NCBI RefSeq assembly: GCF_002158905.1
Contig: NZ_CP021431.1
Location: 248,001 to 312,000, forward strand
Direction: 5' to 3'
Source: Yoonia vestfoldensis
GTDB taxonomy: Bacteria; Pseudomonadota; Alphaproteobacteria; Rhodobacterales; Rhodobacteraceae
DNA: 64,000 nt
Shown piece by piece: positions 1 through 64,000 of the stretch. Under the pieces are notes generated by a model. It was not told the DNA's origin. It worked only from the letters and a program-made list of their open reading frames with translations, and did no database searches. The translations under genes were made by a program, and so were the position numbers. Every line of letters starts with the position of its first letter. The first letter of the stretch is position 1.

Positions 1-380
1 AGGAAGATCTGACAACCATCGCCGGTCAAAAGGCGATGACCACGAAGGCCAAGAAATCCATCGCTGGTTTCCGCGTGCGTGAAGACATGCCATTGGGCGC
101 GAAAGTCACCCTGCGCGGTGACCGGATGTATGAATTCCTTGATCGCCTGATCACGGTCGCAATGCCCCGTATCCGCGACTTTCGTGGTGTCTCTGGTAAA
201 TCCTTTGACGGTCGCGGCAATTACGCCACCGGCCTGAAGGAACATATCGTATTTCCCGAAATCAACTTCGACAAGATCGATGAGATGTGGGGAATGGACA
301 TCGTTATCTGCACCACAGCGAACACTGACGCTGAAGCAAAGGCATTGTTGAAGCTCTTCAACATGCCATTCAACAGCTAA
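1..380 (+). CDS. rplE: 50S ribosomal protein L5, 3' part (left-truncated by window edge)
   Basis: This is the C-terminal two thirds of ribosomal protein L5, which binds 5S rRNA and contacts the P-site tRNA in the large subunit. The reading frame is already open at base 3 and runs to a TAA at 378-380, giving about 126 residues including the typical L5 stretches [11 protein letters not shown] and [14 protein letters not shown]. The in-frame ATG at base 36 is internal, so the true start lies left of the window. It is followed 20 bp later by rpsN, the normal spc operon order. Confidence 0.97.
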
Positions 381-400
381 GCGTTAGGGAGATTTGACAA

Positions 401-706
401 ATGGCTAAGAAATCCATGATCGAGCGCGAGAAAAAGCGCGAAAAGCTGGTGGCGCAATATGCTGGAAAGCGTGCGGCGTTGAAGGCAATCATCAACGACC
501 AGTCCAAGCCGGTCGAAGAGCGTTTTAAGGCGACGATGCAACTTGCAAAATTGCCGCGCAATTCCTCGGCTGTGCGTCTGCACAACCGTTGCCAGCTCAC
601 CGGGCGTCCACATGCCTATTACCGCAAACTCAAGATCAGCCGGATCGCGCTGCGGAACCTTGGTTCCAATGGCGAAATCCCCGGCATGGTCAAGTCGAGC
701 TGGTAA
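401..706 (+). CDS. rpsN: 30S ribosomal protein S14
   Basis: S14 is a 101-residue small-subunit head protein needed for late 30S assembly. The protein starts [15 protein letters not shown] and ends [12 protein letters not shown], which is the longer form of S14 without the zinc-binding CXXC pair, as usual in proteobacteria. An AGGGAG Shine-Dalgarno lies just ahead of the ATG. It sits between rplE and rpsH with short gaps, so it is co-transcribed in the spc operon. Confidence 0.97.
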
Positions 707-718
707 GGAGAATTTGAT

Positions 719-1111
719 ATGAACGATCCTATCGGTGATATGCTGACACGCATCCGCAATGGCCAGATGCGCGGCAAGGCTGCGGTGGAAACACCGGCGT
801 CGAAACTGCGCGCTTGGGTGTTGGATGTGCTGGTCGCAGAAGGCTATATCCGCGGTTATGACAAGAAGGACGGCAAAGACGGCCATCCTGCTTTCAATAT
901 CGAACTGAAATATTACGAAGGCACACCTGTCATTCGCGAAGTGAAGCGGGTCTCCAAGCCCGGTCGCCGCGTTTATCTGGGTGCCGATGACCTCCCATCC
1001 GTCCGTCAGGGCCTGGGTGTGTCGATTGTCTCCACCTCCAAAGGTGTGATGACGGACGCGAATGCACGGGCGGCCAAAATCGGCGGCGAAGTGCTTTGCA
1101 CAGTGTTCTAA
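719..1111 (+). CDS. rpsH: 30S ribosomal protein S8
   Basis: S8 is a primary 16S rRNA binding protein of the central domain; in E. coli it is also the translational repressor of the spc operon. The 130-residue product starts [16 protein letters not shown] and has the C-terminal [12 protein letters not shown] block that makes up the RNA-binding face. AAGGAG precedes the ATG. Whether the repressor function is kept cannot be judged, since the S8 target site would lie near rplE, left of the window. Confidence 0.97.
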
Positions 1112-1120
1112 GGGGAAAAC

Positions 1121-1654
1121 ATGTCTCGTATTGGTAAAAAACCGGTTGAGCTGCCCTCTGGCGTCACTGCCTCGGTGTCCGGTCAAACCGTCGAAGTCAA
1201 AGGCCCCAAAGGGACCCGCAGCTTCAAGGCAACGGATGATGTCACCATCACCGTTGATGGCAATATCATCACTGTCAAACCACGCGGCACGTCCAAGCGG
1301 GCGCGCCAGCAGTGGGGCATGTCGCGCAGCCAGGTCGAAAACCTGGTGACCGGCGTGACCACGGGTTTCAAGAAAGAGCTTGAAATCAGCGGTGTGGGTT
1401 ATCGTGCGCAGATGCAGGGCAATACCCTGAAACTGGCACTGGGCTACAGCCATGATGTGAATTTCGACGTGCCCGCGGGTGTCACCGTGACAGCCCCCAA
1501 GCAGACCGAAATCATCGTGGAAGGGATCGACCAGCAGCTTGTTGGCCAGGTCGCGGCGAATATCCGTGAATGGCGCAAACCCGAGCCTTACAAAGGCAAG
1601 GGCATCAAGTACAAAGGCGAATTCATCTTCCGCAAAGAAGGCAAGAAGAAGTAA
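1121..1654 (+). CDS. rplF: 50S ribosomal protein L6
   Basis: L6 is a 177-residue protein at the base of the L7/L12 stalk, close to the sarcin-ricin loop. It begins [15 protein letters not shown] and carries the C-terminal signature [15 protein letters not shown], followed by a lysine-rich tail. It lies 9 bp after rpsH with an AGGGGA ribosome binding site. This is standard length and standard position for the spc operon. Confidence 0.97.
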
Positions 1655-1665
1655 GGAACGCACAA

Positions 1666-2031
1666 ATGGCAAACAGCAAAAGAACACTGTTTCTGAAGCG
1701 CCGTATGCGCGTTCGGAACAAACTGCGGGGCGTAACAGCCAACCAGGGGCGCGCGCGTCTTTCGGTACACCGCAGCAACAAGAACATCAGCGTCCAGCTG
1801 ATCGACGATGTGAATGGTGTGACGCTTGCGTCGGCATCCTCGCTCGAAAAGGATCTGGGCGTTGTCGGCAAGAACAATGTCGAAGCCGCTGCCAAGGTGG
1901 GTGCCGCGATTGCGGAACGCGCCAAGAAGGCGGGCGTCGAACAGGCCTATTTCGACCGTGGCGGTTTTCTGTTCCACGGCAAGATCAAGGCCCTTGCCGA
2001 TGCGGCCCGCGAAGGCGGGTTGAAGATCTAA
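1666..2031 (+). CDS. rplR: 50S ribosomal protein L18
   Basis: L18 is the 5S rRNA binding protein that works with L5 and L25 or CTC. The start at 1666 gives 121 residues beginning [18 protein letters not shown]. An upstream in-frame ATG at 1570 lies inside rplF and is ignored because the family has no such extension and because GTAAGGAA sits directly before 1666. The 3' half, with [25 protein letters not shown], is typical L18. It is followed by an unusually long 126-bp gap that carries a palindromic repeat. Confidence 0.96.
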
Positions 2032-2037
2032 TGTGGC

Positions 2038-2061
2038 GGTGCGCAGGAATGCGCACCCTAC
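2038..2061. repeat. Palindromic repeat, family A, between rplR and rpsE
   Basis: GGTGCGCA (2038-2045) and TGCGCACC (2050-2057) form a perfect 8-bp hairpin with a 4-nt loop, followed by CTACG. The layout (GGTG arm, CACC arm, then CTAC or TTAC) recurs at 2940, 31378 and 61510. Here it sits inside a ribosomal protein operon whose other gaps are about 20 bp or less. The rest of the gap (2062-2157) holds nothing else recognisable apart from the rpsE ribosome binding site AAGGA. Confidence 0.75.
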
Positions 2062-2157
2062 GCAGCTCTGTAGGATGTGCCTGTGGCGCAGCCTCGATGA
2101 TCCGGCTTCGACCGCGATTGGATAACGCCCTCGGGCATCAAGATAAGGACGCCACCT

Positions 2158-2736
2158 ATGGCAGAACGTGAAAACCGCGGGCCACGTCGCCCCCGTGAAG
2201 AACAAGCACCCGAGTTTGCCGACCGTCTGGTCGCGATCAACCGGGTGTCCAAGACCGTCAAAGGTGGTAAGCGTTTCGGCTTTGCCGCGCTTGTCGTCGT
2301 CGGTGACCAGAAAGGCCGCGTCGGTTTCGGCAAAGGCAAAGCCAAGGAAGTCCCCGAGGCGATCCGCAAGGCCACCGAACAGGCCAAGCGTCAGATGATC
2401 CGCGTCGCCCTGCGCGACGGCCGCACGCTGCACCACGACATCGAAGGTCGCCATGGTGCTGGCCGCGTCGTGATGCGCACAGCCCCAGCCGGTACCGGTA
2501 TCATCGCCGGTGGTCCAATGCGCGCCGTGTTCGAGATGCTGGGCGTGCAGGACGTTGTGTCCAAGTCGATCGGGTCGCAGAACCCTTATAACATGATCCG
2601 CGCCACGATGGATGGCCTGCAAAAAGAGCAATCTCCGCGCAATGTGGCCCAGCGCCGCGGCAAGAAAGTCGCTGACATTCTGCCCAAGCGCGAAGATGCC
2701 GCCGACACATCCGCACAAGTCGCCGAGGAGGCTTAA
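2158..2736 (+). CDS. rpsE: 30S ribosomal protein S5
   Basis: S5 forms part of the mRNA entry channel and helps control decoding accuracy. The product has 192 residues. The N-terminal double-stranded RNA-binding-like domain ([28 protein letters not shown]) is followed by the S5 fold with [15 protein letters not shown]. The acidic, alanine-rich C-terminal tail is common in alphaproteobacteria. AAGGA stands 11 bases before the ATG. It is the sixth spc gene visible here. Confidence 0.97.
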
Positions 2737-2739
2737 ACC

Positions 2740-2928
2740 ATGGCAAAAACGATCGTCGTCAAGCAGATCGGTTCCCCGATCCGCCGCCCCGAAAAACAGC
2801 GTGCTACGCTGATCGGCCTAGGCCTGAACAAGATGAACCGCACCCGCGAGCTGGAAGACACACCTTCCGTGCGCGGCATGGTCAACAGCATCCCCCATCT
2901 CGTCGAGATCATCGAAGAGCGCGGGTAA
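2740..2928 (+). CDS. rpmD: 50S ribosomal protein L30
   Basis: L30 is a small (62-residue) large-subunit protein; the sequence [34 protein letters not shown] and the ending VEIIEERG are diagnostic. It starts three bases after the rpsE stop, with GGAGG overlapping the end of rpsE. It is the last gene of this transcript: a terminator follows, and the usual next genes rplO, secY, adk, rpsM, rpsK, rpoA and rplQ are not here. Confidence 0.96.
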
Positions 2929-2939
2929 GCGATAGGTCT

Positions 2940-2961
2940 GGTGGATCAGAATCCACCTTAC
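2940..2961. repeat. Palindromic repeat, family A, after rpmD
   Basis: GGTGGAT (2940-2946) pairs with ATCCACC (2951-2957) around a 4-nt loop and is followed by TTAC. It is a shorter version of the 12-bp palindrome at 31378 and is placed right before the operon terminator. Confidence 0.7.
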
Positions 2962-2970
2962 AAGTTTGAA

Positions 2971-3000
2971 AACGCCCTCGGGAAACCGGGGGCGTTTTTT
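2971..3000 (+). terminator. Rho-independent terminator of the spc operon segment
   Basis: AACGCCCTCGG, loop GAAA, then CCGGGGGCGTT followed by a run of T forms a GC-rich hairpin with a U tract. It lies 42 bp after the rpmD stop and reads in the direction of the ribosomal genes. From here to the serA stop at 3176 I see only a second GC hairpin (3123-3146) without a U run and a short direct repeat of CAATCAGAT. Confidence 0.93.
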
Positions 3001-3175
3001 ATTGGCAGCTTTGGATCTATGCGTGAAACAGGCGGATCGCATCGCAGGGGGCCGTGCCGCAGGCTGATGAAAGCCTTTGCGCGGCATCTGCGGCATCAGC
3101 TGATCCTTGGCAGATCTATGCGGGGCGCGCATTGCTGCGCGCGCCCGGTTCTTATTGGGCAATCAGATTGCGCAA

Positions 3176-4768
3176 TCAGATATCGAACCGCAGGGGTTTG
3201 ACCTGCTTGAACTTGCCCGTGGCCTCCAATTCGGCAATCGCCTTGGCGGGCAGCGGCGCGTCGAGATAGAGCAGGGCAATCGCCTCGCCTTTGGCCTCTG
3301 ACCGGCCAAGGGTGAAGTTGGCGATATTCACCTCATTGGCCCCCAAGGTGCTACCCAGCACACCGATGATGCCCGGCACGTCGTTATTGGTGGTATAGAC
3401 CATGTTTTCGCCGACCTCGGCATCAATATTGATGCCTTTGATCTGGATGAACCGTGGCTTGCCATCGTTGAACACGGTCCCTGCGATCGAGCGCTCGCGG
3501 CTTGGCGTGACGACGGTGACCTTGATATAGCCCTCGAAGGCGCCGGATTGATCCTGCTTGGTGGTGGAAATCTTCACGCCGCGTTCCTTGGCGATCACCG
3601 GGGCAGAGACCATGTTCACGTCAGGGTTCGTCGCCTTCATGATGCCCGCAACGGTAGAGGCCGTCAGCGCCTTGAGGTTCATTTCCGAGGCCGTGCCGTC
3701 GAACAGGATATTGATCGCGACGATGGGTTCATCCGTCATCTGGCCGATGAAATTGCCCAGATGGCCGGACAATTTGATCCATGGGCCCATGACCTTTGCT
3801 TCTTCGGCCGTGACCGATGGCATGTTCAGCGCGTTGCTGACGGCACCGGTCAGCAGGTAATCCGACATTTGTTCGGCGACCTGCAGGGCCACGTTTTCCT
3901 GCGCCTCGGTGGTGGCGGCACCCAGATGCGGGGTGACCACGACATTGGGCAGGTTGAACAGCGGGCTTTCGGTGGCGGGTTCCACCGCGAAGACGTCAAA
4001 CGCGGCACCGGCGACATGGCCCGCCTTCAGCGCATCGGCCAAGGCTTCTTCATCGACCAGACCGCCACGGGCGCAATTGACGATCCGCACGCCTTTTTTC
4101 AGCTTTGCGATATTGTCGCGCGACAGGATATTGCGGGTCTGCTCGGTCAGCGGGACATGCATCGTGATGAAATCGGCCCGCGCCAGCAGATCATCCAGTT
4201 CGAGTTTCTCGACCCCCAGTTCGGTGGCGCGGTCTTCGGACAGGAAGGGGTCATAGGCCACAACCTTCATCCGCAGACCCAGCGCGCGGTCGATCACGAT
4301 AGACCCGATATTGCCCGCGCCGATCACGCCCAGCGTCTTGTTGGTCAACTCGACCCCCATGAAACGCGACTTTTCCCATTTGCCGGCATGGGTGGATGCG
4401 TTGGCTTCGGGGATTTGACGCGCGACAGCCATCATCAGCGAAATCGCATGTTCGGCGGTGGTGATCGAATTGCCGAAAGGGGTGTTCATCACGATGATCC
4501 CCTTTTTCGACGCGGCGGGGATATCGACGTTATCGACACCGATTCCGGCGCGGCCGATCACCTTGAGGTTGGTGGCGGCGGCGATGATCTTTTCGGTCGC
4601 CTTGGTTGCGGACCGGATCGCCAGACCATCGTAATTGCCGATGATTTCAAGCAGCTTTTCCTTGTCATTGCCAAGTTTCGGCTGGAAATCCACGTCGATG
4701 CCGCGATCACGAAAGATCTGCACGGCGGCTTCGGACAATTCGTCAGAGATAAGTACTTTGGGTGCCAT
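3176..4768 (-). CDS. serA: D-3-phosphoglycerate dehydrogenase (EC 1.1.1.95)
   Basis: SerA performs the first step of serine synthesis, oxidising 3-phosphoglycerate to 3-phosphohydroxypyruvate with NAD+. The 530-residue protein is the long form: a Rossmann domain with GVIGAGNIGS, catalytic RGGLVDE and PHLGAATTEAQ, an intervening domain, and a C-terminal ACT domain (VPGIIGVLGSTLG) for serine feedback. It lies downstream of serC on the same strand, separated by about 90 bp that hold two palindromes, so the two are probably one transcript. Confidence 0.97.
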   Translation of the reverse strand: MAPKVLISDELSEAAVQIFRDRGIDVDFQPKLGNDKEKLLEIIGNYDGLAIRSATKATEKIIAAATNLKVIGRAGIGVDNVDIPAASKKGIIVMNTPFGNSITTAEHAISLMMAVARQIPEANASTHAGKWEKSRFMGVELTNKTLGVIGAGNIGSIVIDRALGLRMKVVAYDPFLSEDRATELGVEKLELDDLLARADFITMHVPLTEQTRNILSRDNIAKLKKGVRIVNCARGGLVDEEALADALKAGHVAGAAFDVFAVEPATESPLFNLPNVVVTPHLGAATTEAQENVALQVAEQMSDYLLTGAVSNALNMPSVTAEEAKVMGPWIKLSGHLGNFIGQMTDEPIVAINILFDGTASEMNLKALTASTVAGIMKATNPDVNMVSAPVIAKERGVKISTTKQDQSGAFEGYIKVTVVTPSRERSIAGTVFNDGKPRFIQIKGINIDAEVGENMVYTTNNDVPGIIGVLGSTLGANEVNIANFTLGRSEAKGEAIALLYLDAPLPAKAIAELEATGKFKQVKPLRFDI

Positions 4769-4800
4769 CTTGGGCGCTCCTTAAAAATGGGGGTATCCGC

Positions 4801-4821
4801 GCCCCGGATATGATCCGGGGC
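4801..4821. repeat. Palindromic repeat, family B, between serC and serA
   Basis: GCCCCGGAT, loop ATG, ATCCGGGGC forms a perfect 9-bp hairpin. It lies in the 89-bp gap between the serC stop and the serA start and is read on the minus strand as part of the transcript. Similar GC palindromes occur at 49769 and 57758. Confidence 0.7.
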
Positions 4822-4832
4822 CTTTGGTGAAG

Positions 4833-4853
4833 GTCCCGGGTCACGCCCGGGAC
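4833..4853. repeat. Second palindrome in the serC-serA gap
   Basis: GTCCCGGG (4833-4840) and CCCGGGAC (4846-4853) form a perfect 8-bp stem with a 5-nt loop. Together with the hairpin at 4801 it makes a double stem-loop just after the serC stop. Such pairs could stabilise the upstream serC message or dampen read-through into serA; there is no U tract on either strand. Confidence 0.65.
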
Positions 4854-4857
4854 GGGG

Positions 4858-6000
4858 TCATTGGTTTGAAATCTCGGCGTGATAGGCCCATTCGAGCCAG
4901 GGCAGCATCGCCTCGATATCCGAGGTTTCCACCGTGGCACCGCACCAGATCCGCAGACCGGCAGGCGCATCGCGATAGGCCCCGATATCGAGCGCGATGT
5001 TTTCCGCCTCCAGCCGCTTGGCCACGGCCTTGGCAAAGGCTTCGCCATCACTGATGCGCGGATCGGTGAATTTCAGACACACCGATGTGTTTGACCGTGT
5101 GGCCGGATCAACGGCCAGATTGTCGATCCAATCATGCGCGGCGCAGAAATTCCAGATCGCACGCGCATTGGCATTGGCGCGGTGGATCAGCGCATCCAGC
5201 CCGCCGATGGACCGGCCCCATTTCAGCGCGACAAGGTAATCCTCGACCGCCAGCATCGAGGGCGTGTTGATCGTCTCGCCTTTGAAGATGCCCTCGATCA
5301 GCTTGCCTTTGGATGTCAGGCGGAAAATCTTGGGCAGCGGCCAGGCAGGGGTGTAGCTTTCCAGCCGTTCCACCGCGCGCGGGCTGAGGATCAGCATGCC
5401 ATGCGCGCCTTCGCCACCCATCACCTTTTGCCAGCTGAAGGTGGTGACATCCAGTTTGTCCCAGGGCAAGTCCTGCGCAAAGGCGGCAGAGGTGGCATCG
5501 CAGAGCGTCAGGCCCGCCCGGTCGCCGGGGATCATCTCGCCATGCGGCATCCGCACGCCTGATGTTGTGCCGTTCCATGTGAAACAGACGTCATTGTCAT
5601 AATTCAGCGCGGCCATATCGACGATTTCGCCGTAAGGGGCTTCATGCACGGTCGCTGCGATTTTCAGCTGCTTCACCACATCGGTGACCCAGCCTGCGCC
5701 AAAGCTTTCCCAGGCGACCATATCCACATGGCGTTCGCCCAAAAGCGACCACATCGCCATTTCATAAGCGCCGGTATCCGATGCCGGCACGATCCCGATG
5801 CGGTAATCCGCGGGCACGCCCAGAATCTCGCGGGTCAGGTCGATGGCCTCGGCCAGTTTGGCCTTGCAGATGCTGGCACGGTGCGACCGACCCAAAGGGG
5901 CGTCGCGCAAAGCATCCAGTTTCCAGACGGGGGGTTTGGCACAGGGGCCGGACGAAAAACGCGGGTTGGCCGGCCGCGATGCCGGTTTGGTCGTAACCAT
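4858..6000 (-). CDS. serC: Phosphoserine aminotransferase (EC 2.6.1.52)
   Basis: SerC is a PLP enzyme that transfers an amino group from glutamate to 3-phosphohydroxypyruvate, giving phosphoserine. The 380-residue protein belongs to the alpha/Mycobacterium-type SerC: it starts with the [15 protein letters not shown] stretch and has the PLP lysine in [16 protein letters not shown]. The gene is divergent from serB and upstream of serA, so all three steps of the pathway are grouped here. A candidate structured leader precedes its start. Confidence 0.96.
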
Positions 6001-6080
6001 TGCTGGTATCCTCTCAGATAATCGCCCTTCGTTGGGGAAGGGTGTCCCACCGCCGCAGATAGAGTGTGTCGCGCACTTTC
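6001..6080 (-). promoter_or_regulatory. Structured 5' leader of serC (candidate serC-motif RNA)
   Basis: On the minus strand the 5' leader of serC contains GGTG-GGA-CACC directly followed by CCCTTC-CCCAAC-GAAGGG, two adjoining small hairpins about 20 to 40 bases before the start codon, and then GAGAGGA as ribosome binding site. A conserved cis-regulatory RNA named the serC motif is known from alphaproteobacterial serC leaders. I assign this region from position and structure only, not from a covariance-model match. Confidence 0.45.
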
Positions 6081-6172
6081 ACAATCCGGAAAATACAGCT
6101 AGACCGCCGCTTGACCCGCTTTTTGCGACATCGCTGCCGCCAATCGGAAACTACGTCTCAAAGGACAAGATC

Positions 6173-7048
6173 ATGTTCACCGCAACTTTGCTGACCAATC
6201 CCGTAAGCCGTGGTCTTGACCCGGCCTTGGTCGAGAATCTGCGCAATGCATGGGGCGGCGGTGACGCGCTCTGGCTGGCCCCCGACGAGGCTGCCGAATT
6301 CATGCTGCCGGTCGTGCCCGCCAATCGCTGGGAGATCTGGGCCGATCTGCAAGGCCATGGCGTCGATCTGGTGGTCCAGCCAGCGCGGAACCGCCGCAAA
6401 AAGATGCTGCTGGCCGATATGGACAGCACGATGATCCAGCAAGAATGTATCGACGAGCTGGCAGATGAGGCGGGCGTCGGTGCCCATGTCGCAGGGATCA
6501 CCGCGCGCGCGATGAACGGCGAGCTGGATTTCGAGGCCGCCTTGCTGGAACGCGTCGGCCTGTTGCGCGATCTGCCAGAGCCGGTGATCGCGCAGGTGCT
6601 GGCCAGCCGGATCACCTATATGCCCGGCGGCGCGGTGCTGGTCGCCACGATGAAGGCGCAGGGCGCTTATGCGGCGCTGGTGTCGGGCGGGTTCACGGCC
6701 TTTACCGCGCAGGTTGCCGCTGCTTTGGGTTTTGACGAAAACCGCGCCAATACCCTGTTGGTGGCGGATGGCAAGCTGACCGGCGATGTCGCGCGCCCGA
6801 TTCTGGGCAAGGCCGCCAAGGTCGCGGCGCTGGATGAGATCACCGCCCGACTGGGCATTGCCGCAGCTGATGTGCTGGCTGTGGGCGACGGGGCCAATGA
6901 TCTGGGGATGCTGTCGCGCGCGGGCGCAGGCGTGGCGCTGCATGCAAAACCCGCCGTGCAGGCGCAATGCGATATCCGCATCAATCATGGCGACCTGACG
7001 GCGCTGTTGTATCTGCAAGGGTATGGCAAGGATGACTTTGTCGTCTGA
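6173..7048 (+). CDS. serB: Phosphoserine phosphatase (EC 3.1.3.3)
   Basis: SerB is a HAD-family phosphatase that removes phosphate from phosphoserine, the last step of serine synthesis. The start at 6173 has AAAGGA eight bases ahead and gives 291 residues; the same frame is open further upstream, but that part runs through the divergent promoter region. HAD motifs are all visible: DMDSTM, SGGFT, and GDGANDLGM. An N-terminal region of about 80 residues precedes the HAD domain, as usual for SerB. It is divergent from serC. Confidence 0.96.
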   Translation: MFTATLLTNPVSRGLDPALVENLRNAWGGGDALWLAPDEAAEFMLPVVPANRWEIWADLQGHGVDLVVQPARNRRKKMLLADMDSTMIQQECIDELADEAGVGAHVAGITARAMNGELDFEAALLERVGLLRDLPEPVIAQVLASRITYMPGGAVLVATMKAQGAYAALVSGGFTAFTAQVAAALGFDENRANTLLVADGKLTGDVARPILGKAAKVAALDEITARLGIAAADVLAVGDGANDLGMLSRAGAGVALHAKPAVQAQCDIRINHGDLTALLYLQGYGKDDFVV

Positions 7049-7089
7049 CGCCCCTTGTGCTGGGTTGTCTCTTTCCGCCAGATAGCGCC

Positions 7090-8211
7090 ATGAAAAAGCC
7101 ATTGCACCCCGCCACCATCGCCGCCCATGCCGCAGGCGCGCTTGACCCGCAATCAGGTGGTGTCGTGCCGGCCTTGCAGCCCTCGACCACCTTTCTGCGT
7201 GACGAGGATTATGCGCTGGTCCGTCCCGACAATATCTATTCGCGCGACAATTCCGACAATTTGCGCCAGGCTGAGGCGGTGATCCGCGCGCTGGAACATG
7301 CGCAGGACACGCTGCTGTTTCCCTCGGGCATGGCTGCCATTGCCGCCGTGTTCCGCGCGCTGCCGAACCGTGCCACGGCGATTGTGCAATCGGGCATCTA
7401 TTGGGGCACCACCGCCTGGGTGCGTGACTTTTGCGCCCGCCGCGAGATCAGCTTGATCGAAGTGCCTGCCGCCGATCTGATCACCACCTGTCAGGGCCAA
7501 GCCGCCGATCTGGTGCTGATCGAGACACCCTCGAACCCGTGGCTGCTGACGGTCGATATCGCCGCCGTGAAGGCCGCGACCAAGGGTCTGTTGCTGGTCG
7601 ATGGCACTGCGGCGACGCCGATCCTGACCCGCGCGCTGGATCACGGCGCCGATATCGTGATGCATTCCGCGACCAAGGCGATCAATGGCCATTCCGATGT
7701 GCTGGCGGGGGTTTTGTCCACTGCCGCCCCCGAGACAGGCGTCTGGCAGGCGATCAAGGCCGACCGCAAGATGGCCGGCGCGATCCTTGGCCCGTTCGAG
7801 GCGTGGTTGCTGACCCGCGCCATGCGCACCCTGCCTTTGCGCGTTGAACGCATGTCGCAGAATGCGCTGGCGCTGGCGCAGCACCTGATGGCGCATGAGG
7901 CGGTCGCGGATGTCTTTTATCCCGGTCTGCCGCATCATAGCGGCCATGATATCGCGCTGCGCCAGATGCAGGGCGGGTTCGGCAGCCTGTTGTCGGTGCT
8001 GGTCAAAGGCGGGCGCACGGATGCGCTGCGTGTGACGGGCAAGCTGGATCTGTTCTTGCGCGCCACGTCACTGGGCGGCGTGGAAAGCCTTGTCGAACAC
8101 CGGCACACGATTGAACCGCATACCGGCATTCCCGAAAACCTGATCCGCGTCAGTACCGGGATCGAACATATCGCCGATCTGATCGCGGATTGGGACCAGG
8201 CGCTGGCTTAA
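7090..8211 (+). CDS. metC: Cystathionine beta-lyase-type trans-sulfuration PLP enzyme
   Basis: This 373-residue protein belongs to the Cys/Met metabolism PLP family (fold type I); members cleave cystathionine to homocysteine, pyruvate and ammonia, or act as gamma-synthases or lyases. The PLP lysine is in MHSATKAINGHSD, the substrate-contact region is LFLRATSLGGVESL, and the end is short as in proteobacterial MetC. I start at 7090 (MKKPLHPATIAAHAAG) because that is where family similarity begins; no clear Shine-Dalgarno is seen. It lies 41 bp after serB. Exact substrate is inferred from family only. Confidence 0.85.
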   Translation: MKKPLHPATIAAHAAGALDPQSGGVVPALQPSTTFLRDEDYALVRPDNIYSRDNSDNLRQAEAVIRALEHAQDTLLFPSGMAAIAAVFRALPNRATAIVQSGIYWGTTAWVRDFCARREISLIEVPAADLITTCQGQAADLVLIETPSNPWLLTVDIAAVKAATKGLLLVDGTAATPILTRALDHGADIVMHSATKAINGHSDVLAGVLSTAAPETGVWQAIKADRKMAGAILGPFEAWLLTRAMRTLPLRVERMSQNALALAQHLMAHEAVADVFYPGLPHHSGHDIALRQMQGGFGSLLSVLVKGGRTDALRVTGKLDLFLRATSLGGVESLVEHRHTIEPHTGIPENLIRVSTGIEHIADLIADWDQALA

Positions 8212-8582
8212 TCCTCGACCGGGCCGCCTGCCTCTTTCCATGCGCCGATCCCGCCGACATTGATGACATTGGGATAGCCCATATCCTTGAGCGTCTTGCC
8301 CGCAAGAGCCGCCTGTCCGCCAAGGCCGCAGACCAGATAGAAGGTGGCATCCTTGTCAAAGATCGGCTTGTGAAACTGCGATGTCGGATCGGCGGCGAAT
8401 TCGAGAAAGCCGCGCGGCACGCGGTGCGCGCCTTCGATCGTGCCTGATTTCATGATATCGCTGCTGTCGCGCACGTCGATGAAGGTGCCGCCACCTGCGG
8501 CATGTTTGGTGATCGCATCTTCGCTGCTGATGCGGGTGACGATGGCATTGGCTTCGTCAAGATAGTCTTGTGCGGTTTTCAT
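8208..8582 (-). CDS. Rhodanese-like domain protein
   Basis: A single-domain rhodanese of 124 residues. Rhodanese domains bind persulfide sulfur on a loop cysteine; here the loop is VCGLGGQA with the cysteine present, and the domain opens with TFIDVRDSSD. Two ATG codons lie in tandem (8585 and 8582); AGGA stands at a better distance from the second. The stop codon overlaps that of the convergent metC-like gene by 4 bp. No signal peptide is seen, so it is likely cytosolic. Its sulfur donor is unknown. Confidence 0.88.
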   Translation of the reverse strand: MKTAQDYLDEANAIVTRISSEDAITKHAAGGGTFIDVRDSSDIMKSGTIEGAHRVPRGFLEFAADPTSQFHKPIFDKDATFYLVCGLGGQAALAGKTLKDMGYPNVINVGGIGAWKEAGGPVED

Positions 8583-8610
8583 CATTTTATCCTGTCTGTT
8601 TGTGACGTTG

Positions 8611-8639
8611 AAAAAAACGCCCGGGCACAAGGCCCGGGC
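8611..8639 (-). terminator. Rho-independent terminator of the response regulator gene
   Basis: GCCCGGGC (8619-8626), a 5-nt loop, and GCCCGGGC (8632-8639) form an 8-bp stem. On the minus strand it is followed by seven U (A run at 8611-8617). It lies 49 bp after the response regulator stop and before the rhodanese start, so it separates two genes on the same strand. Confidence 0.9.
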
Positions 8640-8687
8640 AAGTCCAACAGGGAGGGTGGTGATATGACCCGATCACCGGCGGGATAT

Positions 8688-9374
8688 TCATGAAACGAGC
8701 CGATAGCCGCCTTGTTCCGTCACCAGCAAACGCGCATTGGATGGATCGGGTTCGATCTTTTGGCGCAGCCGGTAGATATGGGTTTCCAGCGTATGGGTGG
8801 TGACACCGGCATTATAGCCCCAGACCTCGTGCAGCAGCACGTCGCGGGCGACGACGCCATCGGTCGCGCGATACAGGTATTTGAGGATATTGGTTTCCTT
8901 CTCGGTCAGGCGCACCTTCTTGTCATCTTCGGTGATCAGCATCTTCTGCGCGGGCTTGAACGTATAGGGCCCTAGCTGAAAGATCGCATCCTCGGATTGT
9001 TCATGCGTGCGCAGCTGGCTGCGGATACGGGCCAGCAGGACCGGAAACTTGAACGGTTTGCTGACGTAATCATTGGCCCCGGCATCCAGACCCAGAATCG
9101 TATCGGCATCGCTGTCCTGCGCGGTCAGCATGATGATCGGGCATTTCACGCCCTGTTTGCGCAGACGACGACACAATTCGCGCCCGTCGGTATCGGGCAG
9201 GCCGACATCCAGAATCATCAGATCGTACAGACTTTCCTTGGTCTTGACGATGGCGCTGGCCCCGTCGTCCGCCTCGAACACGTCGAAATCTTCGGTCATC
9301 AACAATTGTTCGCCCAGCGCCTCGCGCAGGTCGTCGTCGTCGTCCACCAGCAAAATCTTTTTGAGTTGCCCCAT
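8688..9374 (-). CDS. OmpR/PhoB-type response regulator, orphan
   Basis: The 228-residue protein has an N-terminal receiver domain (acidic pocket DDDDD at 11-15, phospho-acceptor Asp56 in LMILDVGLPD, Thr84, Lys106 in VSKPF) and a C-terminal winged-helix DNA-binding domain ending HIYRLRQKIEPDP...GGYRL. I start at the Met of MGQLKKILLVDD; the open frame continues 16 codons upstream without similarity. No histidine kinase gene lies nearby, so its partner is elsewhere. It is divergent from ribA and has its own terminator. Confidence 0.92.
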   Translation of the reverse strand: MGQLKKILLVDDDDDLREALGEQLLMTEDFDVFEADDGASAIVKTKESLYDLMILDVGLPDTDGRELCRRLRKQGVKCPIIMLTAQDSDADTILGLDAGANDYVSKPFKFPVLLARIRSQLRTHEQSEDAIFQLGPYTFKPAQKMLITEDDKKVRLTEKETNILKYLYRATDGVVARDVLLHEVWGYNAGVTTHTLETHIYRLRQKIEPDPSNARLLVTEQGGYRLVS

Positions 9375-9523
9375 GACAGCCTCCATCATTACATCATCGA
9401 TTTGTGAACAGATACGGATCAAACAAGATTTCCGGCCGATGGTTCACACGGACGTGTCATCAGGCGGGGTTTTGTTTCACTTTGCGTCGAAACGGGCTAT
9501 CAGGTGAAACAATTGACAGGTGC

Positions 9524-10606
9524 ATGATGACAGGTTTTTCCCCCGATATCACCGAACGGCTGGCCCGCGCGCGGGCTGACCTGCGCATGGGCGTGCCCGT
9601 GGTGCTGGATGGCGGGGCGGTCATGCTTGCCGCCGAGACGCTGGATGCCGACAGGCTGGCGCATCTGCGCAGCTTGGGCGGTGCGCCCGTGCTGGCCATC
9701 ACCGGCTGGCGGGCGCAGACGCTCAAGGCGCGCGCCTATGACGGCGATCTGGCGCGGATTGCGCTGCCTTGCGATGTCGGGCTGTCATGGGTCCGGTCTG
9801 TTGCTGACCCTGCCGATGATCTGCGCGCGCCGATGAAAGGCCCGCTGCGCAGCCTGCGCGAGGGCGATGCCGCGCTACACCGCGCCGCCATCGCCCTGAC
9901 CAAGGCCGCGCGGTTGCTGCCCGCCGCCTTGGTGCTGCCGGTCGATGATGCGGCCGGTTTCGCCAAGGCGCATGACCTGACCCTGATCCCAGGTGCCGCC
10001 GCGCTTGACCTGACCCTCAGCCCGCTGCGCCCCGTCATCAGCGCCCGCCTGCCGCTGGATGTCTCCGAGGCAGGCCGGTTGCACATCTTTCGTCCCGACG
10101 ACGGGGCCGAGGAACATTACGCGGTCGAGATCGGCCAGCCTGATAGGTCACAGCCGGTGTTGTCGCGGCTGCATTCTGCCTGTTTCACCGGCGATCTGCT
10201 GGGGTCGCTGAAATGCGACTGCGGCCCGCAATTGCGCGGCGCGCTGGCCCAGATGGGCGCCGAAGGATCGGGCGTGCTGCTGTATCTTAACCAAGAAGGG
10301 CGTGGGATCGGCCTTGCCAACAAGATGCGCGCCTATTCCTTGCAGGATCAGGGGTTCGATACGGTCGAGGCCAACCACCGGCTGGGTTTCGAAGATGATG
10401 AACGCGATTTCCGTATTGGCGCAGAGATTTTGAAGAAAATGGGTTTTAGCGCAGTGCGGCTGCTGACAAACAACCCCGCCAAGGTCGCGCGGATGCAAAG
10501 CTGCGGCATCACGGTGTTCGAGCGGGTCCCGCTGAAAGTGGGCGAGAACCGGCACAACACCGGCTATTTGGCGACCAAGGCCGCGAAATCAGGACATTTA
10601 TTGTAA
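9524..10606 (+). CDS. ribA: GTP cyclohydrolase II with N-terminal extension
   Basis: RibA opens the imidazole ring of GTP to give the first riboflavin precursor. The catalytic domain is the C-terminal part of this 360-residue protein: zinc cysteines C220, C231 and C233 (HSACFTGDLLGSLKCDCGPQ), NQEGRGIGLANK and LLTNNPAKV. The first 185 residues are a divergent domain in the position of a DHBP synthase domain; longer RibA proteins of this kind are common in Rhodobacteraceae. Two ATG codons (9524, 9527) follow AGGTG. No FMN riboswitch was seen upstream. Confidence 0.93.
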   Translation: MMTGFSPDITERLARARADLRMGVPVVLDGGAVMLAAETLDADRLAHLRSLGGAPVLAITGWRAQTLKARAYDGDLARIALPCDVGLSWVRSVADPADDLRAPMKGPLRSLREGDAALHRAAIALTKAARLLPAALVLPVDDAAGFAKAHDLTLIPGAAALDLTLSPLRPVISARLPLDVSEAGRLHIFRPDDGAEEHYAVEIGQPDRSQPVLSRLHSACFTGDLLGSLKCDCGPQLRGALAQMGAEGSGVLLYLNQEGRGIGLANKMRAYSLQDQGFDTVEANHRLGFEDDERDFRIGAEILKKMGFSAVRLLTNNPAKVARMQSCGITVFERVPLKVGENRHNTGYLATKAAKSGHLL

Positions 10607-10715
10607 TCGGGCGCGCTTTGCCGGACAAAGCCGCGCTGCGATGACGCGTGAACGCGGCTGTGGCGTGGGCTTGCGCTGGGCGGATGATTGCTGACATCGG
10701 CCTTGCGCATAAAAG

Positions 10716-10724
10716 TGTTATAAT
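10716..10724 (+). promoter_or_regulatory. Extended -10 promoter ahead of the ABC importer
   Basis: TGTTATAAT fits the extended -10 consensus TGnTATAAT exactly, in an AT-rich island (10710-10740) in otherwise GC-rich DNA; no good -35 is found. It lies 39 bp before the small ORF at 10763. The rest of the 350-bp stretch 10607-10956 shows no riboswitch; only the small ORF described separately. A related TGTTATAT box lies at 13818, beyond the last gene of the operon. Confidence 0.5.
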
Positions 10725-10762
10725 ATAGCATAAATCTGGATTGCTGAAGCCGGACCTCTCCA

Positions 10763-10960
10763 ATGCCAGATTTGTTTCCCGTTATGTTTTTCACCGGTTG
10801 TCGGCATGGGTTCAGGCCGCCCTTTTTTCACCGTCTAGGCGGCATGGTGGCGGCGCATAAAGACCGCGCTGCGACAGGGCGCTGCGCTGCGGTTCTTGCG
10901 CCTTTGCTACCGCTTGGCAGCGATCTTGGCCCGCCCGCAAGCGCCAAGGTGATCGCATGA
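10763..10960 (+). CDS. Possible 65-residue leader ORF coupled to the ABC ATPase gene
   Basis: An open frame of 65 codons starts 39 bp after the extended -10 box and ends in an ATGA overlap with the ATPase start. The next two gene junctions of the operon use the same ATGA overlap, which argues that this ORF, or the gene it came from, was translated. The product is rich in hydrophobic and basic residues and matches no family I recognise. The start has no clear Shine-Dalgarno. It could be a gene remnant or chance. Confidence 0.3.
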   Translation: MPDLFPVMFFTGCRHGFRPPFFHRLGGMVAAHKDRAATGRCAAVLAPLLPLGSDLGPPASAKVIA

Positions 10961-11748
10961 GCTGCCCGCCCGGGACACCGGCGACCTTGGCGCTTGAAAG
11001 GCTATGCTGGGGCGACGGTATTCTGCATCCGGTCACCCTGCGGCTTGGTGCGGGCCGGGTTCTGGCCGTGCTGGGGGCCAATGGCGCGGGGAAATCGACG
11101 CTGCTGCGCCTGATCTATCGCTATAACCACCCGCAAGCCGGGCGCGTGCTGGTCGATGGGGACGATATCCACCGCCTGCCGGCGCGCCGCGTGGCCCAAA
11201 GAATTGCCGCCGTCCTGCAAGAACAGCCGACCGATTTAGCCCTGACCGTGGCCGAGATTGTGGCGCTGGGGCGTGCGCCCCACCGGCGGGGGTTTGCCGG
11301 TCCTTCCGCGCGCGATCTGCATCTGGTGGACCATGCGCTGGAACGGCTGTTGTTGCAGGATTTCGCGCATCGCGCCTTTGGGACATTATCCGGCGGTGAA
11401 CGCCAGCGCGTCATGGTCGCCCGCGCGCTTGCGCAGGAACCGGGGCTGATCGTGCTGGACGAGCCGACCAATCATCTTGATATCCGCCACCAGCTCGAGG
11501 TGCTGCGGCTGGTGCGCGATCTTGGCGTGACCGTGGTGGCGTCCTTGCATGATCTCAATCTGGTGCATGGCTTTGCCGATGATGTGCTGGTGCTGGCAGA
11601 GGGCCATCCGCTGGCATTCGGTCCGGTGGATGCCGTGCTGACGCCTGATCTGATCGCCCGCGCCTTTGGTGTCGTTGCCACACGGCGCGGCACTGCGCGG
11701 TTTGATTTTTCCCTTCCCGACAGTGTTCAAAAGGAACATATCGCATGA
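10957..11748 (+). CDS. ABC transporter ATP-binding protein, FecE/BtuD type
   Basis: This 263-residue ATPase powers import of a metal chelate or corrinoid. It has Walker A GANGAGKST (40-48), the signature LSGGERQRV and Walker B LIVLDEPTNHLD; the sequence around HRLPARRVAQRIAAVLQE is typical of the FecE/BtuD/HmuV group. AAGGTG precedes the ATG. It overlaps the downstream binding-protein gene by 4 bp (ATGA). The gene order ATPase, binding protein, permease is unusual but complete. Substrate cannot be told from sequence alone. Confidence 0.9.
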   Translation: MSCPPGTPATLALERLCWGDGILHPVTLRLGAGRVLAVLGANGAGKSTLLRLIYRYNHPQAGRVLVDGDDIHRLPARRVAQRIAAVLQEQPTDLALTVAEIVALGRAPHRRGFAGPSARDLHLVDHALERLLLQDFAHRAFGTLSGGERQRVMVARALAQEPGLIVLDEPTNHLDIRHQLEVLRLVRDLGVTVVASLHDLNLVHGFADDVLVLAEGHPLAFGPVDAVLTPDLIARAFGVVATRRGTARFDFSLPDSVQKEHIA

Positions 11749-12680
11749 AATATCTGCCCTTCGTTGCCGTGCTTCTTGGCCTTGCCGGACCCGCGCTTGC
11801 CCATCCGGTCACCGTGCAAAGCTGTGACCGCGAGGTCACCTTTGACGCGATCCCGCAAAGAGCCGCCTCTAACGATGTGAACCTGACAGAGATGATGCTG
11901 GTGTTGGGGCTGACAGATCGGATGGTCGGCTATACGGGCATTTCCGGCTGGAACAAGCTGGACGCGGATATGCGCGCCGGAATAGCGGCCTTGCCGGAAC
12001 TGTCCGAAAAATACCCCTCCAAAGAGGTGCTGATCGGCGCCGATCTCGATTTCTGGTTTGCAGGCTGGAATTACGGCATGCGCATCGGTGGCGAGGTGAC
12101 GCCCGAGACGCTCGCCCCGTTCGGCATTCCGGTCTATGAGCTGACGGAAAGCTGCATCCACATCATGGCGCGTGACGGGATCGCGGTTGATGACATGTTC
12201 ACCGATATCCGCAATCTTGGCACGATCTTCGGCGTGGCTGACCGGGCCGAGGCCCTGATCACCGGCTGGCAGAGCGAACTGGACGCGATCGCCGCCACGC
12301 TACCGCAGCAGGACCCGCTGCGCGTCTTTGTCTATGACAGCGGCGAGGATACGCCCTTTACTGCGGGGCGCTATGCGATGCCCAGCGCGATGATCGCGGC
12401 AGCGGGTGGGCGCAACATCATGGAGGATGTCGACAGCAGCTGGACCCGCGTTGCATGGGAACCCGTGGTAGAACGTGATCCGCAGGTCATCGTGATCGTC
12501 AACTACGGCGATGTGACGGCAGAGCAGAAGATGGATTTCCTGCGCAATACGCCCGCCTTTGCCGGTATCGATGCTGTGGTGAACAATCGCTTCGTCGTGC
12601 TGGATTATGTCGAGGCGACGCCGGGGCCGCGCAATATCCGGGCCATCCGCACACTTGCCCAAGCCTTTCACGGTCAATGA
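11745..12680 (+). CDS. Periplasmic binding protein, siderophore/cobalamin (BtuF/FecB) family
   Basis: A 311-residue cluster-A-II binding protein with a signal peptide of about 19 residues ending ALA|HP. The start of the mature chain (VTVQSCDREVTFDAIPQRAASNDVNLTEMMLVLGL) follows the family pattern of a recognition segment followed by two lobes joined by a long helix. It has no lipobox, so it is probably free in the periplasm. It works with the flanking ATPase and permease. No TonB-dependent receptor gene lies in the window, so the ligand is open: ferric chelates, heme or corrinoids are all possible. Confidence 0.85.
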   Translation: MKYLPFVAVLLGLAGPALAHPVTVQSCDREVTFDAIPQRAASNDVNLTEMMLVLGLTDRMVGYTGISGWNKLDADMRAGIAALPELSEKYPSKEVLIGADLDFWFAGWNYGMRIGGEVTPETLAPFGIPVYELTESCIHIMARDGIAVDDMFTDIRNLGTIFGVADRAEALITGWQSELDAIAATLPQQDPLRVFVYDSGEDTPFTAGRYAMPSAMIAAAGGRNIMEDVDSSWTRVAWEPVVERDPQVIVIVNYGDVTAEQKMDFLRNTPAFAGIDAVVNNRFVVLDYVEATPGPRNIRAIRTLAQAFHGQ

Positions 12681-13777
12681 CGATGCGCGGCACCCCGGGG
12701 CCTGACACTGCGGTGCCGCTGCTGGCGGCGCCGCCTGCGCGCTTATCTGTGCTGGCGCGTCCGGTCAGGGCGGGCGTCTGGTGCTTTGGGCTGGCTATGT
12801 TGGTGGTGTCGCTGTCGGCGGCGGTCAGCATCGGGGCTGTGCCGGTGCCACTTGCGACCGTCTGGGGCGTGATCCTTGACCGGCTGGTGCCGGGGATCGT
12901 CACGCCGGACTGGACGGCAGGGCGCGCGGCGATCGTTTGGGATATACGATTGCCGCGCGCTTTGCTGGCGGCGCTTGTCGGCGCCGGATTGGCGCTGGTG
13001 GGGGCCGTGTTGCAGGCGGTGACGCGCAATCCGCTGGCCGATCCGCATCTGCTCGGGATTTCCTCGGGGGCTGCCTTTGGCGCTATTCTGGCCTTGCTGC
13101 ATACAGGGATGTTCCTTGGCGGTGCGACCGTGCCTTTGCTGGCCTTTCTGGGGGCGCTGGCTGCGACGCTTTTGGTGCTGGCAGTGGCCAGTTTCGCGCA
13201 GGCGACCAGTGCCGACAGGCTGGTGCTGACGGGGGTGGCGGTGTCGTTCATTGTCATGGCGCTGGCGAATGTGCTGATCTTTCTGGGCGATCCACGCGCC
13301 GCGCATACGGTGGTTTTCTGGATGCTGGGCGGGCTTGGCCTTGCGCAATGGGCGCATCTGGTGTGGCCGTTTCTTGTGCTGACAGGGGCAGCCCTTTGGT
13401 TCCGGATGGTGGCCGGGTCGCTGAACGCCATGAACATCGGCGACGAGACAGCCACGACCCTGGGCATCGCCGTGGCGCGTTTCCGATTGGCCGCCTTTGT
13501 CGTCGCGGCGCTGGTGACGGGGGTCATGGTCGCTTTTTCCGGGGTGATCGGTTTTGTCGGGCTGATGATCCCGCATATCATGCGGCTGGTTGTCGGCGGC
13601 GATAATGCCCGCCTGCTGCCTGCGTCGATGCTGGCGGGGGCGATCTTTCTGATCTGGGCCGATATCGCCGCGCGCACTATCATGCGCCCCGAGGATATGC
13701 CCATCGGTATCGTCACAGGCCTTGTGGGCGGGCTGTTTTTCGTCTGGCTGTTGCGGCGAAAAGGGGCGCAGCGTTAG
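12677..13777 (+). CDS. ABC transporter permease, FecCD/BtuC family
   Basis: A 366-residue inner-membrane protein with about nine or ten hydrophobic helices. Family marks include VTRNPLADPHLLGISSGAAFGA and GFVGLMIPHIMRLVVGGDN, which line the translocation path and contact the ATPase. It overlaps the binding-protein gene by ATGA, so the three genes are translationally coupled. A homodimer of this protein with two ATPases would make the importer. Confidence 0.92.
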   Translation: MTMRGTPGPDTAVPLLAAPPARLSVLARPVRAGVWCFGLAMLVVSLSAAVSIGAVPVPLATVWGVILDRLVPGIVTPDWTAGRAAIVWDIRLPRALLAALVGAGLALVGAVLQAVTRNPLADPHLLGISSGAAFGAILALLHTGMFLGGATVPLLAFLGALAATLLVLAVASFAQATSADRLVLTGVAVSFIVMALANVLIFLGDPRAAHTVVFWMLGGLGLAQWAHLVWPFLVLTGAALWFRMVAGSLNAMNIGDETATTLGIAVARFRLAAFVVAALVTGVMVAFSGVIGFVGLMIPHIMRLVVGGDNARLLPASMLAGAIFLIWADIAARTIMRPEDMPIGIVTGLVGGLFFVWLLRRKGAQR

Positions 13778-14030
13778 CGCGCAGGGCGAAACGCGCTTCA
13801 CATCATGCTGAGATTTATGTTATATGACAACATTAATGCGGCGGTGGATCACATGTCCCGCCCGCCCTGACACCAAAGACCGGAGTATCCCGCAATGGCT
13901 GCGTCAAATCTTGTTCCTGTTACCGTGCTGGCCGTCTGTTGCTGGCAGAGGATGAAGGGCGCGTGATGTGGGCCGATCTGTCTGCGATCTGAACAGCGCT
14001 TGCGCCATTGATCACGAATAGCGAAAGGCG
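13778..14030. other. 253-bp gap with an AT-rich box and a possible gene remnant
   Basis: This stretch lies between the importer permease and the stop of the convergent regulator gene. It holds TTATGTTATATGACAACATTAAT (read in two parts: an ATGTT arm at 13817 and an AACAT arm at 13829), similar to the box at 10716. A 23-codon ORF follows at 13894. A second frame through the same DNA reads RLLLAEDEGRVMWADL before a stop at 13992, which looks protein-like, so the segment may be what is left of a deleted gene. Confidence 0.3.
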
Positions 14031-15887
14031 CTACTGCCAGTCATCACCGCTGATCTGCATTTTCTTAATTCTTGAATAGAGCGTCGTTGGCTGGATCCCC
14101 AGCAATTGCGCCGCGCCATCCTCGCCTGCGACCTTGCCGCTGGTGCGCCGCAGCGCCGAGATCAGGTTATTGCGCTGCGCGGCGGCCATTTGTGCTTCGG
14201 ACAAGACGGTCAGATCCGGGCCAAGCGCCTGGGGTGGGGCGACAGCCAAGTCGATCTGCAACTTGCCCCCAGTGGATAGAATGCTGCCGCGGTCCATCAC
14301 GTTTTGCAATTCACGCACATTGCCGGGCCAATCATAGGCGACCAGCTTTTCCATTGACAGCTTGGAGACGACGGGCGGTTTGATGTTCAGCCGCTTGCAG
14401 GACAGTTTCAGGAAATGTGTGGCCAGCGCGGGGATATCCTCGCGCCGGTCGCGCAGCGGCAGGCAGGTGATCGGAAAGACGTTGAGAAACATCCATAGTT
14501 CCTCGCGAAACCTGCCGCGCCGGGCGAGCGTTTCCAGATTGCGGCGGCTGGCGGCGATGACGCGCAGGTCGATCGCGCGGGCGCGGGAATCGCCAAGCCG
14601 GGTGACGCTCTTTTCCTGCAAAGCATGCAAAAGCCGCCCCTGCAGGTTCAGCGGCAATTCATCCACATCATCCAGAAACAATGTGCCGTTATGGGCCAGT
14701 TCCAGCACCCCCGGTTTATCGCGCAGCGCCCCCGGAAAGGCGCCGCGGATCTGGCCGAACAATTCGGCCTCGATGGCGTCAGTGGTCATTGCGCTGCATT
14801 TGAAATGGATCAACGAGCGCCTGCGCCGCGGGCTGCCCTTGTGAATGGCAGAGGCCACAAGCGCTTTGCCGGTGCCCGCCTCGCCAGAGATAAGAACCGA
14901 TGCTTCGGTCCCCGCGACAAGGTCGATCTTGCTAAGCAATTGCAGGATCGCGGGTGAACTGCCGATGATTTCGTGATGCGCGCGTTCGGTGGCGATCGTT
15001 TCCTGCAGATAGGCGTTTTCCTGTTCCAGCTGGTCGCGCAGGGCCTGCACCTGTTCCATCGCATTGCGCAGCTTGCTTTCGTTTTCCTTGCGTTCGGTGA
15101 TGTCGCGAAAGATCACCACCGCCCCCGCAAGCACGTTCTGGTCATAGATCGGGGTCGAGACATATTCGACGCGGATCGGCTTGCCATCCTTGCGCCAAAA
15201 GACTTCATCCTCGATCCGGTTGACCTGTTCAAAGCGGAATGATTGGTAGATCGGGCAATCATGGGCGGGATAGATTTCGCCGCTCAGATGATGATGGTGG
15301 ATCATCGAATGGATGTCGCGGCCCAGCAGGTCTTGCGCGCTCCAGCCCAGCATTTCGCGGGCGGCGCGGTTGACGAAGGTGGTCTTGCCATCGGCATTGA
15401 CGCCATAGATGCCTTCGCCCGCGGCATTCAGGATCAGCTGGTTCTGGCGTTCCAATTCGCTGAAAAACGCCTGCGCACGCTGCCATTCCAGCAGGCCAAG
15501 GCGCTGCACCTCGCTGGCCTCGGCGATCTGGTCGTGGCGGGACATCTCATTCAGGTCGATCAGGGTCAGCATGACCATATGCGCGCCCTGACCGATCAGC
15601 GTGCCGCGCAATTCGCACGACAAGGGCAATTGGTCACTGTCCTGCAAGGGAATGTCGCGCCGCCATGCGCGATGACGATGCGCCACCTCGTCCAGAAACA
15701 CGACAAAGCCTGCGAAATTCCCCGCGATATGGGGCGCAAAGCGAAAACCATGGTCTTGTGGTTGGGTGAACAGGCGCATGGCCAGCCGGTTCGCCGCGAC
15801 CACAACATCGCGTTCGGTATCCAGCACCAAGGCGGCATGCGGCACCGCCTCGAGCAGCGAATCAAGTCCAAGCGTGGGTATATCCAT
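14031..15887 (-). CDS. PAS-AAA+-Fis transcriptional regulator with degenerate sigma54 motifs
   Basis: This 618-residue protein has the layout of a bacterial enhancer-binding protein: a divergent N-terminal sensor (1-115), a PAS domain (about 148-265), a coiled coil (265-300), an AAA+ domain (305-545) and a Fis-type HTH (587-612). Key residues are altered: GAFPGA (382-387) replaces the sigma54-binding GAFTGA, Walker A reads GEAGTGKA, Walker B is LFLDD rather than LFLDE, and the usual arginine of the YYRLNV segment is Phe467. It may therefore act without sigma54, like Rhodobacter capsulatus NtrC. It is divergent from the cyanate operon and is its likely regulator. Confidence 0.88.
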   Translation of the reverse strand: MDIPTLGLDSLLEAVPHAALVLDTERDVVVAANRLAMRLFTQPQDHGFRFAPHIAGNFAGFVVFLDEVAHRHRAWRRDIPLQDSDQLPLSCELRGTLIGQGAHMVMLTLIDLNEMSRHDQIAEASEVQRLGLLEWQRAQAFFSELERQNQLILNAAGEGIYGVNADGKTTFVNRAAREMLGWSAQDLLGRDIHSMIHHHHLSGEIYPAHDCPIYQSFRFEQVNRIEDEVFWRKDGKPIRVEYVSTPIYDQNVLAGAVVIFRDITERKENESKLRNAMEQVQALRDQLEQENAYLQETIATERAHHEIIGSSPAILQLLSKIDLVAGTEASVLISGEAGTGKALVASAIHKGSPRRRRSLIHFKCSAMTTDAIEAELFGQIRGAFPGALRDKPGVLELAHNGTLFLDDVDELPLNLQGRLLHALQEKSVTRLGDSRARAIDLRVIAASRRNLETLARRGRFREELWMFLNVFPITCLPLRDRREDIPALATHFLKLSCKRLNIKPPVVSKLSMEKLVAYDWPGNVRELQNVMDRGSILSTGGKLQIDLAVAPPQALGPDLTVLSEAQMAAAQRNNLISALRRTSGKVAGEDGAAQLLGIQPTTLYSRIKKMQISGDDWQ

Positions 15888-15924
15888 GACCCGGACGATG
15901 CCCGCGCTGATATGCGCAGCGCAA

Positions 15925-15955
15925 TACGATATTTCGTAAATTATGAAATATCGTA
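15925..15955. promoter_or_regulatory. Perfect 11-bp inverted repeat, candidate operator of the cyanate divergon
   Basis: TACGATATTTC (15925-15935) and GAAATATCGTA (15945-15955) are exact reverse complements separated by 9 bp. The dyad lies 38 bp upstream of the regulator start and 145 bp upstream of the binding-protein start. It is by far the most regular palindrome in this divergent region, and a natural binding site for a dimeric Fis-type HTH regulator. Confidence 0.75.
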
Positions 15956-16003
15956 AGTGGATATCTTGGGATGTGACATTAAATCACTGTTAATAAACAT
16001 TTT

Positions 16004-16042
16004 TATAATATGAAAAAACGCAGCGACATATATTTCGCTGCG
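16004..16042. promoter_or_regulatory. -10-like box and 8-bp hairpin in the cyanate operon leader
   Basis: TATAAT stands at 16004-16009 without a good -35 at the usual distance, as expected for an activated promoter. It is followed by CGCAGCGA (16019-16026) and TCGCTGCG (16035-16042), a perfect 8-bp stem with an 8-nt loop. On the minus strand this stem is followed by six U, so it has the form of an intrinsic terminator reading toward the regulator gene; on the plus strand it would be a leader hairpin. Confidence 0.5.
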
Positions 16043-16099
16043 CTGCGGCACGCGTATCCTTGGCCTCAAGTGACCGAATTCACAAAAAAGAGGGACAGC

Positions 16100-17476
16100 A
16101 TGTCGAATAAAAGCCTTGGAAATCCGTTCTCGCACAAGACCGATCTCAGACATGGCGCAGGATGCGGATGTGACAGCTGTGCGGCGGATAAACACGCCTC
16201 TGCCGAAGCGCCCACCACAAGCGAGGCCATGCTGGAACGCGCGGTCGAAAGCGCGATTGTCCGGTCCGTGTTCGGACATAACGACATCAGCCGCCGGTCG
16301 ATGATGGGCATGCTGGGTGGTGGGGCCTTTGCGGCCGCGCTCGCCTCGGTCTTTCCGATGGATCAGGCCAAGGCGATGATCCTTGACGAACTCGGCCCCC
16401 CGGAAAAGCCCGATCTGCGGGTGGGTTTCGTGGCCATCACCTGTGCCACGCCGATCATCATGGCCGAACCGATGGGGTTCTACAGCCGCTATGGCCTGAA
16501 CGTCGAAGTCGTCAAAACCGCTGGCTGGGCCGTGGCGCGCGACATGTCGCTGTCGGGCGAATATGATGCCAGCCATATGCTGACGCCGATGCCTTTGGCG
16601 ATGACGCTGGGCGCGGGGTCGACGGCGACGCCCTACATCATGCCCGCGGTCGAAAACATCAACGGCCAGGCCATCGTGCTGTCAAACGAACATCTGGACA
16701 AGCGCGATCCGCAGCAATGGAAGGGCATGACCTTTGGCGTGCCGTTCGAATATTCCATGCATAACTTTCTGCTGCGCTATTACGTGGCCGAACATGGGCT
16801 GGACCCCGATCAGGATATCCAGATCCGCGTGGTGCCGCCGCCTGAAATGGTCGCCAACCTGCGGGCAGGAAATCTGGATGGCTATCTGTCCCCCGACCCG
16901 TTCAACCAGCGCGCCGTCTGGGAAGGCATTGGTTTCATCCACATGCTGACCAAGGATATCTGGGAAGGCCATCCTTGCTGCGCCTTCGCCGCGCCGCGCA
17001 AGTTTGCAACGGAAATGCCCAATACCTATGGCGCGCTGCTGAAATCCATCATTGACGCGACGCAATATGCCTCGAACCCTGATAATCGTGTCGAGATTTC
17101 GGCCGCGATTGCGCCGACCAATTACCTGAACCAGCCTGTCGAGGTGATCCAGCAGGTGCTGACCGGCACCTATGCCGACGGTCTGGGCAATGTGCAGCGC
17201 GTGCCTGACCGGATCGATTTCGACCCGTTCCCGTGGCAGTCGATGGGGGTCTGGATTCTGACCCAGATGAAACGCTGGGGCTATATCGAGGGCGATGTCG
17301 ATTACAAAGCGATTGCCGAACAGGTCTATCTGGCCTCTGACGCGCGCAAGGTGATGACCGACCTGGGCTATGACGCGCCAGAGGTGAATTACAAATCCCA
17401 CATGATCATGGGCAAAACCTTTGATCCCGACCAACCCGAGGCTTACGTCGACAGCTTCGCGATCAAGCGGGGTTGA
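16100..17476 (+). CDS. cynA: CmpA/NrtA-family ABC binding protein, probably cyanate (Tat-exported)
   Basis: A 458-residue binding protein of the nitrate/bicarbonate/cyanate/taurine group. Start 16100 is chosen because AGAGGGA precedes it; the frame is open 30 codons further up. The N-terminus has a cysteine-rich segment HGAGCGCDSC (C22, C24, C27) ahead of a twin-arginine signal (SRRSMMGMLGGG, R65-R66), so it is probably exported folded by Tat. The mature domain begins KPDLRVGFVAITCATPIIMAEP. Assignment to cyanate rather than nitrate rests on cyanase at the end of the same operon. Confidence 0.85.
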   Translation: MSNKSLGNPFSHKTDLRHGAGCGCDSCAADKHASAEAPTTSEAMLERAVESAIVRSVFGHNDISRRSMMGMLGGGAFAAALASVFPMDQAKAMILDELGPPEKPDLRVGFVAITCATPIIMAEPMGFYSRYGLNVEVVKTAGWAVARDMSLSGEYDASHMLTPMPLAMTLGAGSTATPYIMPAVENINGQAIVLSNEHLDKRDPQQWKGMTFGVPFEYSMHNFLLRYYVAEHGLDPDQDIQIRVVPPPEMVANLRAGNLDGYLSPDPFNQRAVWEGIGFIHMLTKDIWEGHPCCAFAAPRKFATEMPNTYGALLKSIIDATQYASNPDNRVEISAAIAPTNYLNQPVEVIQQVLTGTYADGLGNVQRVPDRIDFDPFPWQSMGVWILTQMKRWGYIEGDVDYKAIAEQVYLASDARKVMTDLGYDAPEVNYKSHMIMGKTFDPDQPEAYVDSFAIKRG

Positions 17477-18312
17477 TGATGCGGACCCTGTCCCTGAATG
17501 CGCGCGCCGCGATCCTGTCTGCTGTGCTATTGGTGGTCTTTCTTGGCGCATGGGAGGCATCGGTCACCCGGCAAGTCATGGGCGAGGCCCTGACCGAATA
17601 TGACATTCTGATGGGGGTCGGCCAGCCGCGCGCTGCCGTGCCGCCGCCCAGCGATGTTCTGGTCAAGGCATGGGAACAGCTTAGCGATCCATTCTATGAT
17701 GCCGGTCCCAATGATAAAGGGATCGGTATCCAGCTGGCCTATTCGGTCGGTCGCGTGCTGTCGGGGTTCGGGCTGGCCGTGATGGTCGCCCTGCCGCTGG
17801 GGTTCCTGATCGGCATGTCGCCTGTCGCCTATAAGGCGCTGAACCCGTTCATTCAGGTGTTACGCCCGATTTCACCCCTGGCATGGATGCCACTGGCTTT
17901 GTTCATCATCCAGGATGCCAATGCCAGTGCGGTTTTCGTGATCTTCATCTGTTCGATCTGGCCGATGCTGCTGAACACCGCCTTTGGCGTCGCGGGCGTC
18001 CGGCAGGATTGGGTCAATGTCGCGCGCACGCATGAACTGGGCAGCTTGCGCACGGCTTTCACCGTGATCCTGCCAGCCGCAGCACCCACCATCCTGACCG
18101 GGATGCGCATTTCCATCGGCATCGCCTGGCTGGTGATCGTCGCGGCCGAGATGCTCGTGGGGGGGACAGGCATTGGCTATTACGTCTGGAACGAATGGAA
18201 CAACCTCGATCTGACCTCGGTCATCTTTTCGATCCTGATGATCGGGCTTGTGGGCATGTTGCTGGATGCGTTTTTCGCCGCATTGCAACGCGCCGTCACC
18301 TATGCCGAATGA
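17476..18312 (+). CDS. cynB: ABC permease, nitrate/cyanate type
   Basis: A 278-residue inner-membrane permease of the NrtB/SsuC/TauC family with about six helices and the EAA-like coupling loop NVARTHELGSLRTAFTVILP. The ATG at 17476 overlaps the stop of the binding-protein gene (TGATG); a second ATG follows at 17479. The periplasmic loop after helix 1 is long (about 55 residues). With the ATPase encoded 12 bp downstream it would form the membrane part of the cyanate importer. Confidence 0.88.
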   Translation: MMRTLSLNARAAILSAVLLVVFLGAWEASVTRQVMGEALTEYDILMGVGQPRAAVPPPSDVLVKAWEQLSDPFYDAGPNDKGIGIQLAYSVGRVLSGFGLAVMVALPLGFLIGMSPVAYKALNPFIQVLRPISPLAWMPLALFIIQDANASAVFVIFICSIWPMLLNTAFGVAGVRQDWVNVARTHELGSLRTAFTVILPAAAPTILTGMRISIGIAWLVIVAAEMLVGGTGIGYYVWNEWNNLDLTSVIFSILMIGLVGMLLDAFFAALQRAVTYAE

Positions 18313-18324
18313 AAGGCCGCTATC

Positions 18325-19236
18325 ATGAGCAAACATTTCCTGAGTATCGAACGGCTGACCCAGACCTTCCCCGACGGGGCAGGCGGCACGCTGACAGTGT
18401 TTGAAAACGCAAGCTTCGGCATCGACAAGGGCGAATTCGTCTGCATCCTTGGCCATTCGGGCTGCGGCAAATCCACCATCATGAATGTGCTGGCGGGCCT
18501 GGCCGAACCCACATCCGGCGTGGTCAAGATGGACGGTTTCGAAGTCGCAGGCCCCAGCCTTGACCGTGGGGTCGTGTTCCAGAACTATTCGCTGCTGCCA
18601 TGGCTGTCGGCGCTGAAAAACGTGACCTTCGGCGTCAAGGCGCGGTATCGCGACTGGTCGCAGGATAAGGTCGTGGACCATGCCACCAAATATCTGGCCA
18701 TGGTCGGTCTGGAAGGCGACGTCATCCACCGCAAACCCAGCCAGTTGTCGGGCGGCATGCGCCAGCGCGTGTCCATCGCGCGGGCCTTTGCCAACCAGCC
18801 CAAATTGCTGCTGCTGGATGAACCTTTCGGCGCGCTGGATGCCCTGACGCGCGGCACCATTCAGGAAGAATTGCTGAAAGTCTGGAGCCAGACCGAACAG
18901 ACCGTGTTCATGATCACCCATGACATCGACGAAGCGATCCTGCTGGCCGACCGTATCCTGTTGATGACGAACGGCCCTTTTGCACGCGTCGCGGAATCGG
19001 TGGAAATCACCATCCCGCGCCCAAGGGTGCGCACCGATATCGTGAACCACCCCAATTATTACGCGATCCGCAACCATCTGGTGCAGTTCCTTGGCAAGCG
19101 ATCAAAAGAACTCGCAGGCCAGCAATCAGATGGTGCAACCCAAAGCCCAGCACCCGTGCGCATCGATATGACCCAGCCCGCAGCTGACGCAGATCCAAAA
19201 CCCGGCCCTTCCCGTCTTCAGGCGGTCAACGGCTGA
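18325..19236 (+). CDS. cynD: ABC ATPase, nitrate/cyanate type
   Basis: This 303-residue ATPase has Walker A GHSGCGKST, signature LSGGMRQRV, Walker B LLLLDEPFGALD and the H-loop THDIDEA, with the closest pattern in NrtD/CmpD/CynD proteins. The last 45 residues or so form a proline- and alanine-rich tail beyond the usual domain; it lacks the extra CmpA-like regulatory domain of NrtC. It lies between the permease and cyanase genes in one operon. Confidence 0.9.
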   Translation: MSKHFLSIERLTQTFPDGAGGTLTVFENASFGIDKGEFVCILGHSGCGKSTIMNVLAGLAEPTSGVVKMDGFEVAGPSLDRGVVFQNYSLLPWLSALKNVTFGVKARYRDWSQDKVVDHATKYLAMVGLEGDVIHRKPSQLSGGMRQRVSIARAFANQPKLLLLDEPFGALDALTRGTIQEELLKVWSQTEQTVFMITHDIDEAILLADRILLMTNGPFARVAESVEITIPRPRVRTDIVNHPNYYAIRNHLVQFLGKRSKELAGQQSDGATQSPAPVRIDMTQPAADADPKPGPSRLQAVNG

Positions 19237-19266
19237 ATCCGCCCAGATTTCAATAAAAGGAAACGC

Positions 19267-19740
19267 ATGATGAAAGACCTGATTACCGCCGCCGAGATGC
19301 TGACAAAGGAAGATGTCACCAGCCTGATCCTGCTTGCGAAAAAGCGCAAGAAACTGACCTGGGACGCCATCGCCCAAGGGATCGGCCTGTCGCCGGTGTT
19401 CACCCATTCCGCCTGCATGGGCATGAACGCCATGCCCGCTGACAAGGCTGCTGCGCTTGTCGCCTTTCTGGACCTGCCCGCCGAGGCGCAGGACGTGCTG
19501 GAGGAATACCCCACCAAGATCTGGGAACAGGCCGTGCCGACGGACCCCTGCATCTATCGCCTGTATGAAATTGTCGGCGTTTACGGCCCGACCATGAAGG
19601 CGCTTATTCAAGAAGAATTCGGCAATGGGATCATGTCTGCCATCGACTTTGACATGGTCATCAGCCGCGTCCCCAGCCCCAAAGGCGACCGGGTAAAGGT
19701 CGAGATGTCGGGCAAATTCCTCGCCTACGCCAATTGGTGA
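19267..19740 (+). CDS. cynS: Cyanase, cyanate hydratase (EC 4.2.1.104)
   Basis: Cyanase converts cyanate and bicarbonate to ammonia and CO2 (through carbamate), giving the cell nitrogen and detoxifying cyanate. The 157-residue product has all three catalytic residues of the E. coli enzyme: Arg98 and Glu101 in IYRLYE, Ser124 in GIMSAIDF. The N-terminal helical domain and the C-terminal dimer arm (DGKYLP-like GKFLAY) are intact. AAGG lies 6 bases before the first of two tandem ATGs. As the last gene of the operon it defines the role of the upstream importer. Confidence 0.96.
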   Translation: MMKDLITAAEMLTKEDVTSLILLAKKRKKLTWDAIAQGIGLSPVFTHSACMGMNAMPADKAAALVAFLDLPAEAQDVLEEYPTKIWEQAVPTDPCIYRLYEIVGVYGPTMKALIQEEFGNGIMSAIDFDMVISRVPSPKGDRVKVEMSGKFLAYANW

Positions 19741-19746
19741 TCATGC

Positions 19747-19786
19747 GGGGGTCTGGCCCTCTGACACATTTGGGTGGCCAGACCCC
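19747..19786 (+). terminator. Long hairpin after cynS
   Basis: GGGGTCTGGCC and GGCCAGACCCC form a perfect 11-bp stem with an 18-nt loop, seven bases after the cynS stop. No U tract follows, so it may be a Rho-assisted end or an mRNA-stabilising hairpin. The rest of the gap to 19995 shows no gene and no clear promoter. Confidence 0.55.
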
Positions 19787-19995
19787 GTAATGCTGCCGAC
19801 GAACGCCGCAACAGCCGCATGTCATCAGACTGGCGGTTGCCGCTCATCCACGCCTCGTCGCGCAAGATAGAGATGAGACTCCCCTTTACACCTTGTCGCG
19901 AAAGCCGCAGGCTAGGCCCGCAATGCAAGATGTTGCCAAACGTTCACCAGTCGCTCTTTGCGTTGGATTGGTGAAGAACCACGGGAGCAAAGTGA

Positions 19996-20997
19996 ATGAA
20001 ATATATCAAAACAGCAGTTTTTTCCACAATGATGGCGGTCGGCATGGCCAGCGCATCTTTCGCGCAGGACTTGGAGTTCTTTACAATCGGCACCGGCGGC
20101 ACGGCGGCCACCTATTATCCCGTGGGCGGTGTGATCGCCAATGCGATTTCCAACCCACCAGGGTCGCGCGGCTGCGATGAAGGTGGCAGCTGCGGCGTGC
20201 CTGGCCTGATCGCCTCGGCCGTGTCGTCGCGCGGATCGGTTGATAACGTCAACGCGATCACATCTGGTTTGCGAAACTCGGGTTTTGCCCAGTCTGACGT
20301 GGCGTACTGGGCTTACACAGGCACCGGCACCATGGAAGGTCAGGCGCCAGCGGAAAATCTGCGCGCGATCGCGGCCCTGTTCCCAGAGCATATCCACCTT
20401 GTCGTTCTGGCCGATAGCGGCATCGATTCGGTCAATGATCTCGAAGGCAAACGCGTTTCGCTTGATGAGCCCGGATCGGGGACATATGTCGATGCCAACC
20501 TGATCCTTGAAGCCTATGGTCTGTCCAACGAAATGGTGACGGCCGAAGCGCTGAAGCCTGATGCAGCCGGTGACGCGCTGCGCAATGGCCAGATCGATGC
20601 CTTCTTCTTTGTCGGTGGCTATCCAACCGGTGCGATTGTCGAACTCGCCTCGGCGGTCGATATCAAACTGGTGCCGATTGATGGTGACGGCGCTGCTGGC
20701 CTGACCGAGGAATACGGGTTCTTCTCTGTCTCGGACATTCCCGATGGGGCCTATGACGGTGTCGCCGCGACAACAACCGTTGCTGTGGGCGCGCAGTGGA
20801 TCACCTCTGCCGAGCAGGATGAAGAGCTGATCTATCAGATCACCGCTGCCTTGTGGAATGACAAGACCCGCGTGTTGCTGGATGTTGGCCACGCCAAAGG
20901 TGCCTCGATCAACAAGGACACTGCGCTGGACGGTATCGGCATTCCGCTGCACCCCGGTGCCGAACGTTTCTACCGCGAAGCCGGTTTGTTGGACTAA
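19996..20997 (+). CDS. TAXI-family TRAP transporter solute-binding protein
   Basis: A 333-residue periplasmic binding protein of the TAXI type (TRAP-associated extracytoplasmic immunogenic), with a 23-residue signal peptide ending SFA|QDL. Typical marks are FTIGTGGTAATYYPVGGVIAN near the start and LDEPGSGTYVDANLIL in the middle. TAXI proteins bind small anions such as glutamate or dicarboxylates and deliver them to a sodium-driven permease, here encoded by the next gene. A strong terminator between the two would make this protein more abundant than the permease. Confidence 0.93.
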   Translation: MKYIKTAVFSTMMAVGMASASFAQDLEFFTIGTGGTAATYYPVGGVIANAISNPPGSRGCDEGGSCGVPGLIASAVSSRGSVDNVNAITSGLRNSGFAQSDVAYWAYTGTGTMEGQAPAENLRAIAALFPEHIHLVVLADSGIDSVNDLEGKRVSLDEPGSGTYVDANLILEAYGLSNEMVTAEALKPDAAGDALRNGQIDAFFFVGGYPTGAIVELASAVDIKLVPIDGDGAAGLTEEYGFFSVSDIPDGAYDGVAATTTVAVGAQWITSAEQDEELIYQITAALWNDKTRVLLDVGHAKGASINKDTALDGIGIPLHPGAERFYREAGLLD

Positions 20998-21016
20998 GCT
21001 TTCACACATAACGACG

Positions 21017-21049
21017 GGCGGCCCTGATCATGCGGGGCCGCCTTTTTTT
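21017..21049 (+). terminator. Rho-independent terminator between TRAP binding-protein and permease genes
   Basis: GGCGGCCC and GGGCCGCC form an 8-bp GC stem with a 10-nt loop, followed by seven T (21043-21049). It begins 19 bp after the binding-protein stop and 67 bp before the permease start, both genes being on the plus strand. It should act as a partial terminator that sets the ratio of the two proteins. Confidence 0.9.
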
Positions 21050-21083
21050 GTGGCGCCCCATTGCCACCACAAGGACAGTCCCG

Positions 21084-23129
21084 ATGAAGACCACAGAACT
21101 CACTGCCGCCGAACTGGCCGAGATCGAGCGTAAATATGATCCCGAGACGGCATTTCGCGCGACAGGGTGGTATCTGGGTGTCGTTGTATCGGCTTTGCTT
21201 GTGGCAATGTCGGTTTACCATTTCTACGCGTCAGGCTTTGCGCTGATCCCAGAGCTGATGCACCGTGGCATTCACATCTCATTTGTTCTGGGTTTGGTTT
21301 TCATCCTCTTTGGCTGGCGTAAAGCGCCGACAACACAGGTGGCCCCAGCGCGCTGGTGGCGCTTTCAGGGCGTGCCTTATCTTGACCTGCTTTGGGCTGT
21401 TCTGGCGATATCCGCCGCGATGTATCTGCCGCTGCTGCCGCCGGAAATCGTTGCGCAGCGCGTGGGCAATCCCAACCAGACGGATATTTTCATGGGCACG
21501 GCGCTGCTGCTGCTGACGCTCGAGGCTGCGCGGCGCTCTGTCGGGCCGACATTGCCGATTATCGGCATCGTTTTTATCCTGTTTGCGCTTTTCGGCCCCT
21601 ATGCTCCGGGTGCGTTGAAACATGGCGGCACAAGCTGGCTGGGATTGATCAACCATCTTTATATGACCAATCAGGGCATCTACGGGATCGCCATCGGGGT
21701 CATGGCGAAATATGTCTTCTTGTTCATCCTGTTCGGCGTGCTTGCGACCCGCATCGGGTTGGGGCAGCTTTTTATCGACCTCGCGATGGTGATCGCTGGG
21801 CGCTATGCGGGCGGCCCTGCAAAAGTGGCCATCTTTTCGTCGGCCTTCATGGGCACGATTTCCGGCTCTTCAATCGCCAACACCGTGACGACAGGCGCTT
21901 TGACGATCCCCGCAATGAAGAAAGTCGGCTATTCGGGCCGTTTCTCTGCCGCGGTAGAGGCCACCTCGTCAACAGGTGGGCAGATTACGCCGCCGATCCT
22001 TGGGGCGGCGGCGTTTATCATGGTCGAATATCTGGAAATCCCGCTGCGCGACATTCTGGCCGCGGCACTGTTTCCGGCGCTGCTGCATTATTTCGGCATT
22101 TTCATCATGGTGCATCTCGAGGCAAAGCGGCTTGGTCTGCGTGGCCTGACTGCCGAGGAAATGCCCAAGCTGGGGCTGGTTCTGAAACAGCATTGGCTGT
22201 CTGTCATCCCGCTGATCATTCTGGTTTACATGATCCTTGCCGGGCGGACGCCCGATTATGCCGCTGTCTATGGCATCATCGCTTGTGTCGTGGTCGGTGT
22301 GTTGAACCCGGTCAACCGGCTGACCCTGTTGGATTTTTGGAATGCGCTGGCTGACGGTGCCAAAAACACGCTTGCGGTCGGGGCTGCGGCCGCCACCGTG
22401 GGGATCGTGGTCGGTGTTGTGACATTGACCGGCGTTGGCTTTCGGCTTGGCTATGTGGTGGTGCAGACAGCGTCAGATATGGGCGCTTTCATCGGGCAGA
22501 TCTGGCCGTTCTCGATTGCGACCGTCGCGCAATGGTCGCTGTTTTTGTCACTGGTCCTGATCGCTGTGGCCTGCATCATCATGGGGGCAGGGATCCCGAC
22601 GACAGCCACCTATATCATCCTTGTGGCCGTCGCGGCACCTGCACTGGCCGTGCAGAATATCGAACCCATCGTGGCGCATTTCTTTGTCTTCTATTACGGG
22701 GTGTTGGCGGATATCACGCCGCCTGTCGCGCTTGCCGCTTATGCGGCCGCAGGCATCGCGGGGTCCAATCCGTTCCAGACCGGAAATACCGCCTTCCGTT
22801 TGGGTATCGCCAAGGCGCTGGTGCCTTTTGTCTTTGTCTATTCGCCAGCCTTGTTGCTGGTGGCTGACGGCTTTACCTGGTCCGCCTTCACCATCACGCT
22901 GATCGGCGCGATGCTGGGCATTGCAAGCCTGGGCGTAGCCTTTTCCGGCTATCTGTTGACCACCTTGCGTCTATGGGAACGGTGGTGGGTCGCTGTCGTG
23001 TCATTGCTGTTCATTGCGCCGGGCATTTTGACGATGGGCCTGGGGATCGCGTTGATGTTGCCGATCCTCTTGCTGCAAGTCAGCCGCGCAAAGGCGGTGC
23101 CGCAAGCCAAAGTGCAAAATACCGACTGA
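21084..23129 (+). CDS. TRAP transporter permease, fused small and large subunits (TAXI type)
   Basis: A 681-residue membrane protein joining the 4-helix DctQ-like and the 12-helix DctM-like parts in one chain, as TAXI systems usually do. Marks include SGSSIANTVTTGALTIPAMKK and GAGIPTTATYIILVAVAAPAL, the two re-entrant hairpins of the elevator domain, and TGGQITPPILGAAAFIM. Start 21084 (MKTTELTAAELAEIERKYDP) is chosen by family similarity; the ATG at 21030 lies inside the terminator hairpin. Confidence 0.92.
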   Translation: MKTTELTAAELAEIERKYDPETAFRATGWYLGVVVSALLVAMSVYHFYASGFALIPELMHRGIHISFVLGLVFILFGWRKAPTTQVAPARWWRFQGVPYLDLLWAVLAISAAMYLPLLPPEIVAQRVGNPNQTDIFMGTALLLLTLEAARRSVGPTLPIIGIVFILFALFGPYAPGALKHGGTSWLGLINHLYMTNQGIYGIAIGVMAKYVFLFILFGVLATRIGLGQLFIDLAMVIAGRYAGGPAKVAIFSSAFMGTISGSSIANTVTTGALTIPAMKKVGYSGRFSAAVEATSSTGGQITPPILGAAAFIMVEYLEIPLRDILAAALFPALLHYFGIFIMVHLEAKRLGLRGLTAEEMPKLGLVLKQHWLSVIPLIILVYMILAGRTPDYAAVYGIIACVVVGVLNPVNRLTLLDFWNALADGAKNTLAVGAAAATVGIVVGVVTLTGVGFRLGYVVVQTASDMGAFIGQIWPFSIATVAQWSLFLSLVLIAVACIIMGAGIPTTATYIILVAVAAPALAVQNIEPIVAHFFVFYYGVLADITPPVALAAYAAAGIAGSNPFQTGNTAFRLGIAKALVPFVFVYSPALLLVADGFTWSAFTITLIGAMLGIASLGVAFSGYLLTTLRLWERWWVAVVSLLFIAPGILTMGLGIALMLPILLLQVSRAKAVPQAKVQNTD

Positions 23130-23197
23130 AAGAAATCCAAGGCGTCACCACCGCCAAGATGAACGGCCAGGGCCGCCGCCTGTGACCATTGCCAAAG

Positions 23198-23232
23198 ATT
23201 GTTGACAATCGACAATTTTAGCGCAGTGTAGA
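23198..23232 (+). promoter_or_regulatory. Candidate operator and -35 of the GntR regulator gene
   Basis: ATTGTTGACAAT (23198-23209) is a perfect dyad of the TTGT-NN-ACAA form bound by many FadR-class GntR proteins, and it is followed by a second partial copy ATCGACAAT. The inner TTGACA (23202-23207) matches the -35 consensus; the -10 is weak (TGTAGA). This suggests self-repression of the regulator and possibly of the genes behind it. Confidence 0.55.
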
Positions 23233-23258
23233 TTTCAGACAGAAGGAGTGGTGCTCAA

Positions 23259-23948
23259 ATGGTCTCGTCACCGGTCAAGCGCGAAACGATGAGCGCGCAG
23301 ATTTCCGTGCTGTTGCGACGCGCGATCCTGACAGGTGAACTTGGTCCCGGCGAACCTGTCGTGGAAAGCGCGCTTGCCTTGCGTCTTGGCGCCAGCAGGG
23401 GGCCGCTGCGCGAAGCCATGCGCCAGCTGATTGACGAAGGCTTGCTGGTCAACGTGCCCTATACCGGGACCCGCGTTGTCGATATTTCAGTGCAGGACGT
23501 GAATGACATTTACGCCATGCGCACCTGTCTGGAACAATTCGCCTTCGCGCAGATCTGGGACCGGCGCAGCGACGCATTCAAGGCCGAATTGATCGCGTTG
23601 AACCGCGCGCTGAAATCCGCAATCGACCGGCAGGATCATGTTGCAGCCATCGAGGCCGAGCTTGATCTGCACGGGCTTGCCTATGCTTATGCGGGCAACC
23701 GGCTGCTGCTGAATAGCTGGACGGGACTTCGCGGGCATCTGCAGATGTATTGGGCCGCGCATCACAATGCGCATGGCACGACCGGCCCCAAGCGCGAAAG
23801 CCATGATGATTATGTAAAACATGCTTTGGGCGACAGTCTGGCGGCGATGCAGCAGGAATTGAGCGCACATATGCGCCGCGGGCTGGAGACCACGAAAGCC
23901 TTTGTGGAAAGCCGCAAAGAGAGTCTGAAAGACAATGGACCATCATAA
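23259..23948 (+). CDS. GntR-family transcriptional regulator, FCD (FadR) subclass
   Basis: The 229-residue protein has an N-terminal winged helix (about 10-70; AISVLLRRAILTGELGPGEPV start, LGASRGPLREAMRQLIDEGLL recognition helix) and an all-helical FCD effector domain. FCD regulators sense small organic acids or amino acids, often with a bound metal. It stands between the TRAP operon and the amino acid ABC operon and reads into the latter with an 18-bp gap, so it probably controls that operon, perhaps both. Confidence 0.9.
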   Translation: MVSSPVKRETMSAQISVLLRRAILTGELGPGEPVVESALALRLGASRGPLREAMRQLIDEGLLVNVPYTGTRVVDISVQDVNDIYAMRTCLEQFAFAQIWDRRSDAFKAELIALNRALKSAIDRQDHVAAIEAELDLHGLAYAYAGNRLLLNSWTGLRGHLQMYWAAHHNAHGTTGPKRESHDDYVKHALGDSLAAMQQELSAHMRRGLETTKAFVESRKESLKDNGPS

Positions 23949-23966
23949 ACCAGCAAGGAGAAAACG

Positions 23967-24794
23967 ATGCAAAGACGGATGATATTCAGCGCTGCGATTG
24001 CAGCCGTTACGCTAGGCTTTGGCACGCTTGCCCAGGCCCAAGACAGCACGATGGATCAGGTGCGCGACAGCGGTGTTCTGCGGGTTGGCGTGACCCAGGC
24101 GCCGCCTTGGTACGCCAAGGATATCACCAGCGGCGAATGGACCGGCGGGCTTGGCGTGTCCATGGGCAAGGCGATGGCAGAAACCTTGGGCGTCACCTTC
24201 GAACCCGTCGAGGTCACATGGGGCACTGCCGTTGCGGCCTTGCAGGCAGACCGGATCGACATGATGTTCGTGCTTGATGCAACGGATGAGCGCAAAGCAG
24301 CTGTCAACTTTCCCGACACACCGCTGCTTTATTATTCGCTTGCCGTTCTGGCCCGTGATGACCTTGAGATCACCAATTGGAGCGATCTGAACTCCCCTGA
24401 GATCAGCATCTCTGTTCCGCAGGCCACAAGCATGGATGCCTTTCTGACCGAAAATGCACCGGATGCCGACATTCAGCGTTTTCCCGGTAATGCCGAGGCC
24501 ATCGCCGCCTTTCAGGCGGGGCGTGTCGATGCGGTGACGCTGTTCCATCCGCCATTGATTGCTGCACGTCAAAAGCTGGGCGCAGGTCAAATCATCGTGC
24601 CGCAGCCGGTTGAATCGCGCCCCTCTTCTGTGGCTGTTCGTCAAGAAAGCGACACCACTTTCGTGGATTGGGTCGATGAACAGATCGACGGCTATTACAA
24701 ATCGGGTCAGACCCAGGTCTGGTACGAAGAATTCCTCAGCGACTTTGGTCTCGATCCGTCCACCGTTCCCGCCATCATCCGCGAACGGCTCTGA
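23967..24794 (+). CDS. Amino acid ABC transporter binding protein (family 3)
   Basis: A 275-residue periplasmic protein with a 24-residue signal ending AQA|QD. It starts the binding fold with VRDSGVLRVGVTQAPPWYAKD, the usual opening of polar amino acid binding proteins, and contains GRVDAVTLFHPPL in the second lobe. The conserved Arg and Asp of alpha-amino acid binding sites cannot be placed with certainty (the usual KLVGVD-R pattern is altered), so the ligand may not be a standard L-amino acid. It heads an operon with two permeases, an ATPase and an aminotransferase homologue. Confidence 0.88.
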   Translation: MQRRMIFSAAIAAVTLGFGTLAQAQDSTMDQVRDSGVLRVGVTQAPPWYAKDITSGEWTGGLGVSMGKAMAETLGVTFEPVEVTWGTAVAALQADRIDMMFVLDATDERKAAVNFPDTPLLYYSLAVLARDDLEITNWSDLNSPEISISVPQATSMDAFLTENAPDADIQRFPGNAEAIAAFQAGRVDAVTLFHPPLIAARQKLGAGQIIVPQPVESRPSSVAVRQESDTTFVDWVDEQIDGYYKSGQTQVWYEEFLSDFGLDPSTVPAIIRERL

Positions 24795-24818
24795 TCACAG
24801 TGGCAGGGCAAACCAGAG

Positions 24819-25496
24819 ATGTATGAATGGGACTTCACTGTCGTCATCGAGAACGCTGATCTGTTATGGCAGGGGCTTCTCGGGACGTTGAAGATCACGG
24901 GCACAGCGCTGGCCTTCGGGCTGCCGCTGGGTCTGGCGCTTGCGCTGTCACGCCTGTCACCGCGCAAGTGGCTGGCCTGGCCCGCGGGCTTTGTGATCGA
25001 ATTCTTTCGCACGACACCCCCGCTGGTACAATTGTTCTGGTTCTTTTTTGCCCTGCCGATCCTGATGGATATTCGCATGACGCCCTATCTTGCGGCGGCG
25101 ATCACTTTCTCGATCCAGTCCTCTGCCTTCTTCGCCGAAGTGTTCCGCGCCGGGATTGTGTCTATCGAACGCGGTCAATGGGAAGCGGCCCGCGCGATTG
25201 GTATGGAACGCCCGCAGGCCATGCGCCGCATTATCCTGCCGCAAGCAATCAAACGCATGATTCCCGCCTTCACCGAGCGGTCAATCGAGCTGATGAAGAC
25301 CACAACGCTGGTGGCGACAGTATCTTATGCGGATCTGCTGTATCAGGCCAACGAATTGGCGCAGAAATCCTTTCGCCCGATCGAGGTTTTGACGGCAACC
25401 GCATTGATCTATTTCGTCGTGATCTTCGGGGCGAGCCTGTGCGTCCAAGCCGTCGAACGCAAACTGGCGATCAGCGGCGACAGCACGGTGCGCTGA
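24819..25496 (+). CDS. Amino acid ABC transporter permease 1 (HisM/GlnP family)
   Basis: A 225-residue permease with about five helices, including the HisM-type opening GLLGTLKITGTALAFGLPLG, the FIEFFRTTPPLVQLFWFFF segment and the EAA loop EAARAIGMERPQAMRRIILPQ that couples to the ATPase. It lies one base ahead of a second, similar permease (TGATATG junction). The two probably form a heterodimer. Confidence 0.93.
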   Translation: MYEWDFTVVIENADLLWQGLLGTLKITGTALAFGLPLGLALALSRLSPRKWLAWPAGFVIEFFRTTPPLVQLFWFFFALPILMDIRMTPYLAAAITFSIQSSAFFAEVFRAGIVSIERGQWEAARAIGMERPQAMRRIILPQAIKRMIPAFTERSIELMKTTTLVATVSYADLLYQANELAQKSFRPIEVLTATALIYFVVIFGASLCVQAVERKLAISGDSTVR

Positions 25497-25497
25497 T

Positions 25498-26163
25498 ATG
25501 GACTATATCTGGGATTTTGGATCGGTCTGGGACTATCGCGCGGCCCTTTGGGTCGGGCTGGTGAATACGCTGCGCATTTTCGCCATTTGTCTGGTCGCGG
25601 GGCTGTCCTTGGGCCTTGCGATTGGTTTGGCGCGCTATTCCACACGGCGCTGGCTGCGCTGGCCCGCCGCCTGTTTCATCGAATTCTTCCGCAACACGCC
25701 GGTTCTGGTGCAGATCTTTTGGTTCTACTTCGCATTCCCAATCCTTGCGCCCTTTGAGATATCGGCGCTGATGGCCGCAGCCCTTGGTATCACGCTGAAC
25801 TCTGCCGCATTTTCTGCCGAGATTTTTCGCGGCGGCATACAGACAATCGACCCCGGCCAATGGGAGGCAGGGCGCGCCATCGGGATGCGCTATCGCGACA
25901 TCATGGCCCGCATCATCCTGCCGCAAGCCGTGCGCCGGATGCTGCCTGCGCTGACCAATCGGGGCATCGAAATCTTCAAGATGACAACGCTCGCCTCTGC
26001 CATCGCCTATGCCGATGTTTTGCATCAGGCGCGGTTGATCGCTTCGGTCAATTTCAACCCGATCGAGGCCTATACCGTCGTCGCGCTGGCGTTTTTCGTG
26101 ATCCTCTACCCGATTGTGCGCGCCACCTATGTGCTTGAACGGCGTCTGGCCAAAGGAGACTGA
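25498..26163 (+). CDS. Amino acid ABC transporter permease 2 (HisM/GlnP family)
   Basis: This 221-residue protein is a paralogue of the preceding permease, with matching segments [19 protein letters not shown] and [21 protein letters not shown]. It begins immediately after the stop of permease 1 and ends four bases before the ATPase gene start. Paired permeases of this kind are normal in polar amino acid importers. Confidence 0.93.
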
Positions 26164-26167
26164 CAGC

Positions 26168-26881
26168 ATGACCCAGCAGCCGATCCTCAAGATACGGGGG
26201 CTACACAAGTCCTTTGGCGACAACCATGTGCTGCGCGGCATTGATCTGGATGTCAATCAGGGCGATTGCATTGCGATTCTAGGGGCGTCCGGCTCTGGCA
26301 AAAGCACGTTTCTGCGCTGTTTGAACTTCATGGAAATCCCCTCGGACGGCGAGATTACCCATGCCGGCAAAACCATCGGCACGATGCGCGCGGGCAAATC
26401 CCGCATCTATCCGGAAAGCGAATTGACCAAGCTGCGCCAAAAGGTCGGGATGGTCTTTCAGCAGTTCAACCTGTTCCCCCATATGAATGTTTTGGGCAAC
26501 ATCACCGAAGGCTTGCGGATCGTGCAGCGCATGGACAAGACCAGCGCCGAGGCCCGTGCTTATAACGAGCTGACCCGCGTGGGCCTGGCCGAAAAGGCAC
26601 AAGAATATCCCTCGCGCCTGTCGGGCGGTCAAAAGCAACGCGTCGCCATTGCCCGTGCGCTGGCCCTCGCGCCGGATCTGATGCTTTTTGACGAACCGAC
26701 ATCGGCGCTTGACCCGGAACTGGTCGGCGAGGTTCTCAACGTCATTCGCGGCATTGCTGATGAAGGGCGCACCATGTTGCTGGTCACCCACGAGGTGGGG
26801 TTTGCCTATCACGTCGCCAACCGGGTCATCTTTATGGCCGAGGGCCTTATCCAGGAAGAGGGCCCCCCGAGCAGGTTTTGA
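26168..26881 (+). CDS. Amino acid ABC transporter ATPase (GlnQ type), 3' end frameshifted
   Basis: The ATPase has Walker [10 protein letters not shown], signature LSGGQKQRV and Walker [15 protein letters not shown], and pairs with the two permeases upstream. The frame ends early at 26879-26881 after GPPSRF. One base later in frame, the DNA reads [15 protein letters not shown] and on to a TAG at 26941-26943, exactly the C-terminus expected for GlnQ-type proteins. So a base is missing in the C run at 26863-26868 (six instead of seven). Either a real mutation or a sequencing error; all catalytic motifs lie before the break. Start 26168 follows AAGGAG. Confidence 0.88.
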
Positions 26882-26954
26882 AAAACCCGCAGAACCCCAA
26901 GACCCAGGCGTTTCTCGCACGCCACAAGCAATTCGCATTCTAGGCAGGACCAAC

Positions 26955-27869
26955 ATGACCAACACATCCCAGGAAAGCGCCCAAAGCTACGCGCCCGACG
27001 CCCGCAACGACAGCGTCGAAGTCTATGTGAACGGGTCGTTTTTTGCCCGCGACAAGGCCATGGTGCCTGTCTTTGATAGTGGCTTCGTGCTCGGCGATGG
27101 CGTGTGGGAAGGGATGCGCCTGGTCAAAGGACAGCTTGTGGCCATCGATGATCACATGGCCCGCCTCTATGAGGGCGCGAATGCAATCCAGCTGGATATC
27201 GGGATGCAACCCGACGCCCTTGTCGGCGAGATTTGGAAGACGTTGCACCATAACAACATGCAGGACGGGGTGCATATCCGCCTGATGATCTCGCGGGGGC
27301 TGAAATCGACGCCAAATCAGGACCCCCGCTTTATCATCGGTTCCGCGACCATCGTGATCGTTGCCGAATATAAACGCCCCAATGCCGCCCTCAAGGCGGT
27401 TGGCCTCAAGCTGATGACCTCGACCACGCGCTGCTCTACGCCGGATGTCTTTGATCTGCGGCTGAATTCCCATTCGCGGCTGAACTTTATCCAGGCCCTG
27501 TTGCAGGCGATCAATATGGGCGCAGATGAAGCATTGATGCTTGATGACCGCGGCTTTGTGGCCAGCTGCAATTCGACCAACTTTTTTATCGTCCGTGGCC
27601 AGGAATTATGGACATCGACAGGCAGTACCTGTTTCAACGGGATCACACGGTCAAAGGTGATCAAGCTTTGGCGCGATGCCGGAAAACCGGTGTTCGAAAA
27701 AGACTATACACTTGCCGAAACCTATGCCGCCGACGAAGCCTTCGTGACAGGAACTTTGGGGGGGATCACGCCTGTCTCTCGCATTGATGGGCGCAAGATT
27801 GGTCAGGGGCAGCCGGGGCCGGTCACGTCCGAAATCTCGGACCTCTATCGCAGGTCTATTGGCGAATGA
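26955..27869 (+). CDS. Class IV aminotransferase-fold protein, apparent loss of PLP lysine
   Basis: A 304-residue fold-type IV PLP family protein, similar in layout to branched-chain and D-amino acid aminotransferases: VYVNGSFFARDKAMVPVFDSGF opening, GDGVWEGMR, CFNGITRSKVIKLWR and GTLGGITPVSRIDGR. By eye-alignment with D-amino acid aminotransferase (DIKSLN...EA), the Schiff-base lysine is replaced by Asn171 (RLNSHSRLN), and the glutamate that holds the pyridine nitrogen (TEGSSSN) by Ser204. It may therefore not be a transaminase. ATG 26955 starts 11 bp after the expected true end of the ATPase gene; same operon. Confidence 0.75.
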   Translation: MTNTSQESAQSYAPDARNDSVEVYVNGSFFARDKAMVPVFDSGFVLGDGVWEGMRLVKGQLVAIDDHMARLYEGANAIQLDIGMQPDALVGEIWKTLHHNNMQDGVHIRLMISRGLKSTPNQDPRFIIGSATIVIVAEYKRPNAALKAVGLKLMTSTTRCSTPDVFDLRLNSHSRLNFIQALLQAINMGADEALMLDDRGFVASCNSTNFFIVRGQELWTSTGSTCFNGITRSKVIKLWRDAGKPVFEKDYTLAETYAADEAFVTGTLGGITPVSRIDGRKIGQGQPGPVTSEISDLYRRSIGE

Positions 27870-27949
27870 CGCCATAGACGCCGCGCTGGCAAGCTGACCT
27901 TGGCATATTCCTGCTGACACAAGCAGCACGGCCCGCTATCCCTGCGCCC

Positions 27950-28444
27950 ATGAAGCCCACCGACCTTGTCCTGACCCCCAGCCATCTGCGTTTTCTCAAC
28001 CGGCGCTTTCCCTGCACCATCGGGCGGGGCGGGCTTGCCAAGCGCAAGAAAGAAGGCGACGGGGCCACGCCCCTTGGCACGCACCGGCTGGTGGGGATGC
28101 TCTACCGTCCCGACCGGATGGCGCGGCCTGCCGATTGGGCGCTGCCGATCAAGCCCGGTGATCTGTGGTCTGACGATATCCGCGACCCCGATTACAATAT
28201 GATGTTGCGCGCGCCGCACCCCTTTCGCCACGAACGCCTGCGCCGGGCCGATCCGATGTATGATCTGATCATCCTGACCGACTGGAACTGGCCCTATGCG
28301 GTCAAGGGGCGCGGATCGGCCATTTTCATCCATCAATGGCGGGGCAAGGGGCGGCCCACGGCGGGCTGCATCGGGCTTGACCGGCATCACCTGCGCTGGA
28401 TCGCCGCGCGTATCCGGCACGAAACACGGCTTGTTATCGCATAA
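27950..28444 (+). CDS. L,D-transpeptidase family (YkuD domain) protein
   Basis: A 164-residue protein with the YkuD catalytic pattern: FIHQW followed after about ten residues by GRPTAGCIGL, with the nucleophilic cysteine in GCIGL and the catalytic His upstream. Such enzymes make 3-3 peptide cross-links in peptidoglycan or attach lipoproteins to it. No signal peptide is visible, and the length matches a short YkuD subgroup common in alphaproteobacteria whose members are predicted to be soluble. Function beyond the fold is open. Confidence 0.82.
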   Translation: MKPTDLVLTPSHLRFLNRRFPCTIGRGGLAKRKKEGDGATPLGTHRLVGMLYRPDRMARPADWALPIKPGDLWSDDIRDPDYNMMLRAPHPFRHERLRRADPMYDLIILTDWNWPYAVKGRGSAIFIHQWRGKGRPTAGCIGLDRHHLRWIAARIRHETRLVIA

Positions 28445-28492
28445 CCGCTGGACCTTATGGCTATCTCTTGATCAAAGAAACAGGAGCAGCCC

Positions 28493-28996
28493 GTGACACA
28501 TCAAGGCCCTTTCATGACCATCGACGAAATCGCCAATCTTCCCTACCGGCCCTGCGTCGGGATCATGCTGATCAATCCGCGCGGCCATGTCTTTGTTGGC
28601 CAGCGCCTTGATCGTGATAGCGATGCCTGGCAAATGCCCCAAGGCGGCGTCGATCCGGGCGAAAACACCCGCAGCGCCGCCCTGCGCGAGCTCGAGGAAG
28701 AAACCGGCATTCCCCCCAATCTGGTCAGCATAGAGACCGAAACCACCGGGCTGATCCCCTATGATCTGCCGGTCGAACTGGTGCCCCATATCTGGAAAGG
28801 GCGCTATCGCGGGCAGGAACAGAAATGGTTCCTGATGCGGTTCCACGGGCAGGACAGCCAGATCAATCTGCAAACCGCCCATCCCGAATTTTCTGCCTGG
28901 AAATGGGTGCCACCCGCCGATCTGGTCGCGGGAATCGTGCCGTTCAAACGGGCGGTCTATGAACGGGTCCTCGCGGAATTCGCATCCCATCTTTGA
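28493..28996 (+). CDS. rppH: RNA pyrophosphohydrolase
   Basis: RppH removes pyrophosphate from the 5' end of mRNA and so triggers RNase E-dependent decay. The protein (167 residues) has the Nudix box at 51-73 (GGVDPGE...RELEEETG) and the RppH-type opening [21 protein letters not shown] plus WFLMRF. The start is a GTG at 28493 with AGGAG at a 6-base distance; ATG at 28514 is the alternative. It is convergent with rnr, so two RNA-decay genes end against each other. Confidence 0.92.
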
Positions 28997-29027
28997 CCCG
29001 GCCGCCGCCCTGATGGCGGCGCCGGGC
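28997..29027. terminator. GC hairpin between rppH and rnr
   Basis: CCCGG-CGCCGCC and GGCGGCG-CCGGG form a long stem around CTGAT, starting right after the rppH stop. There is no U run. It lies next to a family C repeat and may end both convergent transcripts. Confidence 0.55.
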
Positions 29028-29032
29028 TTGAT

Positions 29033-29064
29033 CATCTTCCGAGCCCAAATATCCCCGCCGGAGG
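29033..29064 (-). repeat. Dispersed 32-bp repeat, family C, copy 1
   Basis: These 32 bases are the exact reverse complement of 44384-44415, 15 kb away. On the minus strand the element starts 11 bases after the rnr stop, reads CCTCCGGCGGGGATATTTGG and continues to GGAAGATG. A divergent third copy lies at 43814-43843. All copies sit just after stop codons and next to GC hairpins. Confidence 0.8.
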
Positions 29065-29075
29065 CATAAAAGTCC

Positions 29076-31331
29076 TTATTTGCGGCTGCGCTTGACCTTG
29101 CGGGCGATCTTGGCGGCCTTCGCCTTGGTGCCCGCCTGTTTGCGGCGGGCAGGCTTGCCACGGGTCAGGCCTGGGCCGCGCGGCATGTCGCGCTCATCCA
29201 GCGTCAGCAATTCCACGATCAGACCGCCGGTCACGGGGGCGGCCTCGATCAGTTTCACCGTCACCCGCTGACCCAGCCGGATCAGAATGCCGCTATCCGA
29301 CCCCATCAGCGTCTGGCTGTCGGGATCGTAATGGAAATATTCGCGCCCCAGACTGCGGATCGGGATCATGCCATCGGCACCGGTCTCATCCAGTTTCACA
29401 AAGACACCGAATTTTGCGATCCCGCTGATCCGCCCGCCCATTTCCACCCCGATCCGGTCGGACAGAAAGGCCGCCAGATAACGGTCGGTGGTGTCACGTT
29501 CGGCCGCCATCGACCGGCGTTCGGTATCGGAAATCTTTTGCGCGGTATCGCCCAGGTTCTCGACATCCCAGGGCGACAGCCCGTCCTGGCCCCAGCTATG
29601 GGCGGCCACCAGCGCGCGGTGCACGATCAGATCGGCATAGCGGCGGATGGGCGAGGTGAAATGCGCATAAGACCGCAACGCCAGCCCGAAATGGCCGAAA
29701 TTGTCGGGGCTGTAATAGGCCTGCGTCATCGACCGCAGCGTCGCCATATTGATCAACTCGGCTTGCTCGGTCTCGCGCGCGGCTAGCAACAGCCGGTTCA
29801 GATGCGCGGTTTTCAACACCTGCCCCTTGGCCAGCACCAACCCCGAGGCTTGCACAACCTCGCGCAAGGCATCCAGCTTGTCGGGGTTCGGTTCTTCATG
29901 GACGCGGAACAGCAGCGGAGATTTCCTGTCGATCAGCGTCTCGGCGGCGGCGACATTGGCCAGCACCATGAATTCCTCGATCAGCCGGTGCGCGTCCAGC
30001 CGTTCCTTGAACTGCACCGAGGTCACCTTGCCCGCATCATCCAGCACGATCTGGCGTTCGGGCAGGTCCAGCTCCAGCGGCTGGCGCTGGGCGCGCGCTT
30101 TGACCAGCGCGGCATAGGCGGCATAGATCGGCTGGATGATATCCGTCAGCAGCGGTGCCGTCTTGTCATTCGGCTGGCCGTCGATTGCATCCTGCACTTC
30201 TTCATAATTGAGCGAGGCCACCGATTTCATCAGCCCACGATGGAATTCATGCCCGATCTTCTGTCCATGCGCGTCGATCCGCATGGCCACAGCGATACAG
30301 GCCCGGTCCACACCTTCGTGCAAAGAACATAGATCACCCGACAACCGGTCCGGCAGCATCGGCACCACGCGGTCGGGGAAATAGGTGGAATTGCCACGCT
30401 TGCGCGCCTCATGGTCCAGCGCGGTATTGGGCCTGACATAGGCGGCCACATCGGCGATGGCGACCCAGATGATGAACCCACCGGCATTCTTGGGGTCGGG
30501 GTCCGGTGCGACATAGCAGGCATCGTCATGGTCGCGCGCATCCCAGGGATCGATGGTGATCAAGGGCAGATCGCGCAGGTCCTTGCGGCCTTTGATGCCC
30601 ATTGGCTTGGCGGCATCGGCCTCGGCCACGGCATCATCGGGGAAATGGTCGGGGATGCCATGCTGGTGGATCGCGATCAACGACACGGCACGCGGGGCAG
30701 TGGGATCACCCAGCCGCGCTACAATACGGGCTTTGGGCAGGCCAAGGCGGCCTTTGGGACCGGCCTGTTCGGCCTCGACCAGCTCGCCGTCCTTGGCGCC
30801 ACCCGTGGCACCGGCGGCGACGACCCATTGTCTATCCGCACCCTTGTCGATGGGCAGTACGCGCCCGCCTTCGGAGCCTGCACGAAACACGCCCAGGATA
30901 CGCATCGGATTGGCCCCGATCCGGCGGATCATGCGCGCGGTATGGGTGTGATCCTCGGTCTTGTCGACCGTCAGCCGCCCCAATATCCGGTCGCCCGCGC
31001 CCAAGGCCGGATCGCTGGAGCGCAGCATCATCAAGACACGCGGTTCCGGCCCTTGGCCTGTCCATTCCAGCGGGCGGGCAAAGAGATCGCCATCCGCATC
31101 GGGTGCCATGATTTCCAGCACGGCCACAGGCGGCAGGTCTTCGACATCGCGGTAAGAGGACCGGCGCTTGGTCAGCTTGCCCGCCTCTTCCAATTCCTTG
31201 AGAACGCGCTTGAGGTCGATCCGCGCCGCGCCCTTGATCCCGAACGCGCGCGCGATGTCACGCTTGGCGGTCTGGGTCGGGTTATCGGCGATGAAGGCGA
31301 GGATTTCGGATTTCGAGGGGATCTGTGTCAT
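29076..31331 (-). CDS. rnr: Ribonuclease R
   Basis: RNase R is a processive 3'-to-5' exoribonuclease that degrades structured RNA. The 751-residue protein has an N-terminal winged helix (1-65), cold-shock domains, the RNB catalytic domain with the metal-binding TIDPWDARDHDDA, and an S1 domain (GRISGIAKFGVFVKLDETGADGMIP). The last 25 residues are a lysine- and arginine-rich tail typical of RNase R rather than RNase II. It is convergent with rppH. Confidence 0.95.
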   Translation of the reverse strand: MTQIPSKSEILAFIADNPTQTAKRDIARAFGIKGAARIDLKRVLKELEEAGKLTKRRSSYRDVEDLPPVAVLEIMAPDADGDLFARPLEWTGQGPEPRVLMMLRSSDPALGAGDRILGRLTVDKTEDHTHTARMIRRIGANPMRILGVFRAGSEGGRVLPIDKGADRQWVVAAGATGGAKDGELVEAEQAGPKGRLGLPKARIVARLGDPTAPRAVSLIAIHQHGIPDHFPDDAVAEADAAKPMGIKGRKDLRDLPLITIDPWDARDHDDACYVAPDPDPKNAGGFIIWVAIADVAAYVRPNTALDHEARKRGNSTYFPDRVVPMLPDRLSGDLCSLHEGVDRACIAVAMRIDAHGQKIGHEFHRGLMKSVASLNYEEVQDAIDGQPNDKTAPLLTDIIQPIYAAYAALVKARAQRQPLELDLPERQIVLDDAGKVTSVQFKERLDAHRLIEEFMVLANVAAAETLIDRKSPLLFRVHEEPNPDKLDALREVVQASGLVLAKGQVLKTAHLNRLLLAARETEQAELINMATLRSMTQAYYSPDNFGHFGLALRSYAHFTSPIRRYADLIVHRALVAAHSWGQDGLSPWDVENLGDTAQKISDTERRSMAAERDTTDRYLAAFLSDRIGVEMGGRISGIAKFGVFVKLDETGADGMIPIRSLGREYFHYDPDSQTLMGSDSGILIRLGQRVTVKLIEAAPVTGGLIVELLTLDERDMPRGPGLTRGKPARRKQAGTKAKAAKIARKVKRSRK

Positions 31332-31377
31332 CTCGCTGCCCTAGCATGGCGCAGGCAGGGCGTCATCACATTTACCT

Positions 31378-31403
31378 GTAAGGTGGATTCAAATCCACCT
31401 TAC
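31378..31403. repeat. Palindromic repeat, family A, perfect 12-bp copy
   Basis: GTAAGGTGGATT (31378-31389) and AATCCACCTTAC (31392-31403) are exact reverse complements around CA. It lies between the rnr start and the end of the lipoprotein gene, and is the longest palindrome of its family here. Confidence 0.85.
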
Positions 31404-31430
31404 GCGGTATTGCGCATGACCAACGGCCTG

Positions 31431-31886
31431 TTACTTACGCGAAGTGCGGGGCATGTTACGCAACAGATACATGCCTGTTTCCACCGGGTCTGTCGTCCGT
31501 GACACGAAGGACAGCTTGTCAACAATACATCCGGTCGGTTCGACAAGGCGCGATGCATCACGTCGCCACCACCCCTGCTCTTGCGGGTTGTTGAAATAAA
31601 GATGGTTCGCAATCACATATCGCTCATCCAGAAGCGTCTGTGCCTGCGCCACCCGGGCCAGCGCATTGTCTGCAAGACAGGTCATTTCATAGGTCACATC
31701 AAGAATAGCGGCACTCCGCCCCGCTGGGGTCGTGTTATAGGACCCGCTCACCCCCCGCAGAAAGCTGTCGTCCGTAAACGAAAACGCGACGGTTGCAGCG
31801 CCTTCGGGCAAAGCGGGTTCTTCAACCGCAGGTCCGGTGCAGGCTGTCAGGCCAAGAGCAGCGGCGAATACCAGATAGAATTTCAT
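31431..31886 (-). CDS. Small putative lipoprotein of unknown function
   Basis: A 151-residue protein with a lipoprotein signal: MKFYLVFAAALGLTAC places a lipobox LTAC with Cys16 as the lipid-modified residue, and the next residues (TGPA) do not suggest inner-membrane retention. The mature part has two more cysteines (CLADNALARV, GCIVDK), a possible disulfide. No family is recognised. It lies alone between rnr and dapE with no clear Shine-Dalgarno, in DNA that looks less GC-rich than its neighbours. Confidence 0.75.
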   Translation of the reverse strand: MKFYLVFAAALGLTACTGPAVEEPALPEGAATVAFSFTDDSFLRGVSGSYNTTPAGRSAAILDVTYEMTCLADNALARVAQAQTLLDERYVIANHLYFNNPQEQGWWRRDASRLVEPTGCIVDKLSFVSRTTDPVETGMYLLRNMPRTSRK

Positions 31887-31970
31887 TCTATGCCTGCTTG
31901 ATAGGGATGTCCGCTGAAAGCTTGCTGTGACATCCCCCGCTGGGCAATATGTGAGAGATATTATTCTCCC

Positions 31971-33113
31971 TCAGGTTGCAAAGTAATCACGCAGGATGCG
32001 GCTGTAGATCGCCTTGAGCTGCAGGATCTGGTCCACCGCCACCCGTTCATCGACCTGATGCATCGTCTGACCCACCAGCCCGAATTCCACGACAGGGCAA
32101 TGATGCTGGACAAACCGCGCATCCGACGTCCCGCCCGAGGTCGACAGCACCGGATCGCGGCCGGTTTCGGCCTTGACCGCGCGGCCCACCAGATCGGACA
32201 GCGCGCCGGGCGGTGTGATAAAGCTTTCGCCCGAGACTTTGACCTGCATCGCGATCCGCACGCCGAAATCGGCGGCGACCTGATCGGCGATGCCCTGCAT
32301 CCAGTCCGTCAGGCTGGCCCCGCTATGCAAGTCGTTGAACCGGATATTCACCCCCGCCCACGTCTGCGCGGGGATCACATTGGTCGCTGCATTGCCGGTG
32401 TCGATTGTCACCACCGCAAGGGTCGAGGGATCAAAATGCGCGGTGCCTTGGTCCAGCGGGTGGCTGGCCAGAATATCTACCAGCCGCGCGATCGCCGGCA
32501 GCGGATTTTTCGCGCGATGCGGATAGGCAGAATGGCCCTGCACACCGGTCACGGTAAAGGTGGCGTTCAGCGACCCGCGCCGCCCGATCTTCATCGCCTC
32601 GCCCATGACATCGGGGCAGGTCGGCTCGCCCACCAGACAGACCGACATGGTTTCGTTATTGGCGGCCATCCAGTCCAGCAGGGCGGTGGTGCCATCGCGC
32701 GCGTCGCCTTCCTCGTCCCCGGTGATCGCCAGAATGATTGCGCCATCGGGGGGCGTGTCGGCCACGAAATCCAGTGCTGCGGCGGCAAAGGCCGCGACGC
32801 CCGATTTCATATCGGTGGACCCGCGCCCGTAAAGATAGCCGTCCTTGATGACCGCGCCGAAAGGCGGCACCGTCCATGCGGCCGCGTCCCCCAAAGGCAC
32901 GACATCGGTATGGCCGTTGAAGCCAAAGGTCCGGTTCGCGCCCTGCCGCCCCCAACGCGCGAAAAGGTTGGACACATCGCCCCGATCAACGCGGGTGCAG
33001 GTAAAGCCGCCCTCGGTCAGCAGCTTTTCGAGCAAGACCAGCGCGCCGCCTTCGACGGGCGTGACGGATGGGCAGCGGACCAGATCGGCGGTCAGGGCGA
33101 CGGGATCAATCAT
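31971..33113 (-). CDS. dapE: Succinyl-diaminopimelate desuccinylase (EC 3.5.1.18)
   Basis: DapE hydrolyses N-succinyl-LL-diaminopimelate in lysine and peptidoglycan precursor synthesis. The 380-residue M20 metallopeptidase-fold protein shows the two-zinc site residues in [23 protein letters not shown] and TGDEEGDA. I start at 33113 ([19 protein letters not shown]), where the family begins; the frame is open 34 codons more. The start overlaps the end of the DUF1244 gene by 8 bp, so the two are translationally linked. Confidence 0.95.
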
Positions 33114-33399
33114 GGGATTTCTTGAACGCTTGTTGCGCGGCGGGGCTGGCCTCTGTCTGGTACTGGGCGCGCCAGTCGTCATAGGGCATGCCATAGAAAA
33201 TTTCGCGGCCTTCATCCTTGGTCATGGCAATGCCGCGCGCGTTCGCGGCTTCTTGATACCAGCGCGACAGGCAGTTCCGGCAGAAACCGGCAAGGTTCAT
33301 CATGTCGATATTCTGCACGTCCACGCGGTCGTTTTGCAGATGCTGGCGCAGGCGGCGAAAGGCGGCGGCCTCCAGTTCGATCCGTGTCTGGTCGTCCAT
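33106..33399 (-). CDS. DUF1244 family protein
   Basis: This 97-residue protein belongs to DUF1244, a small helical family of alphaproteobacteria and some gammaproteobacteria with no proven function. Typical parts are [20 protein letters not shown], with the two conserved cysteines, and [14 protein letters not shown] near the end. The ATG at 33399 follows a strong AAGGAG. It overlaps dapE by 8 bp downstream and follows the amidohydrolase gene by 11 bp. Confidence 0.88.
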
Positions 33400-33410
33400 A
33401 TTTATCTCCT

Positions 33411-34154
33411 TCATAGCTGGCTGTCTTTGAGGACATCTTGCAGGATCGGCGCGAGCCTGTCGGCCCAAGCCATCTGGCCCGCCTCATCCGCGATCAGGTC
33501 TTGGCGCAATTCGATCAAGACATTGGGGCGGCCATGTTGCAAGGCGTGCCGGTCAATCGCATCGCCGGGCAAATGACCTGCATAGGGTTCGTTTTCGCCG
33601 GTGCACCAGCCCTGCGCGCGGCAGGCGGTGATAAAGGGCTTTGCCAATCTTTCGTCATGCGCGAAGAGAACGCCAACCTCCCACGGACGCGGTGCGCGCG
33701 ACCGCAGGCGCGGGGTAAAGCTGTGGATCGCGCAGATCACCGGGGCCTGCATCTTTGCGGCCAGATCGGCATAGGCGTCATGATAAGGCCGGTAGAGCCG
33801 GTCCAGCCGTTCGGACAAATCCTGCGGCCCCGCATGGCGGTTGGCCGGAATGATCGTGCCATCGTAAAGGCGCATCAGCAGGGTCGGGTCATCCTCGCCC
33901 CGGTTGGGGTCGATCACCAGCCGCGAAAACCGCGACAGGATCGCGGGGCTGTCCAGCAAGGCCGCCAGATGCCGCGTCACCCCCGCCGCCCCGATGTCAT
34001 AGGCGATGTGGCGGCCCATATCGGCGGCGGGCAGGCCCAGATCACCGCCATTGACCCAATCGGGCACATGATTGGTCGCGTGATCGCAGCTAAGCAGCCA
34101 GCGACCGGCGCGACCGGCGCCCTCGATCTGATAGGCGGGGTGTGTCATTCTCAT
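33411..34154 (-). CDS. N-formylglutamate amidohydrolase family protein
   Basis: A 247-residue protein of the N-formylglutamate amidohydrolase family (HutG type), which releases formate from N-formylglutamate at the end of one histidine degradation route. Features are LLSCDHATNHVP, FSRLVIDPNRGEDDP and AIHSFTP, which carry the metal ligands. No other hut gene is near, and many family members in this group of bacteria are not linked to histidine use, so the substrate is uncertain. ATG 34148 is an alternative start. Confidence 0.85.
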   Translation of the reverse strand: MRMTHPAYQIEGAGRAGRWLLSCDHATNHVPDWVNGGDLGLPAADMGRHIAYDIGAAGVTRHLAALLDSPAILSRFSRLVIDPNRGEDDPTLLMRLYDGTIIPANRHAGPQDLSERLDRLYRPYHDAYADLAAKMQAPVICAIHSFTPRLRSRAPRPWEVGVLFAHDERLAKPFITACRAQGWCTGENEPYAGHLPGDAIDRHALQHGRPNVLIELRQDLIADEAGQMAWADRLAPILQDVLKDSQL

Positions 34155-34252
34155 GTCACTGCATTTAGGCTAGTTGTCGCCGGAAGGGAATTGCGCAATA
34201 AGGGCACAAAGACTGCCGTTACCGCTAACGGGCATTACCAAAGGGATTGAGT

Positions 34253-35698
34253 ATGAAACGCCACCGCAATGTCAAGATCGTCGCCACGCTTGGCCCAGCT
34301 TCCAACGATTACGCGATGATCCGAGCCTTGCACGAGGCCGGCGCCGATGTGTTCCGCCTGAACATGTCGCATGGCGATCACGCAGAAATCCGCGCGCGGC
34401 ATGCGATCATCCGGCAGGTGGAAAAAGACCTCGACAGCCCGATTGCCATTCTGGCGGATTTGCAGGGGCCGAAACTGCGCGTCGGCGTCTTTGCCAAGGG
34501 CGAGGAAGAATTGGTCCCCGGTGCCGCGTTCCGGCTTGATCTGGACAAGGCCGAAGGTGATGCGACCCGCGTCTGCCTGCCGCATAAGGAAATCTTTGAC
34601 GCGCTGGAACCGGGCGCGCATCTGCTGGTCAATGACGGCAAGATCAAGCTGCGGGTAAAAGATTGTGGCGCGACCTTCGCCGATTGCGAGGTTATCGTCG
34701 GCGGCACTATTTCAAACCGCAAGGGCGTGAACGTGCCGGATGTGGTGCTGCCGCTGGCGGCATTGTCGGACAAGGACCGCAAGGATCTGGAATTCGTCTG
34801 CGAATTGGGTGTCGACTGGCTGGCGCTGTCCTTCGTGCAGCGCCCCGCCGATGTGGACGAGGCGCGCGCGCTGGCCAAAGGCCGTGCCGCGATCCTGTCC
34901 AAGATCGAAAAGCCCGCAGCGGTCAAGAATTTCGACGACATCCTTGCCGTCAGTGACGGGATCATGGTCGCGCGTGGCGATCTGGGGGTGGAACTGCCGG
35001 TCCAGAACGTGCCGCCGATCCAGAAACAGCTGGTGCGCAAATGCCGTGCTGCGGCCAAGCCCGTGATCGTGGCCACACAGATGCTCGAATCCATGATCGA
35101 AAGCCCGATGCCGACCCGCGCCGAAGTCTCTGACGTGGCCACCGCAATCTATGAAGGCGCCGATGCGATCATGCTTTCGGCGGAATCGGCGGCGGGGTCT
35201 TATCCGATCGAGGCGGTGACCACGATGGATAACGTGGCGACCGAAGTCGAAGCCGACCCCACCTATACCGAGATCATCGAAGCCTCGCGCCGGGCCGTGC
35301 GCACCAGCGTCGCCGATGGCATCGTCTCAGCCGCCCGCGAAATCGCCGAAGCGACCAACGTCAAGGCGATCTGCTGCTTTTCGCAATCGGGGACCACGGC
35401 GCTGCTTGTGGCGCGGGAACGTCCGCGCGTCAGGATCATCGCGCTGACCAGCAATATCGGCACCGCGCGGCGGCTGTGCCTGTCATGGGGGACCAATTGC
35501 GTGGTCACCGGCGAGGTCAACCGCTTTAAGGATGCGGTCATTGCCGCCGTGCGCGCGGCGCTTGCGCAGGGCATGGCGACCAAGACCGATATGATCGTGG
35601 TCACCGCCGGTGTGCCTTTCAACACGCCCGGATCGACCAATATCGTGCGCGTCGCACCTTGCGAGGAACGTCTGATCTATGCGTCCGAAACCGAATAA
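34253..35698 (+). CDS. pyk: Pyruvate kinase (EC 2.7.1.40)
   Basis: Pyruvate kinase makes pyruvate and ATP from phosphoenolpyruvate. The 481-residue protein has RHRNVKIVATLGPASN at the start, FRLNMSHGDH, the catalytic ILSKIEKP lysine, the metal site MVARGDLGVELP and ESAAGSYPIEAV. AAGGGA lies 7 bases before the ATG at 34253; the TTG two codons up is ignored. It is monocistronic and divergent from the amidohydrolase operon. Confidence 0.96.
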   Translation: MKRHRNVKIVATLGPASNDYAMIRALHEAGADVFRLNMSHGDHAEIRARHAIIRQVEKDLDSPIAILADLQGPKLRVGVFAKGEEELVPGAAFRLDLDKAEGDATRVCLPHKEIFDALEPGAHLLVNDGKIKLRVKDCGATFADCEVIVGGTISNRKGVNVPDVVLPLAALSDKDRKDLEFVCELGVDWLALSFVQRPADVDEARALAKGRAAILSKIEKPAAVKNFDDILAVSDGIMVARGDLGVELPVQNVPPIQKQLVRKCRAAAKPVIVATQMLESMIESPMPTRAEVSDVATAIYEGADAIMLSAESAAGSYPIEAVTTMDNVATEVEADPTYTEIIEASRRAVRTSVADGIVSAAREIAEATNVKAICCFSQSGTTALLVARERPRVRIIALTSNIGTARRLCLSWGTNCVVTGEVNRFKDAVIAAVRAALAQGMATKTDMIVVTAGVPFNTPGSTNIVRVAPCEERLIYASETE

Positions 35699-35764
35699 GA
35701 CGTGGCCCCGGTGACCGGCAGGGTGATCGTTTCGGTCATCCGCTGTGATCTGGGCTGAACTGGC

Positions 35765-35793
35765 TTGCACCTTGGGCGGTTGCGTCATATAGG
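35765..35793 (+). promoter_or_regulatory. Promoter of rpmI-rplT
   Basis: TTGCAC (35765-35770), a 17-bp spacer and TATAGG (35788-35793) form a good housekeeping promoter. It lies 76 bp before the rpmI start. infC, which heads this operon in many bacteria, is absent, so rpmI-rplT has its own promoter after pyk. Confidence 0.65.
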
Positions 35794-35868
35794 ACAGCCT
35801 TCACCCGCGCGTCCGGCCAGTATGGCATGCCGAGTCGCGCGTAAGACCGACCTTAAGAGGAGACGGAA

Positions 35869-36069
35869 ATGCCGAAGATGAAAACGAAATCGAGCTGCAA
35901 AAAGCGGTTCAAGGTGACGGCCACGGGCCGCATTCTGGCCGGTCAGGCCGGAAAGCGCCACGGCATGATCAAGCGCACCAACAAATTCCTCCGCAACGCG
36001 CGTGGCACCACGACGTTGAGCAAACAAGACGAAGGTATCATCAAGCCGATGATGCCTTACGCACGTTAA
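35869..36069 (+). CDS. rpmI: 50S ribosomal protein L35
   Basis: L35 is a 66-residue basic large-subunit protein: [20 protein letters not shown], then [27 protein letters not shown] lies just before the ATG. It is followed 17 bp later by rplT. In many bacteria infC stands upstream, but here the neighbour is pyk. Confidence 0.97.
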
Positions 36070-36086
36070 TTAGAGGGATTTGAGAT

Positions 36087-36449
36087 ATGCGCGTTAAAGG
36101 CGGAACCGTCACCCATCGTCGTCACAAGAAAGTTCTTGATGCGGCAAAAGGTTATTATGATCGCCGGTCCAAGACCTTCAAGGTCGCCAAGCAGGCCGTC
36201 GACAAAGCCAACCAATATGCCACCCGCGACCGGCACAACCGCAAGCGCAATTTCCGCGCTTTGTGGATCCAGCGGATCAACGCCGGTGTGCGTTCGGTCG
36301 ATGCGACCCTGAACTATTCCAAGTTCATCAACGGTCTGGCGCTGGCCGGTATCGAAGTCGACCGCAAGGTTCTGGCCGATCTGGCCGTGAACGAACCCGA
36401 AGCGTTTGCGACAATCGTTGGTCAGGCAAAGGCAGCGATGCCTGCATAA
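36087..36449 (+). CDS. rplT: 50S ribosomal protein L20
   Basis: L20 is needed for early 50S assembly; in E. coli it also represses translation of rpmI. The 120-residue product starts [24 protein letters not shown] and contains [20 protein letters not shown] RNA-binding helices. It is co-transcribed with rpmI and followed by a strong terminator. Whether the self-control by L20 exists here cannot be seen. Confidence 0.97.
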
Positions 36450-36470
36450 GGTTCGCTGCTGTGTGATACG

Positions 36471-36500
36471 AAAGGCCGCCCTGTGATGGGGCGGCCTTTT
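36471..36500 (+). terminator. Rho-independent terminator after rplT
   Basis: AAAGGCCGCC, loop CTGTGAT, GGGGCGGCCTTTT forms a GC-rich hairpin ending in four T, 21 bp after the rplT stop and 75 bp before pheS. It is symmetric enough to work in both directions. Confidence 0.88.
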
Positions 36501-36574
36501 GCGTTTGCGCCCCACACCTTGCGCGAACCCCGCCCTTTCGCTAACCCCTGCACAACCAGATCAAGAGGCGCGAC

Positions 36575-37648
36575 ATGGACGACCTGAAAGCCAAATACCT
36601 TTCCCTGATTGCCGCCGCCGGTGACGAGGCCCAGATCGAGGACCTGCGCGTCAGTGCCTTGGGCAAAAAGGGCGAGATCAGCCTGCAGATGCGCGAACTG
36701 GGCAAGATGACCCCCGAGGAACGCCAGAAAGCCGGCCCCGCGCTGAATGCGCTCAAAGACGAGATCAACAGCGCCTTGGCTGCGAAAAAAGCTGCCCTTG
36801 GCGATGCCGCCCTTGATGCGCGGCTGCGCGGCGAATGGCTCGACGTGACCCTGCCATCGCGCCCCCGCCGTCAGGGGACGATCCATCCGATCAGCCAGGT
36901 CACCGAAGAAGTCACCGCGATTTTTGCCGATATGGGGTTCAGCGTGGCCGAAGGGCCGCAGATCGAATCGGATTGGTATAATTTCGACGCGCTGAACATC
37001 CCCGGCCACCACCCCGCGCGGGCGGAAATGGACACGTTCTACACCCACCGCAGCGAGGGCGATAACCGCCCGCCGCATGTGTTGCGCACCCATACCAGCC
37101 CCGTGCAGATCCGCAGCATGGAGGCGTCAGGCGCCCCCACCCGCATCATCTGCCCCGGCCGTGTCTACCGCGCCGATTACGACCAGACCCACACGCCCAT
37201 GTTCCATCAGGTCGAAGGGCTGGCCATCGACAAGGACATCTCCATGGCCAACCTGAAATGGGTGCTGGAGGAATTCGTGAAATCCTATTTCGAGGTGGAC
37301 CACGTCGATATCCGCTTCCGCGCGTCGCATTTCCCCTTCACCGAACCCTCAGCCGAGGTGGACATCCGCTGTTCATGGGAAGGCGGCACGCTGAAAGTGG
37401 GCGAAGGCGATGACTGGCTCGAAATCCTTGGCTCCGGCATGGTGCATCCCAAGGTGCTGCAAGCGGCAGGCGTGGACCCGACCCAATGGCAGGGCTTTGC
37501 CTTCGGCATGGGCATCGACCGGATCGCGATGCTGAAATACGGCATCCCCGATCTGCGGGCGTTCTTTGATAGCGACCTGCGCTGGCTGCGGCATTATGGC
37601 TTTGCGGCGCTGGATGTGCCGACACTGCATGGTGGGTTGAGTAGGTGA
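36575..37648 (+). CDS. pheS: Phenylalanyl-tRNA synthetase alpha subunit
   Basis: PheS is the catalytic half of the (alpha-beta)2 enzyme that charges tRNA-Phe. The 357-residue chain has the N-terminal coiled coil (about 1-90) that binds tRNA, class II motif 2 around [23 protein letters not shown] residues, and motif 3 [14 protein letters not shown]. Its partner pheT is not next to it but about 21 kb away on the opposite strand, which is unusual compared with the classic pheST operon. Confidence 0.96.
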
Positions 37649-37657
37649 AACGGCTAG

Positions 37658-37685
37658 TTGCAATGACCGTTGCTGTGCCTAATAT
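37658..37685 (+). promoter_or_regulatory. Promoter of the orphan gene after pheS
   Basis: TTGCAA (37658-37663), a 16-bp spacer and TAATAT (37680-37685) resemble a sigma70 promoter. It lies 25 bp before the ATG of the gene at 37711, with AAAGG in between as ribosome binding site. Confidence 0.6.
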
Positions 37686-37710
37686 ACCTTTGTAGCGAAA
37701 GGTTGCGTCA

Positions 37711-38133
37711 ATGTTTGGATGGCTGAGAAAGAGAGAAAGGCGTGAGCATATCAAGCTTCTGAAACAGAATGTGCTGGCTGCTCAGTACCTCTCGGAGTTT
37801 CAGTCGCAGCGACTGGCCATGGATCCGTCGGCAGACACCGACTTTTTGTCTACTTTAAAACTCGCCGCATTTTCTTCGGATCAGTATCTGTTCGATTTGG
37901 AGAGCTATAGGTTGATGGATCCAGATCGTTTCAACGAACAGTACGGAGCAAACAAAAATTTTCGGCGGCTCTACGACCAAATACTCTATGGCAGGAAAGC
38001 GTTTGCCCGCCAGTTTGGAAAAGCCGCAGAGAAACTTGAGCCATTTGACCAAAAATTTCAGCCTAATGAGGGATGGGACATTTTTCTTGAGAGATTTCCC
38101 ACGTCAATGGAGGAAAGGTTTAAGGGTCAGTAG
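37711..38133 (+). CDS. Hypothetical protein, low-GC orphan
   Basis: A 140-residue, charged and helical protein without signal peptide or membrane segment; it starts MFGWLRKRERREHIK and has a tyrosine- and phenylalanine-rich middle (SSDQYLFDLESYR, YDQILYGRKAFARQFG). No family is recognised. Its codons use many A/T third bases, unlike the flanking genes, and it has its own promoter; both suggest recent acquisition. The 57 bases to the next gene hold a weak inverted repeat only. Confidence 0.7.
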   Translation: MFGWLRKRERREHIKLLKQNVLAAQYLSEFQSQRLAMDPSADTDFLSTLKLAAFSSDQYLFDLESYRLMDPDRFNEQYGANKNFRRLYDQILYGRKAFARQFGKAAEKLEPFDQKFQPNEGWDIFLERFPTSMEERFKGQ

Positions 38134-38190
38134 CAAGTTAATCGTCGTCTGCTAACACTTCTCGGCACATTGTAGCAGAAGTCCGAAACT

Positions 38191-39843
38191 CTACTTTTCC
38201 TGCGCCGCCGCCCTGACCGCGCTCAGCGTGGCGCCTGTGCTCAACGCCTCTTCATCCACCTTGCAGGCGATGATCGCAAAGGTGCCTGCGGCCTGCGCGC
38301 GCGCGAAAGCGGCGGCGAAATCGGCAGAGGTCGTGACCGTCTCGCCATAGCCGCCATAGGCACGGGCGAGGGTGGCGAAATCGGGGTTGGCCAGCATCGT
38401 GCCGGACACGCGGCCGGGATAATGCTTTTCCTGATGCATCCGGATCGTACCGTAACGGCCGTTATCCATCACCACGATGATCGGTGTCGCGCCGTGCTGC
38501 GCGGCGGTGGACAGCTCGTTGCAGGTCATCTGGAAACAGCCGTCGCCCGCAAGGCAGACCACCGTCCGGTCGGGATATTCCAGCGACGCCGAAATCGCCG
38601 CCGGAAAGCCGTAACCCATCGACCCAGACGTTGGTGCCAGCTGTGTGCCGTGTTTCTTGTAGACGAAATAGCGGTGCAGCCATGCCGCGTAATTGCCCGC
38701 GCCGTTAGTGACAATCGCATCATCGGGCAGATGATCCGACAGCCAAGTGATGACCTGTTCCTGTTTCAACGCGCCGGGGCTTTCCTGCGGGCTGATCCAG
38801 GTGTCGTAATCGGCGCGCGCGGCGGCGGTCCAGTCGGACCAGCCACCCACAGGGCTGGCCGCGACCAGCGCGCGCAGGGCGGCGGGGGCGGTTGCCACCA
38901 CGCCGATATCGGGGGCATAGACGCGCCCGATCTCATCCGCATCGGCATGGATATGGATGATGGTTTTCTGCGGGGCGGCGGGATCGACGAGCGTGTAGCC
39001 CTGCGTCTCGATATCGCCGAAACGCGTGCCGATCAGCAGCAGCAAATCCGCCTCGCGCAGACGCGCGGCAAGGCGCGGATTGATCCCGACGTTCAGATCA
39101 CCGGCATAGCAGCCATGCCGGTTGTCGATGTAATCCTGCCGGCGGAAACCCACCGCGACAGGCAGCTGCTGCTGTTCGGCAAAGGCTTGCAGATCGGCCT
39201 GCGCCTGCGCGTCCCAATGCGGCCCACCCACCACGACCAGCGGGCGTTTGGCCTGTCCTAGCGCTTGCAGGATGGCCTCTGTTGCCGCGCTGGGCATCTG
39301 GGCCTCATGCACCTCGCCCAGCCGGATATCGGGCACATCGGCCATATCGCTCAGCATGTTTTCCGGCAGGGCCAGCACGACAGGGCCGGGCCTGCCAGAC
39401 ATGGCCACACGAAAGGCGCGGCCAATATATTCGGGCAGCCGGTCGGTGTCGTCGATCTGGGCGACCCATTTGGCGATGGGGCCGAACATGGCCTTGTAAT
39501 CAACCTCTTGAAAGGTCTCGCGGTCGGTGTGGCGGTTGTCGATCTGACCCACGAACAGCACCATCGGCGTGCTGTCCTGCATCGCGATATGGATGCCCGC
39601 ACTGGCATTTGTCGCCCCCGGTCCGCGGGTGACGAAACACACGCCGGGCTGGCCTGTCATCTTGCCATAGCTTTCCGCCATCATCGCGGCCCCGCCTTCC
39701 TGACGGCAGACGATATTGGTGATGCCGCTGTCATAAAGCCCGTCGAGGGCGGCGAGAAAGCTTTCGCCCGGCACCGAAAACACGCGCCGCACCCCCAGTT
39801 TCACCAATTGATCGCTGAGTATCTTGCCGCCGTGCCGTTCCAT
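38191..39843 (-). CDS. Thiamine pyrophosphate enzyme, acetolactate synthase-like
   Basis: A 550-residue ThDP-dependent enzyme with the three usual domains: an N-terminal PYR domain with the catalytic Glu in FSVPGESF, a central domain and a C-terminal PP domain with GDG...DN (GDGCFQMTCNE, VMDNGRYG). It is like the large subunit of acetolactate synthase, but no small subunit (ilvH) gene follows and the protein is often annotated only as ThDP-binding. The substrate could be a 2-keto acid such as pyruvate, glyoxylate or a sulfonate keto acid. It stands alone, divergent from an FMN reductase. Confidence 0.85.
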   Translation of the reverse strand: MERHGGKILSDQLVKLGVRRVFSVPGESFLAALDGLYDSGITNIVCRQEGGAAMMAESYGKMTGQPGVCFVTRGPGATNASAGIHIAMQDSTPMVLFVGQIDNRHTDRETFQEVDYKAMFGPIAKWVAQIDDTDRLPEYIGRAFRVAMSGRPGPVVLALPENMLSDMADVPDIRLGEVHEAQMPSAATEAILQALGQAKRPLVVVGGPHWDAQAQADLQAFAEQQQLPVAVGFRRQDYIDNRHGCYAGDLNVGINPRLAARLREADLLLLIGTRFGDIETQGYTLVDPAAPQKTIIHIHADADEIGRVYAPDIGVVATAPAALRALVAASPVGGWSDWTAAARADYDTWISPQESPGALKQEQVITWLSDHLPDDAIVTNGAGNYAAWLHRYFVYKKHGTQLAPTSGSMGYGFPAAISASLEYPDRTVVCLAGDGCFQMTCNELSTAAQHGATPIIVVMDNGRYGTIRMHQEKHYPGRVSGTMLANPDFATLARAYGGYGETVTTSADFAAAFARAQAAGTFAIIACKVDEEALSTGATLSAVRAAAQEK

Positions 39844-39945
39844 GATCTGCTCCTTGCCGTTTTGGCCGGATCATCTGTGAAAGCCGCGCCTTGCGCAATC
39901 GCACAATCGGGTTAGGTCTAGGCGCGAACAAGGAAAGATGAACAG

Positions 39946-40476
39946 ATGACGACATTACTTGGCATTTCGGGATCGCTGCGCAAGGCGTCGACCAACACCA
40001 TGCTGATGCGCAATGCTGCAGATATTTTTGGGGCTGACAGCTTTGTCGAAGGCAACATCCGCTTCCCGCTTTATGATGGTGATCTGGAACAGGCCGAGGG
40101 TATCCCCGCCGCTGTCCAGACACTTGCCGACCAGATCGCTGCCGCCGATGCAGTGATCATCGCGACACCCGAATATAACAAGGCCATTTCGGGCGCGCTG
40201 AAAAACGCGCTCGACTGGGTCAGTCGGACCAAGGGCGGCGTCTGGAAAAACAAGCCGCTGGCGATCATGTCCGCGACAGGCGGGCGGGCAGGCGGCGAGA
40301 GGTCGCAGTTTTCGCTGCGCTTGGCGATGATGCCGTTTCGCCCGCATATCCTGCAGGGGCCAGAGGTGCTGGTCGCCAATTCCGCGCAGGAATTCGACGA
40401 GAATGGCAAGCTGACCGGCGAGATCTATATCAAGCTTTTGACGGAATTGATGGGTGATCTGCGCGCATTGACCTGA
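39946..40476 (+). CDS. NADPH-dependent FMN reductase family protein
   Basis: A 176-residue flavodoxin-like protein of the ChrR/AzoR group: LGISGSLRKASTN is the FMN phosphate loop and PEYNKAISGALKNALDW the second flavin contact. Such enzymes reduce quinones, azo dyes, chromate or FMN with NAD(P)H and protect against redox stress. It is divergent from the ThDP enzyme, with a 102-bp shared control region, and is followed by a small membrane protein gene. Confidence 0.9.
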   Translation: MTTLLGISGSLRKASTNTMLMRNAADIFGADSFVEGNIRFPLYDGDLEQAEGIPAAVQTLADQIAAADAVIIATPEYNKAISGALKNALDWVSRTKGGVWKNKPLAIMSATGGRAGGERSQFSLRLAMMPFRPHILQGPEVLVANSAQEFDENGKLTGEIYIKLLTELMGDLRALT

Positions 40477-40550
40477 TCCGCACGACAGCACTGGCAATTA
40501 TGCCATGCGCCACCTACATCGGCCAGAACCACAGTAAAAGGTGATTGGTG

Positions 40551-40934
40551 ATGGGTGCAGGTGGCAGCGATGGCGGAACGGGGCAATTTCTGATCGGTCT
40601 GATCATGATGATTGGCGGCGGTTATCTGCTGCTGAACGGGATCGTCATACGGCCCAGTCTGGGCGGGCGAATCTTCGGTCTGGGTGGTATGCCGGTCACA
40701 TCGGGCATGATCCTGATCCCGCTGATGTTCGGAATCGGGCTGATCTTTTACAATGCCAAAAGCCGGATCGGCTGGATCATCGCGGGCGCATCGCTGATCG
40801 CGCTGATTTTCGGCGTGATCGCCAATACATCCGTGCAATTCGCAAGGCTGAGCGTGTTTGACCTGTTGGTCATTATGGTGCTGCTGGTGGGCGGTCTGGG
40901 CCTGTTCCTGCGCAGCTTGCGCAAATCGGGCTGA
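40551..40934 (+). CDS. Small integral membrane protein, unknown function
   Basis: A 127-residue protein with four hydrophobic helices (about 13-35, 48-64, 70-90, 99-120) and little else. The ATG at 40551 is chosen because AAAGGTG lies 7 bases before it, although TTG and GTG codons precede in frame. I know no function. It is on the same strand as the FMN reductase gene 74 bp upstream and convergent with ggt. Confidence 0.7.
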   Translation: MGAGGSDGGTGQFLIGLIMMIGGGYLLLNGIVIRPSLGGRIFGLGGMPVTSGMILIPLMFGIGLIFYNAKSRIGWIIAGASLIALIFGVIANTSVQFARLSVFDLLVIMVLLVGGLGLFLRSLRKSG

Positions 40935-40950
40935 CCGTGCCTGCCATCAA

Positions 40951-42525
40951 TCAATAACCCAGCGCGCACCCATCCTTGCGCGGGTCACTGCCGCCTTCCA
41001 GCACGCCATCCGCATGGATCATGATCGCCTGTGATCCGCCGATCGCTGTGTCCGGCTTCTGCAGCTGATGGCCCATCGCGGCCAGTTCCGCCTTGACCGG
41101 ATCGCTATAGCCGTTCTCGACATTCAGCACAGCGCCTTCGGCAAAGCTGCGCGGCGCGTCAATCGCGGCCTGCGGCGACAGGCCGAAATCGGTGACATTG
41201 GACACGAACCGCGCATGGCCGGTCGCCTGATATTGCCCGCCCATCACGCCAAAAGGCATGATGACCTTGCCGTCTTTTTTCAGCATGGCCGGGATGATCG
41301 TATGCATCGGGCGCTTGCCGCCGCCGACCTCGTTCGGATGCCCCTGTTGCAGGGTAAAGCCCGCGCCCCGGTTGTGAAACAGAATGCCGAACTTGTCCGA
41401 GGCAATGCCCGACCCAAAGGCATGGAACACCGAATAGATCAGCGACACGGCCATCCGGTCCTTGTCGACGACGGTGATATAGATCGTGTCTTTATGCACG
41501 GCCTCTGCGCCCGGCAAACCTGCGGGCATGGCGCGTTTGGGGTCGATTAGCGCTGCCAGCTTTGCCGCCGTTTCGGGCCCGGTCATGTGATCCAGCCGCG
41601 TCATGTAATCCGGATCAGCCATAAAGCGGTTGCGCGTGTCATAGGCAAGCTTGGTCGCCTCGGCCTCGATATGTGCGCGCTGGGCGCCCCAAGGGTCCAT
41701 CGCGGCGATATCGAACTGCTTGAGGATGTTCAGCAGCAGGATCGCGGTCGCCCCTTGGCCATTGGGTGGATGCTCGCACAGCTCTAGCCCGCCATAGCCG
41801 CCGCTGATCGGATCGGTGTAATCGCTTGCGGTGGCGGCGAAATCTTCCAGCTGATGGGTGCCGCCTTGGGCGCGCAGGGCGGCGACCATATCCTCGGCCA
41901 CCTCGCCTTCATAGAAACCGGCGCGGCCTTCCATGGCGATACGGCGCAGGGCCTCGGCCTGGCGGGGGGCGGCAAAGACCTGACCGGGGCGCGGCGGCTT
42001 GCCGTCCAGCAAAAACAGATCGCGCGCTGTGCCCGACAGGTTGCCATCGGCCCTGGCCCAGTCGGATGCGACACGTTCCGCCACCGGCACGCCGGTTTGC
42101 GCATAATGGATCGCGGGGGCGAGCACGGCTTTCAGCCCCAGCTTGCCCCAATCTTTGGACAAACGACAAAAGGCATCCACCGCCCCCGGCACGCTGACAG
42201 CATCGGCACTATAGGGCGCGATGACCGGACCCTTGGCGCGCAAGGCATCCGCATCAATACCCGCAGGCGCACGGCCCGATCCGTTCAGCGCCAGCACGCG
42301 GTCTTCACCCGGAGGGGTGAAAAGCACAAAGCAATCGCCGCCGATACCTGTCATCTGCGGCTCGCAGATACCCAGCAGCACCGCCCCCGCGATGGCCGCA
42401 TCCATGGCATTGCCGCCTGATTCCAGCATCTGCACCGCGACCTTGGCCGCCAAGGGATGCGACGTCGCACACATGCCATTGGTGGCGTAAACGGCCGACC
42501 GGCCCGGTTTGTGAAAATCGCGCAT
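40951..42525 (-). CDS. ggt: Gamma-glutamyltransferase (EC 2.3.2.2)
   Basis: Gamma-glutamyltransferases cleave the gamma-glutamyl bond of glutathione and related amides, and mature by self-cleavage before a nucleophilic threonine. The 524-residue chain has the family start ATSHPLAAKVAVQMLESGGNAMDAAIA, and the Thr of HKDTIYITVVDKDRMA as likely nucleophile; the oxyanion GGG of KRPMH region follows. No signal peptide is seen in the form starting at 42525, so it may be cytosolic, as for other short-N-terminus members whose physiological substrate is not glutathione. Confidence 0.9.
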   Translation of the reverse strand: MRDFHKPGRSAVYATNGMCATSHPLAAKVAVQMLESGGNAMDAAIAGAVLLGICEPQMTGIGGDCFVLFTPPGEDRVLALNGSGRAPAGIDADALRAKGPVIAPYSADAVSVPGAVDAFCRLSKDWGKLGLKAVLAPAIHYAQTGVPVAERVASDWARADGNLSGTARDLFLLDGKPPRPGQVFAAPRQAEALRRIAMEGRAGFYEGEVAEDMVAALRAQGGTHQLEDFAATASDYTDPISGGYGGLELCEHPPNGQGATAILLLNILKQFDIAAMDPWGAQRAHIEAEATKLAYDTRNRFMADPDYMTRLDHMTGPETAAKLAALIDPKRAMPAGLPGAEAVHKDTIYITVVDKDRMAVSLIYSVFHAFGSGIASDKFGILFHNRGAGFTLQQGHPNEVGGGKRPMHTIIPAMLKKDGKVIMPFGVMGGQYQATGHARFVSNVTDFGLSPQAAIDAPRSFAEGAVLNVENGYSDPVKAELAAMGHQLQKPDTAIGGSQAIMIHADGVLEGGSDPRKDGCALGY

Positions 42526-42652
42526 CTGCTGTCTCTCCCTGCGATATGCTGGCGAGCCTACGACAATCGCGGCGGTCTGCAACGGCAAACTGGGGGCTTT
42601 TCCTTTGGGCGGCGGGGGCCTAGTTTCGGGGCAATCAAGGAAAGGTTCACCG

Positions 42653-43813
42653 ATGCAGGATGTCGTGATCACCGGGGCCGCGCGGACGGCAATGGGCGGC
42701 TTTCAAGGCGTTTTCGCGGCTGTCGACGCGCCGACATTGGGCGGTGCCGCGATTCGGGCCGCGCTGGAAAATGCGGGCCTGGCCGCGGTGGACGAGGTGC
42801 TGATGGGCTGCGTCCTGCCCGCGGGTCTGGGCCAGGCCCCGGCGCGACAGGCCGCCTTTCTGGGTGGATTGGGCGAAGAGGTGCCCGCCACCACGCTCAA
42901 CAAGATGTGCGGATCGGGTATGAAGGCTGCGATGATGGCCTATGACCAGATCGCGGCAGGCGGTGCCGATGTGATGATCGCAGGCGGCATGGAAAGCATG
43001 ACCAACGCCCCCTATCTGATGCCGAAACTGCGCAGCGGTGCGCGGATCGGGCACGCCCAAGTGATCGACAGCATGTTCCTCGACGGGCTCGAAGACGCCT
43101 ATGACAAGGGCCGCCTGATGGGCACCTTCGCCGAGGATTGCGCCACGACCTATCAATTCACCCGCGCGGCACAGGATGAATATGCGCTGCAATCGCTGGC
43201 GCAGGCGCTGGCCGCCCAGGACAGCGGGGCCTTTGATCATGAAATCACCCCCGTCACGCTGAAATCCCGCGCGGGCGAGATCAGGGTCACCGCTGACGAA
43301 CAACCCGCCAAGGCGCGGCCCGAAAAGATCCCCACGCTCAAACCCGCCTTCCGCGAGGGTGGCACGGTGACAGCGGCCAATGCATCGAGCATTTCCGACG
43401 GTGCCGCCGCCCTCGTGCTGGCGCGCGGCGATACGGCCACCAACATCCGCGCGCGGATCATGGGCCATGCCAGCCATGCGCAGGCCCCCGGTCTTTTCAC
43501 CACGGCTCCCGTGCCAGCGGCGCAAAAACTGCTGGCGCGGCTTGGCTGGACCACCGATGATGTCGATCTGTGGGAAGTGAACGAGGCTTTTGCCGTGGTC
43601 CCCATGGCCTTCATGCGCGAAATGAATATCCCCCGCGACCGCGTCAACGTGCATGGCGGCGCCTGTGCGCTGGGCCATCCGATTGGGGCCTCGGGTGCGC
43701 GGATCATCGTGACCTTGCTCAACGCGCTGGAAACCCGCGGCTTGCGGCGCGGGATCGCTGCGATCTGTATCGGCGGTGGCGAAGGCACGGCGATTGCCAT
43801 CGAACGCCCGTAA
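42653..43813 (+). CDS. Acetyl-CoA acetyltransferase / thiolase
   Basis: A 386-residue thiolase. Catalytic residues are Cys in NKMCGSGMKA, His in ACALGHPIGASGAR and Cys in ICIGGGEG. The enzyme joins two acetyl-CoA to acetoacetyl-CoA (PHB or ketone-body routes) or works in the reverse direction in degradation. No phaB, bkd or crotonase gene is next to it, so the direction is not fixed by context. Start 42653 follows AAAGG; the upstream in-frame part is intergenic. It is divergent from ggt. Confidence 0.92.
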   Translation: MQDVVITGAARTAMGGFQGVFAAVDAPTLGGAAIRAALENAGLAAVDEVLMGCVLPAGLGQAPARQAAFLGGLGEEVPATTLNKMCGSGMKAAMMAYDQIAAGGADVMIAGGMESMTNAPYLMPKLRSGARIGHAQVIDSMFLDGLEDAYDKGRLMGTFAEDCATTYQFTRAAQDEYALQSLAQALAAQDSGAFDHEITPVTLKSRAGEIRVTADEQPAKARPEKIPTLKPAFREGGTVTAANASSISDGAAALVLARGDTATNIRARIMGHASHAQAPGLFTTAPVPAAQKLLARLGWTTDDVDLWEVNEAFAVVPMAFMREMNIPRDRVNVHGGACALGHPIGASGARIIVTLLNALETRGLRRGIAAICIGGGEGTAIAIERP

Positions 43814-43843
43814 CATCTTTCGAGATTAAATATCCTCCGGGGG
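43814..43843 (-). repeat. Dispersed repeat, family C, divergent copy
   Basis: Directly after the thiolase stop, the plus strand reads CATCTTTCGAG, then an AT-rich core and CCTCCGGGGG. This matches the inverted orientation of the 32-bp element of 29033 and 44384 at most positions, with changes in the core. The rest of the gap to 43900 has no other feature than the msrC ribosome binding region. Confidence 0.6.
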
Positions 43844-43900
43844 ACATGCCGCAGGCATGGGGGGTGGAAAACCCCCTGCATCATCAGATCAGGACACAGA

Positions 43901-44353
43901 ATGCGCGTTGATTACCCAAGCTTGCAGAAAACCATCGCCGCCCTCACCGCAGGCGAGACCGATAGCGTGGCGCTGATGGCCACTGTCGCCTGCGAGGTCC
44001 ATCACAGCGATGAGCGGTTCAACTGGACGGGGTTCTACCGGGTTGTCGCCCCTGAATTGCTCAAGATCGGTCCTTATCAAGGCGGGCATGGCTGCCTGGT
44101 GATCCCCTTTGCGCGTGGCGTCTGCGGCGCTGCGGCGCGCACGGGGGCGGTGCAATTGGTGCCGGATGTCGATGCCTTTCCGGGCCATATCGCCTGCGCC
44201 AGCAGCACGCGGTCGGAAATCGTGCTGCCGGTTTTTGATGGCAGCGGTGCCCTGATCGGGGTGTTTGATATCGACAGCGACCAGCCCGATGCCTTTTGTC
44301 AGGCGGATGCCGATGCGCTGACTGACATCCTGCACAGCGTCTTTGCGCGCTAA
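43901..44353 (+). CDS. msrC: Free methionine-(R)-sulfoxide reductase, GAF domain
   Basis: This enzyme reduces free methionine-R-sulfoxide (not protein-bound) using a GAF domain and cysteines. The 150-residue product has three cysteines at the family positions: GGHGCLVIPF, ARGVCGAAA and HIACASSTRSE, and ends in the GAF core IVLPVFDGSGALIGVFDIDS. The match to E. coli YebR/MsrC is strong in this region. It lies between two short gaps with dispersed repeats. Confidence 0.92.
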   Translation: MRVDYPSLQKTIAALTAGETDSVALMATVACEVHHSDERFNWTGFYRVVAPELLKIGPYQGGHGCLVIPFARGVCGAAARTGAVQLVPDVDAFPGHIACASSTRSEIVLPVFDGSGALIGVFDIDSDQPDAFCQADADALTDILHSVFAR

Positions 44354-44360
44354 GGCATTT

Positions 44361-44378
44361 GCCGCGGCCAAGGCCGCG
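44361..44378 (+). terminator. Short GC hairpin after msrC
   Basis: CGCGGCC, AA, GGCCGCG forms a 7-bp hairpin 10 bp after the msrC stop, directly followed by the family C repeat. There is no U tract. Its layout matches the hairpin and repeat between rppH and rnr. Confidence 0.45.
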
Positions 44379-44383
44379 TCAAG

Positions 44384-44415
44384 CCTCCGGCGGGGATATT
44401 TGGGCTCGGAAGATG
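44384..44415 (+). repeat. Dispersed 32-bp repeat, family C, copy 2
   Basis: Identical over 32 bases to the reverse complement of 29033-29064. It starts CCTCCGGCGGGGATATTTGG and ends GGAAGATG, 31 bp after the msrC stop. Confidence 0.8.
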
Positions 44416-44475
44416 TCGGGGATGGGCGCTTTTTTGGCGCAAAAGGCGTTTGCAGAATGGTGGGAACCCCCTAGC

Positions 44476-44500
44476 GTGAAAATTGATGGAAGATTTTCAC
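44476..44500. promoter_or_regulatory. Perfect 8-bp dyad over the start codon of the XRE-cupin gene
   Basis: GTGAAAAT (44476-44483) and ATTTTCAC (44493-44500) are exact reverse complements with 9 bp between them; the ATG at 44486 lies in the spacer. A protein bound here would block both transcription and ribosome access. The simplest reading is an autoregulatory operator for the regulator encoded from this ATG. Confidence 0.7.
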
Positions 44501-45058
44501 GCCCCCGCGTCGTTTGACCTGCAAGGAGCCGATCTGCGGGCCCTGCGCCGGGCGCGCGGCCTGACGCTGGCGGCGCTGGCGCAGCGCGTTGACCGCTCTG
44601 TGGGGTGGCTCAGCCAGGTTGAACGTGATCGGTCCAATGCCAGCCCCGATGATCTGGCTGCGCTGGCCGATGTGCTGGATGTCTCGACATCCAGCCTGCT
44701 GGCCGTTTCTGGCAGCACCGAAGAGGCGGGCAAAATTGTCCGCCCGCATACCCGCCGCCCGATCGGTAACCGCACCGCGGGTTTGACCGAGGCCTTGCTT
44801 TCGCCCGATCTGACCGATGATTTCGAGGTGATCCATTCCCGCTTTGCCCCCGGCGCGCGGCTGGATCATGCCGTCAGCCGTCCAACGCAAGAGATCGGTT
44901 ATGTCGTTGCCGGTCGCTTTGATCTGTGGATCGACGGCACGCTGTTCCAGCTGTCGCCGGGCGACAGTTTCCGGCTGCGCGGCGATCTGTTCCGCTGGGC
45001 CAATCCCTATCCCGAAACCTGCGAGATCATCTGGGTGATCTCTCCGCCCGTTTATTAG
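44486..45058 (+). CDS. XRE-family regulator with C-terminal cupin domain
   Basis: A 190-residue regulator with an N-terminal XRE helix-turn-helix (about 15-70: LRRARGLTLAALAQRVDRSVGWLSQVERD) and a cupin sensor domain (about 105-188: EIGYVVAGRFDLWIDGTLFQLSPGDSFRLRG). This class often controls the catabolic genes that follow. It lies 13 bp ahead of the first dehydrogenase gene, same strand, so it is part of the glycine betaine block. No Shine-Dalgarno is seen; the start codon lies inside a perfect palindrome. Confidence 0.9.
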   Translation: MEDFHAPASFDLQGADLRALRRARGLTLAALAQRVDRSVGWLSQVERDRSNASPDDLAALADVLDVSTSSLLAVSGSTEEAGKIVRPHTRRPIGNRTAGLTEALLSPDLTDDFEVIHSRFAPGARLDHAVSRPTQEIGYVVAGRFDLWIDGTLFQLSPGDSFRLRGDLFRWANPYPETCEIIWVISPPVY

Positions 45059-45071
45059 AAAGGTGCCGCCC

Positions 45072-47516
45072 ATGTCCGATTTTCCCACTTCGGCCCGTGT
45101 GGTCATCATCGGCGGCGGGGTCGTGGGGGTGTCCACGCTCTATCATCTGGCCAAGAAGGGCTGGACTGATTGTGTCTTGCTGGAAAAGAACGAATTGACC
45201 GCAGGGTCCACCTGGCATGCGGCGGGCAATTGTCCGTCCTTCAGCACGTCCTGGGCGGTGATGAATATGCAGCGCTATTCGCTGTCGCTGTATAAAAATC
45301 TGGCGGCAGAGGTCGATTATCCGATGAATTACCATGTCACCGGATCGATCCGGCTGGCGCATTCCAAGCAGCGGATGCAGGAATTCGCCCGCGCCCGCGC
45401 GATGGGCAATTACCAGGGGCTGAACCTTGCGCTGATGACACCCGAGGAGGCGCAGGCGGCCTATCCGTTCCTTGAAACCCATGATCTGGCGGGGGCGCTT
45501 TATGATCCCGATGATGGCGATATCGATCCCGCGCAGCTGACCCAGGCGCTGGCCAAGGGTGCGCGGCAGATGGGCGCGCGGATCGAACGGTTCTGCCCTG
45601 CGACAGGTGTGACGCAGACGCCGGATGGCTGGATCGTCCACACCGACAAGGGCGATATCGCCTGCGAAAAGGTGGTCAATGCCGCGGGGTATTATGCCCA
45701 GCGTGTCGGCGAATGGTTCAAGCCATATGGCGGGCGCACCGTGCCGATGGTGACCATGTCGCATCAATATTTCCTGACCGATGAAATCCCTGAACTGGCC
45801 GCATGGACCGCTGCCAATGGCCGCAAAGTGCCTTTGCTGCGTGATGTGGACAGCAGCTATTACCTGCGCCAGGACAAGAACGGGCTGAACCTTGGCCCTT
45901 ACGAGCGGAACTGCCGCGCGCATTGGGTCACGCCTGACGACCCGCAGCCTGATGATTTCAGTTTCCAGCTTTACCCCGACGATCTGGACCGTCTGGAATG
46001 GTATATCGAGGATGCGATGGCGCGCGTCCCGATCCTTGGCACCGCTGGCGTGGGCCGCGTGATCAACGGCCCGATCCCCTATGCGCCCGATGGTCTGCCT
46101 TTGCTGGGTCCGATGCCCGGCGTCAAGAATGCCTATGAGGCTTGCGTCTTTACCTTTGGCATCACCCAGGGCGGGGGCGCGGGCAAGGTGGCGGCGGAAT
46201 GGATCGTGGATGGCCAGCCCGAATGGGACATGTGGTCTTGCGATCCGCGCCGCTATACCGATTACACTGATCAGGATTATTGCCATGCCAAGGCCGTTGA
46301 AACCTATGGCCATGAATATGCGATGCATTTTCCCTATCATGCCTGGCCTGCGGGGCGCGACAAGCGCCTGTCGCCTTTGCATGCCAAGATCAAGGCTCTT
46401 GGCGGTGTGATGGGGGCTTATAACGGCTGGGAACGGGCCAATTGGTTTGCGGGGCCGGGCGATGACCTGTCCGAGGACGCCACCCAGACATGGGGCCGTG
46501 CTGGCCCTTGGCAGCCGCGCATCGCCGCCGAATGTGCCGCCGTGCGCGACCATGCCGGTGTGATCGCCATATCCGGTTTCACGCGTCTGGCTGTGACAGG
46601 TCCGGGCGCGCGGGCGCATGTGGACCGGCTGACAGCCTCGACCCTGCCCAAACCGGGGCGCGTGGGCCTTGCCTATTTCCCCGATGATCGGGGGCGTATC
46701 CTGACGGAAATGTCGGTGATCCCGCAGAGCGATGATGAGATCTGGCTGATCACCGCCTCGGTGGCACAATGGCATGACCGCGATGTCTTGCTGCGCGATC
46801 TGCCCGATGGTGTCACTGTCCACGACCGCAGCGACAAATACGAATGCCTGCTGGTGACCGGGCCAAAGGCGCGCGCCATGCTTGCACCGCTGACCGATGC
46901 CGACCTGACCCTGCCCTGGCTGTCGTTCCAGAAGGCGCAGGTCTGCGGCAAGCCCTGCCACCTGCTGCGCGTGTCCTTTGCGGGCGAGCTGGGCTGGGAG
47001 GTTCATTGCGCCAATGAAGATGCCGCCGCGATCTATGAGGCGATCCTTGGAAATGGCGCTGTCCCCTTTGGCATGTTCGCCTTGAACGCGCTGCGGATCG
47101 AAAAAGGCTATCGGGCGTGGAAAGGCGATTTGTCGACCGATTATTCCCTGCTTGAAGGCGGGCTGGACCGCTTTGTCAATTTCGACAAGCCCGATTTCGT
47201 GGGCAAAGCCGCCTTGCTGGCGGAAAAACAGCGCGGCGTGGCCAAACGCTTTGTCACGCTGGTGCTGGATGATGCGGGCGCATATGACGCGCCATATATG
47301 GCGACGATTTCGCATGATGGTGCCGTCGTGGGTGAAACCACGTCAGGCGCCTTTGGCTACCGCGTGGGCAAATCTATCGCGCTGGGGATGCTGCGCGCCG
47401 ATCTGGCGGTGGCAGGCACCAAGGTTGCGATTGATATCTACGGCACGCAGGTCAGCGCCACGGTGCAAGCTGATGCGCCGTTGTGGGACCCTGCCAATGC
47501 AAGGATCAGGGCGTGA
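45072..47516 (+). CDS. FAD/folate-dependent dimethylglycine or sarcosine dehydrogenase, paralogue 1
   Basis: An 814-residue protein of the dimethylglycine/sarcosine dehydrogenase family, which removes methyl groups from N-methylglycines and passes the C1 unit to folate. It has an N-terminal FAD fold (VVIIGGGVVG), the covalent-FAD histidine His49 in AGSTWHAAGN, and a C-terminal aminomethyltransferase-like (GcvT) domain that binds tetrahydrofolate (LRVSFAGELGWEVHC). Start 45072 has GAAAGGTG 8 bases ahead. First structural gene of the betaine block; about the same length as the second copy at 48417. Confidence 0.9.
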   Translation: MSDFPTSARVVIIGGGVVGVSTLYHLAKKGWTDCVLLEKNELTAGSTWHAAGNCPSFSTSWAVMNMQRYSLSLYKNLAAEVDYPMNYHVTGSIRLAHSKQRMQEFARARAMGNYQGLNLALMTPEEAQAAYPFLETHDLAGALYDPDDGDIDPAQLTQALAKGARQMGARIERFCPATGVTQTPDGWIVHTDKGDIACEKVVNAAGYYAQRVGEWFKPYGGRTVPMVTMSHQYFLTDEIPELAAWTAANGRKVPLLRDVDSSYYLRQDKNGLNLGPYERNCRAHWVTPDDPQPDDFSFQLYPDDLDRLEWYIEDAMARVPILGTAGVGRVINGPIPYAPDGLPLLGPMPGVKNAYEACVFTFGITQGGGAGKVAAEWIVDGQPEWDMWSCDPRRYTDYTDQDYCHAKAVETYGHEYAMHFPYHAWPAGRDKRLSPLHAKIKALGGVMGAYNGWERANWFAGPGDDLSEDATQTWGRAGPWQPRIAAECAAVRDHAGVIAISGFTRLAVTGPGARAHVDRLTASTLPKPGRVGLAYFPDDRGRILTEMSVIPQSDDEIWLITASVAQWHDRDVLLRDLPDGVTVHDRSDKYECLLVTGPKARAMLAPLTDADLTLPWLSFQKAQVCGKPCHLLRVSFAGELGWEVHCANEDAAAIYEAILGNGAVPFGMFALNALRIEKGYRAWKGDLSTDYSLLEGGLDRFVNFDKPDFVGKAALLAEKQRGVAKRFVTLVLDDAGAYDAPYMATISHDGAVVGETTSGAFGYRVGKSIALGMLRADLAVAGTKVAIDIYGTQVSATVQADAPLWDPANARIRA

Positions 47517-47544
47517 TATTGAAAGTTTGGAACAGGTAGAAAAA

Positions 47545-48417
47545 ATGACGAAAATCACGCTTCTTGACGGTGGGATGGGGCAGGAACTGATCCGCCGATC
47601 AGGCGAAGCGCCAACGCCCCTCTGGTCCACGCAGGTCATGATCGACCATCCGGGGCTGGTGGCGCAGGTGCATGAAGATTACCGCGCAGCGGGGGCAACA
47701 GTGCATACCACCAACAGCTATGCCGTGCACCGCGACCGGCTGGCAGGTACCGGATACGAGGATCACTTCGAAGCCCTGATCGCCGCCGCCTTGGAAGAGG
47801 CGCAGGGTAGCGGGCGCATCGCAGGATCGATCGGGCCTTTGATCGCAAGCTACCGCCCCGACATTCACCCCGCGCATGATGTCGCTGTACCGCTTTATGC
47901 CGAGGTGGCGACCTTGCTTGCGCCCGGTGTCCAACTGCTGCTTTGCGAAACCGTGGCCTCTGTCGCCCATGCCCGTGCGGTGCTGGCCGCAACCCTGCCT
48001 TTGGGCAAACCCGTCTGGCTGTCGGTGACCATTGATGACGAGGACGGCAGCCGCCTGCGTTCGGGCGAGCCTGTGGCTGACGTGCTGGAGGCAGCGCAGG
48101 GCGCAAGCGCGCTGCTGGCGAATTGTTCCGCGCCAGAGGCGATGGCCGCCGCGATGGCCGCCTTTGCCAAAGGCGATCTGCCCTTCGGGGCCTATGCCAA
48201 CGGGTTCACCCAGATCACCAAGGATTTCCTGAAAAACAAACCCACCGTGGATGCGCTATCGGCGCGCCGTGATCTGGGGCCAGAGGCCTATGCCCATTTC
48301 GCGCTGGGCTGGATCGACCAAGGGGCCACCATCGTCGGCGGCTGCTGCGAGGTCGGCCCTGCCCATATCGCGCGACTGGCGCAGGCGATTGTTGATGCCG
48401 GACATGAGGTGATTTGA
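47545..48417 (+). CDS. Betaine--homocysteine S-methyltransferase-type protein
   Basis: A 290-residue zinc-dependent homocysteine S-methyltransferase. The zinc cysteines are in LANCSAP and in the pair of GGCCEVGP near the end; the start ITLLDGGMGQELIRR is typical. With glycine betaine as methyl donor it gives dimethylglycine and methionine. That donor is inferred from the two flanking dimethylglycine-type dehydrogenases; S-methylmethionine is the other family option. Its stop overlaps the next gene by one base (TGATG). Confidence 0.88.
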   Translation: MTKITLLDGGMGQELIRRSGEAPTPLWSTQVMIDHPGLVAQVHEDYRAAGATVHTTNSYAVHRDRLAGTGYEDHFEALIAAALEEAQGSGRIAGSIGPLIASYRPDIHPAHDVAVPLYAEVATLLAPGVQLLLCETVASVAHARAVLAATLPLGKPVWLSVTIDDEDGSRLRSGEPVADVLEAAQGASALLANCSAPEAMAAAMAAFAKGDLPFGAYANGFTQITKDFLKNKPTVDALSARRDLGPEAYAHFALGWIDQGATIVGGCCEVGPAHIARLAQAIVDAGHEVI

Positions 48418-50855
48418 TGCTGCCCAAACATGCGCGCGTGGTGATTATCGGCGGTGGGGTGATCGGTTGTTCGGTCGCCTATCATCTGACCAAACTGGGC
48501 TGGCAGGATGTGGTCCTGCTGGAACGCAAACAGCTGACATCGGGCACCACATGGCATGCTGCTGGGCTGATCGGGCAGTTGCGGGCGACCGCCAATATGA
48601 CGCGTCTGGCGAATTATTCTCAAGAGCTTTATGGCGGGCTAGAGGCGGAAACCGGCATTGCCACGGGGTTCCGGCGCGTCGGCTCGATCACCGTCGCCCT
48701 GACCGACGAGCGGCGCGAAGAGCTTTTCCGCTCTGCCGGTATGGCGCGCGCCTTCGGGGTCGAGATCGAGGAGATTTCACCAGCCGAGGTCAAGAACCGC
48801 TATCACCATCTGAATATCGACGGGGTGACGGCGGGGGTGTTTCTGCCCAAGGACGGGCAGGGTGATCCGGCCAATATCACGCGGGCCCTGGCCAAGGGCG
48901 CACGGATGCGCGGCGCGGTGGTCGCCGAACAGACCAAGGTCACGGCGATCAACCGCAGCGGCCGCCGGGTCACCTCGGTCGATTGGCAATCGGGCGAGGA
49001 TAAAGGCCAGATCAGCTGTGACATGGTCGTCAATTGCGCGGGTATGTGGGGCCATCAGGTCGGCCGCATGGCGGGCGTCAATGTCCCGCTGCATGCCTGC
49101 GAACATTTCTATATCGTCTCTGAACCGATCTCTGGGCTGACCCAGATGCCCGTGCTGCGCGTGCCCGATGAATGCGCCTATTACAAGGAAGACGCGGGCA
49201 AGATCATGCTGGGCGCCTTCGAGCCGAACGCCAAACCCTGGGGCATGGCAGGCATTTCCGAGGATTTCGAATTCGACCAGCTGCCCGAGGATTTCGACCA
49301 TTTCGAGCCGATCCTTGAAATGGCCGTGAACCGGATGCCGATGCTGGCCGATGCGGGGATACATACATTCTTTAACGGGCCGGAAAGTTTCACCCCCGAT
49401 GACGCCTATCATCTGGGCCTTGCGCCAGAGATGGACAATGTCTGGGTCGCCGCCGGTTTCAATTCCATCGGGATTCAATCGGCCGGTGGCGCGGGCATGG
49501 CACTATCGCAATGGATGGACGGGGGCGAAAAACCCTTTGATCTGGGCGATGTCGATATTTCGCGGATGCAGCCGTTTCAGGGCAACAAGACCTATCTGTT
49601 TGAACGTTCCAAGGAAACGCTGGGTCTGCTTTACGCGGATCATTTCCCCTACCGCCAGAAAGCCACCGCGCGCGGCATCAGGCGCACGCCGTTCCACCGG
49701 CATTTGCTGGATCAGGGCGCGGTCATGGGCGAATTGGCGGGGTGGGAAAGGGCAAATTGGTTCGCCACGCCGGGGCAAGCCCCGGCCTACGCCTATTCCT
49801 GGCAGCGGCAGAATTTCTTTGCCAATGTGGGTGCGGAACTGGCCGCTGTGCGCGGCAATCTTGGCATGTATGACATGTCGTCTTTTGGCAAGATCAGGGT
49901 CGAAGGGCGGGATGCCTGTGCCTTTCTCAACCATATCTGCGGCGCGCAGATGGATGTGGCTGTGGGCCGGATCGTCTATACCCAGTTTCTGAATGCCAAG
50001 GCGGGGATCGAGGCCGATGTCACCGTCACCCGCCTGTCGGAAACCGCCTATCTGGTGGTCACCCCTGCGGCGACGCGGCAGGCCGACCAGATATGGATGC
50101 AGCGCCATCTGGGCGATTTTAATGCGGTCATCACCGATGTGACAGCGGGCGAGGGCGTGCTGGCCGTGATGGGCCCCAACAGCCGTGCGCTGCTGCAAAA
50201 GGTCTCGCCCAATGATTTTTCCAACGACCACAACCCCTTTGGCACCGCGCAAGAGATCGAGATCGGCATGGCGCTGGCCCGCGTCCACCGCGTGTCCTAT
50301 GTCGGCGAGCTTGGCTGGGAAATCTATGTCAGCGCCGATATGTGCGGGCATGTCTTCGAGGTGCTGCACGCCGCCGGGCAAGATATGGGGCTAAAGCTGT
50401 GCGGGATGCATATGATGGATGCCGCGCGGATGGAAAAAGGTTTTCGCCATTTCGGCCATGACATCACCTGCGAGGATCATGTGCTGGAGGCGGGCCTTGG
50501 CTTTGCCGTCAAGACCGACAAGCCCGCCTTTATCGGCCGCGACGCCGTGCTGCGCAAACGCGATGCGGGGCTGGCACGGCGGTTGGTGCAGTTCAAACTG
50601 ACCGATCCTGCGCCGCTGCTTTATCACAATGAACCTGTGCTGCGCGACGGGCAGGTGGTCGGGCATCTGAGCTCTGGCGGCTATGGCCACCACCTCGGCG
50701 CGGCGGTTGGCATGGGCTATCTGCCCTGCGCGGGCGAAAGCGTCGATGACCTGCTGGCCAGCCGCTATGAGATTGACGTGATGGGTGTTAAGGTGATTGC
50801 TCAGGCGCAGATGAGACCGTTTTACGATCCATCTGGCGCGCGGGTGAGAATGTGA
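48417..50855 (+). CDS. FAD/folate-dependent dimethylglycine or sarcosine dehydrogenase, paralogue 2
   Basis: An 812-residue paralogue of the gene at 45072, with FAD fold VVIIGGGVIG, covalent-FAD His47 in SGTTWHAAGL and a C-terminal GcvT-like domain (SYVGELGWEIYV). The two probably divide the work on dimethylglycine and sarcosine. A family B palindrome (49769-49786) lies within the frame and codes for TPGQAPAY in the linker after the FAD domain, so the reading frame is kept. The gene is translationally coupled to the methyltransferase before it and the GNAT gene after it. Confidence 0.9.
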   Translation: MLPKHARVVIIGGGVIGCSVAYHLTKLGWQDVVLLERKQLTSGTTWHAAGLIGQLRATANMTRLANYSQELYGGLEAETGIATGFRRVGSITVALTDERREELFRSAGMARAFGVEIEEISPAEVKNRYHHLNIDGVTAGVFLPKDGQGDPANITRALAKGARMRGAVVAEQTKVTAINRSGRRVTSVDWQSGEDKGQISCDMVVNCAGMWGHQVGRMAGVNVPLHACEHFYIVSEPISGLTQMPVLRVPDECAYYKEDAGKIMLGAFEPNAKPWGMAGISEDFEFDQLPEDFDHFEPILEMAVNRMPMLADAGIHTFFNGPESFTPDDAYHLGLAPEMDNVWVAAGFNSIGIQSAGGAGMALSQWMDGGEKPFDLGDVDISRMQPFQGNKTYLFERSKETLGLLYADHFPYRQKATARGIRRTPFHRHLLDQGAVMGELAGWERANWFATPGQAPAYAYSWQRQNFFANVGAELAAVRGNLGMYDMSSFGKIRVEGRDACAFLNHICGAQMDVAVGRIVYTQFLNAKAGIEADVTVTRLSETAYLVVTPAATRQADQIWMQRHLGDFNAVITDVTAGEGVLAVMGPNSRALLQKVSPNDFSNDHNPFGTAQEIEIGMALARVHRVSYVGELGWEIYVSADMCGHVFEVLHAAGQDMGLKLCGMHMMDAARMEKGFRHFGHDITCEDHVLEAGLGFAVKTDKPAFIGRDAVLRKRDAGLARRLVQFKLTDPAPLLYHNEPVLRDGQVVGHLSSGGYGHHLGAAVGMGYLPCAGESVDDLLASRYEIDVMGVKVIAQAQMRPFYDPSGARVRM
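49769..49791. repeat. Palindromic repeat, family B, inside a coding sequence
   Basis: GCCGGGGC, AA, GCCCCGGC is a perfect 8-bp palindrome followed by CTACG, the form seen between genes at 57758. Here it lies in the frame of the dehydrogenase at 48417, in the linker where related proteins vary. Confidence 0.7.
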
Positions 50856-51322
50856 GCGACAGGCCAAAGCCAGCCATCCGCAAGGCCGTTTTGGCCGATG
50901 TCCCCGCAATCGTCGCTTTGCTGGCCGATGACGACCTGGGCCAGCACCGCGAAATGGTGACTGATCCTGTCGATCCTGCCTATCTTGCGGCTTTTGCCCG
51001 GATCAGTGCCGATCCCAATCAGGTGTTGGCCGTGATGGTAGGCGCGGACGGAGTGATCCTCGGGACATTGCAGATAAGCTTTCTGCATTATCTGACCCAT
51101 CGCGGTGCAACCCGTGCTCAGATCGAAGGTGTCCGCATCGCCAGCGGCGCGCGGGGGATGGGCGCGGGCGAGGAGCTGATGCGCTGGGCCATCGCGCAAG
51201 CACGCGACAACGGGTGCCGCGTGGTGCAACTGACGACCGACAAAAGCAGGCCTGCAGCGCATGCGTTTTACAGCAAGCTCGGGTTTGCACCGTCGCATCT
51301 TGGGTTCAAGTTGGCGTTGTAG
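50852..51322 (+). CDS. GNAT family N-acetyltransferase
   Basis: A 156-residue acetyltransferase. The acetyl-CoA loop is visible as ARGMGAGEELMRWAIAQA, followed by VVQLTTDKSRPAAHAFYSKLGF, typical of GNAT proteins. The GTG start overlaps the stop of the second dehydrogenase gene (GTGA), so it ends the betaine operon. Its substrate is unknown; a role in trimming amino acids made by the operon is possible but not shown. Confidence 0.88.
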   Translation: MSDRPKPAIRKAVLADVPAIVALLADDDLGQHREMVTDPVDPAYLAAFARISADPNQVLAVMVGADGVILGTLQISFLHYLTHRGATRAQIEGVRIASGARGMGAGEELMRWAIAQARDNGCRVVQLTTDKSRPAAHAFYSKLGFAPSHLGFKLAL

Positions 51323-51325
51323 AAG

Positions 51326-52975
51326 TTACCGCAGCACGAACCCGCCGGGCCAGCGCAGGGTGGTTTCCATCACGACCTCTTGTTCGCTGCCCGCAGGCAC
51401 GCGCAGGTCCCATTCCACGATGCCGCGCTGCCCTTCGGGGTCGCGGCGGGTGACGGCGGGGGTGGCGGTCAGGCTGACTTGCAGATCGTCTTGTTCGGAA
51501 TAGGGCACAGCATCGCGCAGCAGCACGTCCCAATCCTGCCCGGTCAGGTTTTCCACCGTCAGGATCGTGCGTTCGACCAGCTGGTTGGACGCGGAAAAGA
51601 CGCCCCTGTCGCCTTGGGACCGCTCTGGCGTGATCCGTGTCAGGTGCAGGCCATCCAGCGGGCCAAAGCCCAGCTCCAGATCGGCCCCCGCCGCCAGAAG
51701 GGGCAACTGGCTGAACCCGATCATCGTGCCATCGGCATGCAGCATCACGCGCCCCGGCAGCAGCATTTCGTCGGTCAAGTTGGTGAATTCCGCCATACGG
51801 TAGGCATTGGCATCGGTCATCGGCGTCGCCTCGGCCCAGATATCGGCGTCAAAACGCAGCTGATCCAGCGGCAGGCGCAGATCCTCGACCCCGTTGCGGA
51901 TATCGACGCGGTCTGGATAGACATAGGTCACCGCCGCGCCGCTGAAATCGGCCTGCGCGGTGATGGGTTCTGCCTGCATCATCGGGGCGGGCATCATGGC
52001 GCTGTTACGCTGCAAGGTCATCGCATCGGCGGCCATGCCCTCGGCGCGTTCGCGTTCCAGCGCCTCTTCGGAAATGATCCGGCGCAGTTCGGCCCAAGCC
52101 CCGCCGGGGGCGATCTGCTCGCCGGGGCGGGCGGTGGACAGGATCAGCTGCACATCCAGCCAATCCTGCCCCGTCGCCTGACTGATGACGACCGCGCGGT
52201 CGATGTCCAGCTGCGGATCATCGCCCGTGGTCAGGCGCAGGTCATAGACCGGTGACCAATTGGCGAAACCTTCGGTCGTGGCGATTTCCAACGTGACCTC
52301 GCCTGCCTCGGCGGCGTCGAGCGTGAAGGTCAGGACCGAGCCCTGATCCTCGGGGGCCAGCAAGGCGGCCAAGGCGCGGCGGGCCTCTTCCAACGCCTCG
52401 GCATCATCTTTGCGCGCGCGGATCGCGGCTTGCGCCTCTTGTTCGGCGGCAAAAGCGGCCATCCGCAGGGCCAGCGCCTCTGATCCGACCATCTGTGCCA
52501 GGGCCTGCACATCGGCGATGCTGGTCAGGGCCTCGCCCGCGCTGGCCTGCCCAAGGCTTTGCAAAAAGGCGATCTGATCCTCGGCGGCCTGCGCGCGCAG
52601 CCGGATCGCGGCAATCGCGACATCGGTTTGGCGCAGCACCTCTTCCAAGCGATCAACCTCGGCGCGGGCGGCGATGATGGCGGGGCTGGACTGGTCGGGC
52701 GTCACCGGCAGACGGTCAAAGGCAAGGTTCACCGCCCCCAGCCTGACCTGCCCCGGCGCGGCAATGCGCAGACCATCGGCGGACAGGTTCTGCGGCAGAC
52801 CGGGGATGATGATATCATGCTGGCCCGCAGGCAGATCAAGCGTCACCAACCGCGTGACGCTGGCCAGACCGGGATAGATCGTGACGGTATCGACACGGGC
52901 AGCGCCGGTCATCGTTTCGGCAAAGGCGGGTGCGGTCACGGCGATCAGGCTGGTCGTGATAAGAAGGCGGATCAT
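51326..52975 (-). CDS. DUF4139 domain protein (mucoidy inhibitor MuiA family)
   Basis: A 549-residue exported protein: a signal peptide of about 20 residues (MIRLLITTSLIAVTAPAFAE), an N-terminal DUF4140-like domain (VTIYPGLASVTRLVTLDLPAGQHDIIIPGLP), a long coiled coil (about 100-215) and a C-terminal DUF4139 beta domain (NWSPVYDLRLT). The family name comes from a mucoid-phenotype suppressor; the molecular function is not known. It is convergent with the GNAT gene, with only 3 bp between the two stops. Confidence 0.85.
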   Translation of the reverse strand: MIRLLITTSLIAVTAPAFAETMTGAARVDTVTIYPGLASVTRLVTLDLPAGQHDIIIPGLPQNLSADGLRIAAPGQVRLGAVNLAFDRLPVTPDQSSPAIIAARAEVDRLEEVLRQTDVAIAAIRLRAQAAEDQIAFLQSLGQASAGEALTSIADVQALAQMVGSEALALRMAAFAAEQEAQAAIRARKDDAEALEEARRALAALLAPEDQGSVLTFTLDAAEAGEVTLEIATTEGFANWSPVYDLRLTTGDDPQLDIDRAVVISQATGQDWLDVQLILSTARPGEQIAPGGAWAELRRIISEEALERERAEGMAADAMTLQRNSAMMPAPMMQAEPITAQADFSGAAVTYVYPDRVDIRNGVEDLRLPLDQLRFDADIWAEATPMTDANAYRMAEFTNLTDEMLLPGRVMLHADGTMIGFSQLPLLAAGADLELGFGPLDGLHLTRITPERSQGDRGVFSASNQLVERTILTVENLTGQDWDVLLRDAVPYSEQDDLQVSLTATPAVTRRDPEGQRGIVEWDLRVPAGSEQEVVMETTLRWPGGFVLR

Positions 52976-53066
52976 AGCAAATCTCCAGGATGTTTGCTTG
53001 AACCCTACAAGGCGGCGCGGCCCCTCGCATGCCCCGAAATCAACCATCGGCAGATTTCGCCGCATT

Positions 53067-53096
53067 AAAAAAGAGGCGCTGGATCAGCGCCTCTTT
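53067..53096 (-). terminator. Rho-independent terminator of asd
   Basis: AGAGGCGCTG (53072-53081), GAT, CAGCGCCTCT (53085-53094) is a perfect 10-bp stem. On the minus strand it is followed by a U run (A at 53067-53071). It lies 20 bp after the asd stop. Confidence 0.92.
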
Positions 53097-53116
53097 CGGT
53101 TGGATCTATCCGGCGA

Positions 53117-54139
53117 TCAGCCTTTTTTCAGACATTCGCGGCCCAGCACTTCGGCGATCTGCACCGCGTTCAGCGCAGCCCCCTTGCGCAGGTTGTCGGA
53201 CACGCACCACAGGTTCAGCCCGTTGTCGATCGTGCTATCCTGCCGGATGCGGCTGATGAAAGTCGCGTAATCGCCGACACATTCGATCGGCGTGACGTAG
53301 CCGCCGTCTTCGCGCTTGTCGATCACCATGATACCGGGGCTTTCGCGCAGGATGTCGCGGGCCTCGTGTTCATCAAGGAAATCCTCGAATTCGATATTGA
53401 TCGATTCCGAATGGCCCACGAAAACCGGCACGCGCACGCAGGTCGCGGTGACCTTGATCGCGGGATCAAGGATCTTCTTGGTCTCTGCGACCATTTTCCA
53501 TTCTTCCTTGGTCGAGCCATCGTCAAGGAACACGTCGATATGCGGGATCACGTTGAAGGCGATCTGCTTGGTGAATTTGGTGGGCGGCTTGCTGTCAGTG
53601 GGGTTGTAGATGCTTTTGGTCTGGTCCCACAGCTCGTCAATGCCGTCCTTGCCGGCACCGGATACCGATTGATAGGTGCTGACAACGACCCGCTTGATCC
53701 GCGCGCGGTCATGCAGCGGCTTCAATGCCACAACCATCTGGGCGGTCGAACAATTGGGGTTGGCGATGATGTTTTTCTTGGCATAGCCGTGAATCGCCTG
53801 CGCGTTCACTTCGGGCACGATCAGTGGCACATCGGCGTCATAACGATAAAGCGAGGAATTATCGATCACCACGCAGCCGGCCTTGGCGGCCTTGGGCGCA
53901 TAGGTCTTGGTCGCCTCTGATCCCACGGCAAACAGCGCCATGTCCCAGCCGGTGAAATCGAAAGTCTCAAGATCCTTGGTCTTGAGGGTGGTATCGCCAA
54001 AGCTGACTTCGGTGCCCAGCGACCGGCGGCTGGCAAGTGCGACGATTTCATCCACCGGAAAAGTCCGTTCGTGGAGGATGTTCAGCATTTCGCGGCCCAC
54101 GTTGCCCGTGGCGCCGACAATGGCGATTCGATAGCCCAT
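53117..54139 (-). CDS. asd: Aspartate-semialdehyde dehydrogenase (EC 1.2.1.11)
   Basis: Asd reduces aspartyl phosphate to aspartate semialdehyde, the branch point to lysine, threonine and methionine. The 340-residue protein begins with the NADP loop IAIVGATGNVGREML and has the catalytic cysteine in IANPNCSTAQM and the basic motif around LRKGAALNAVQIAE. It stands alone with its own terminator and is divergent from the iron-sulfur flavoprotein gene. Confidence 0.96.
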   Translation of the reverse strand: MGYRIAIVGATGNVGREMLNILHERTFPVDEIVALASRRSLGTEVSFGDTTLKTKDLETFDFTGWDMALFAVGSEATKTYAPKAAKAGCVVIDNSSLYRYDADVPLIVPEVNAQAIHGYAKKNIIANPNCSTAQMVVALKPLHDRARIKRVVVSTYQSVSGAGKDGIDELWDQTKSIYNPTDSKPPTKFTKQIAFNVIPHIDVFLDDGSTKEEWKMVAETKKILDPAIKVTATCVRVPVFVGHSESINIEFEDFLDEHEARDILRESPGIMVIDKREDGGYVTPIECVGDYATFISRIRQDSTIDNGLNLWCVSDNLRKGAALNAVQIAEVLGRECLKKG

Positions 54140-54257
54140 TTGGCTGGCTCCTTGTTTGCAAGTGCTGCCTCTTACCGCGTGTTTTCCCTAAGGAAAAGGG
54201 CCGTTGCCAAGTGTAAATCAAACTGGACAGGGGGACATGGCAGGGTAAGGTCGCCAG

Positions 54258-55490
54258 ATGACGATCAGCACGCCCGATTTTGCCCTTCCGGCCCCGCGTG
54301 GGCTTTGCACCGATTGCGGCGTGTCGCGGATGGCGGATGCCAGTGCCTGTGGGCGGGCCTGCCAGTTCATCAAGCCCGATTATCCCGCGCTAGAGGCCCG
54401 CGTGCATGGCCGCGCCGCTGGCCCGGATGGGGATGAGCCGTTCTTTGGCGTCACCGGGGCGATGTATCGCGCGGCGCTGACACAGCCCCGCCAAGGCGCG
54501 CAATGGACCGGCCTGACCACGCGGCTGGCCGAACGCTTGCTGGAAACCGGCGCTGTCGATGCGGTGCTGACGATGGTGCCCGATCCCGCCGACCGCTGGC
54601 GCCCGCGTCCCGCGATCATCACCGAGGCCGCCGAGATGGCCGAAGCGCGGGGCATGCGCATGGGCTATGCGCCTTTGCTGGCCCTGTTGGAACCGGCGCA
54701 TGCGGCGGGGCATCGCCGGATGGGCGTGATCGGGATACCTTGCCAGATCTACGCGCTCCGCGCGCTAGAGGCGGAATTGGGGTTTGATCGCATCTATGTC
54801 ATCGGCACGCCCTGTTCGGATAATACCACGACCGAGAATTTCCATGGCTTTCTGGCCCGGCTGACCGATGCGCCCGACACGGTGACCTATCTGGAATTCC
54901 GCGCCGATTATCATGTCGAATTGCGCTTTACCGATGGCAGTCGCCGGCTGATCCCGTTCCTGAAACTGCCGATTGCCGATCTGCCGCGCGATTTCTTTCC
55001 CACCACCTGCCGGACCTGCGTGGATTACACCAACCGGCTGGCCGATATCACCGTGGGCTATATGGCGGGCGAGGGGGAGCAATGGCTGATCGTTCGTAAC
55101 GCGCGCGGGCAGGAAATGCTGGATTGCTTGGGGTCCGAGGTTACGCTGACCGCCCCCGGATCGCGCGGCAAGCGGGCGGGGGCGGTCAAAGGCTTTGTCG
55201 CAAATACGCGGCTGGCGGCGGGGGGCCTGCCTTTGCGCCGGATGCCGGATTTCCTGCGCGGGATCATGGGTTGGCTGATGCCCAAGATCGGGCCGCGCGG
55301 GCTGGAATTCGCCCGTGCGCGGGTCGAGATGAAAGCAGCGGAAACCATTCTGCACCTGCGCCGCGAAGAACCGGCCAAGATGAAGAACATGGTTCCCGCC
55401 CATGTCTGGAACCTTGCCGCCCCTTACGGGCTGACGCCAGAGGCGGGCGAGACCCCATCCCCACCCGCGAATGACGGTGATCCGCGCTGA
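54258..55490 (+). CDS. F420-hydrogenase beta subunit/BciB-like iron-sulfur flavoprotein
   Basis: A 410-residue member of the FrhB family. The N-terminus carries C-x2-C...C-x3-C (LCTDCG, ACGRACQ) and the middle TPCSDNTT and TTCRTCVDYTNRLADITVGY, as in the ferredoxin-dependent BciB 8-vinyl reductase and 7-hydroxymethyl-chlorophyll reductase. Those enzymes use FAD and 4Fe-4S clusters to reduce tetrapyrroles. Alphaproteobacteria are not known to depend on coenzyme F420, so a flavin reductase role is more likely. No bch gene is in the window, so a link to bacteriochlorophyll is only possible. Confidence 0.8.
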   Translation: MTISTPDFALPAPRGLCTDCGVSRMADASACGRACQFIKPDYPALEARVHGRAAGPDGDEPFFGVTGAMYRAALTQPRQGAQWTGLTTRLAERLLETGAVDAVLTMVPDPADRWRPRPAIITEAAEMAEARGMRMGYAPLLALLEPAHAAGHRRMGVIGIPCQIYALRALEAELGFDRIYVIGTPCSDNTTTENFHGFLARLTDAPDTVTYLEFRADYHVELRFTDGSRRLIPFLKLPIADLPRDFFPTTCRTCVDYTNRLADITVGYMAGEGEQWLIVRNARGQEMLDCLGSEVTLTAPGSRGKRAGAVKGFVANTRLAAGGLPLRRMPDFLRGIMGWLMPKIGPRGLEFARARVEMKAAETILHLRREEPAKMKNMVPAHVWNLAAPYGLTPEAGETPSPPANDGDPR

Positions 55491-55515
55491 ATAGCGTGCG
55501 CTTGCGTCAAAATGC

Positions 55516-55974
55516 CTAGACCGGCAGCGCCGTGGTCTGGCGCACATTGCGCAGCGCAAAGGATGATTGCATCTGCGCCACACCCGGCAAGGTCGCCAGA
55601 TGTTTGCGGTGGATGCGGGCGAAATCTTCGGTATCGCCGGCCACGACCTTCAGCAGGTAATCCGCCGTGCCGGCCATCAGGTGACATTCCAGCACATCGG
55701 GCACTTTGGCGACGGCCTTTTCAAAAGCATCCAGCAATTCATCGGCCTGACCGCTGAGCGTGATTTCGACAAAGACGGTCGTGGGCCGCCCCATCTTGCG
55801 CGGGTCCAGAAGCGCGACATAATCGCGGATATAGCCGTCTTTTTCCAGTCGCTGCACCCGCCGGTGACAGGCCGAGGGCGACAGGTTCGCGACCTCTGAC
55901 AGCTCTGCATTGGAAATGCGCCCCGATTTTTGCAGAACCTCGAGGATTCGGCGGTCGATGCTGTCAAGCTCCAT
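55516..55974 (-). CDS. Lrp/AsnC-family transcriptional regulator, probable ald regulator
   Basis: A 152-residue Lrp-type protein: HTH (about 6-60: DRRILEVLQKSGRISNAELSEVANLSPSACHRRV) and a C-terminal RAM effector domain (ECHLMAGTADYLLKVV). The ATG at 55974 gives the family length; a GTG three codons upstream has AAGGA close by and is the alternative. It is divergent from alanine dehydrogenase across 135 bp, the usual setting of alanine-responsive AldR-like regulators. Confidence 0.92.
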   Translation of the reverse strand: MELDSIDRRILEVLQKSGRISNAELSEVANLSPSACHRRVQRLEKDGYIRDYVALLDPRKMGRPTTVFVEITLSGQADELLDAFEKAVAKVPDVLECHLMAGTADYLLKVVAGDTEDFARIHRKHLATLPGVAQMQSSFALRNVRQTTALPV

Positions 55975-56109
55975 GTGATGCACGATCCTTTCGTCTAACG
56001 CCCGTCTGGCGCGTGATCCTAGCGTGAAACAGCCTTTGACCCAAGAGAAGATTCCAAGAAATTGCAACCACAGCCGCGCAGGATGAACCCATAACGCGGG
56101 AGGTGTGCA

Positions 56110-57228
56110 ATGCTGATTGGCTGTCCGAAAGAAATCAAACCACAGGAATTTCGTGTCGGGGTGACGCCCGATGCGGCGCAAGAGGCGGTCGCCCATGGCC
56201 ATAAGGTCATGATCGAGACCGGCGCAGGCGATGGCGCGGGGTTCAGCGATGCGGATTATACCGCGGCCGGGGCGCAGATCGCGGGAACGGCGGCGGATGT
56301 ATTCGCCAGCGCCGATATGATCGTCAAGGTCAAGGAACCGCAGGCCGGTGAACGCAAGATGCTGCGCGCAGGGCAGATCCTGTTCACCTATCTGCACCTT
56401 GCCCCCGATCCCGACCAGACGCGGGATCTGATGGCCTCGGGCGCGACCTGTATCGCTTATGAAACCGTCACTGATGATCGCGGTGGCTTGCCGCTGCTTG
56501 CGCCGATGTCCGAGGTTGCGGGCAGGCTCGCGCCGCAGGTCGGCGCTTGGACGCTGCAAAAGGCCAATGGCGGGCGCGGCGTGCTGATGGGCGGTGTGCC
56601 GGGTGTCGCACCTGCGCGGGTTGTCGTCATTGGCGGCGGTGTCGTGGGGACCCATGCCGCGCGCATCGCGGCGGGGATGGGCGCGGATGTCACCGTGCTG
56701 GACCGGTCACTGCCGCGTCTGCGTTATCTGGACGACAGCTTTGGTGGCCAGTTCAAGACCAGCTATGCCAGCAAGGCCAATACGATCGCTTTGGCGCGCG
56801 CGGCGGATATGATCATCGGGGCCGTGCTGATCCCCGGTGCCGCGGCGCCCAAGCTGATCTTGCGCGCGCAACTGGCGGAACTGAAACCGGGGGCGGTGCT
56901 GGTGGATGTGGCCATTGACCAAGGCGGCTGTTTCGAGACATCCCGCGCCACGACGCATCACGACCCGATCTATGAGGTGGACGGGATCATGCATTATTGC
57001 GTGGCCAATATGCCCGGCGCTGTGGCGCGCACATCGACCATCGCGCTGGGGAATGCGACCATGCCATTCATGCTGGCATTGGCGGATAAAGGCTGGCGTC
57101 AGGCCTGCGCCGATGATCCGCATCTGCTGGCGGGATTGAACGTGCATGCGGGGCAGCTGACCTATGACGCCGTCGGTGCCGCGCTGGGGATTGCGGTGCT
57201 GTCGCCCGCGCTGGCCTTGAAGGCGTGA
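56110..57228 (+). CDS. ald: Alanine dehydrogenase (EC 1.4.1.1)
   Basis: Ald deaminates L-alanine to pyruvate with NAD+ and can run backward to fix ammonia. The 372-residue protein starts MLIGCPKEIKPQEFRVGVTPDAAQE and has the NAD fold VVVIGGGVVGTHAARIA with the catalytic His and Asp region of LPRLRYLDD and VANMPGAVARTST. GGGAGG lies before the ATG. Divergent from its probable Lrp regulator. Confidence 0.96.
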   Translation: MLIGCPKEIKPQEFRVGVTPDAAQEAVAHGHKVMIETGAGDGAGFSDADYTAAGAQIAGTAADVFASADMIVKVKEPQAGERKMLRAGQILFTYLHLAPDPDQTRDLMASGATCIAYETVTDDRGGLPLLAPMSEVAGRLAPQVGAWTLQKANGGRGVLMGGVPGVAPARVVVIGGGVVGTHAARIAAGMGADVTVLDRSLPRLRYLDDSFGGQFKTSYASKANTIALARAADMIIGAVLIPGAAAPKLILRAQLAELKPGAVLVDVAIDQGGCFETSRATTHHDPIYEVDGIMHYCVANMPGAVARTSTIALGNATMPFMLALADKGWRQACADDPHLLAGLNVHAGQLTYDAVGAALGIAVLSPALALKA

Positions 57229-57278
57229 CGCCAAAGGCCCGCTGACCGGCGGGCCTGTCGCGGGTCGTCTGTCGCGGA

Positions 57279-57665
57279 TCAGGGGCGCTTGGCCAGCGCG
57301 TCGCGGATCTCGATCAGGATATCCAGTTGCGACGGGCCGGTCTTGACCTCTGGCGCGATGTCATCGGGCTTGTCCGCGATGGATTTGATGCGATTGACCG
57401 CCTTGACCAGCATGAACACCACGAAAGCGATGATCAGGAAATTGATCGTTGCGGTGATGAAATTTCCATACATGAATTGCGCGTCGCCCAAGCCAAAGCT
57501 GAGACCGCTAAAGTCGATCCCGCCGATGATCAGCCCGATCAGCGGCTGGATCAGATCATTGACAAGGCTGCTGACGATGGCGGTAAAGGCCGCGCCGATG
57601 ATGATACCGACGGCCAGGTCCATCACGCTGCCCTTGGCGATGAAATCCTTGAATTCGTTAAGCAT
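57279..57665 (-). CDS. mscL: Large-conductance mechanosensitive channel
   Basis: MscL opens under high membrane tension and saves the cell from osmotic downshock. The 128-residue protein has the N-terminal amphipathic helix [31 protein letters not shown], the second helix [17 protein letters not shown] and a short helical tail. Start 57665 is the true family start; the frame runs 19 codons further up. It is slightly shorter than the E. coli channel. Confidence 0.94.
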
Positions 57666-57734
57666 GGGATAATCCTCTGATTGACTCGTTCTGCGCATAA
57701 CTGGGGCGTATGTTAACGACACCGCATCAGAAAG

Positions 57735-57779
57735 CCACGGGTTTTGCCGTGGCCTAGGCCGGGCTTAACCCCGGCTTAC
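57735..57779. repeat. Two palindromes between mscL and ytoQ-like gene
   Basis: CCACGG, GTTTTG, CCGTGG (57735-57752) and GCCGGG, CTTAAC, CCCGGC (57758-57775) followed by TTACG lie in tandem. The second is a weaker copy of the family B element seen inside the dehydrogenase gene at 49769. The stretch 57666-57824 holds no other feature. Confidence 0.6.
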
Positions 57780-57824
57780 GCGGGGCAAATGACTGGCCAG
57801 CCTGCCGCCCGACATCGCGCCGGT

Positions 57825-58283
57825 TTACGCCCGCGCGGGGGGCAGGCTGCCATGCAGCACATAGATCAGTAGATCGACCACCTGCTGCGGCGTTTCCACC
57901 ACGGCCAGCGCTGCGGCATCGACCTCTTTGAGCGCATGTTGATGATCCGGCCCATGCATCACGATCAGTGATTTCCCCATCGCCGCCGCATAGCCCGCGT
58001 CAAAAGCCGCGTTCCATTGCTTATATTGATCCCCAAAGCGGACCACGACGATATCGGCGGTTTCAATCCCGTGTCTGGTGCGGATCGCGTTGAGCTTGGC
58101 GCCTTTATGATCATGCCAGACCTTCTGCGTCTCTGGGCCCATGATTGCCACGCCGCAATCGTCGGATGCGGCATGATCGGTCACAGGACCCGAAAAAGCG
58201 ACGTCAAGGCCGGCGGCCCCTGTCACGATATGGTCGCGCCAGTCGGTGTGGATTTCGCCGGACAGGTAGATGTGCAGTGTCAT
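57825..58283 (-). CDS. YtoQ family protein
   Basis: A 152-residue protein of the YtoQ family, structurally akin to nucleoside 2-deoxyribosyltransferases: LHIYLSGEIHTDWRDHIV at the start, FSGPVTDHAASDDCGVAI and IVVVRFGDQYKQWNAAFDAGYAAAMGK in the middle. Reaction not known. The ATG at 58283 is used since the upstream ten codons show no similarity. It lies between mscL and a methyltransferase on one strand. Confidence 0.85.
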   Translation of the reverse strand: MTLHIYLSGEIHTDWRDHIVTGAAGLDVAFSGPVTDHAASDDCGVAIMGPETQKVWHDHKGAKLNAIRTRHGIETADIVVVRFGDQYKQWNAAFDAGYAAAMGKSLIVMHGPDHQHALKEVDAAALAVVETPQQVVDLLIYVLHGSLPPARA

Positions 58284-58320
58284 TGATCGTGCTCCTTTGC
58301 TCGTCCCCGACACTAGCGCC

Positions 58321-58953
58321 TTATGCCGTGCTGGCCACCCCCGGCTTGCGCGCCACTATATAGCGTGCGGGGGTTGCGAAATCTCCGCTCTCGACAATCT
58401 CGAACCCTGCATCGCGCACGGCCTGTTCCAGCTCTGCGGCACTGAACTTGCGCAGATAGGGGGCCTTGCCGACCAACTGCGCTAGCGGAATCACCGCGCT
58501 GATCAGGGTCCACTTCAAACCGCGCCCTTTCAGCGTCGCGGTCTTGGAAATGAAAAAGCCGCCCGGCGTAAGCAGGTCGTAAATCCGCGCCATGCGCCGT
58601 TCCATATCGGGAACGAGGTGGAAAAACGAATGCGCAAGTATCGCGTCGAACTGGCCCGTTTCCGGCAGATCGCCCGTCACATCGAAGCTCAGATCAGCGC
58701 CCGCAACGGGTAGTTTGCCCCGCGCGATGCGGATCATCTCGGGCGAGATGTCGGTCCCAAGATAGCTTGCCACATCAGGCGCCAGCAAAACGGCGGTCGA
58801 TCCGGTGCCGCAGGCGATTTCCAGCACATTGTCCGTCGGTCGCAGATAACTGCGGGTGCGGCCAAGCGTGTATTCATAGGCGGCAGGATTGCCGATCTTC
58901 GACGCCTCATATTTATCAGCGGCGCGGTTCCAGAATGTGGCGGTGTCGATCAT
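58321..58953 (-). CDS. Class I SAM-dependent methyltransferase
   Basis: A 210-residue methyltransferase with the Rossmann SAM site NVLEIACGTGSTAVLLAPDV (motif I), DISPEMI (acidic loop) and FDAILAHSFFHLVPD (motif IV). Substrate is unknown; the UbiE-like layout suggests a small molecule. It stands on the same strand as pheT upstream (96 bp) and the YtoQ gene downstream (37 bp). Confidence 0.88.
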   Translation of the reverse strand: MIDTATFWNRAADKYEASKIGNPAAYEYTLGRTRSYLRPTDNVLEIACGTGSTAVLLAPDVASYLGTDISPEMIRIARGKLPVAGADLSFDVTGDLPETGQFDAILAHSFFHLVPDMERRMARIYDLLTPGGFFISKTATLKGRGLKWTLISAVIPLAQLVGKAPYLRKFSAAELEQAVRDAGFEIVESGDFATPARYIVARKPGVASTA

Positions 58954-59048
58954 CGGTGGCTCCTACTTCCTGTCTGGTTGGTCAGCCATGGCGACCTTTA
59001 CACACCAGCCCGCGGATCAGGCTGGTGTTCGATGTGCTGGCAGACCAC

Positions 59049-61445
59049 TTAGCCGCGTAGGTTGCCGCCGGTCGCCTTGGTGACCTTGTCCACGATCCTC
59101 GCGCTGACAGCCTCGATCTCGGCTTCCTTCAGCGTTGCGGTCGTGGGTTGCAGGCGCACGGTGACAGCGATGGATTTCTTGCCCTCACCCAGATTGCCGC
59201 CGATGAATTGGTCAAAGACCCGCACATCGCTGATCAGCGCCTTATCAGCACCAAGCGCGGCATTGACCAGCGTCAGGGCCTCTATCTCGGCATCGACGAC
59301 GAAGGCGAAATCGCGTTCGACCGCTTGCAGATCGGCGGCGATCAAGGCAGGGCGCGTCGCGGTCTTGGTTTTCGGCACAGGCACCTCGTCGGGCCAGATC
59401 GTAAAGCCGACGGCGGGGCCTTTGATATCCATCTCGCGCAGCACCTTGGGATGCAATTCGCCAAAGACTGCCAGCACCTTTTTCGGGCCAAGGCAAATCA
59501 TGCCGTGCCGTCCGGGGTGCCACCAATCTGCCGCGCCGCGCAGGATTTGCACCTTGGCGGGCGCGCCGATGGCGGCCAGCACGGATTCCGAATCGGCCTT
59601 GGCGTCGTAAAGATCGACGGCGCGCGATGTGCCATGGACCTCTTTGCTGGCGGTCTTGCCGATCAACACGCCGGTGATCAGGTTGTGCTGGTCTCCCGGC
59701 TCGCCGCCGTGGAAACCGGCACCGACCTCGAACAGGGCGATATCCATGAAACCGCGCGCCTGATTGCGGGCAGCGGCGCGCAAAAGGCCGGGCAGCAGGT
59801 TGGGGCGCATATGCGACAATTCGCTGGAAATCGGGTTTTCCAGCATGGTTGCATCATCGCCGCCACCAAACAGCGCCGCCGCCTGCGCATCGACGAAACT
59901 ATAGGTGACGCATTCATTATACCCCAGCGCCGCCATGGTCCGGCGCGCGGCCTGCTGACGCTGCTGGCCGGTGGTCAGGATCGGTTTGGGGACGCCGGCA
60001 TCCATGCGCGGCAAAGGCTTGCCTTCCAGCTTGGTCAAGGATGCGATGCGCGCGACCTCTTCGACCAGATCGGCATCGCCCAGCACATCGGGGCGCCATG
60101 ACGGGACATGGGCCATGTCGCCTTCGAGACGAAAGCCAAGTGCGGTCAATGTCTGGCGCTGGGTGCTTTCGGGAATATCCATGCCGACAAGGCTGATGAC
60201 ACGCTCCGCATCCAGACGGTAGGCGCGGGATGTGTCGGGCACCGCGCCTGCGATGATCAGCTCTGACGCCTCGCCGCCCGCGTGATCGACGATCATCCGC
60301 ACGGCATGTTCCAGCCCTTCGGGGGTGAAGGCAGGATCAATGCCACGTTCAAACCGGTAGCGGGCGTCGGAATTGATCTTGAGCGCGCGGCCGGTATAGG
60401 CGATCTGGACCGGGTCCCAATAGGCGCTTTCGACAAAGACATTGACCGTCTCATCGGTGCAACCCGTGGCATCGCCACCCATGATGCCCGCGATGCTTTC
60501 CACGCCCTGATCGTCGGAAATGGCGATCTGACCGGCCTGCAAAGTATAGGTCTTGTCGTCGAGCGCCAGGATCGTCTCGCCGCCCTTGGCGCGGTGGACG
60601 CGCAGGTTGCCCTGCACCTTGTCGGCATCAAAAACATGCAGCGGGCGGTTCAGGTCATAGGTGAACCAATTGGTCACATCGACAAGGAAACTGATGGGCC
60701 GCAGGCCGATGGCGCGCAGCTGCGTTTGCAGCCATTCCGGGCTGGGCCCGTTCTTGACGCCGCGGATCAGGCGGCCACAGAAAACGGGGCATCCGTCGCG
60801 CGTATCGTCATCAATGGATACGGTCATATCGGCGCTAAAGCTGGCAGGCACCGGATTGACGCCCAGCGGCTTCAGCGTCCCCAGCCCCCGCGCCGCCAGA
60901 TCGCGCGCAATGCCGCGCACGCCCAGCGCATCGGGGCGGTTGGGGGTGATCGCGATCTCGATCACCGGGTCGACGCGGTCGGGCTGGTTGGCGGACAGCC
61001 AATCGGTGAACCGCTGGCCGACGCTGCCCGAAGGCAATTCGATGATCCCGTCATGTTCCTCGGACAACTCCATCTCGCGTTCGGAACACATCATGCCATG
61101 GCTTTCGATGCCCCGGATCTTCCCCACGCCGATGGTGGTGTCGATGCCGGGGACATAGGTGCCGGGGCTGGCGATAACGACGGTGATGCCCGCGCGCGCA
61201 TTGGGCGCACCACAGATGATCTGGGTCAGACCGTCCTTGGTCTGCACTTGGCAGACACGCAGCTTGTCGGCATCGGGATGCTTTTCCGCGCTTTCCACAT
61301 AGCCGATGGTGAAATCGGCCAGACGTTCGGCGGGGTTTTCCACGCCTTCGACCTCTAGCCCGAGATCGGTCAGGGTTTCGGCGATCAAATCGACCGAGGC
61401 ATCGGTTTCAAGGTGGTGTTTCAGCCAGGACAGCGTGAATTTCAT
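59049..61445 (-). CDS. pheT: Phenylalanyl-tRNA synthetase beta subunit
   Basis: PheT carries the tRNA-binding and editing domains of the (alpha-beta)2 synthetase. The 798-residue protein has the N-terminal EMAP-like OB fold (VGYVESAEKHPDADKLRVCQVQ), B3/B4 editing and B5 domains, a catalytic-like domain, and the C-terminal anticodon-binding ferredoxin fold (DVRVFDQFIGGNLGEGKKSIAVTVRLQP). Start 61445 (MKFTLSWLKHHLETDASVD). It faces pheS from 21 kb away, so the two subunits are made from different transcripts. Confidence 0.96.
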   Translation of the reverse strand: MKFTLSWLKHHLETDASVDLIAETLTDLGLEVEGVENPAERLADFTIGYVESAEKHPDADKLRVCQVQTKDGLTQIICGAPNARAGITVVIASPGTYVPGIDTTIGVGKIRGIESHGMMCSEREMELSEEHDGIIELPSGSVGQRFTDWLSANQPDRVDPVIEIAITPNRPDALGVRGIARDLAARGLGTLKPLGVNPVPASFSADMTVSIDDDTRDGCPVFCGRLIRGVKNGPSPEWLQTQLRAIGLRPISFLVDVTNWFTYDLNRPLHVFDADKVQGNLRVHRAKGGETILALDDKTYTLQAGQIAISDDQGVESIAGIMGGDATGCTDETVNVFVESAYWDPVQIAYTGRALKINSDARYRFERGIDPAFTPEGLEHAVRMIVDHAGGEASELIIAGAVPDTSRAYRLDAERVISLVGMDIPESTQRQTLTALGFRLEGDMAHVPSWRPDVLGDADLVEEVARIASLTKLEGKPLPRMDAGVPKPILTTGQQRQQAARRTMAALGYNECVTYSFVDAQAAALFGGGDDATMLENPISSELSHMRPNLLPGLLRAAARNQARGFMDIALFEVGAGFHGGEPGDQHNLITGVLIGKTASKEVHGTSRAVDLYDAKADSESVLAAIGAPAKVQILRGAADWWHPGRHGMICLGPKKVLAVFGELHPKVLREMDIKGPAVGFTIWPDEVPVPKTKTATRPALIAADLQAVERDFAFVVDAEIEALTLVNAALGADKALISDVRVFDQFIGGNLGEGKKSIAVTVRLQPTTATLKEAEIEAVSARIVDKVTKATGGNLRG

Positions 61446-61509
61446 CTGTTCATCCAAGAAAAGTCATTTGCAAGCGATCTAGCCGATCTCGCCGCAATGC
61501 GAAAGGCCC

Positions 61510-61535
61510 GTAGGGTGGGTCATGACCCACCTTAC
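61510..61535. repeat. Palindromic repeat, family A, upstream of pheT
   Basis: GTAGGGTGGGT, CATG, ACCCACCTTAC: 11-bp arms with one G/A difference. Its TTA supplies the stop codon (61532-61534) of the small membrane protein gene on the minus strand. It lies 64 bp upstream of the pheT start. Confidence 0.8.
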
Positions 61536-61714
61536 CGTCGCCGATGCGCCGCCGCCCATTTGCTGACCGCCCAGGCGGGCAGCAGGATCACCGCCCAGCC
61601 CGCCGCATTGATGATCGTCAGTCGCAAGGCCAGATCGCGCGGCATATCCGATGTCCACATCGCGATATGCGCGCCGATGATCAGGATCAGCAGGCAGGCG
61701 ATCCACAGGCGCAT
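61532..61714 (-). CDS. Small two-helix membrane protein
   Basis: A 60-residue protein with two hydrophobic helices (about 3-19 and 33-52) and a basic tail AAAHRRR. It begins one base after the stop of the ASCH gene (TGACATG), so it is translated with it. Its stop codon lies within a family A repeat, so insertion of the repeat may have trimmed or replaced the original 3' end. No family is recognised. Confidence 0.65.
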   Translation of the reverse strand: MRLWIACLLILIIGAHIAMWTSDMPRDLALRLTIINAAGWAVILLPAWAVSKWAAAHRRR

Positions 61715-61715
61715 G

Positions 61716-62144
61716 TCAGAGCGCGCGCCCGGCCAGATCCTCGACCAGCGTGAAATGCTCGAACACCAGCATCATCTCGGGATCGAAACCGCCGTTACGT
61801 TTGAAATAGGCCTTGTGATCCTTGCGCCAGCCCAAAAGGCTGTCATTCTCGCCCTCGGCCAGCGCCATCTCTTCGGTCACGTCGCAGAACCGGATATGTT
61901 GCACTTTGGTCGTGCGGATCACCAGCGCGGGCGTGCCATCCCAATTGGCGGCAATGTCGCAGCGCCCGACGACCGGCATGGAATCGGGATCATCGGCGAA
62001 TTCCGAGGCCGCCCCGCAGGTCGCGGTTTTCTTGCGCTGTCGGACAAGGCCGATCAGATATTGGCATAATTCGGGCGTATCGCCGAAACGGAACGTGCCC
62101 GCGCCGGGATAGATGTCTTGCAGGTCTTCGGTATCATCGGTCAT
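61716..62144 (-). CDS. ASCH domain protein
   Basis: A 142-residue protein of the ASCH superfamily, a beta-barrel fold that binds RNA or modified nucleosides; some members are amidohydrolases of N4-acetylcytidine. Family features are the LVRQRKKTATCGAASEF segment, GRCDIAANWDGTPALVIRTTKVQHIRFCDVTEEMA and an EGENDSLLGWRKDHKAYF block. Its function here is not known. It is followed by the small membrane protein gene after one base. Confidence 0.87.
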   Translation of the reverse strand: MTDDTEDLQDIYPGAGTFRFGDTPELCQYLIGLVRQRKKTATCGAASEFADDPDSMPVVGRCDIAANWDGTPALVIRTTKVQHIRFCDVTEEMALAEGENDSLLGWRKDHKAYFKRNGGFDPEMMLVFEHFTLVEDLAGRAL

Positions 62145-62208
62145 GGGTGTCTTTCGGGGCTGTCGCGATGGTCTGTTCTACGCTGTAACGCCTGGACAGC
62201 CAAGCCAC

Positions 62209-62880
62209 CTAGCTGGGCAGCGCGAATTGCCGCGCCTTTGGGTCCCAGCGCAGCCCGGTATTGCGGGCCAGCCGCTTGCAGCTGTCGTCCAGCCCGATCC
62301 GGTTGGACCAGCGCGCCATCGACCGCACGGGGATTGCGTGGATATCGCCGAACCCGTCCACCAGGACGCATTCTTCGGGGCCGGGACCGGTGCCATTGTC
62401 ACGATGGCCAAAGACGAAATTTGCGGGGTTCATGTCGCTGGCGCGGATGTCATTGGCATAGATACGGGCGATCGTGTCGTTCAACAGCGCCAGTTGCGCG
62501 GGTGTCAGACTGCCTGCCTGCGCCTTGGCCCCCAGCGTTTCGCCAAGCCGGCCATCGGGCTGCATGACCCGTTCGGTGATGCAGCCCAGACCTTCATTCG
62601 TGGGGGTAAAGCCGAACATATGGGCGATGGGCGCGTGAAAATCCGGCTCTGGATGGGTCAGCATGACGCGCAGATATTCGGCATATTCCTTGCGGATCTG
62701 GCGCAGCCGGGTGCTGGGCAGCAGCCGGTCCATGATCCCGTTGAAATTATTGCGCCGCGGCATCGTGGTGGCGGGCCGCAGCACCTTGATCAATTTGGTC
62801 GGATCAAGCGGATGCAGATAGACCGCGCGCTGCACGCCCTTTGCGACAAGATCCGAGGATCGAAGAACCATTGCACCCAT
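62209..62880 (-). CDS. YrbL family protein (PhoP regulatory network-like)
   Basis: A 223-residue protein of the YrbL family, whose fold resembles small protein kinases and whose E. coli member is controlled by PhoP and BasR. It has ARGVQRAVYLHP-like N-terminal beta strands with a lysine of LIKVLRP, a helical middle and the kinase-like AS DMNPANFVFG and CVLVDGFGD segments, which correspond to the catalytic loop and DFG-like site. Its substrate is unknown. It lies between cobO and the ASCH gene on one strand. Confidence 0.82.
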   Translation of the reverse strand: MGAMVLRSSDLVAKGVQRAVYLHPLDPTKLIKVLRPATTMPRRNNFNGIMDRLLPSTRLRQIRKEYAEYLRVMLTHPEPDFHAPIAHMFGFTPTNEGLGCITERVMQPDGRLGETLGAKAQAGSLTPAQLALLNDTIARIYANDIRASDMNPANFVFGHRDNGTGPGPEECVLVDGFGDIHAIPVRSMARWSNRIGLDDSCKRLARNTGLRWDPKARQFALPS

Positions 62881-62949
62881 CGCCTGTCTATATCTGAACC
62901 GGTCGGTTCAGTGCAAGCGATGTAACGATTTTATGCCCGATTTGTGACG

Positions 62950-63558
62950 CTAGAATTCCACACCGATCTGCGCCTTGATGCCCGATCGGAACGGATGTTT
63001 GACCAGTTCCATCTCGGTCACCAGATCGGCCAATGCGATCAGATCCTCATGCGCGTTGCGCCCCGTCAGCACGACATGGGTCATCGGCGGTTTGTGGTCG
63101 CGCAGAAAGGCCACGACATCGCCGATGGCGACATAATCATAGCGGATCGCGATGTTGATTTCATCCAGCAGAACCATGGTATTGGTCTCGTCCAGGATCA
63201 GCTCTTTGGCCTTGGCCCAGGCAGCCTGCGCCATTTCGATATCGCGCGATTTATCCTGCGTTTCCCAGGTAAAGCCTTCGCCCATCGTGTGAAACGCGCA
63301 GATATCGCTGAATTTTGCCAGAATCAGATCGCGTTCCCCGGTGGACATGCCCCCTTTGATGAACTGGACGACGGCGCATTTCATATCATGCGCAATACAG
63401 CGAAAGATCATCCCGAAGGCCGCCGAGGATTTGCCCTTGCCCTTGCCGGTATGGACGATGACCAGACCTTTCTGGTCGGTCTTGGTCGCCATGATCTTGT
63501 CGCGGGCGGCCTTTTTCTTGGCCATTTTCATCGCGTGGCGGTCGGGGTCATCGGTCAT
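62950..63558 (-). CDS. cobO: Cob(I)yrinic acid a,c-diamide adenosyltransferase
   Basis: CobO attaches the adenosyl group to cobalt in the corrin ring. The 202-residue protein has the P-loop VIVHTGKGKGKSSAAFG, the LLDEINIAIRYDYV block and HVVLTGRNAHEDLI, all typical of CobO/BtuR. AAGGAG precedes the ATG. It follows cobN by 21 bp, matching the aerobic cobalamin route in which CobN-S-T inserts cobalt before adenosylation. Confidence 0.95.
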   Translation of the reverse strand: MTDDPDRHAMKMAKKKAARDKIMATKTDQKGLVIVHTGKGKGKSSAAFGMIFRCIAHDMKCAVVQFIKGGMSTGERDLILAKFSDICAFHTMGEGFTWETQDKSRDIEMAQAAWAKAKELILDETNTMVLLDEINIAIRYDYVAIGDVVAFLRDHKPPMTHVVLTGRNAHEDLIALADLVTEMELVKHPFRSGIKAQIGVEF

Positions 63559-63579
63559 TGGCTGTCTCCTTTGCGCAGA

Positions 63580-64000
63580 TCATAGCAGGCCCGCGATGCG
63601 CGCGCGCGCAGAATTCGAGGCGGGCTGCCACAGGTTGCGGTCAATCGCCTCTTGCAGGCGTTCGGCTATCTCGCGCAATGCGGGGGCATTGGCATCGGCG
63701 ATGAAGGTGCGGGTGGCGTCATCGGCCAGAAAGGCGGCCTCGACCAGGTCGAAATGGTGGTTGCGCACGGCCCCGGTAGTGGCGGCGAAAGCGAAAAGGT
63801 AATCGACCGTCGCCGCGATCTCGAAAGCACCTTTATAGCCGTGGCGTTTTACCCCTTCGATCCATTTGGGATTGACCACGCGCGACCGCACAACGCGGCC
63901 GATTTCATCATCCAGCGTGCGGATGACAGGGCGTTCGGGGCGGGAATGGTCATTGTGATAGATCGGCCGGTCGCGCCCTTGCAATGTGCTGACGGCGGCG
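63580..64000 (-). CDS. cobN: Cobaltochelatase subunit CobN, 3' part (truncated by window edge)
   Basis: These are the last 140 or so codons of CobN, the large subunit of the ATP-dependent cobaltochelatase of aerobic vitamin B12 synthesis. Typical C-terminal segments are NPKWIEGVKRHGYKGAFEIAATVDYLFAFAATTGAV and NLWQPASNSARARIAGLL. The frame stays open up to the right edge, so the gene continues there. It reads into cobO. Confidence 0.93.
   Translation of the reverse strand, partial: AAVSTLQGRDRPIYHNDHSRPERPVIRTLDDEIGRVVRSRVVNPKWIEGVKRHGYKGAFEIAATVDYLFAFAATTGAVRNHHFDLVEAAFLADDATRTFIADANAPALREIAERLQEAIDRNLWQPASNSARARIAGLL

Follow-up and report, generated by a model that had tools for sequence, protein, structure and literature searches.

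The cyanate locus of Yoonia vestfoldensis raises the question of whether a regulator that has the fold of a bacterial enhancer-binding protein (bEBP) and an altered sigma-54 loop still works with sigma-54, and by which route it might otherwise control its operon. The window, which here means the whole 64,000-nucleotide stretch analysed (positions 248,001 to 312,000 of contig NZ_CP021431.1), contains a gene of PAS-AAA+-Fis architecture that open reading frames and domain profiles place divergent from cynA-cynB-cynD-cynS. This open reading frame, 14031-15887, is CynF, the dedicated regulator of cynABDS. Its features and those of its neighbours are given below in window positions.

14031..15887, minus strand: cynF, PAS-AAA+-Fis-type regulator of 618 amino acids, degenerate (D-type); open reading frame with ATG start, Pfam, orthology and tree
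15099..15443, minus strand: PAS domain, residues 149-263; Pfam PF00989, highly conserved
14862..14885, minus strand: Walker A, GEAGTGKA, residues 335-342; Lys341 kept, the following Glu changed to Ala
14727..14744, minus strand: L1 loop, GAFPGA in place of GAFTGA, residues 382-387
14667..14681, minus strand: Walker B, LFLDD, residues 403-407
14541..14552, minus strand: sensor I, ASRR in place of ATNR, residues 446-449
14487..14489, minus strand: Phe467 at the second arginine-finger position, aligned to Arg of ZraR
14061..14159, minus strand: Fis-type helix-turn-helix, residues 577-609; Pfam HTH_8, 19.8 bits, under the cut-off of 22
15926..15954, unstranded: inferred CynF operator, two ACGANNNNTCGT units 17 bp apart; a near-perfect palindrome with 15/16 consensus positions
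16100..17476, plus strand: cynA, substrate-binding protein; NCBIfam matches below cut-offs only
17473..18312, plus strand: cynB, ABC permease; TIGR01183 above the curated NCBIfam cut-off
18325..19236, plus strand: cynD, ABC ATP-binding protein; TIGR01184 above the curated NCBIfam cut-off
19267..19740, plus strand: cynS, cyanase; TIGR00673 and PRK02866 above cut-off

The cynA start at 16100 was picked from the spacing in relatives, the longest open reading frame beginning at 16010. Right behind cynS, positions 19996-23129 hold genes for an NMT1-like (PF16868) binding protein and a large DctM-type TRAP permease, and anything resembling them lies near cyn in few relatives only. Between the operator and cynA there is a strong hairpin (16017-16044) with a terminator-like score on the minus strand.

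In gene order, divergent regulator and domain type the locus resembles cynFABDS of Pseudomonas pseudoalcaligenes CECT5344, where CynF is required for expression of cynABDS and the operon is induced by cyanate, repressed by ammonium and preceded by a putative sigma-54 promoter (PMC6627978). The ACGANNNNTCGT operator unit of the window is also that of Pseudomonas loci related to CECT5344. However, these loci retain GAFTGA and every catalytic residue, along with three operator units and a -24/-12 promoter, whereas the branch to which the window belongs does not.

Within the protein, Pfam assigns the PAS domain to residues 149-263, Sigma54_activat to 307-473 (1e-53), AAA_lid_14 to 479-546 and HTH_8 to 577-609. 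Walker A, Walker B, sensor I and the arginine fingers have well-known roles in AAA+ proteins. When these residues were located in the translation, the motifs named by the sequence-only reading proved correct: GAFPGA, GEAGTGKA, LFLDD and Phe for the second arginine finger. That reading also took the PAS and Fis-type helix-turn-helix regions to be sound, which is slightly overstated for the helix-turn-helix, given its score below the cut-off. Phe467, which sits within FREELWMFLNVFPI, and Asp407 replace the second arginine finger and the Walker-B Glu; in the sequence alignment ZraR has Arg opposite Phe467. A notable change in Walker A puts Ala after the P-loop Lys, where 35/35 canonical (C-type) orthologues have Glu, and sensor I is also altered, with ASRR in the window and Asn at that position in 35/35 C-type proteins. 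An AlphaFold model of CynF has a mean pLDDT of 81.1, with 63 over residues 381-390, where the L1 loop lies, and its top structural matches are NtrX, FlrC, ZraR, FleQ and NtrC1. By profiles, motifs and structure match, CynF has a bEBP AAA+ domain with a defective sigma-54 loop; the GAFTGA sequence of sigma-54-dependent bEBPs is replaced by GAFPGA.

Such changes might reflect recent decay in one strain, and the survey of orthologues rules this out. A first comparison took the window protein together with the 120 relatives listed best among 4084 matches; among these 121 proteins the fourth GAFTGA position is Thr in 2, Ser in 3 and neither in 116, and the second finger position is Arg in none. A scan of named genomes gave 80 loci, the best 80 of at least 572 relatives; cynA adjoins the regulator in 77 of them, and two of the remaining three have cynS beside it. 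They divide into 24 canonical and 56 degenerate loci, the former from Pseudomonas, Thalassospira, Methylobacterium, Rhizobium and others, the latter mostly from Rhodobacterales, and in a tree of the 80 loci built without the motif columns one change divides the two (SH-aLRT 99). Further genomes with matches were found in the family (13/198), the order (46/390) and the class (19/385), the window's genome being counted in each. From 154 regulators 123 were kept, and 31 that were at least 97% identical to a retained regulator were dropped; also left out were the family match L023, which is not CynF (no cynA, 38-43% identity), and the window copies L011 and L122. L157 is cut by its contig end. Regulators with Arg at the second finger were classed as C-type (n=35) and those without as D-type (n=88), and the latter again form one branch in the 123-regulator tree (SH-aLRT 100), mainly of Rhodobacterales.

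All 88 D-type proteins have lost the Glu after the P-loop Lys, and the second arginine finger is lost in 87/87 readable cases. Sensor-I Asn is lost in 78 of 87 readable sequences. The decay is uneven: GAFTGA remains intact in 4/88, and the second acid of Walker B is other than Glu in 46/88 and still Glu in 42/88. On these alignments, the losses common to the whole branch are the second arginine finger and the Walker-A Glu, while the loop has drifted in various ways. The P-loop Lys is kept in 88/88 and the first arginine finger in 86/87 readable proteins, which is consistent with nucleotide binding; the residue pattern as a whole would fit ATP binding without hydrolysis. C-type proteins retain the Walker-A Glu, the Walker-B Glu, the sensor-I Asn and both arginine fingers in 35/35 cases, and a loop Thr or Ser in 34/35. 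Homologues at the same locus in Rhodobacteraceae therefore share the losses of the window protein, as expected if these are not recent, and orthologues outside the D branch keep GAFTGA and the catalytic residues. Among pairs with 70-80% PAS identity, the AAA+ domains average an identity of 0.49 in D (1467 pairs) vs 0.83 in C (184 pairs), and the helix-turn-helix regions 0.48 vs 0.53, a pattern which indicates that constraint in D is specifically relaxed within the AAA+ domain.

The DNA between cynF and cynA has changed along with the protein. The intergenic region was readable at all but four of the 123 loci (L051, L062, L065, L096); L083, with an intergenic region of 44 bp, is counted in C as lacking promoter and sites. 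Two ACGANNNNTCGT units 17 bp apart, matching at least 13/16 positions, make up the operator pair, which is present in 84/85 loci of D and 26/34 of C. In 27/34 C loci there is a third unit, 21-23 bp upstream (those without it are L083, L087, L094, L113, L114, L119 and L121); D loci have none (0/85). By weight-matrix score, 32/34 C loci have a -24/-12 sigma-54 site before cynA, the exceptions being L083 and L119, vs 1/85 in D; in 31/34 C loci the site lies 48-82 bp after the operator. The sole D match, at L070, is weak (score 13.4, p 0.004), and no -24/-12 site was found before cynA in the window (score 8.7, p 0.28). Fisher p values for the promoter and third-unit contrasts are about 1e-25 and 1e-20, treating related loci as independent. 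The site scans used shuffles that preserve base composition only, with sigma-54 matrix weights and an IHF consensus taken from general knowledge, and a weight-free rule and an opposite-strand control were added: the weight-free -24/-12 rule finds sites in 32/33 C loci (L119 apart) and 3/85 D loci, and on the opposite strand in 0/34 C and 5/85 D. Judged from the aligned loci, the comparison shows that one and the same branch has degraded or lost the sigma-54 loop, the residues for ATP hydrolysis, the -24/-12 promoter and the third enhancer unit. The D branch is one evolutionary event, and the association of protein with promoter rests on this one change together with L119, which is described below.

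Host genomes point the same way. Sigma-54, detected by its DNA-binding domain at E <1e-30, is present in 13 and missing from 43 of the 56 D host genomes. Of the 43, four have weak PF04552 hits (E 2e-4 to 5e-4) and none matches PF04963, the core-binding domain; G868 is one weak PF04552 case, just at the cut-off with its neighbours, G181 is 86% complete, and in G710, one of the 56 D hosts, the regulator is cut by a contig end. All 18 sampled hosts outside D (17 C hosts and the host of L119) have sigma-54. The order as a whole has it in 44/196 genomes, a frequency similar to that of D hosts, so that sigma-54 loss is not specific to cyn carriers; the order is mostly without sigma-54, and CynF of the D branch fits that. 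The sequence-only reading had proposed that the regulator left sigma-54 control, and this is supported by losses common to the branch, by the missing -24/-12 site and third unit, and by the 43/56 hosts without sigma-54.

It might still be argued that CynF depends on sigma-54 in those hosts that have it, the window's genome included, through an unusual loop and promoter. The 13/56 D hosts with sigma-54, the GAFTGA sequences in 4/88 D proteins and the weak -24/-12 site of L070 speak for this, but the same kind of regulator and operator occurs in the 43/56 hosts without sigma-54, the second arginine finger is lost in every readable D protein, the window has no -24/-12 site, and the rpoN gene of its genome is in a flagellar cluster. 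We regard sigma-54 dependence as highly improbable. The rpoN gene (G000:C1 3409081-3410151, L167) is accompanied by MotB, FlhB, FliG, FliF, FliI-type ATPase and flagellin genes (3420000-3434000, L168), and two activators by the flagellar cluster (L001, L002) keep GAFTGA. Elsewhere on G000:C1, a DctD/PgtA-like regulator (1350830-1351285, L005) is without the GAFTGA loop, as are an NtrX-like (1538155-1538643, L004) and an NtrC-like one (1541952-1542365, L006).

We consider it likely that D-type CynF is a sigma-54-independent, dedicated regulator of cynABDS that acts on housekeeping RNA polymerase. For transcription by sigma-70 holoenzyme the 43/56 D hosts without sigma-54 are indirect support. 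Its route can be sketched from better-known relatives. Rhodobacterales NtrC is without the loop, and in Rhodobacter capsulatus NtrC is reported to use sigma-70, with ATP binding but not hydrolysis being essential (PMC10274813). Both NtrC and D-type CynF thus have a bEBP fold without a working sigma-54 loop, but they belong to different orthologue groups: NtrC is a phosphorylated response regulator with the loop deleted, whereas CynF has a PAS region and has lost the loop mostly by substitution. NorR requires three enhancer sites for the active oligomer and its ATPase activity (PMC2941729); C-type cyn promoters resemble those of NorR in having three dyads, and D-type promoters differ in having two units, which would fit a smaller, non-ring assembly. 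Taken together, PMC6627978, PMC2941729 and PMC10274813 suggest, as the most likely mode for D-type CynF, binding as two dimers and activation of housekeeping polymerase without ATP hydrolysis. Activation would be its inherited role, as Pseudomonas CynF is required for cynABDS expression, and D-type CynF is probably such an activator, although sigma-70 use, stoichiometry and the role of ATP, like activation itself, are predictions from sequence. The PAS region would relay a cyanate or nitrogen signal, and two dimers on the two-unit operator, about 100-130 bp upstream of a weak sigma-70-type cynA promoter, would activate housekeeping RNA polymerase by contact or looping, with ATP bound at most and not hydrolysed, as reported for R. 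capsulatus NtrC. CynF probably also limits its own expression, because the operator is close to its own start codon as well.

This last point bears on the possibility that D-type CynF represses cynABDS, or mainly itself, with cyanate relieving repression and the AAA+ domain serving for oligomerization only. TyrR, a sigma-54-independent relative, is a repressor (PMC3162934), and in 54 D loci the operator starts 34-40 bp (49 in L035) from the cynF start codon, a good position for autorepression. In the same loci, however, 123-220 bp separate the end of the operator from the cynA start, which is far for direct repression of cynA and makes a simple repressor awkward, and the C-type orthologue activates from the same operator (PMC6627978). 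We therefore hold repression to be unlikely and retain activation as the preferred reading.

Several other elements of the D promoters were recorded. No consensus sigma-70 promoter was found by the scan before cynA in the window, and TATAAT at 16004-16009 was dropped as a -10 candidate for want of an acceptable -35. Many D promoters carry CTTTYG-like and CANNAT-like elements 17-19 bp apart shortly before cynA, noted by eye and unscored. An IHF-like site of at least 8/9 follows the operator in 20/85 D loci (about 8% expected), 18 of the 20 at one position; on the other strand such sites also number 20/85 and are scattered, and we treat the site, favoured by its fixed position alone, as a lead and not a claim. 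An operator search of the 3.99-Mb genome of the window, allowing up to 2 mismatches, found no second match to the operator at 15926-15954, so at that stringency a wider CynF regulon is not supported.

At a distance of 56-59 bp behind the operator, 28/85 D loci, against 5% expected, and 2/29 C loci carry an NtrC-like dyad, TGC-N11-GCA at 5/6 or better; L028, L036 and L044 are examples in D. The Paracoccus NtrC consensus at 10/11 gives a small excess (7/85 D, 2/34 C, 1.6% expected), and the dyad resembles the Paracoccus NtrC site (PMC5424462). It is absent from the window and its close relatives, and is a lead that may indicate direct NtrC or nitrogen input in part of D. The dyad at its fixed place could also be read to mean that CynF is a non-functional relic kept by linkage, cynABDS being run by another regulator such as NtrC, and the loss of several catalytic residues and the low AAA+ identity in D would suit such a relic. 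This is scarcely credible: cynF has no internal stop in 80/80 loci (the best 80 of at least 572 relatives), the PAS domain, the P-loop Lys, the divergent position of cynA and the paired operator have been preserved along long branches, and the window and its close relatives do without the dyad.

L119 may offer a view of a conversion that is half complete. It is placed inside the C branch (support 98), in a host of another family with rpoN present and a genome contamination of 10%. Its loop is GAYPGA, every ATPase residue examined is intact, the sigma-54 promoter is missing (score 5.0, p near 1), and the operator pair scores 15/16 with a third unit of only 5/8. In a search for further such genomes the order of L119 comprised only 2, and two relatives in protein databases, known from their protein sequences alone, have GAYPGA and GAFEGA with ATPase residues intact. 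L119 is suggestive, as a single locus, of a separate second loss of the GAFTGA Thr and the sigma-54 promoter. A fuller history can be proposed tentatively, with confidence a little short of even: an ATP-hydrolysing, three-enhancer sigma-54 remodeller would have become a two-site housekeeping activator that binds ATP at most, with protein, promoter and enhancer number changing together once, in an order mostly without rpoN, and with L119 and its two relatives as a second conversion caught halfway, in which the ATPase can outlast the sigma-54 loop and promoter.

Departures from sigma-54 are known among bEBPs and have been described one by one. TyrR, DhaR, HupR, VpsR and an EBP of Jannaschia sp. 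CCS1 are relatives that left sigma-54; the Jannaschia protein, from a genome without sigma-54, carries Glu in place of the GAFTGA Thr, and Pro had already been noted as a preferred residue at this position (all PMC3162934). The operons and sensors of these five differ from those of CynF, and the part of PMC3162934 drawn on describes no orthologous sigma-54 version on the same operon, unlike the case of CynF; the Jannaschia EBP may itself be a candidate CynF. Among the open-licence papers listed for cynF, cyanate, cyanase, bEBP and GAFTGA, titles and abstract openings contained no report of a sigma-54-independent CynF. What is new is that protein, promoter, enhancer number and sigma factor have changed jointly at a single orthologous operon. 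Sigma-54-using and converted CynF share operon and operator, and motifs, promoter, enhancer number and sigma-54 presence can all be read, so that the pair, with its half-way case, makes the move of an enhancer-dependent activator to housekeeping polymerase directly testable by exchange of parts. A further suggestion is that database labels of the kind ‘sigma 54-interacting transcriptional regulator’ are misleading for the D branch. The hosts of CynF are mostly marine bacteria, and two D-type proteins from hosts outside Rhodobacterales, Oricola indica (L060) and Roseibium sp. MMSF_3544 (L072), lie deep within D, a placement that suggests transfer of the converted cyn cluster.
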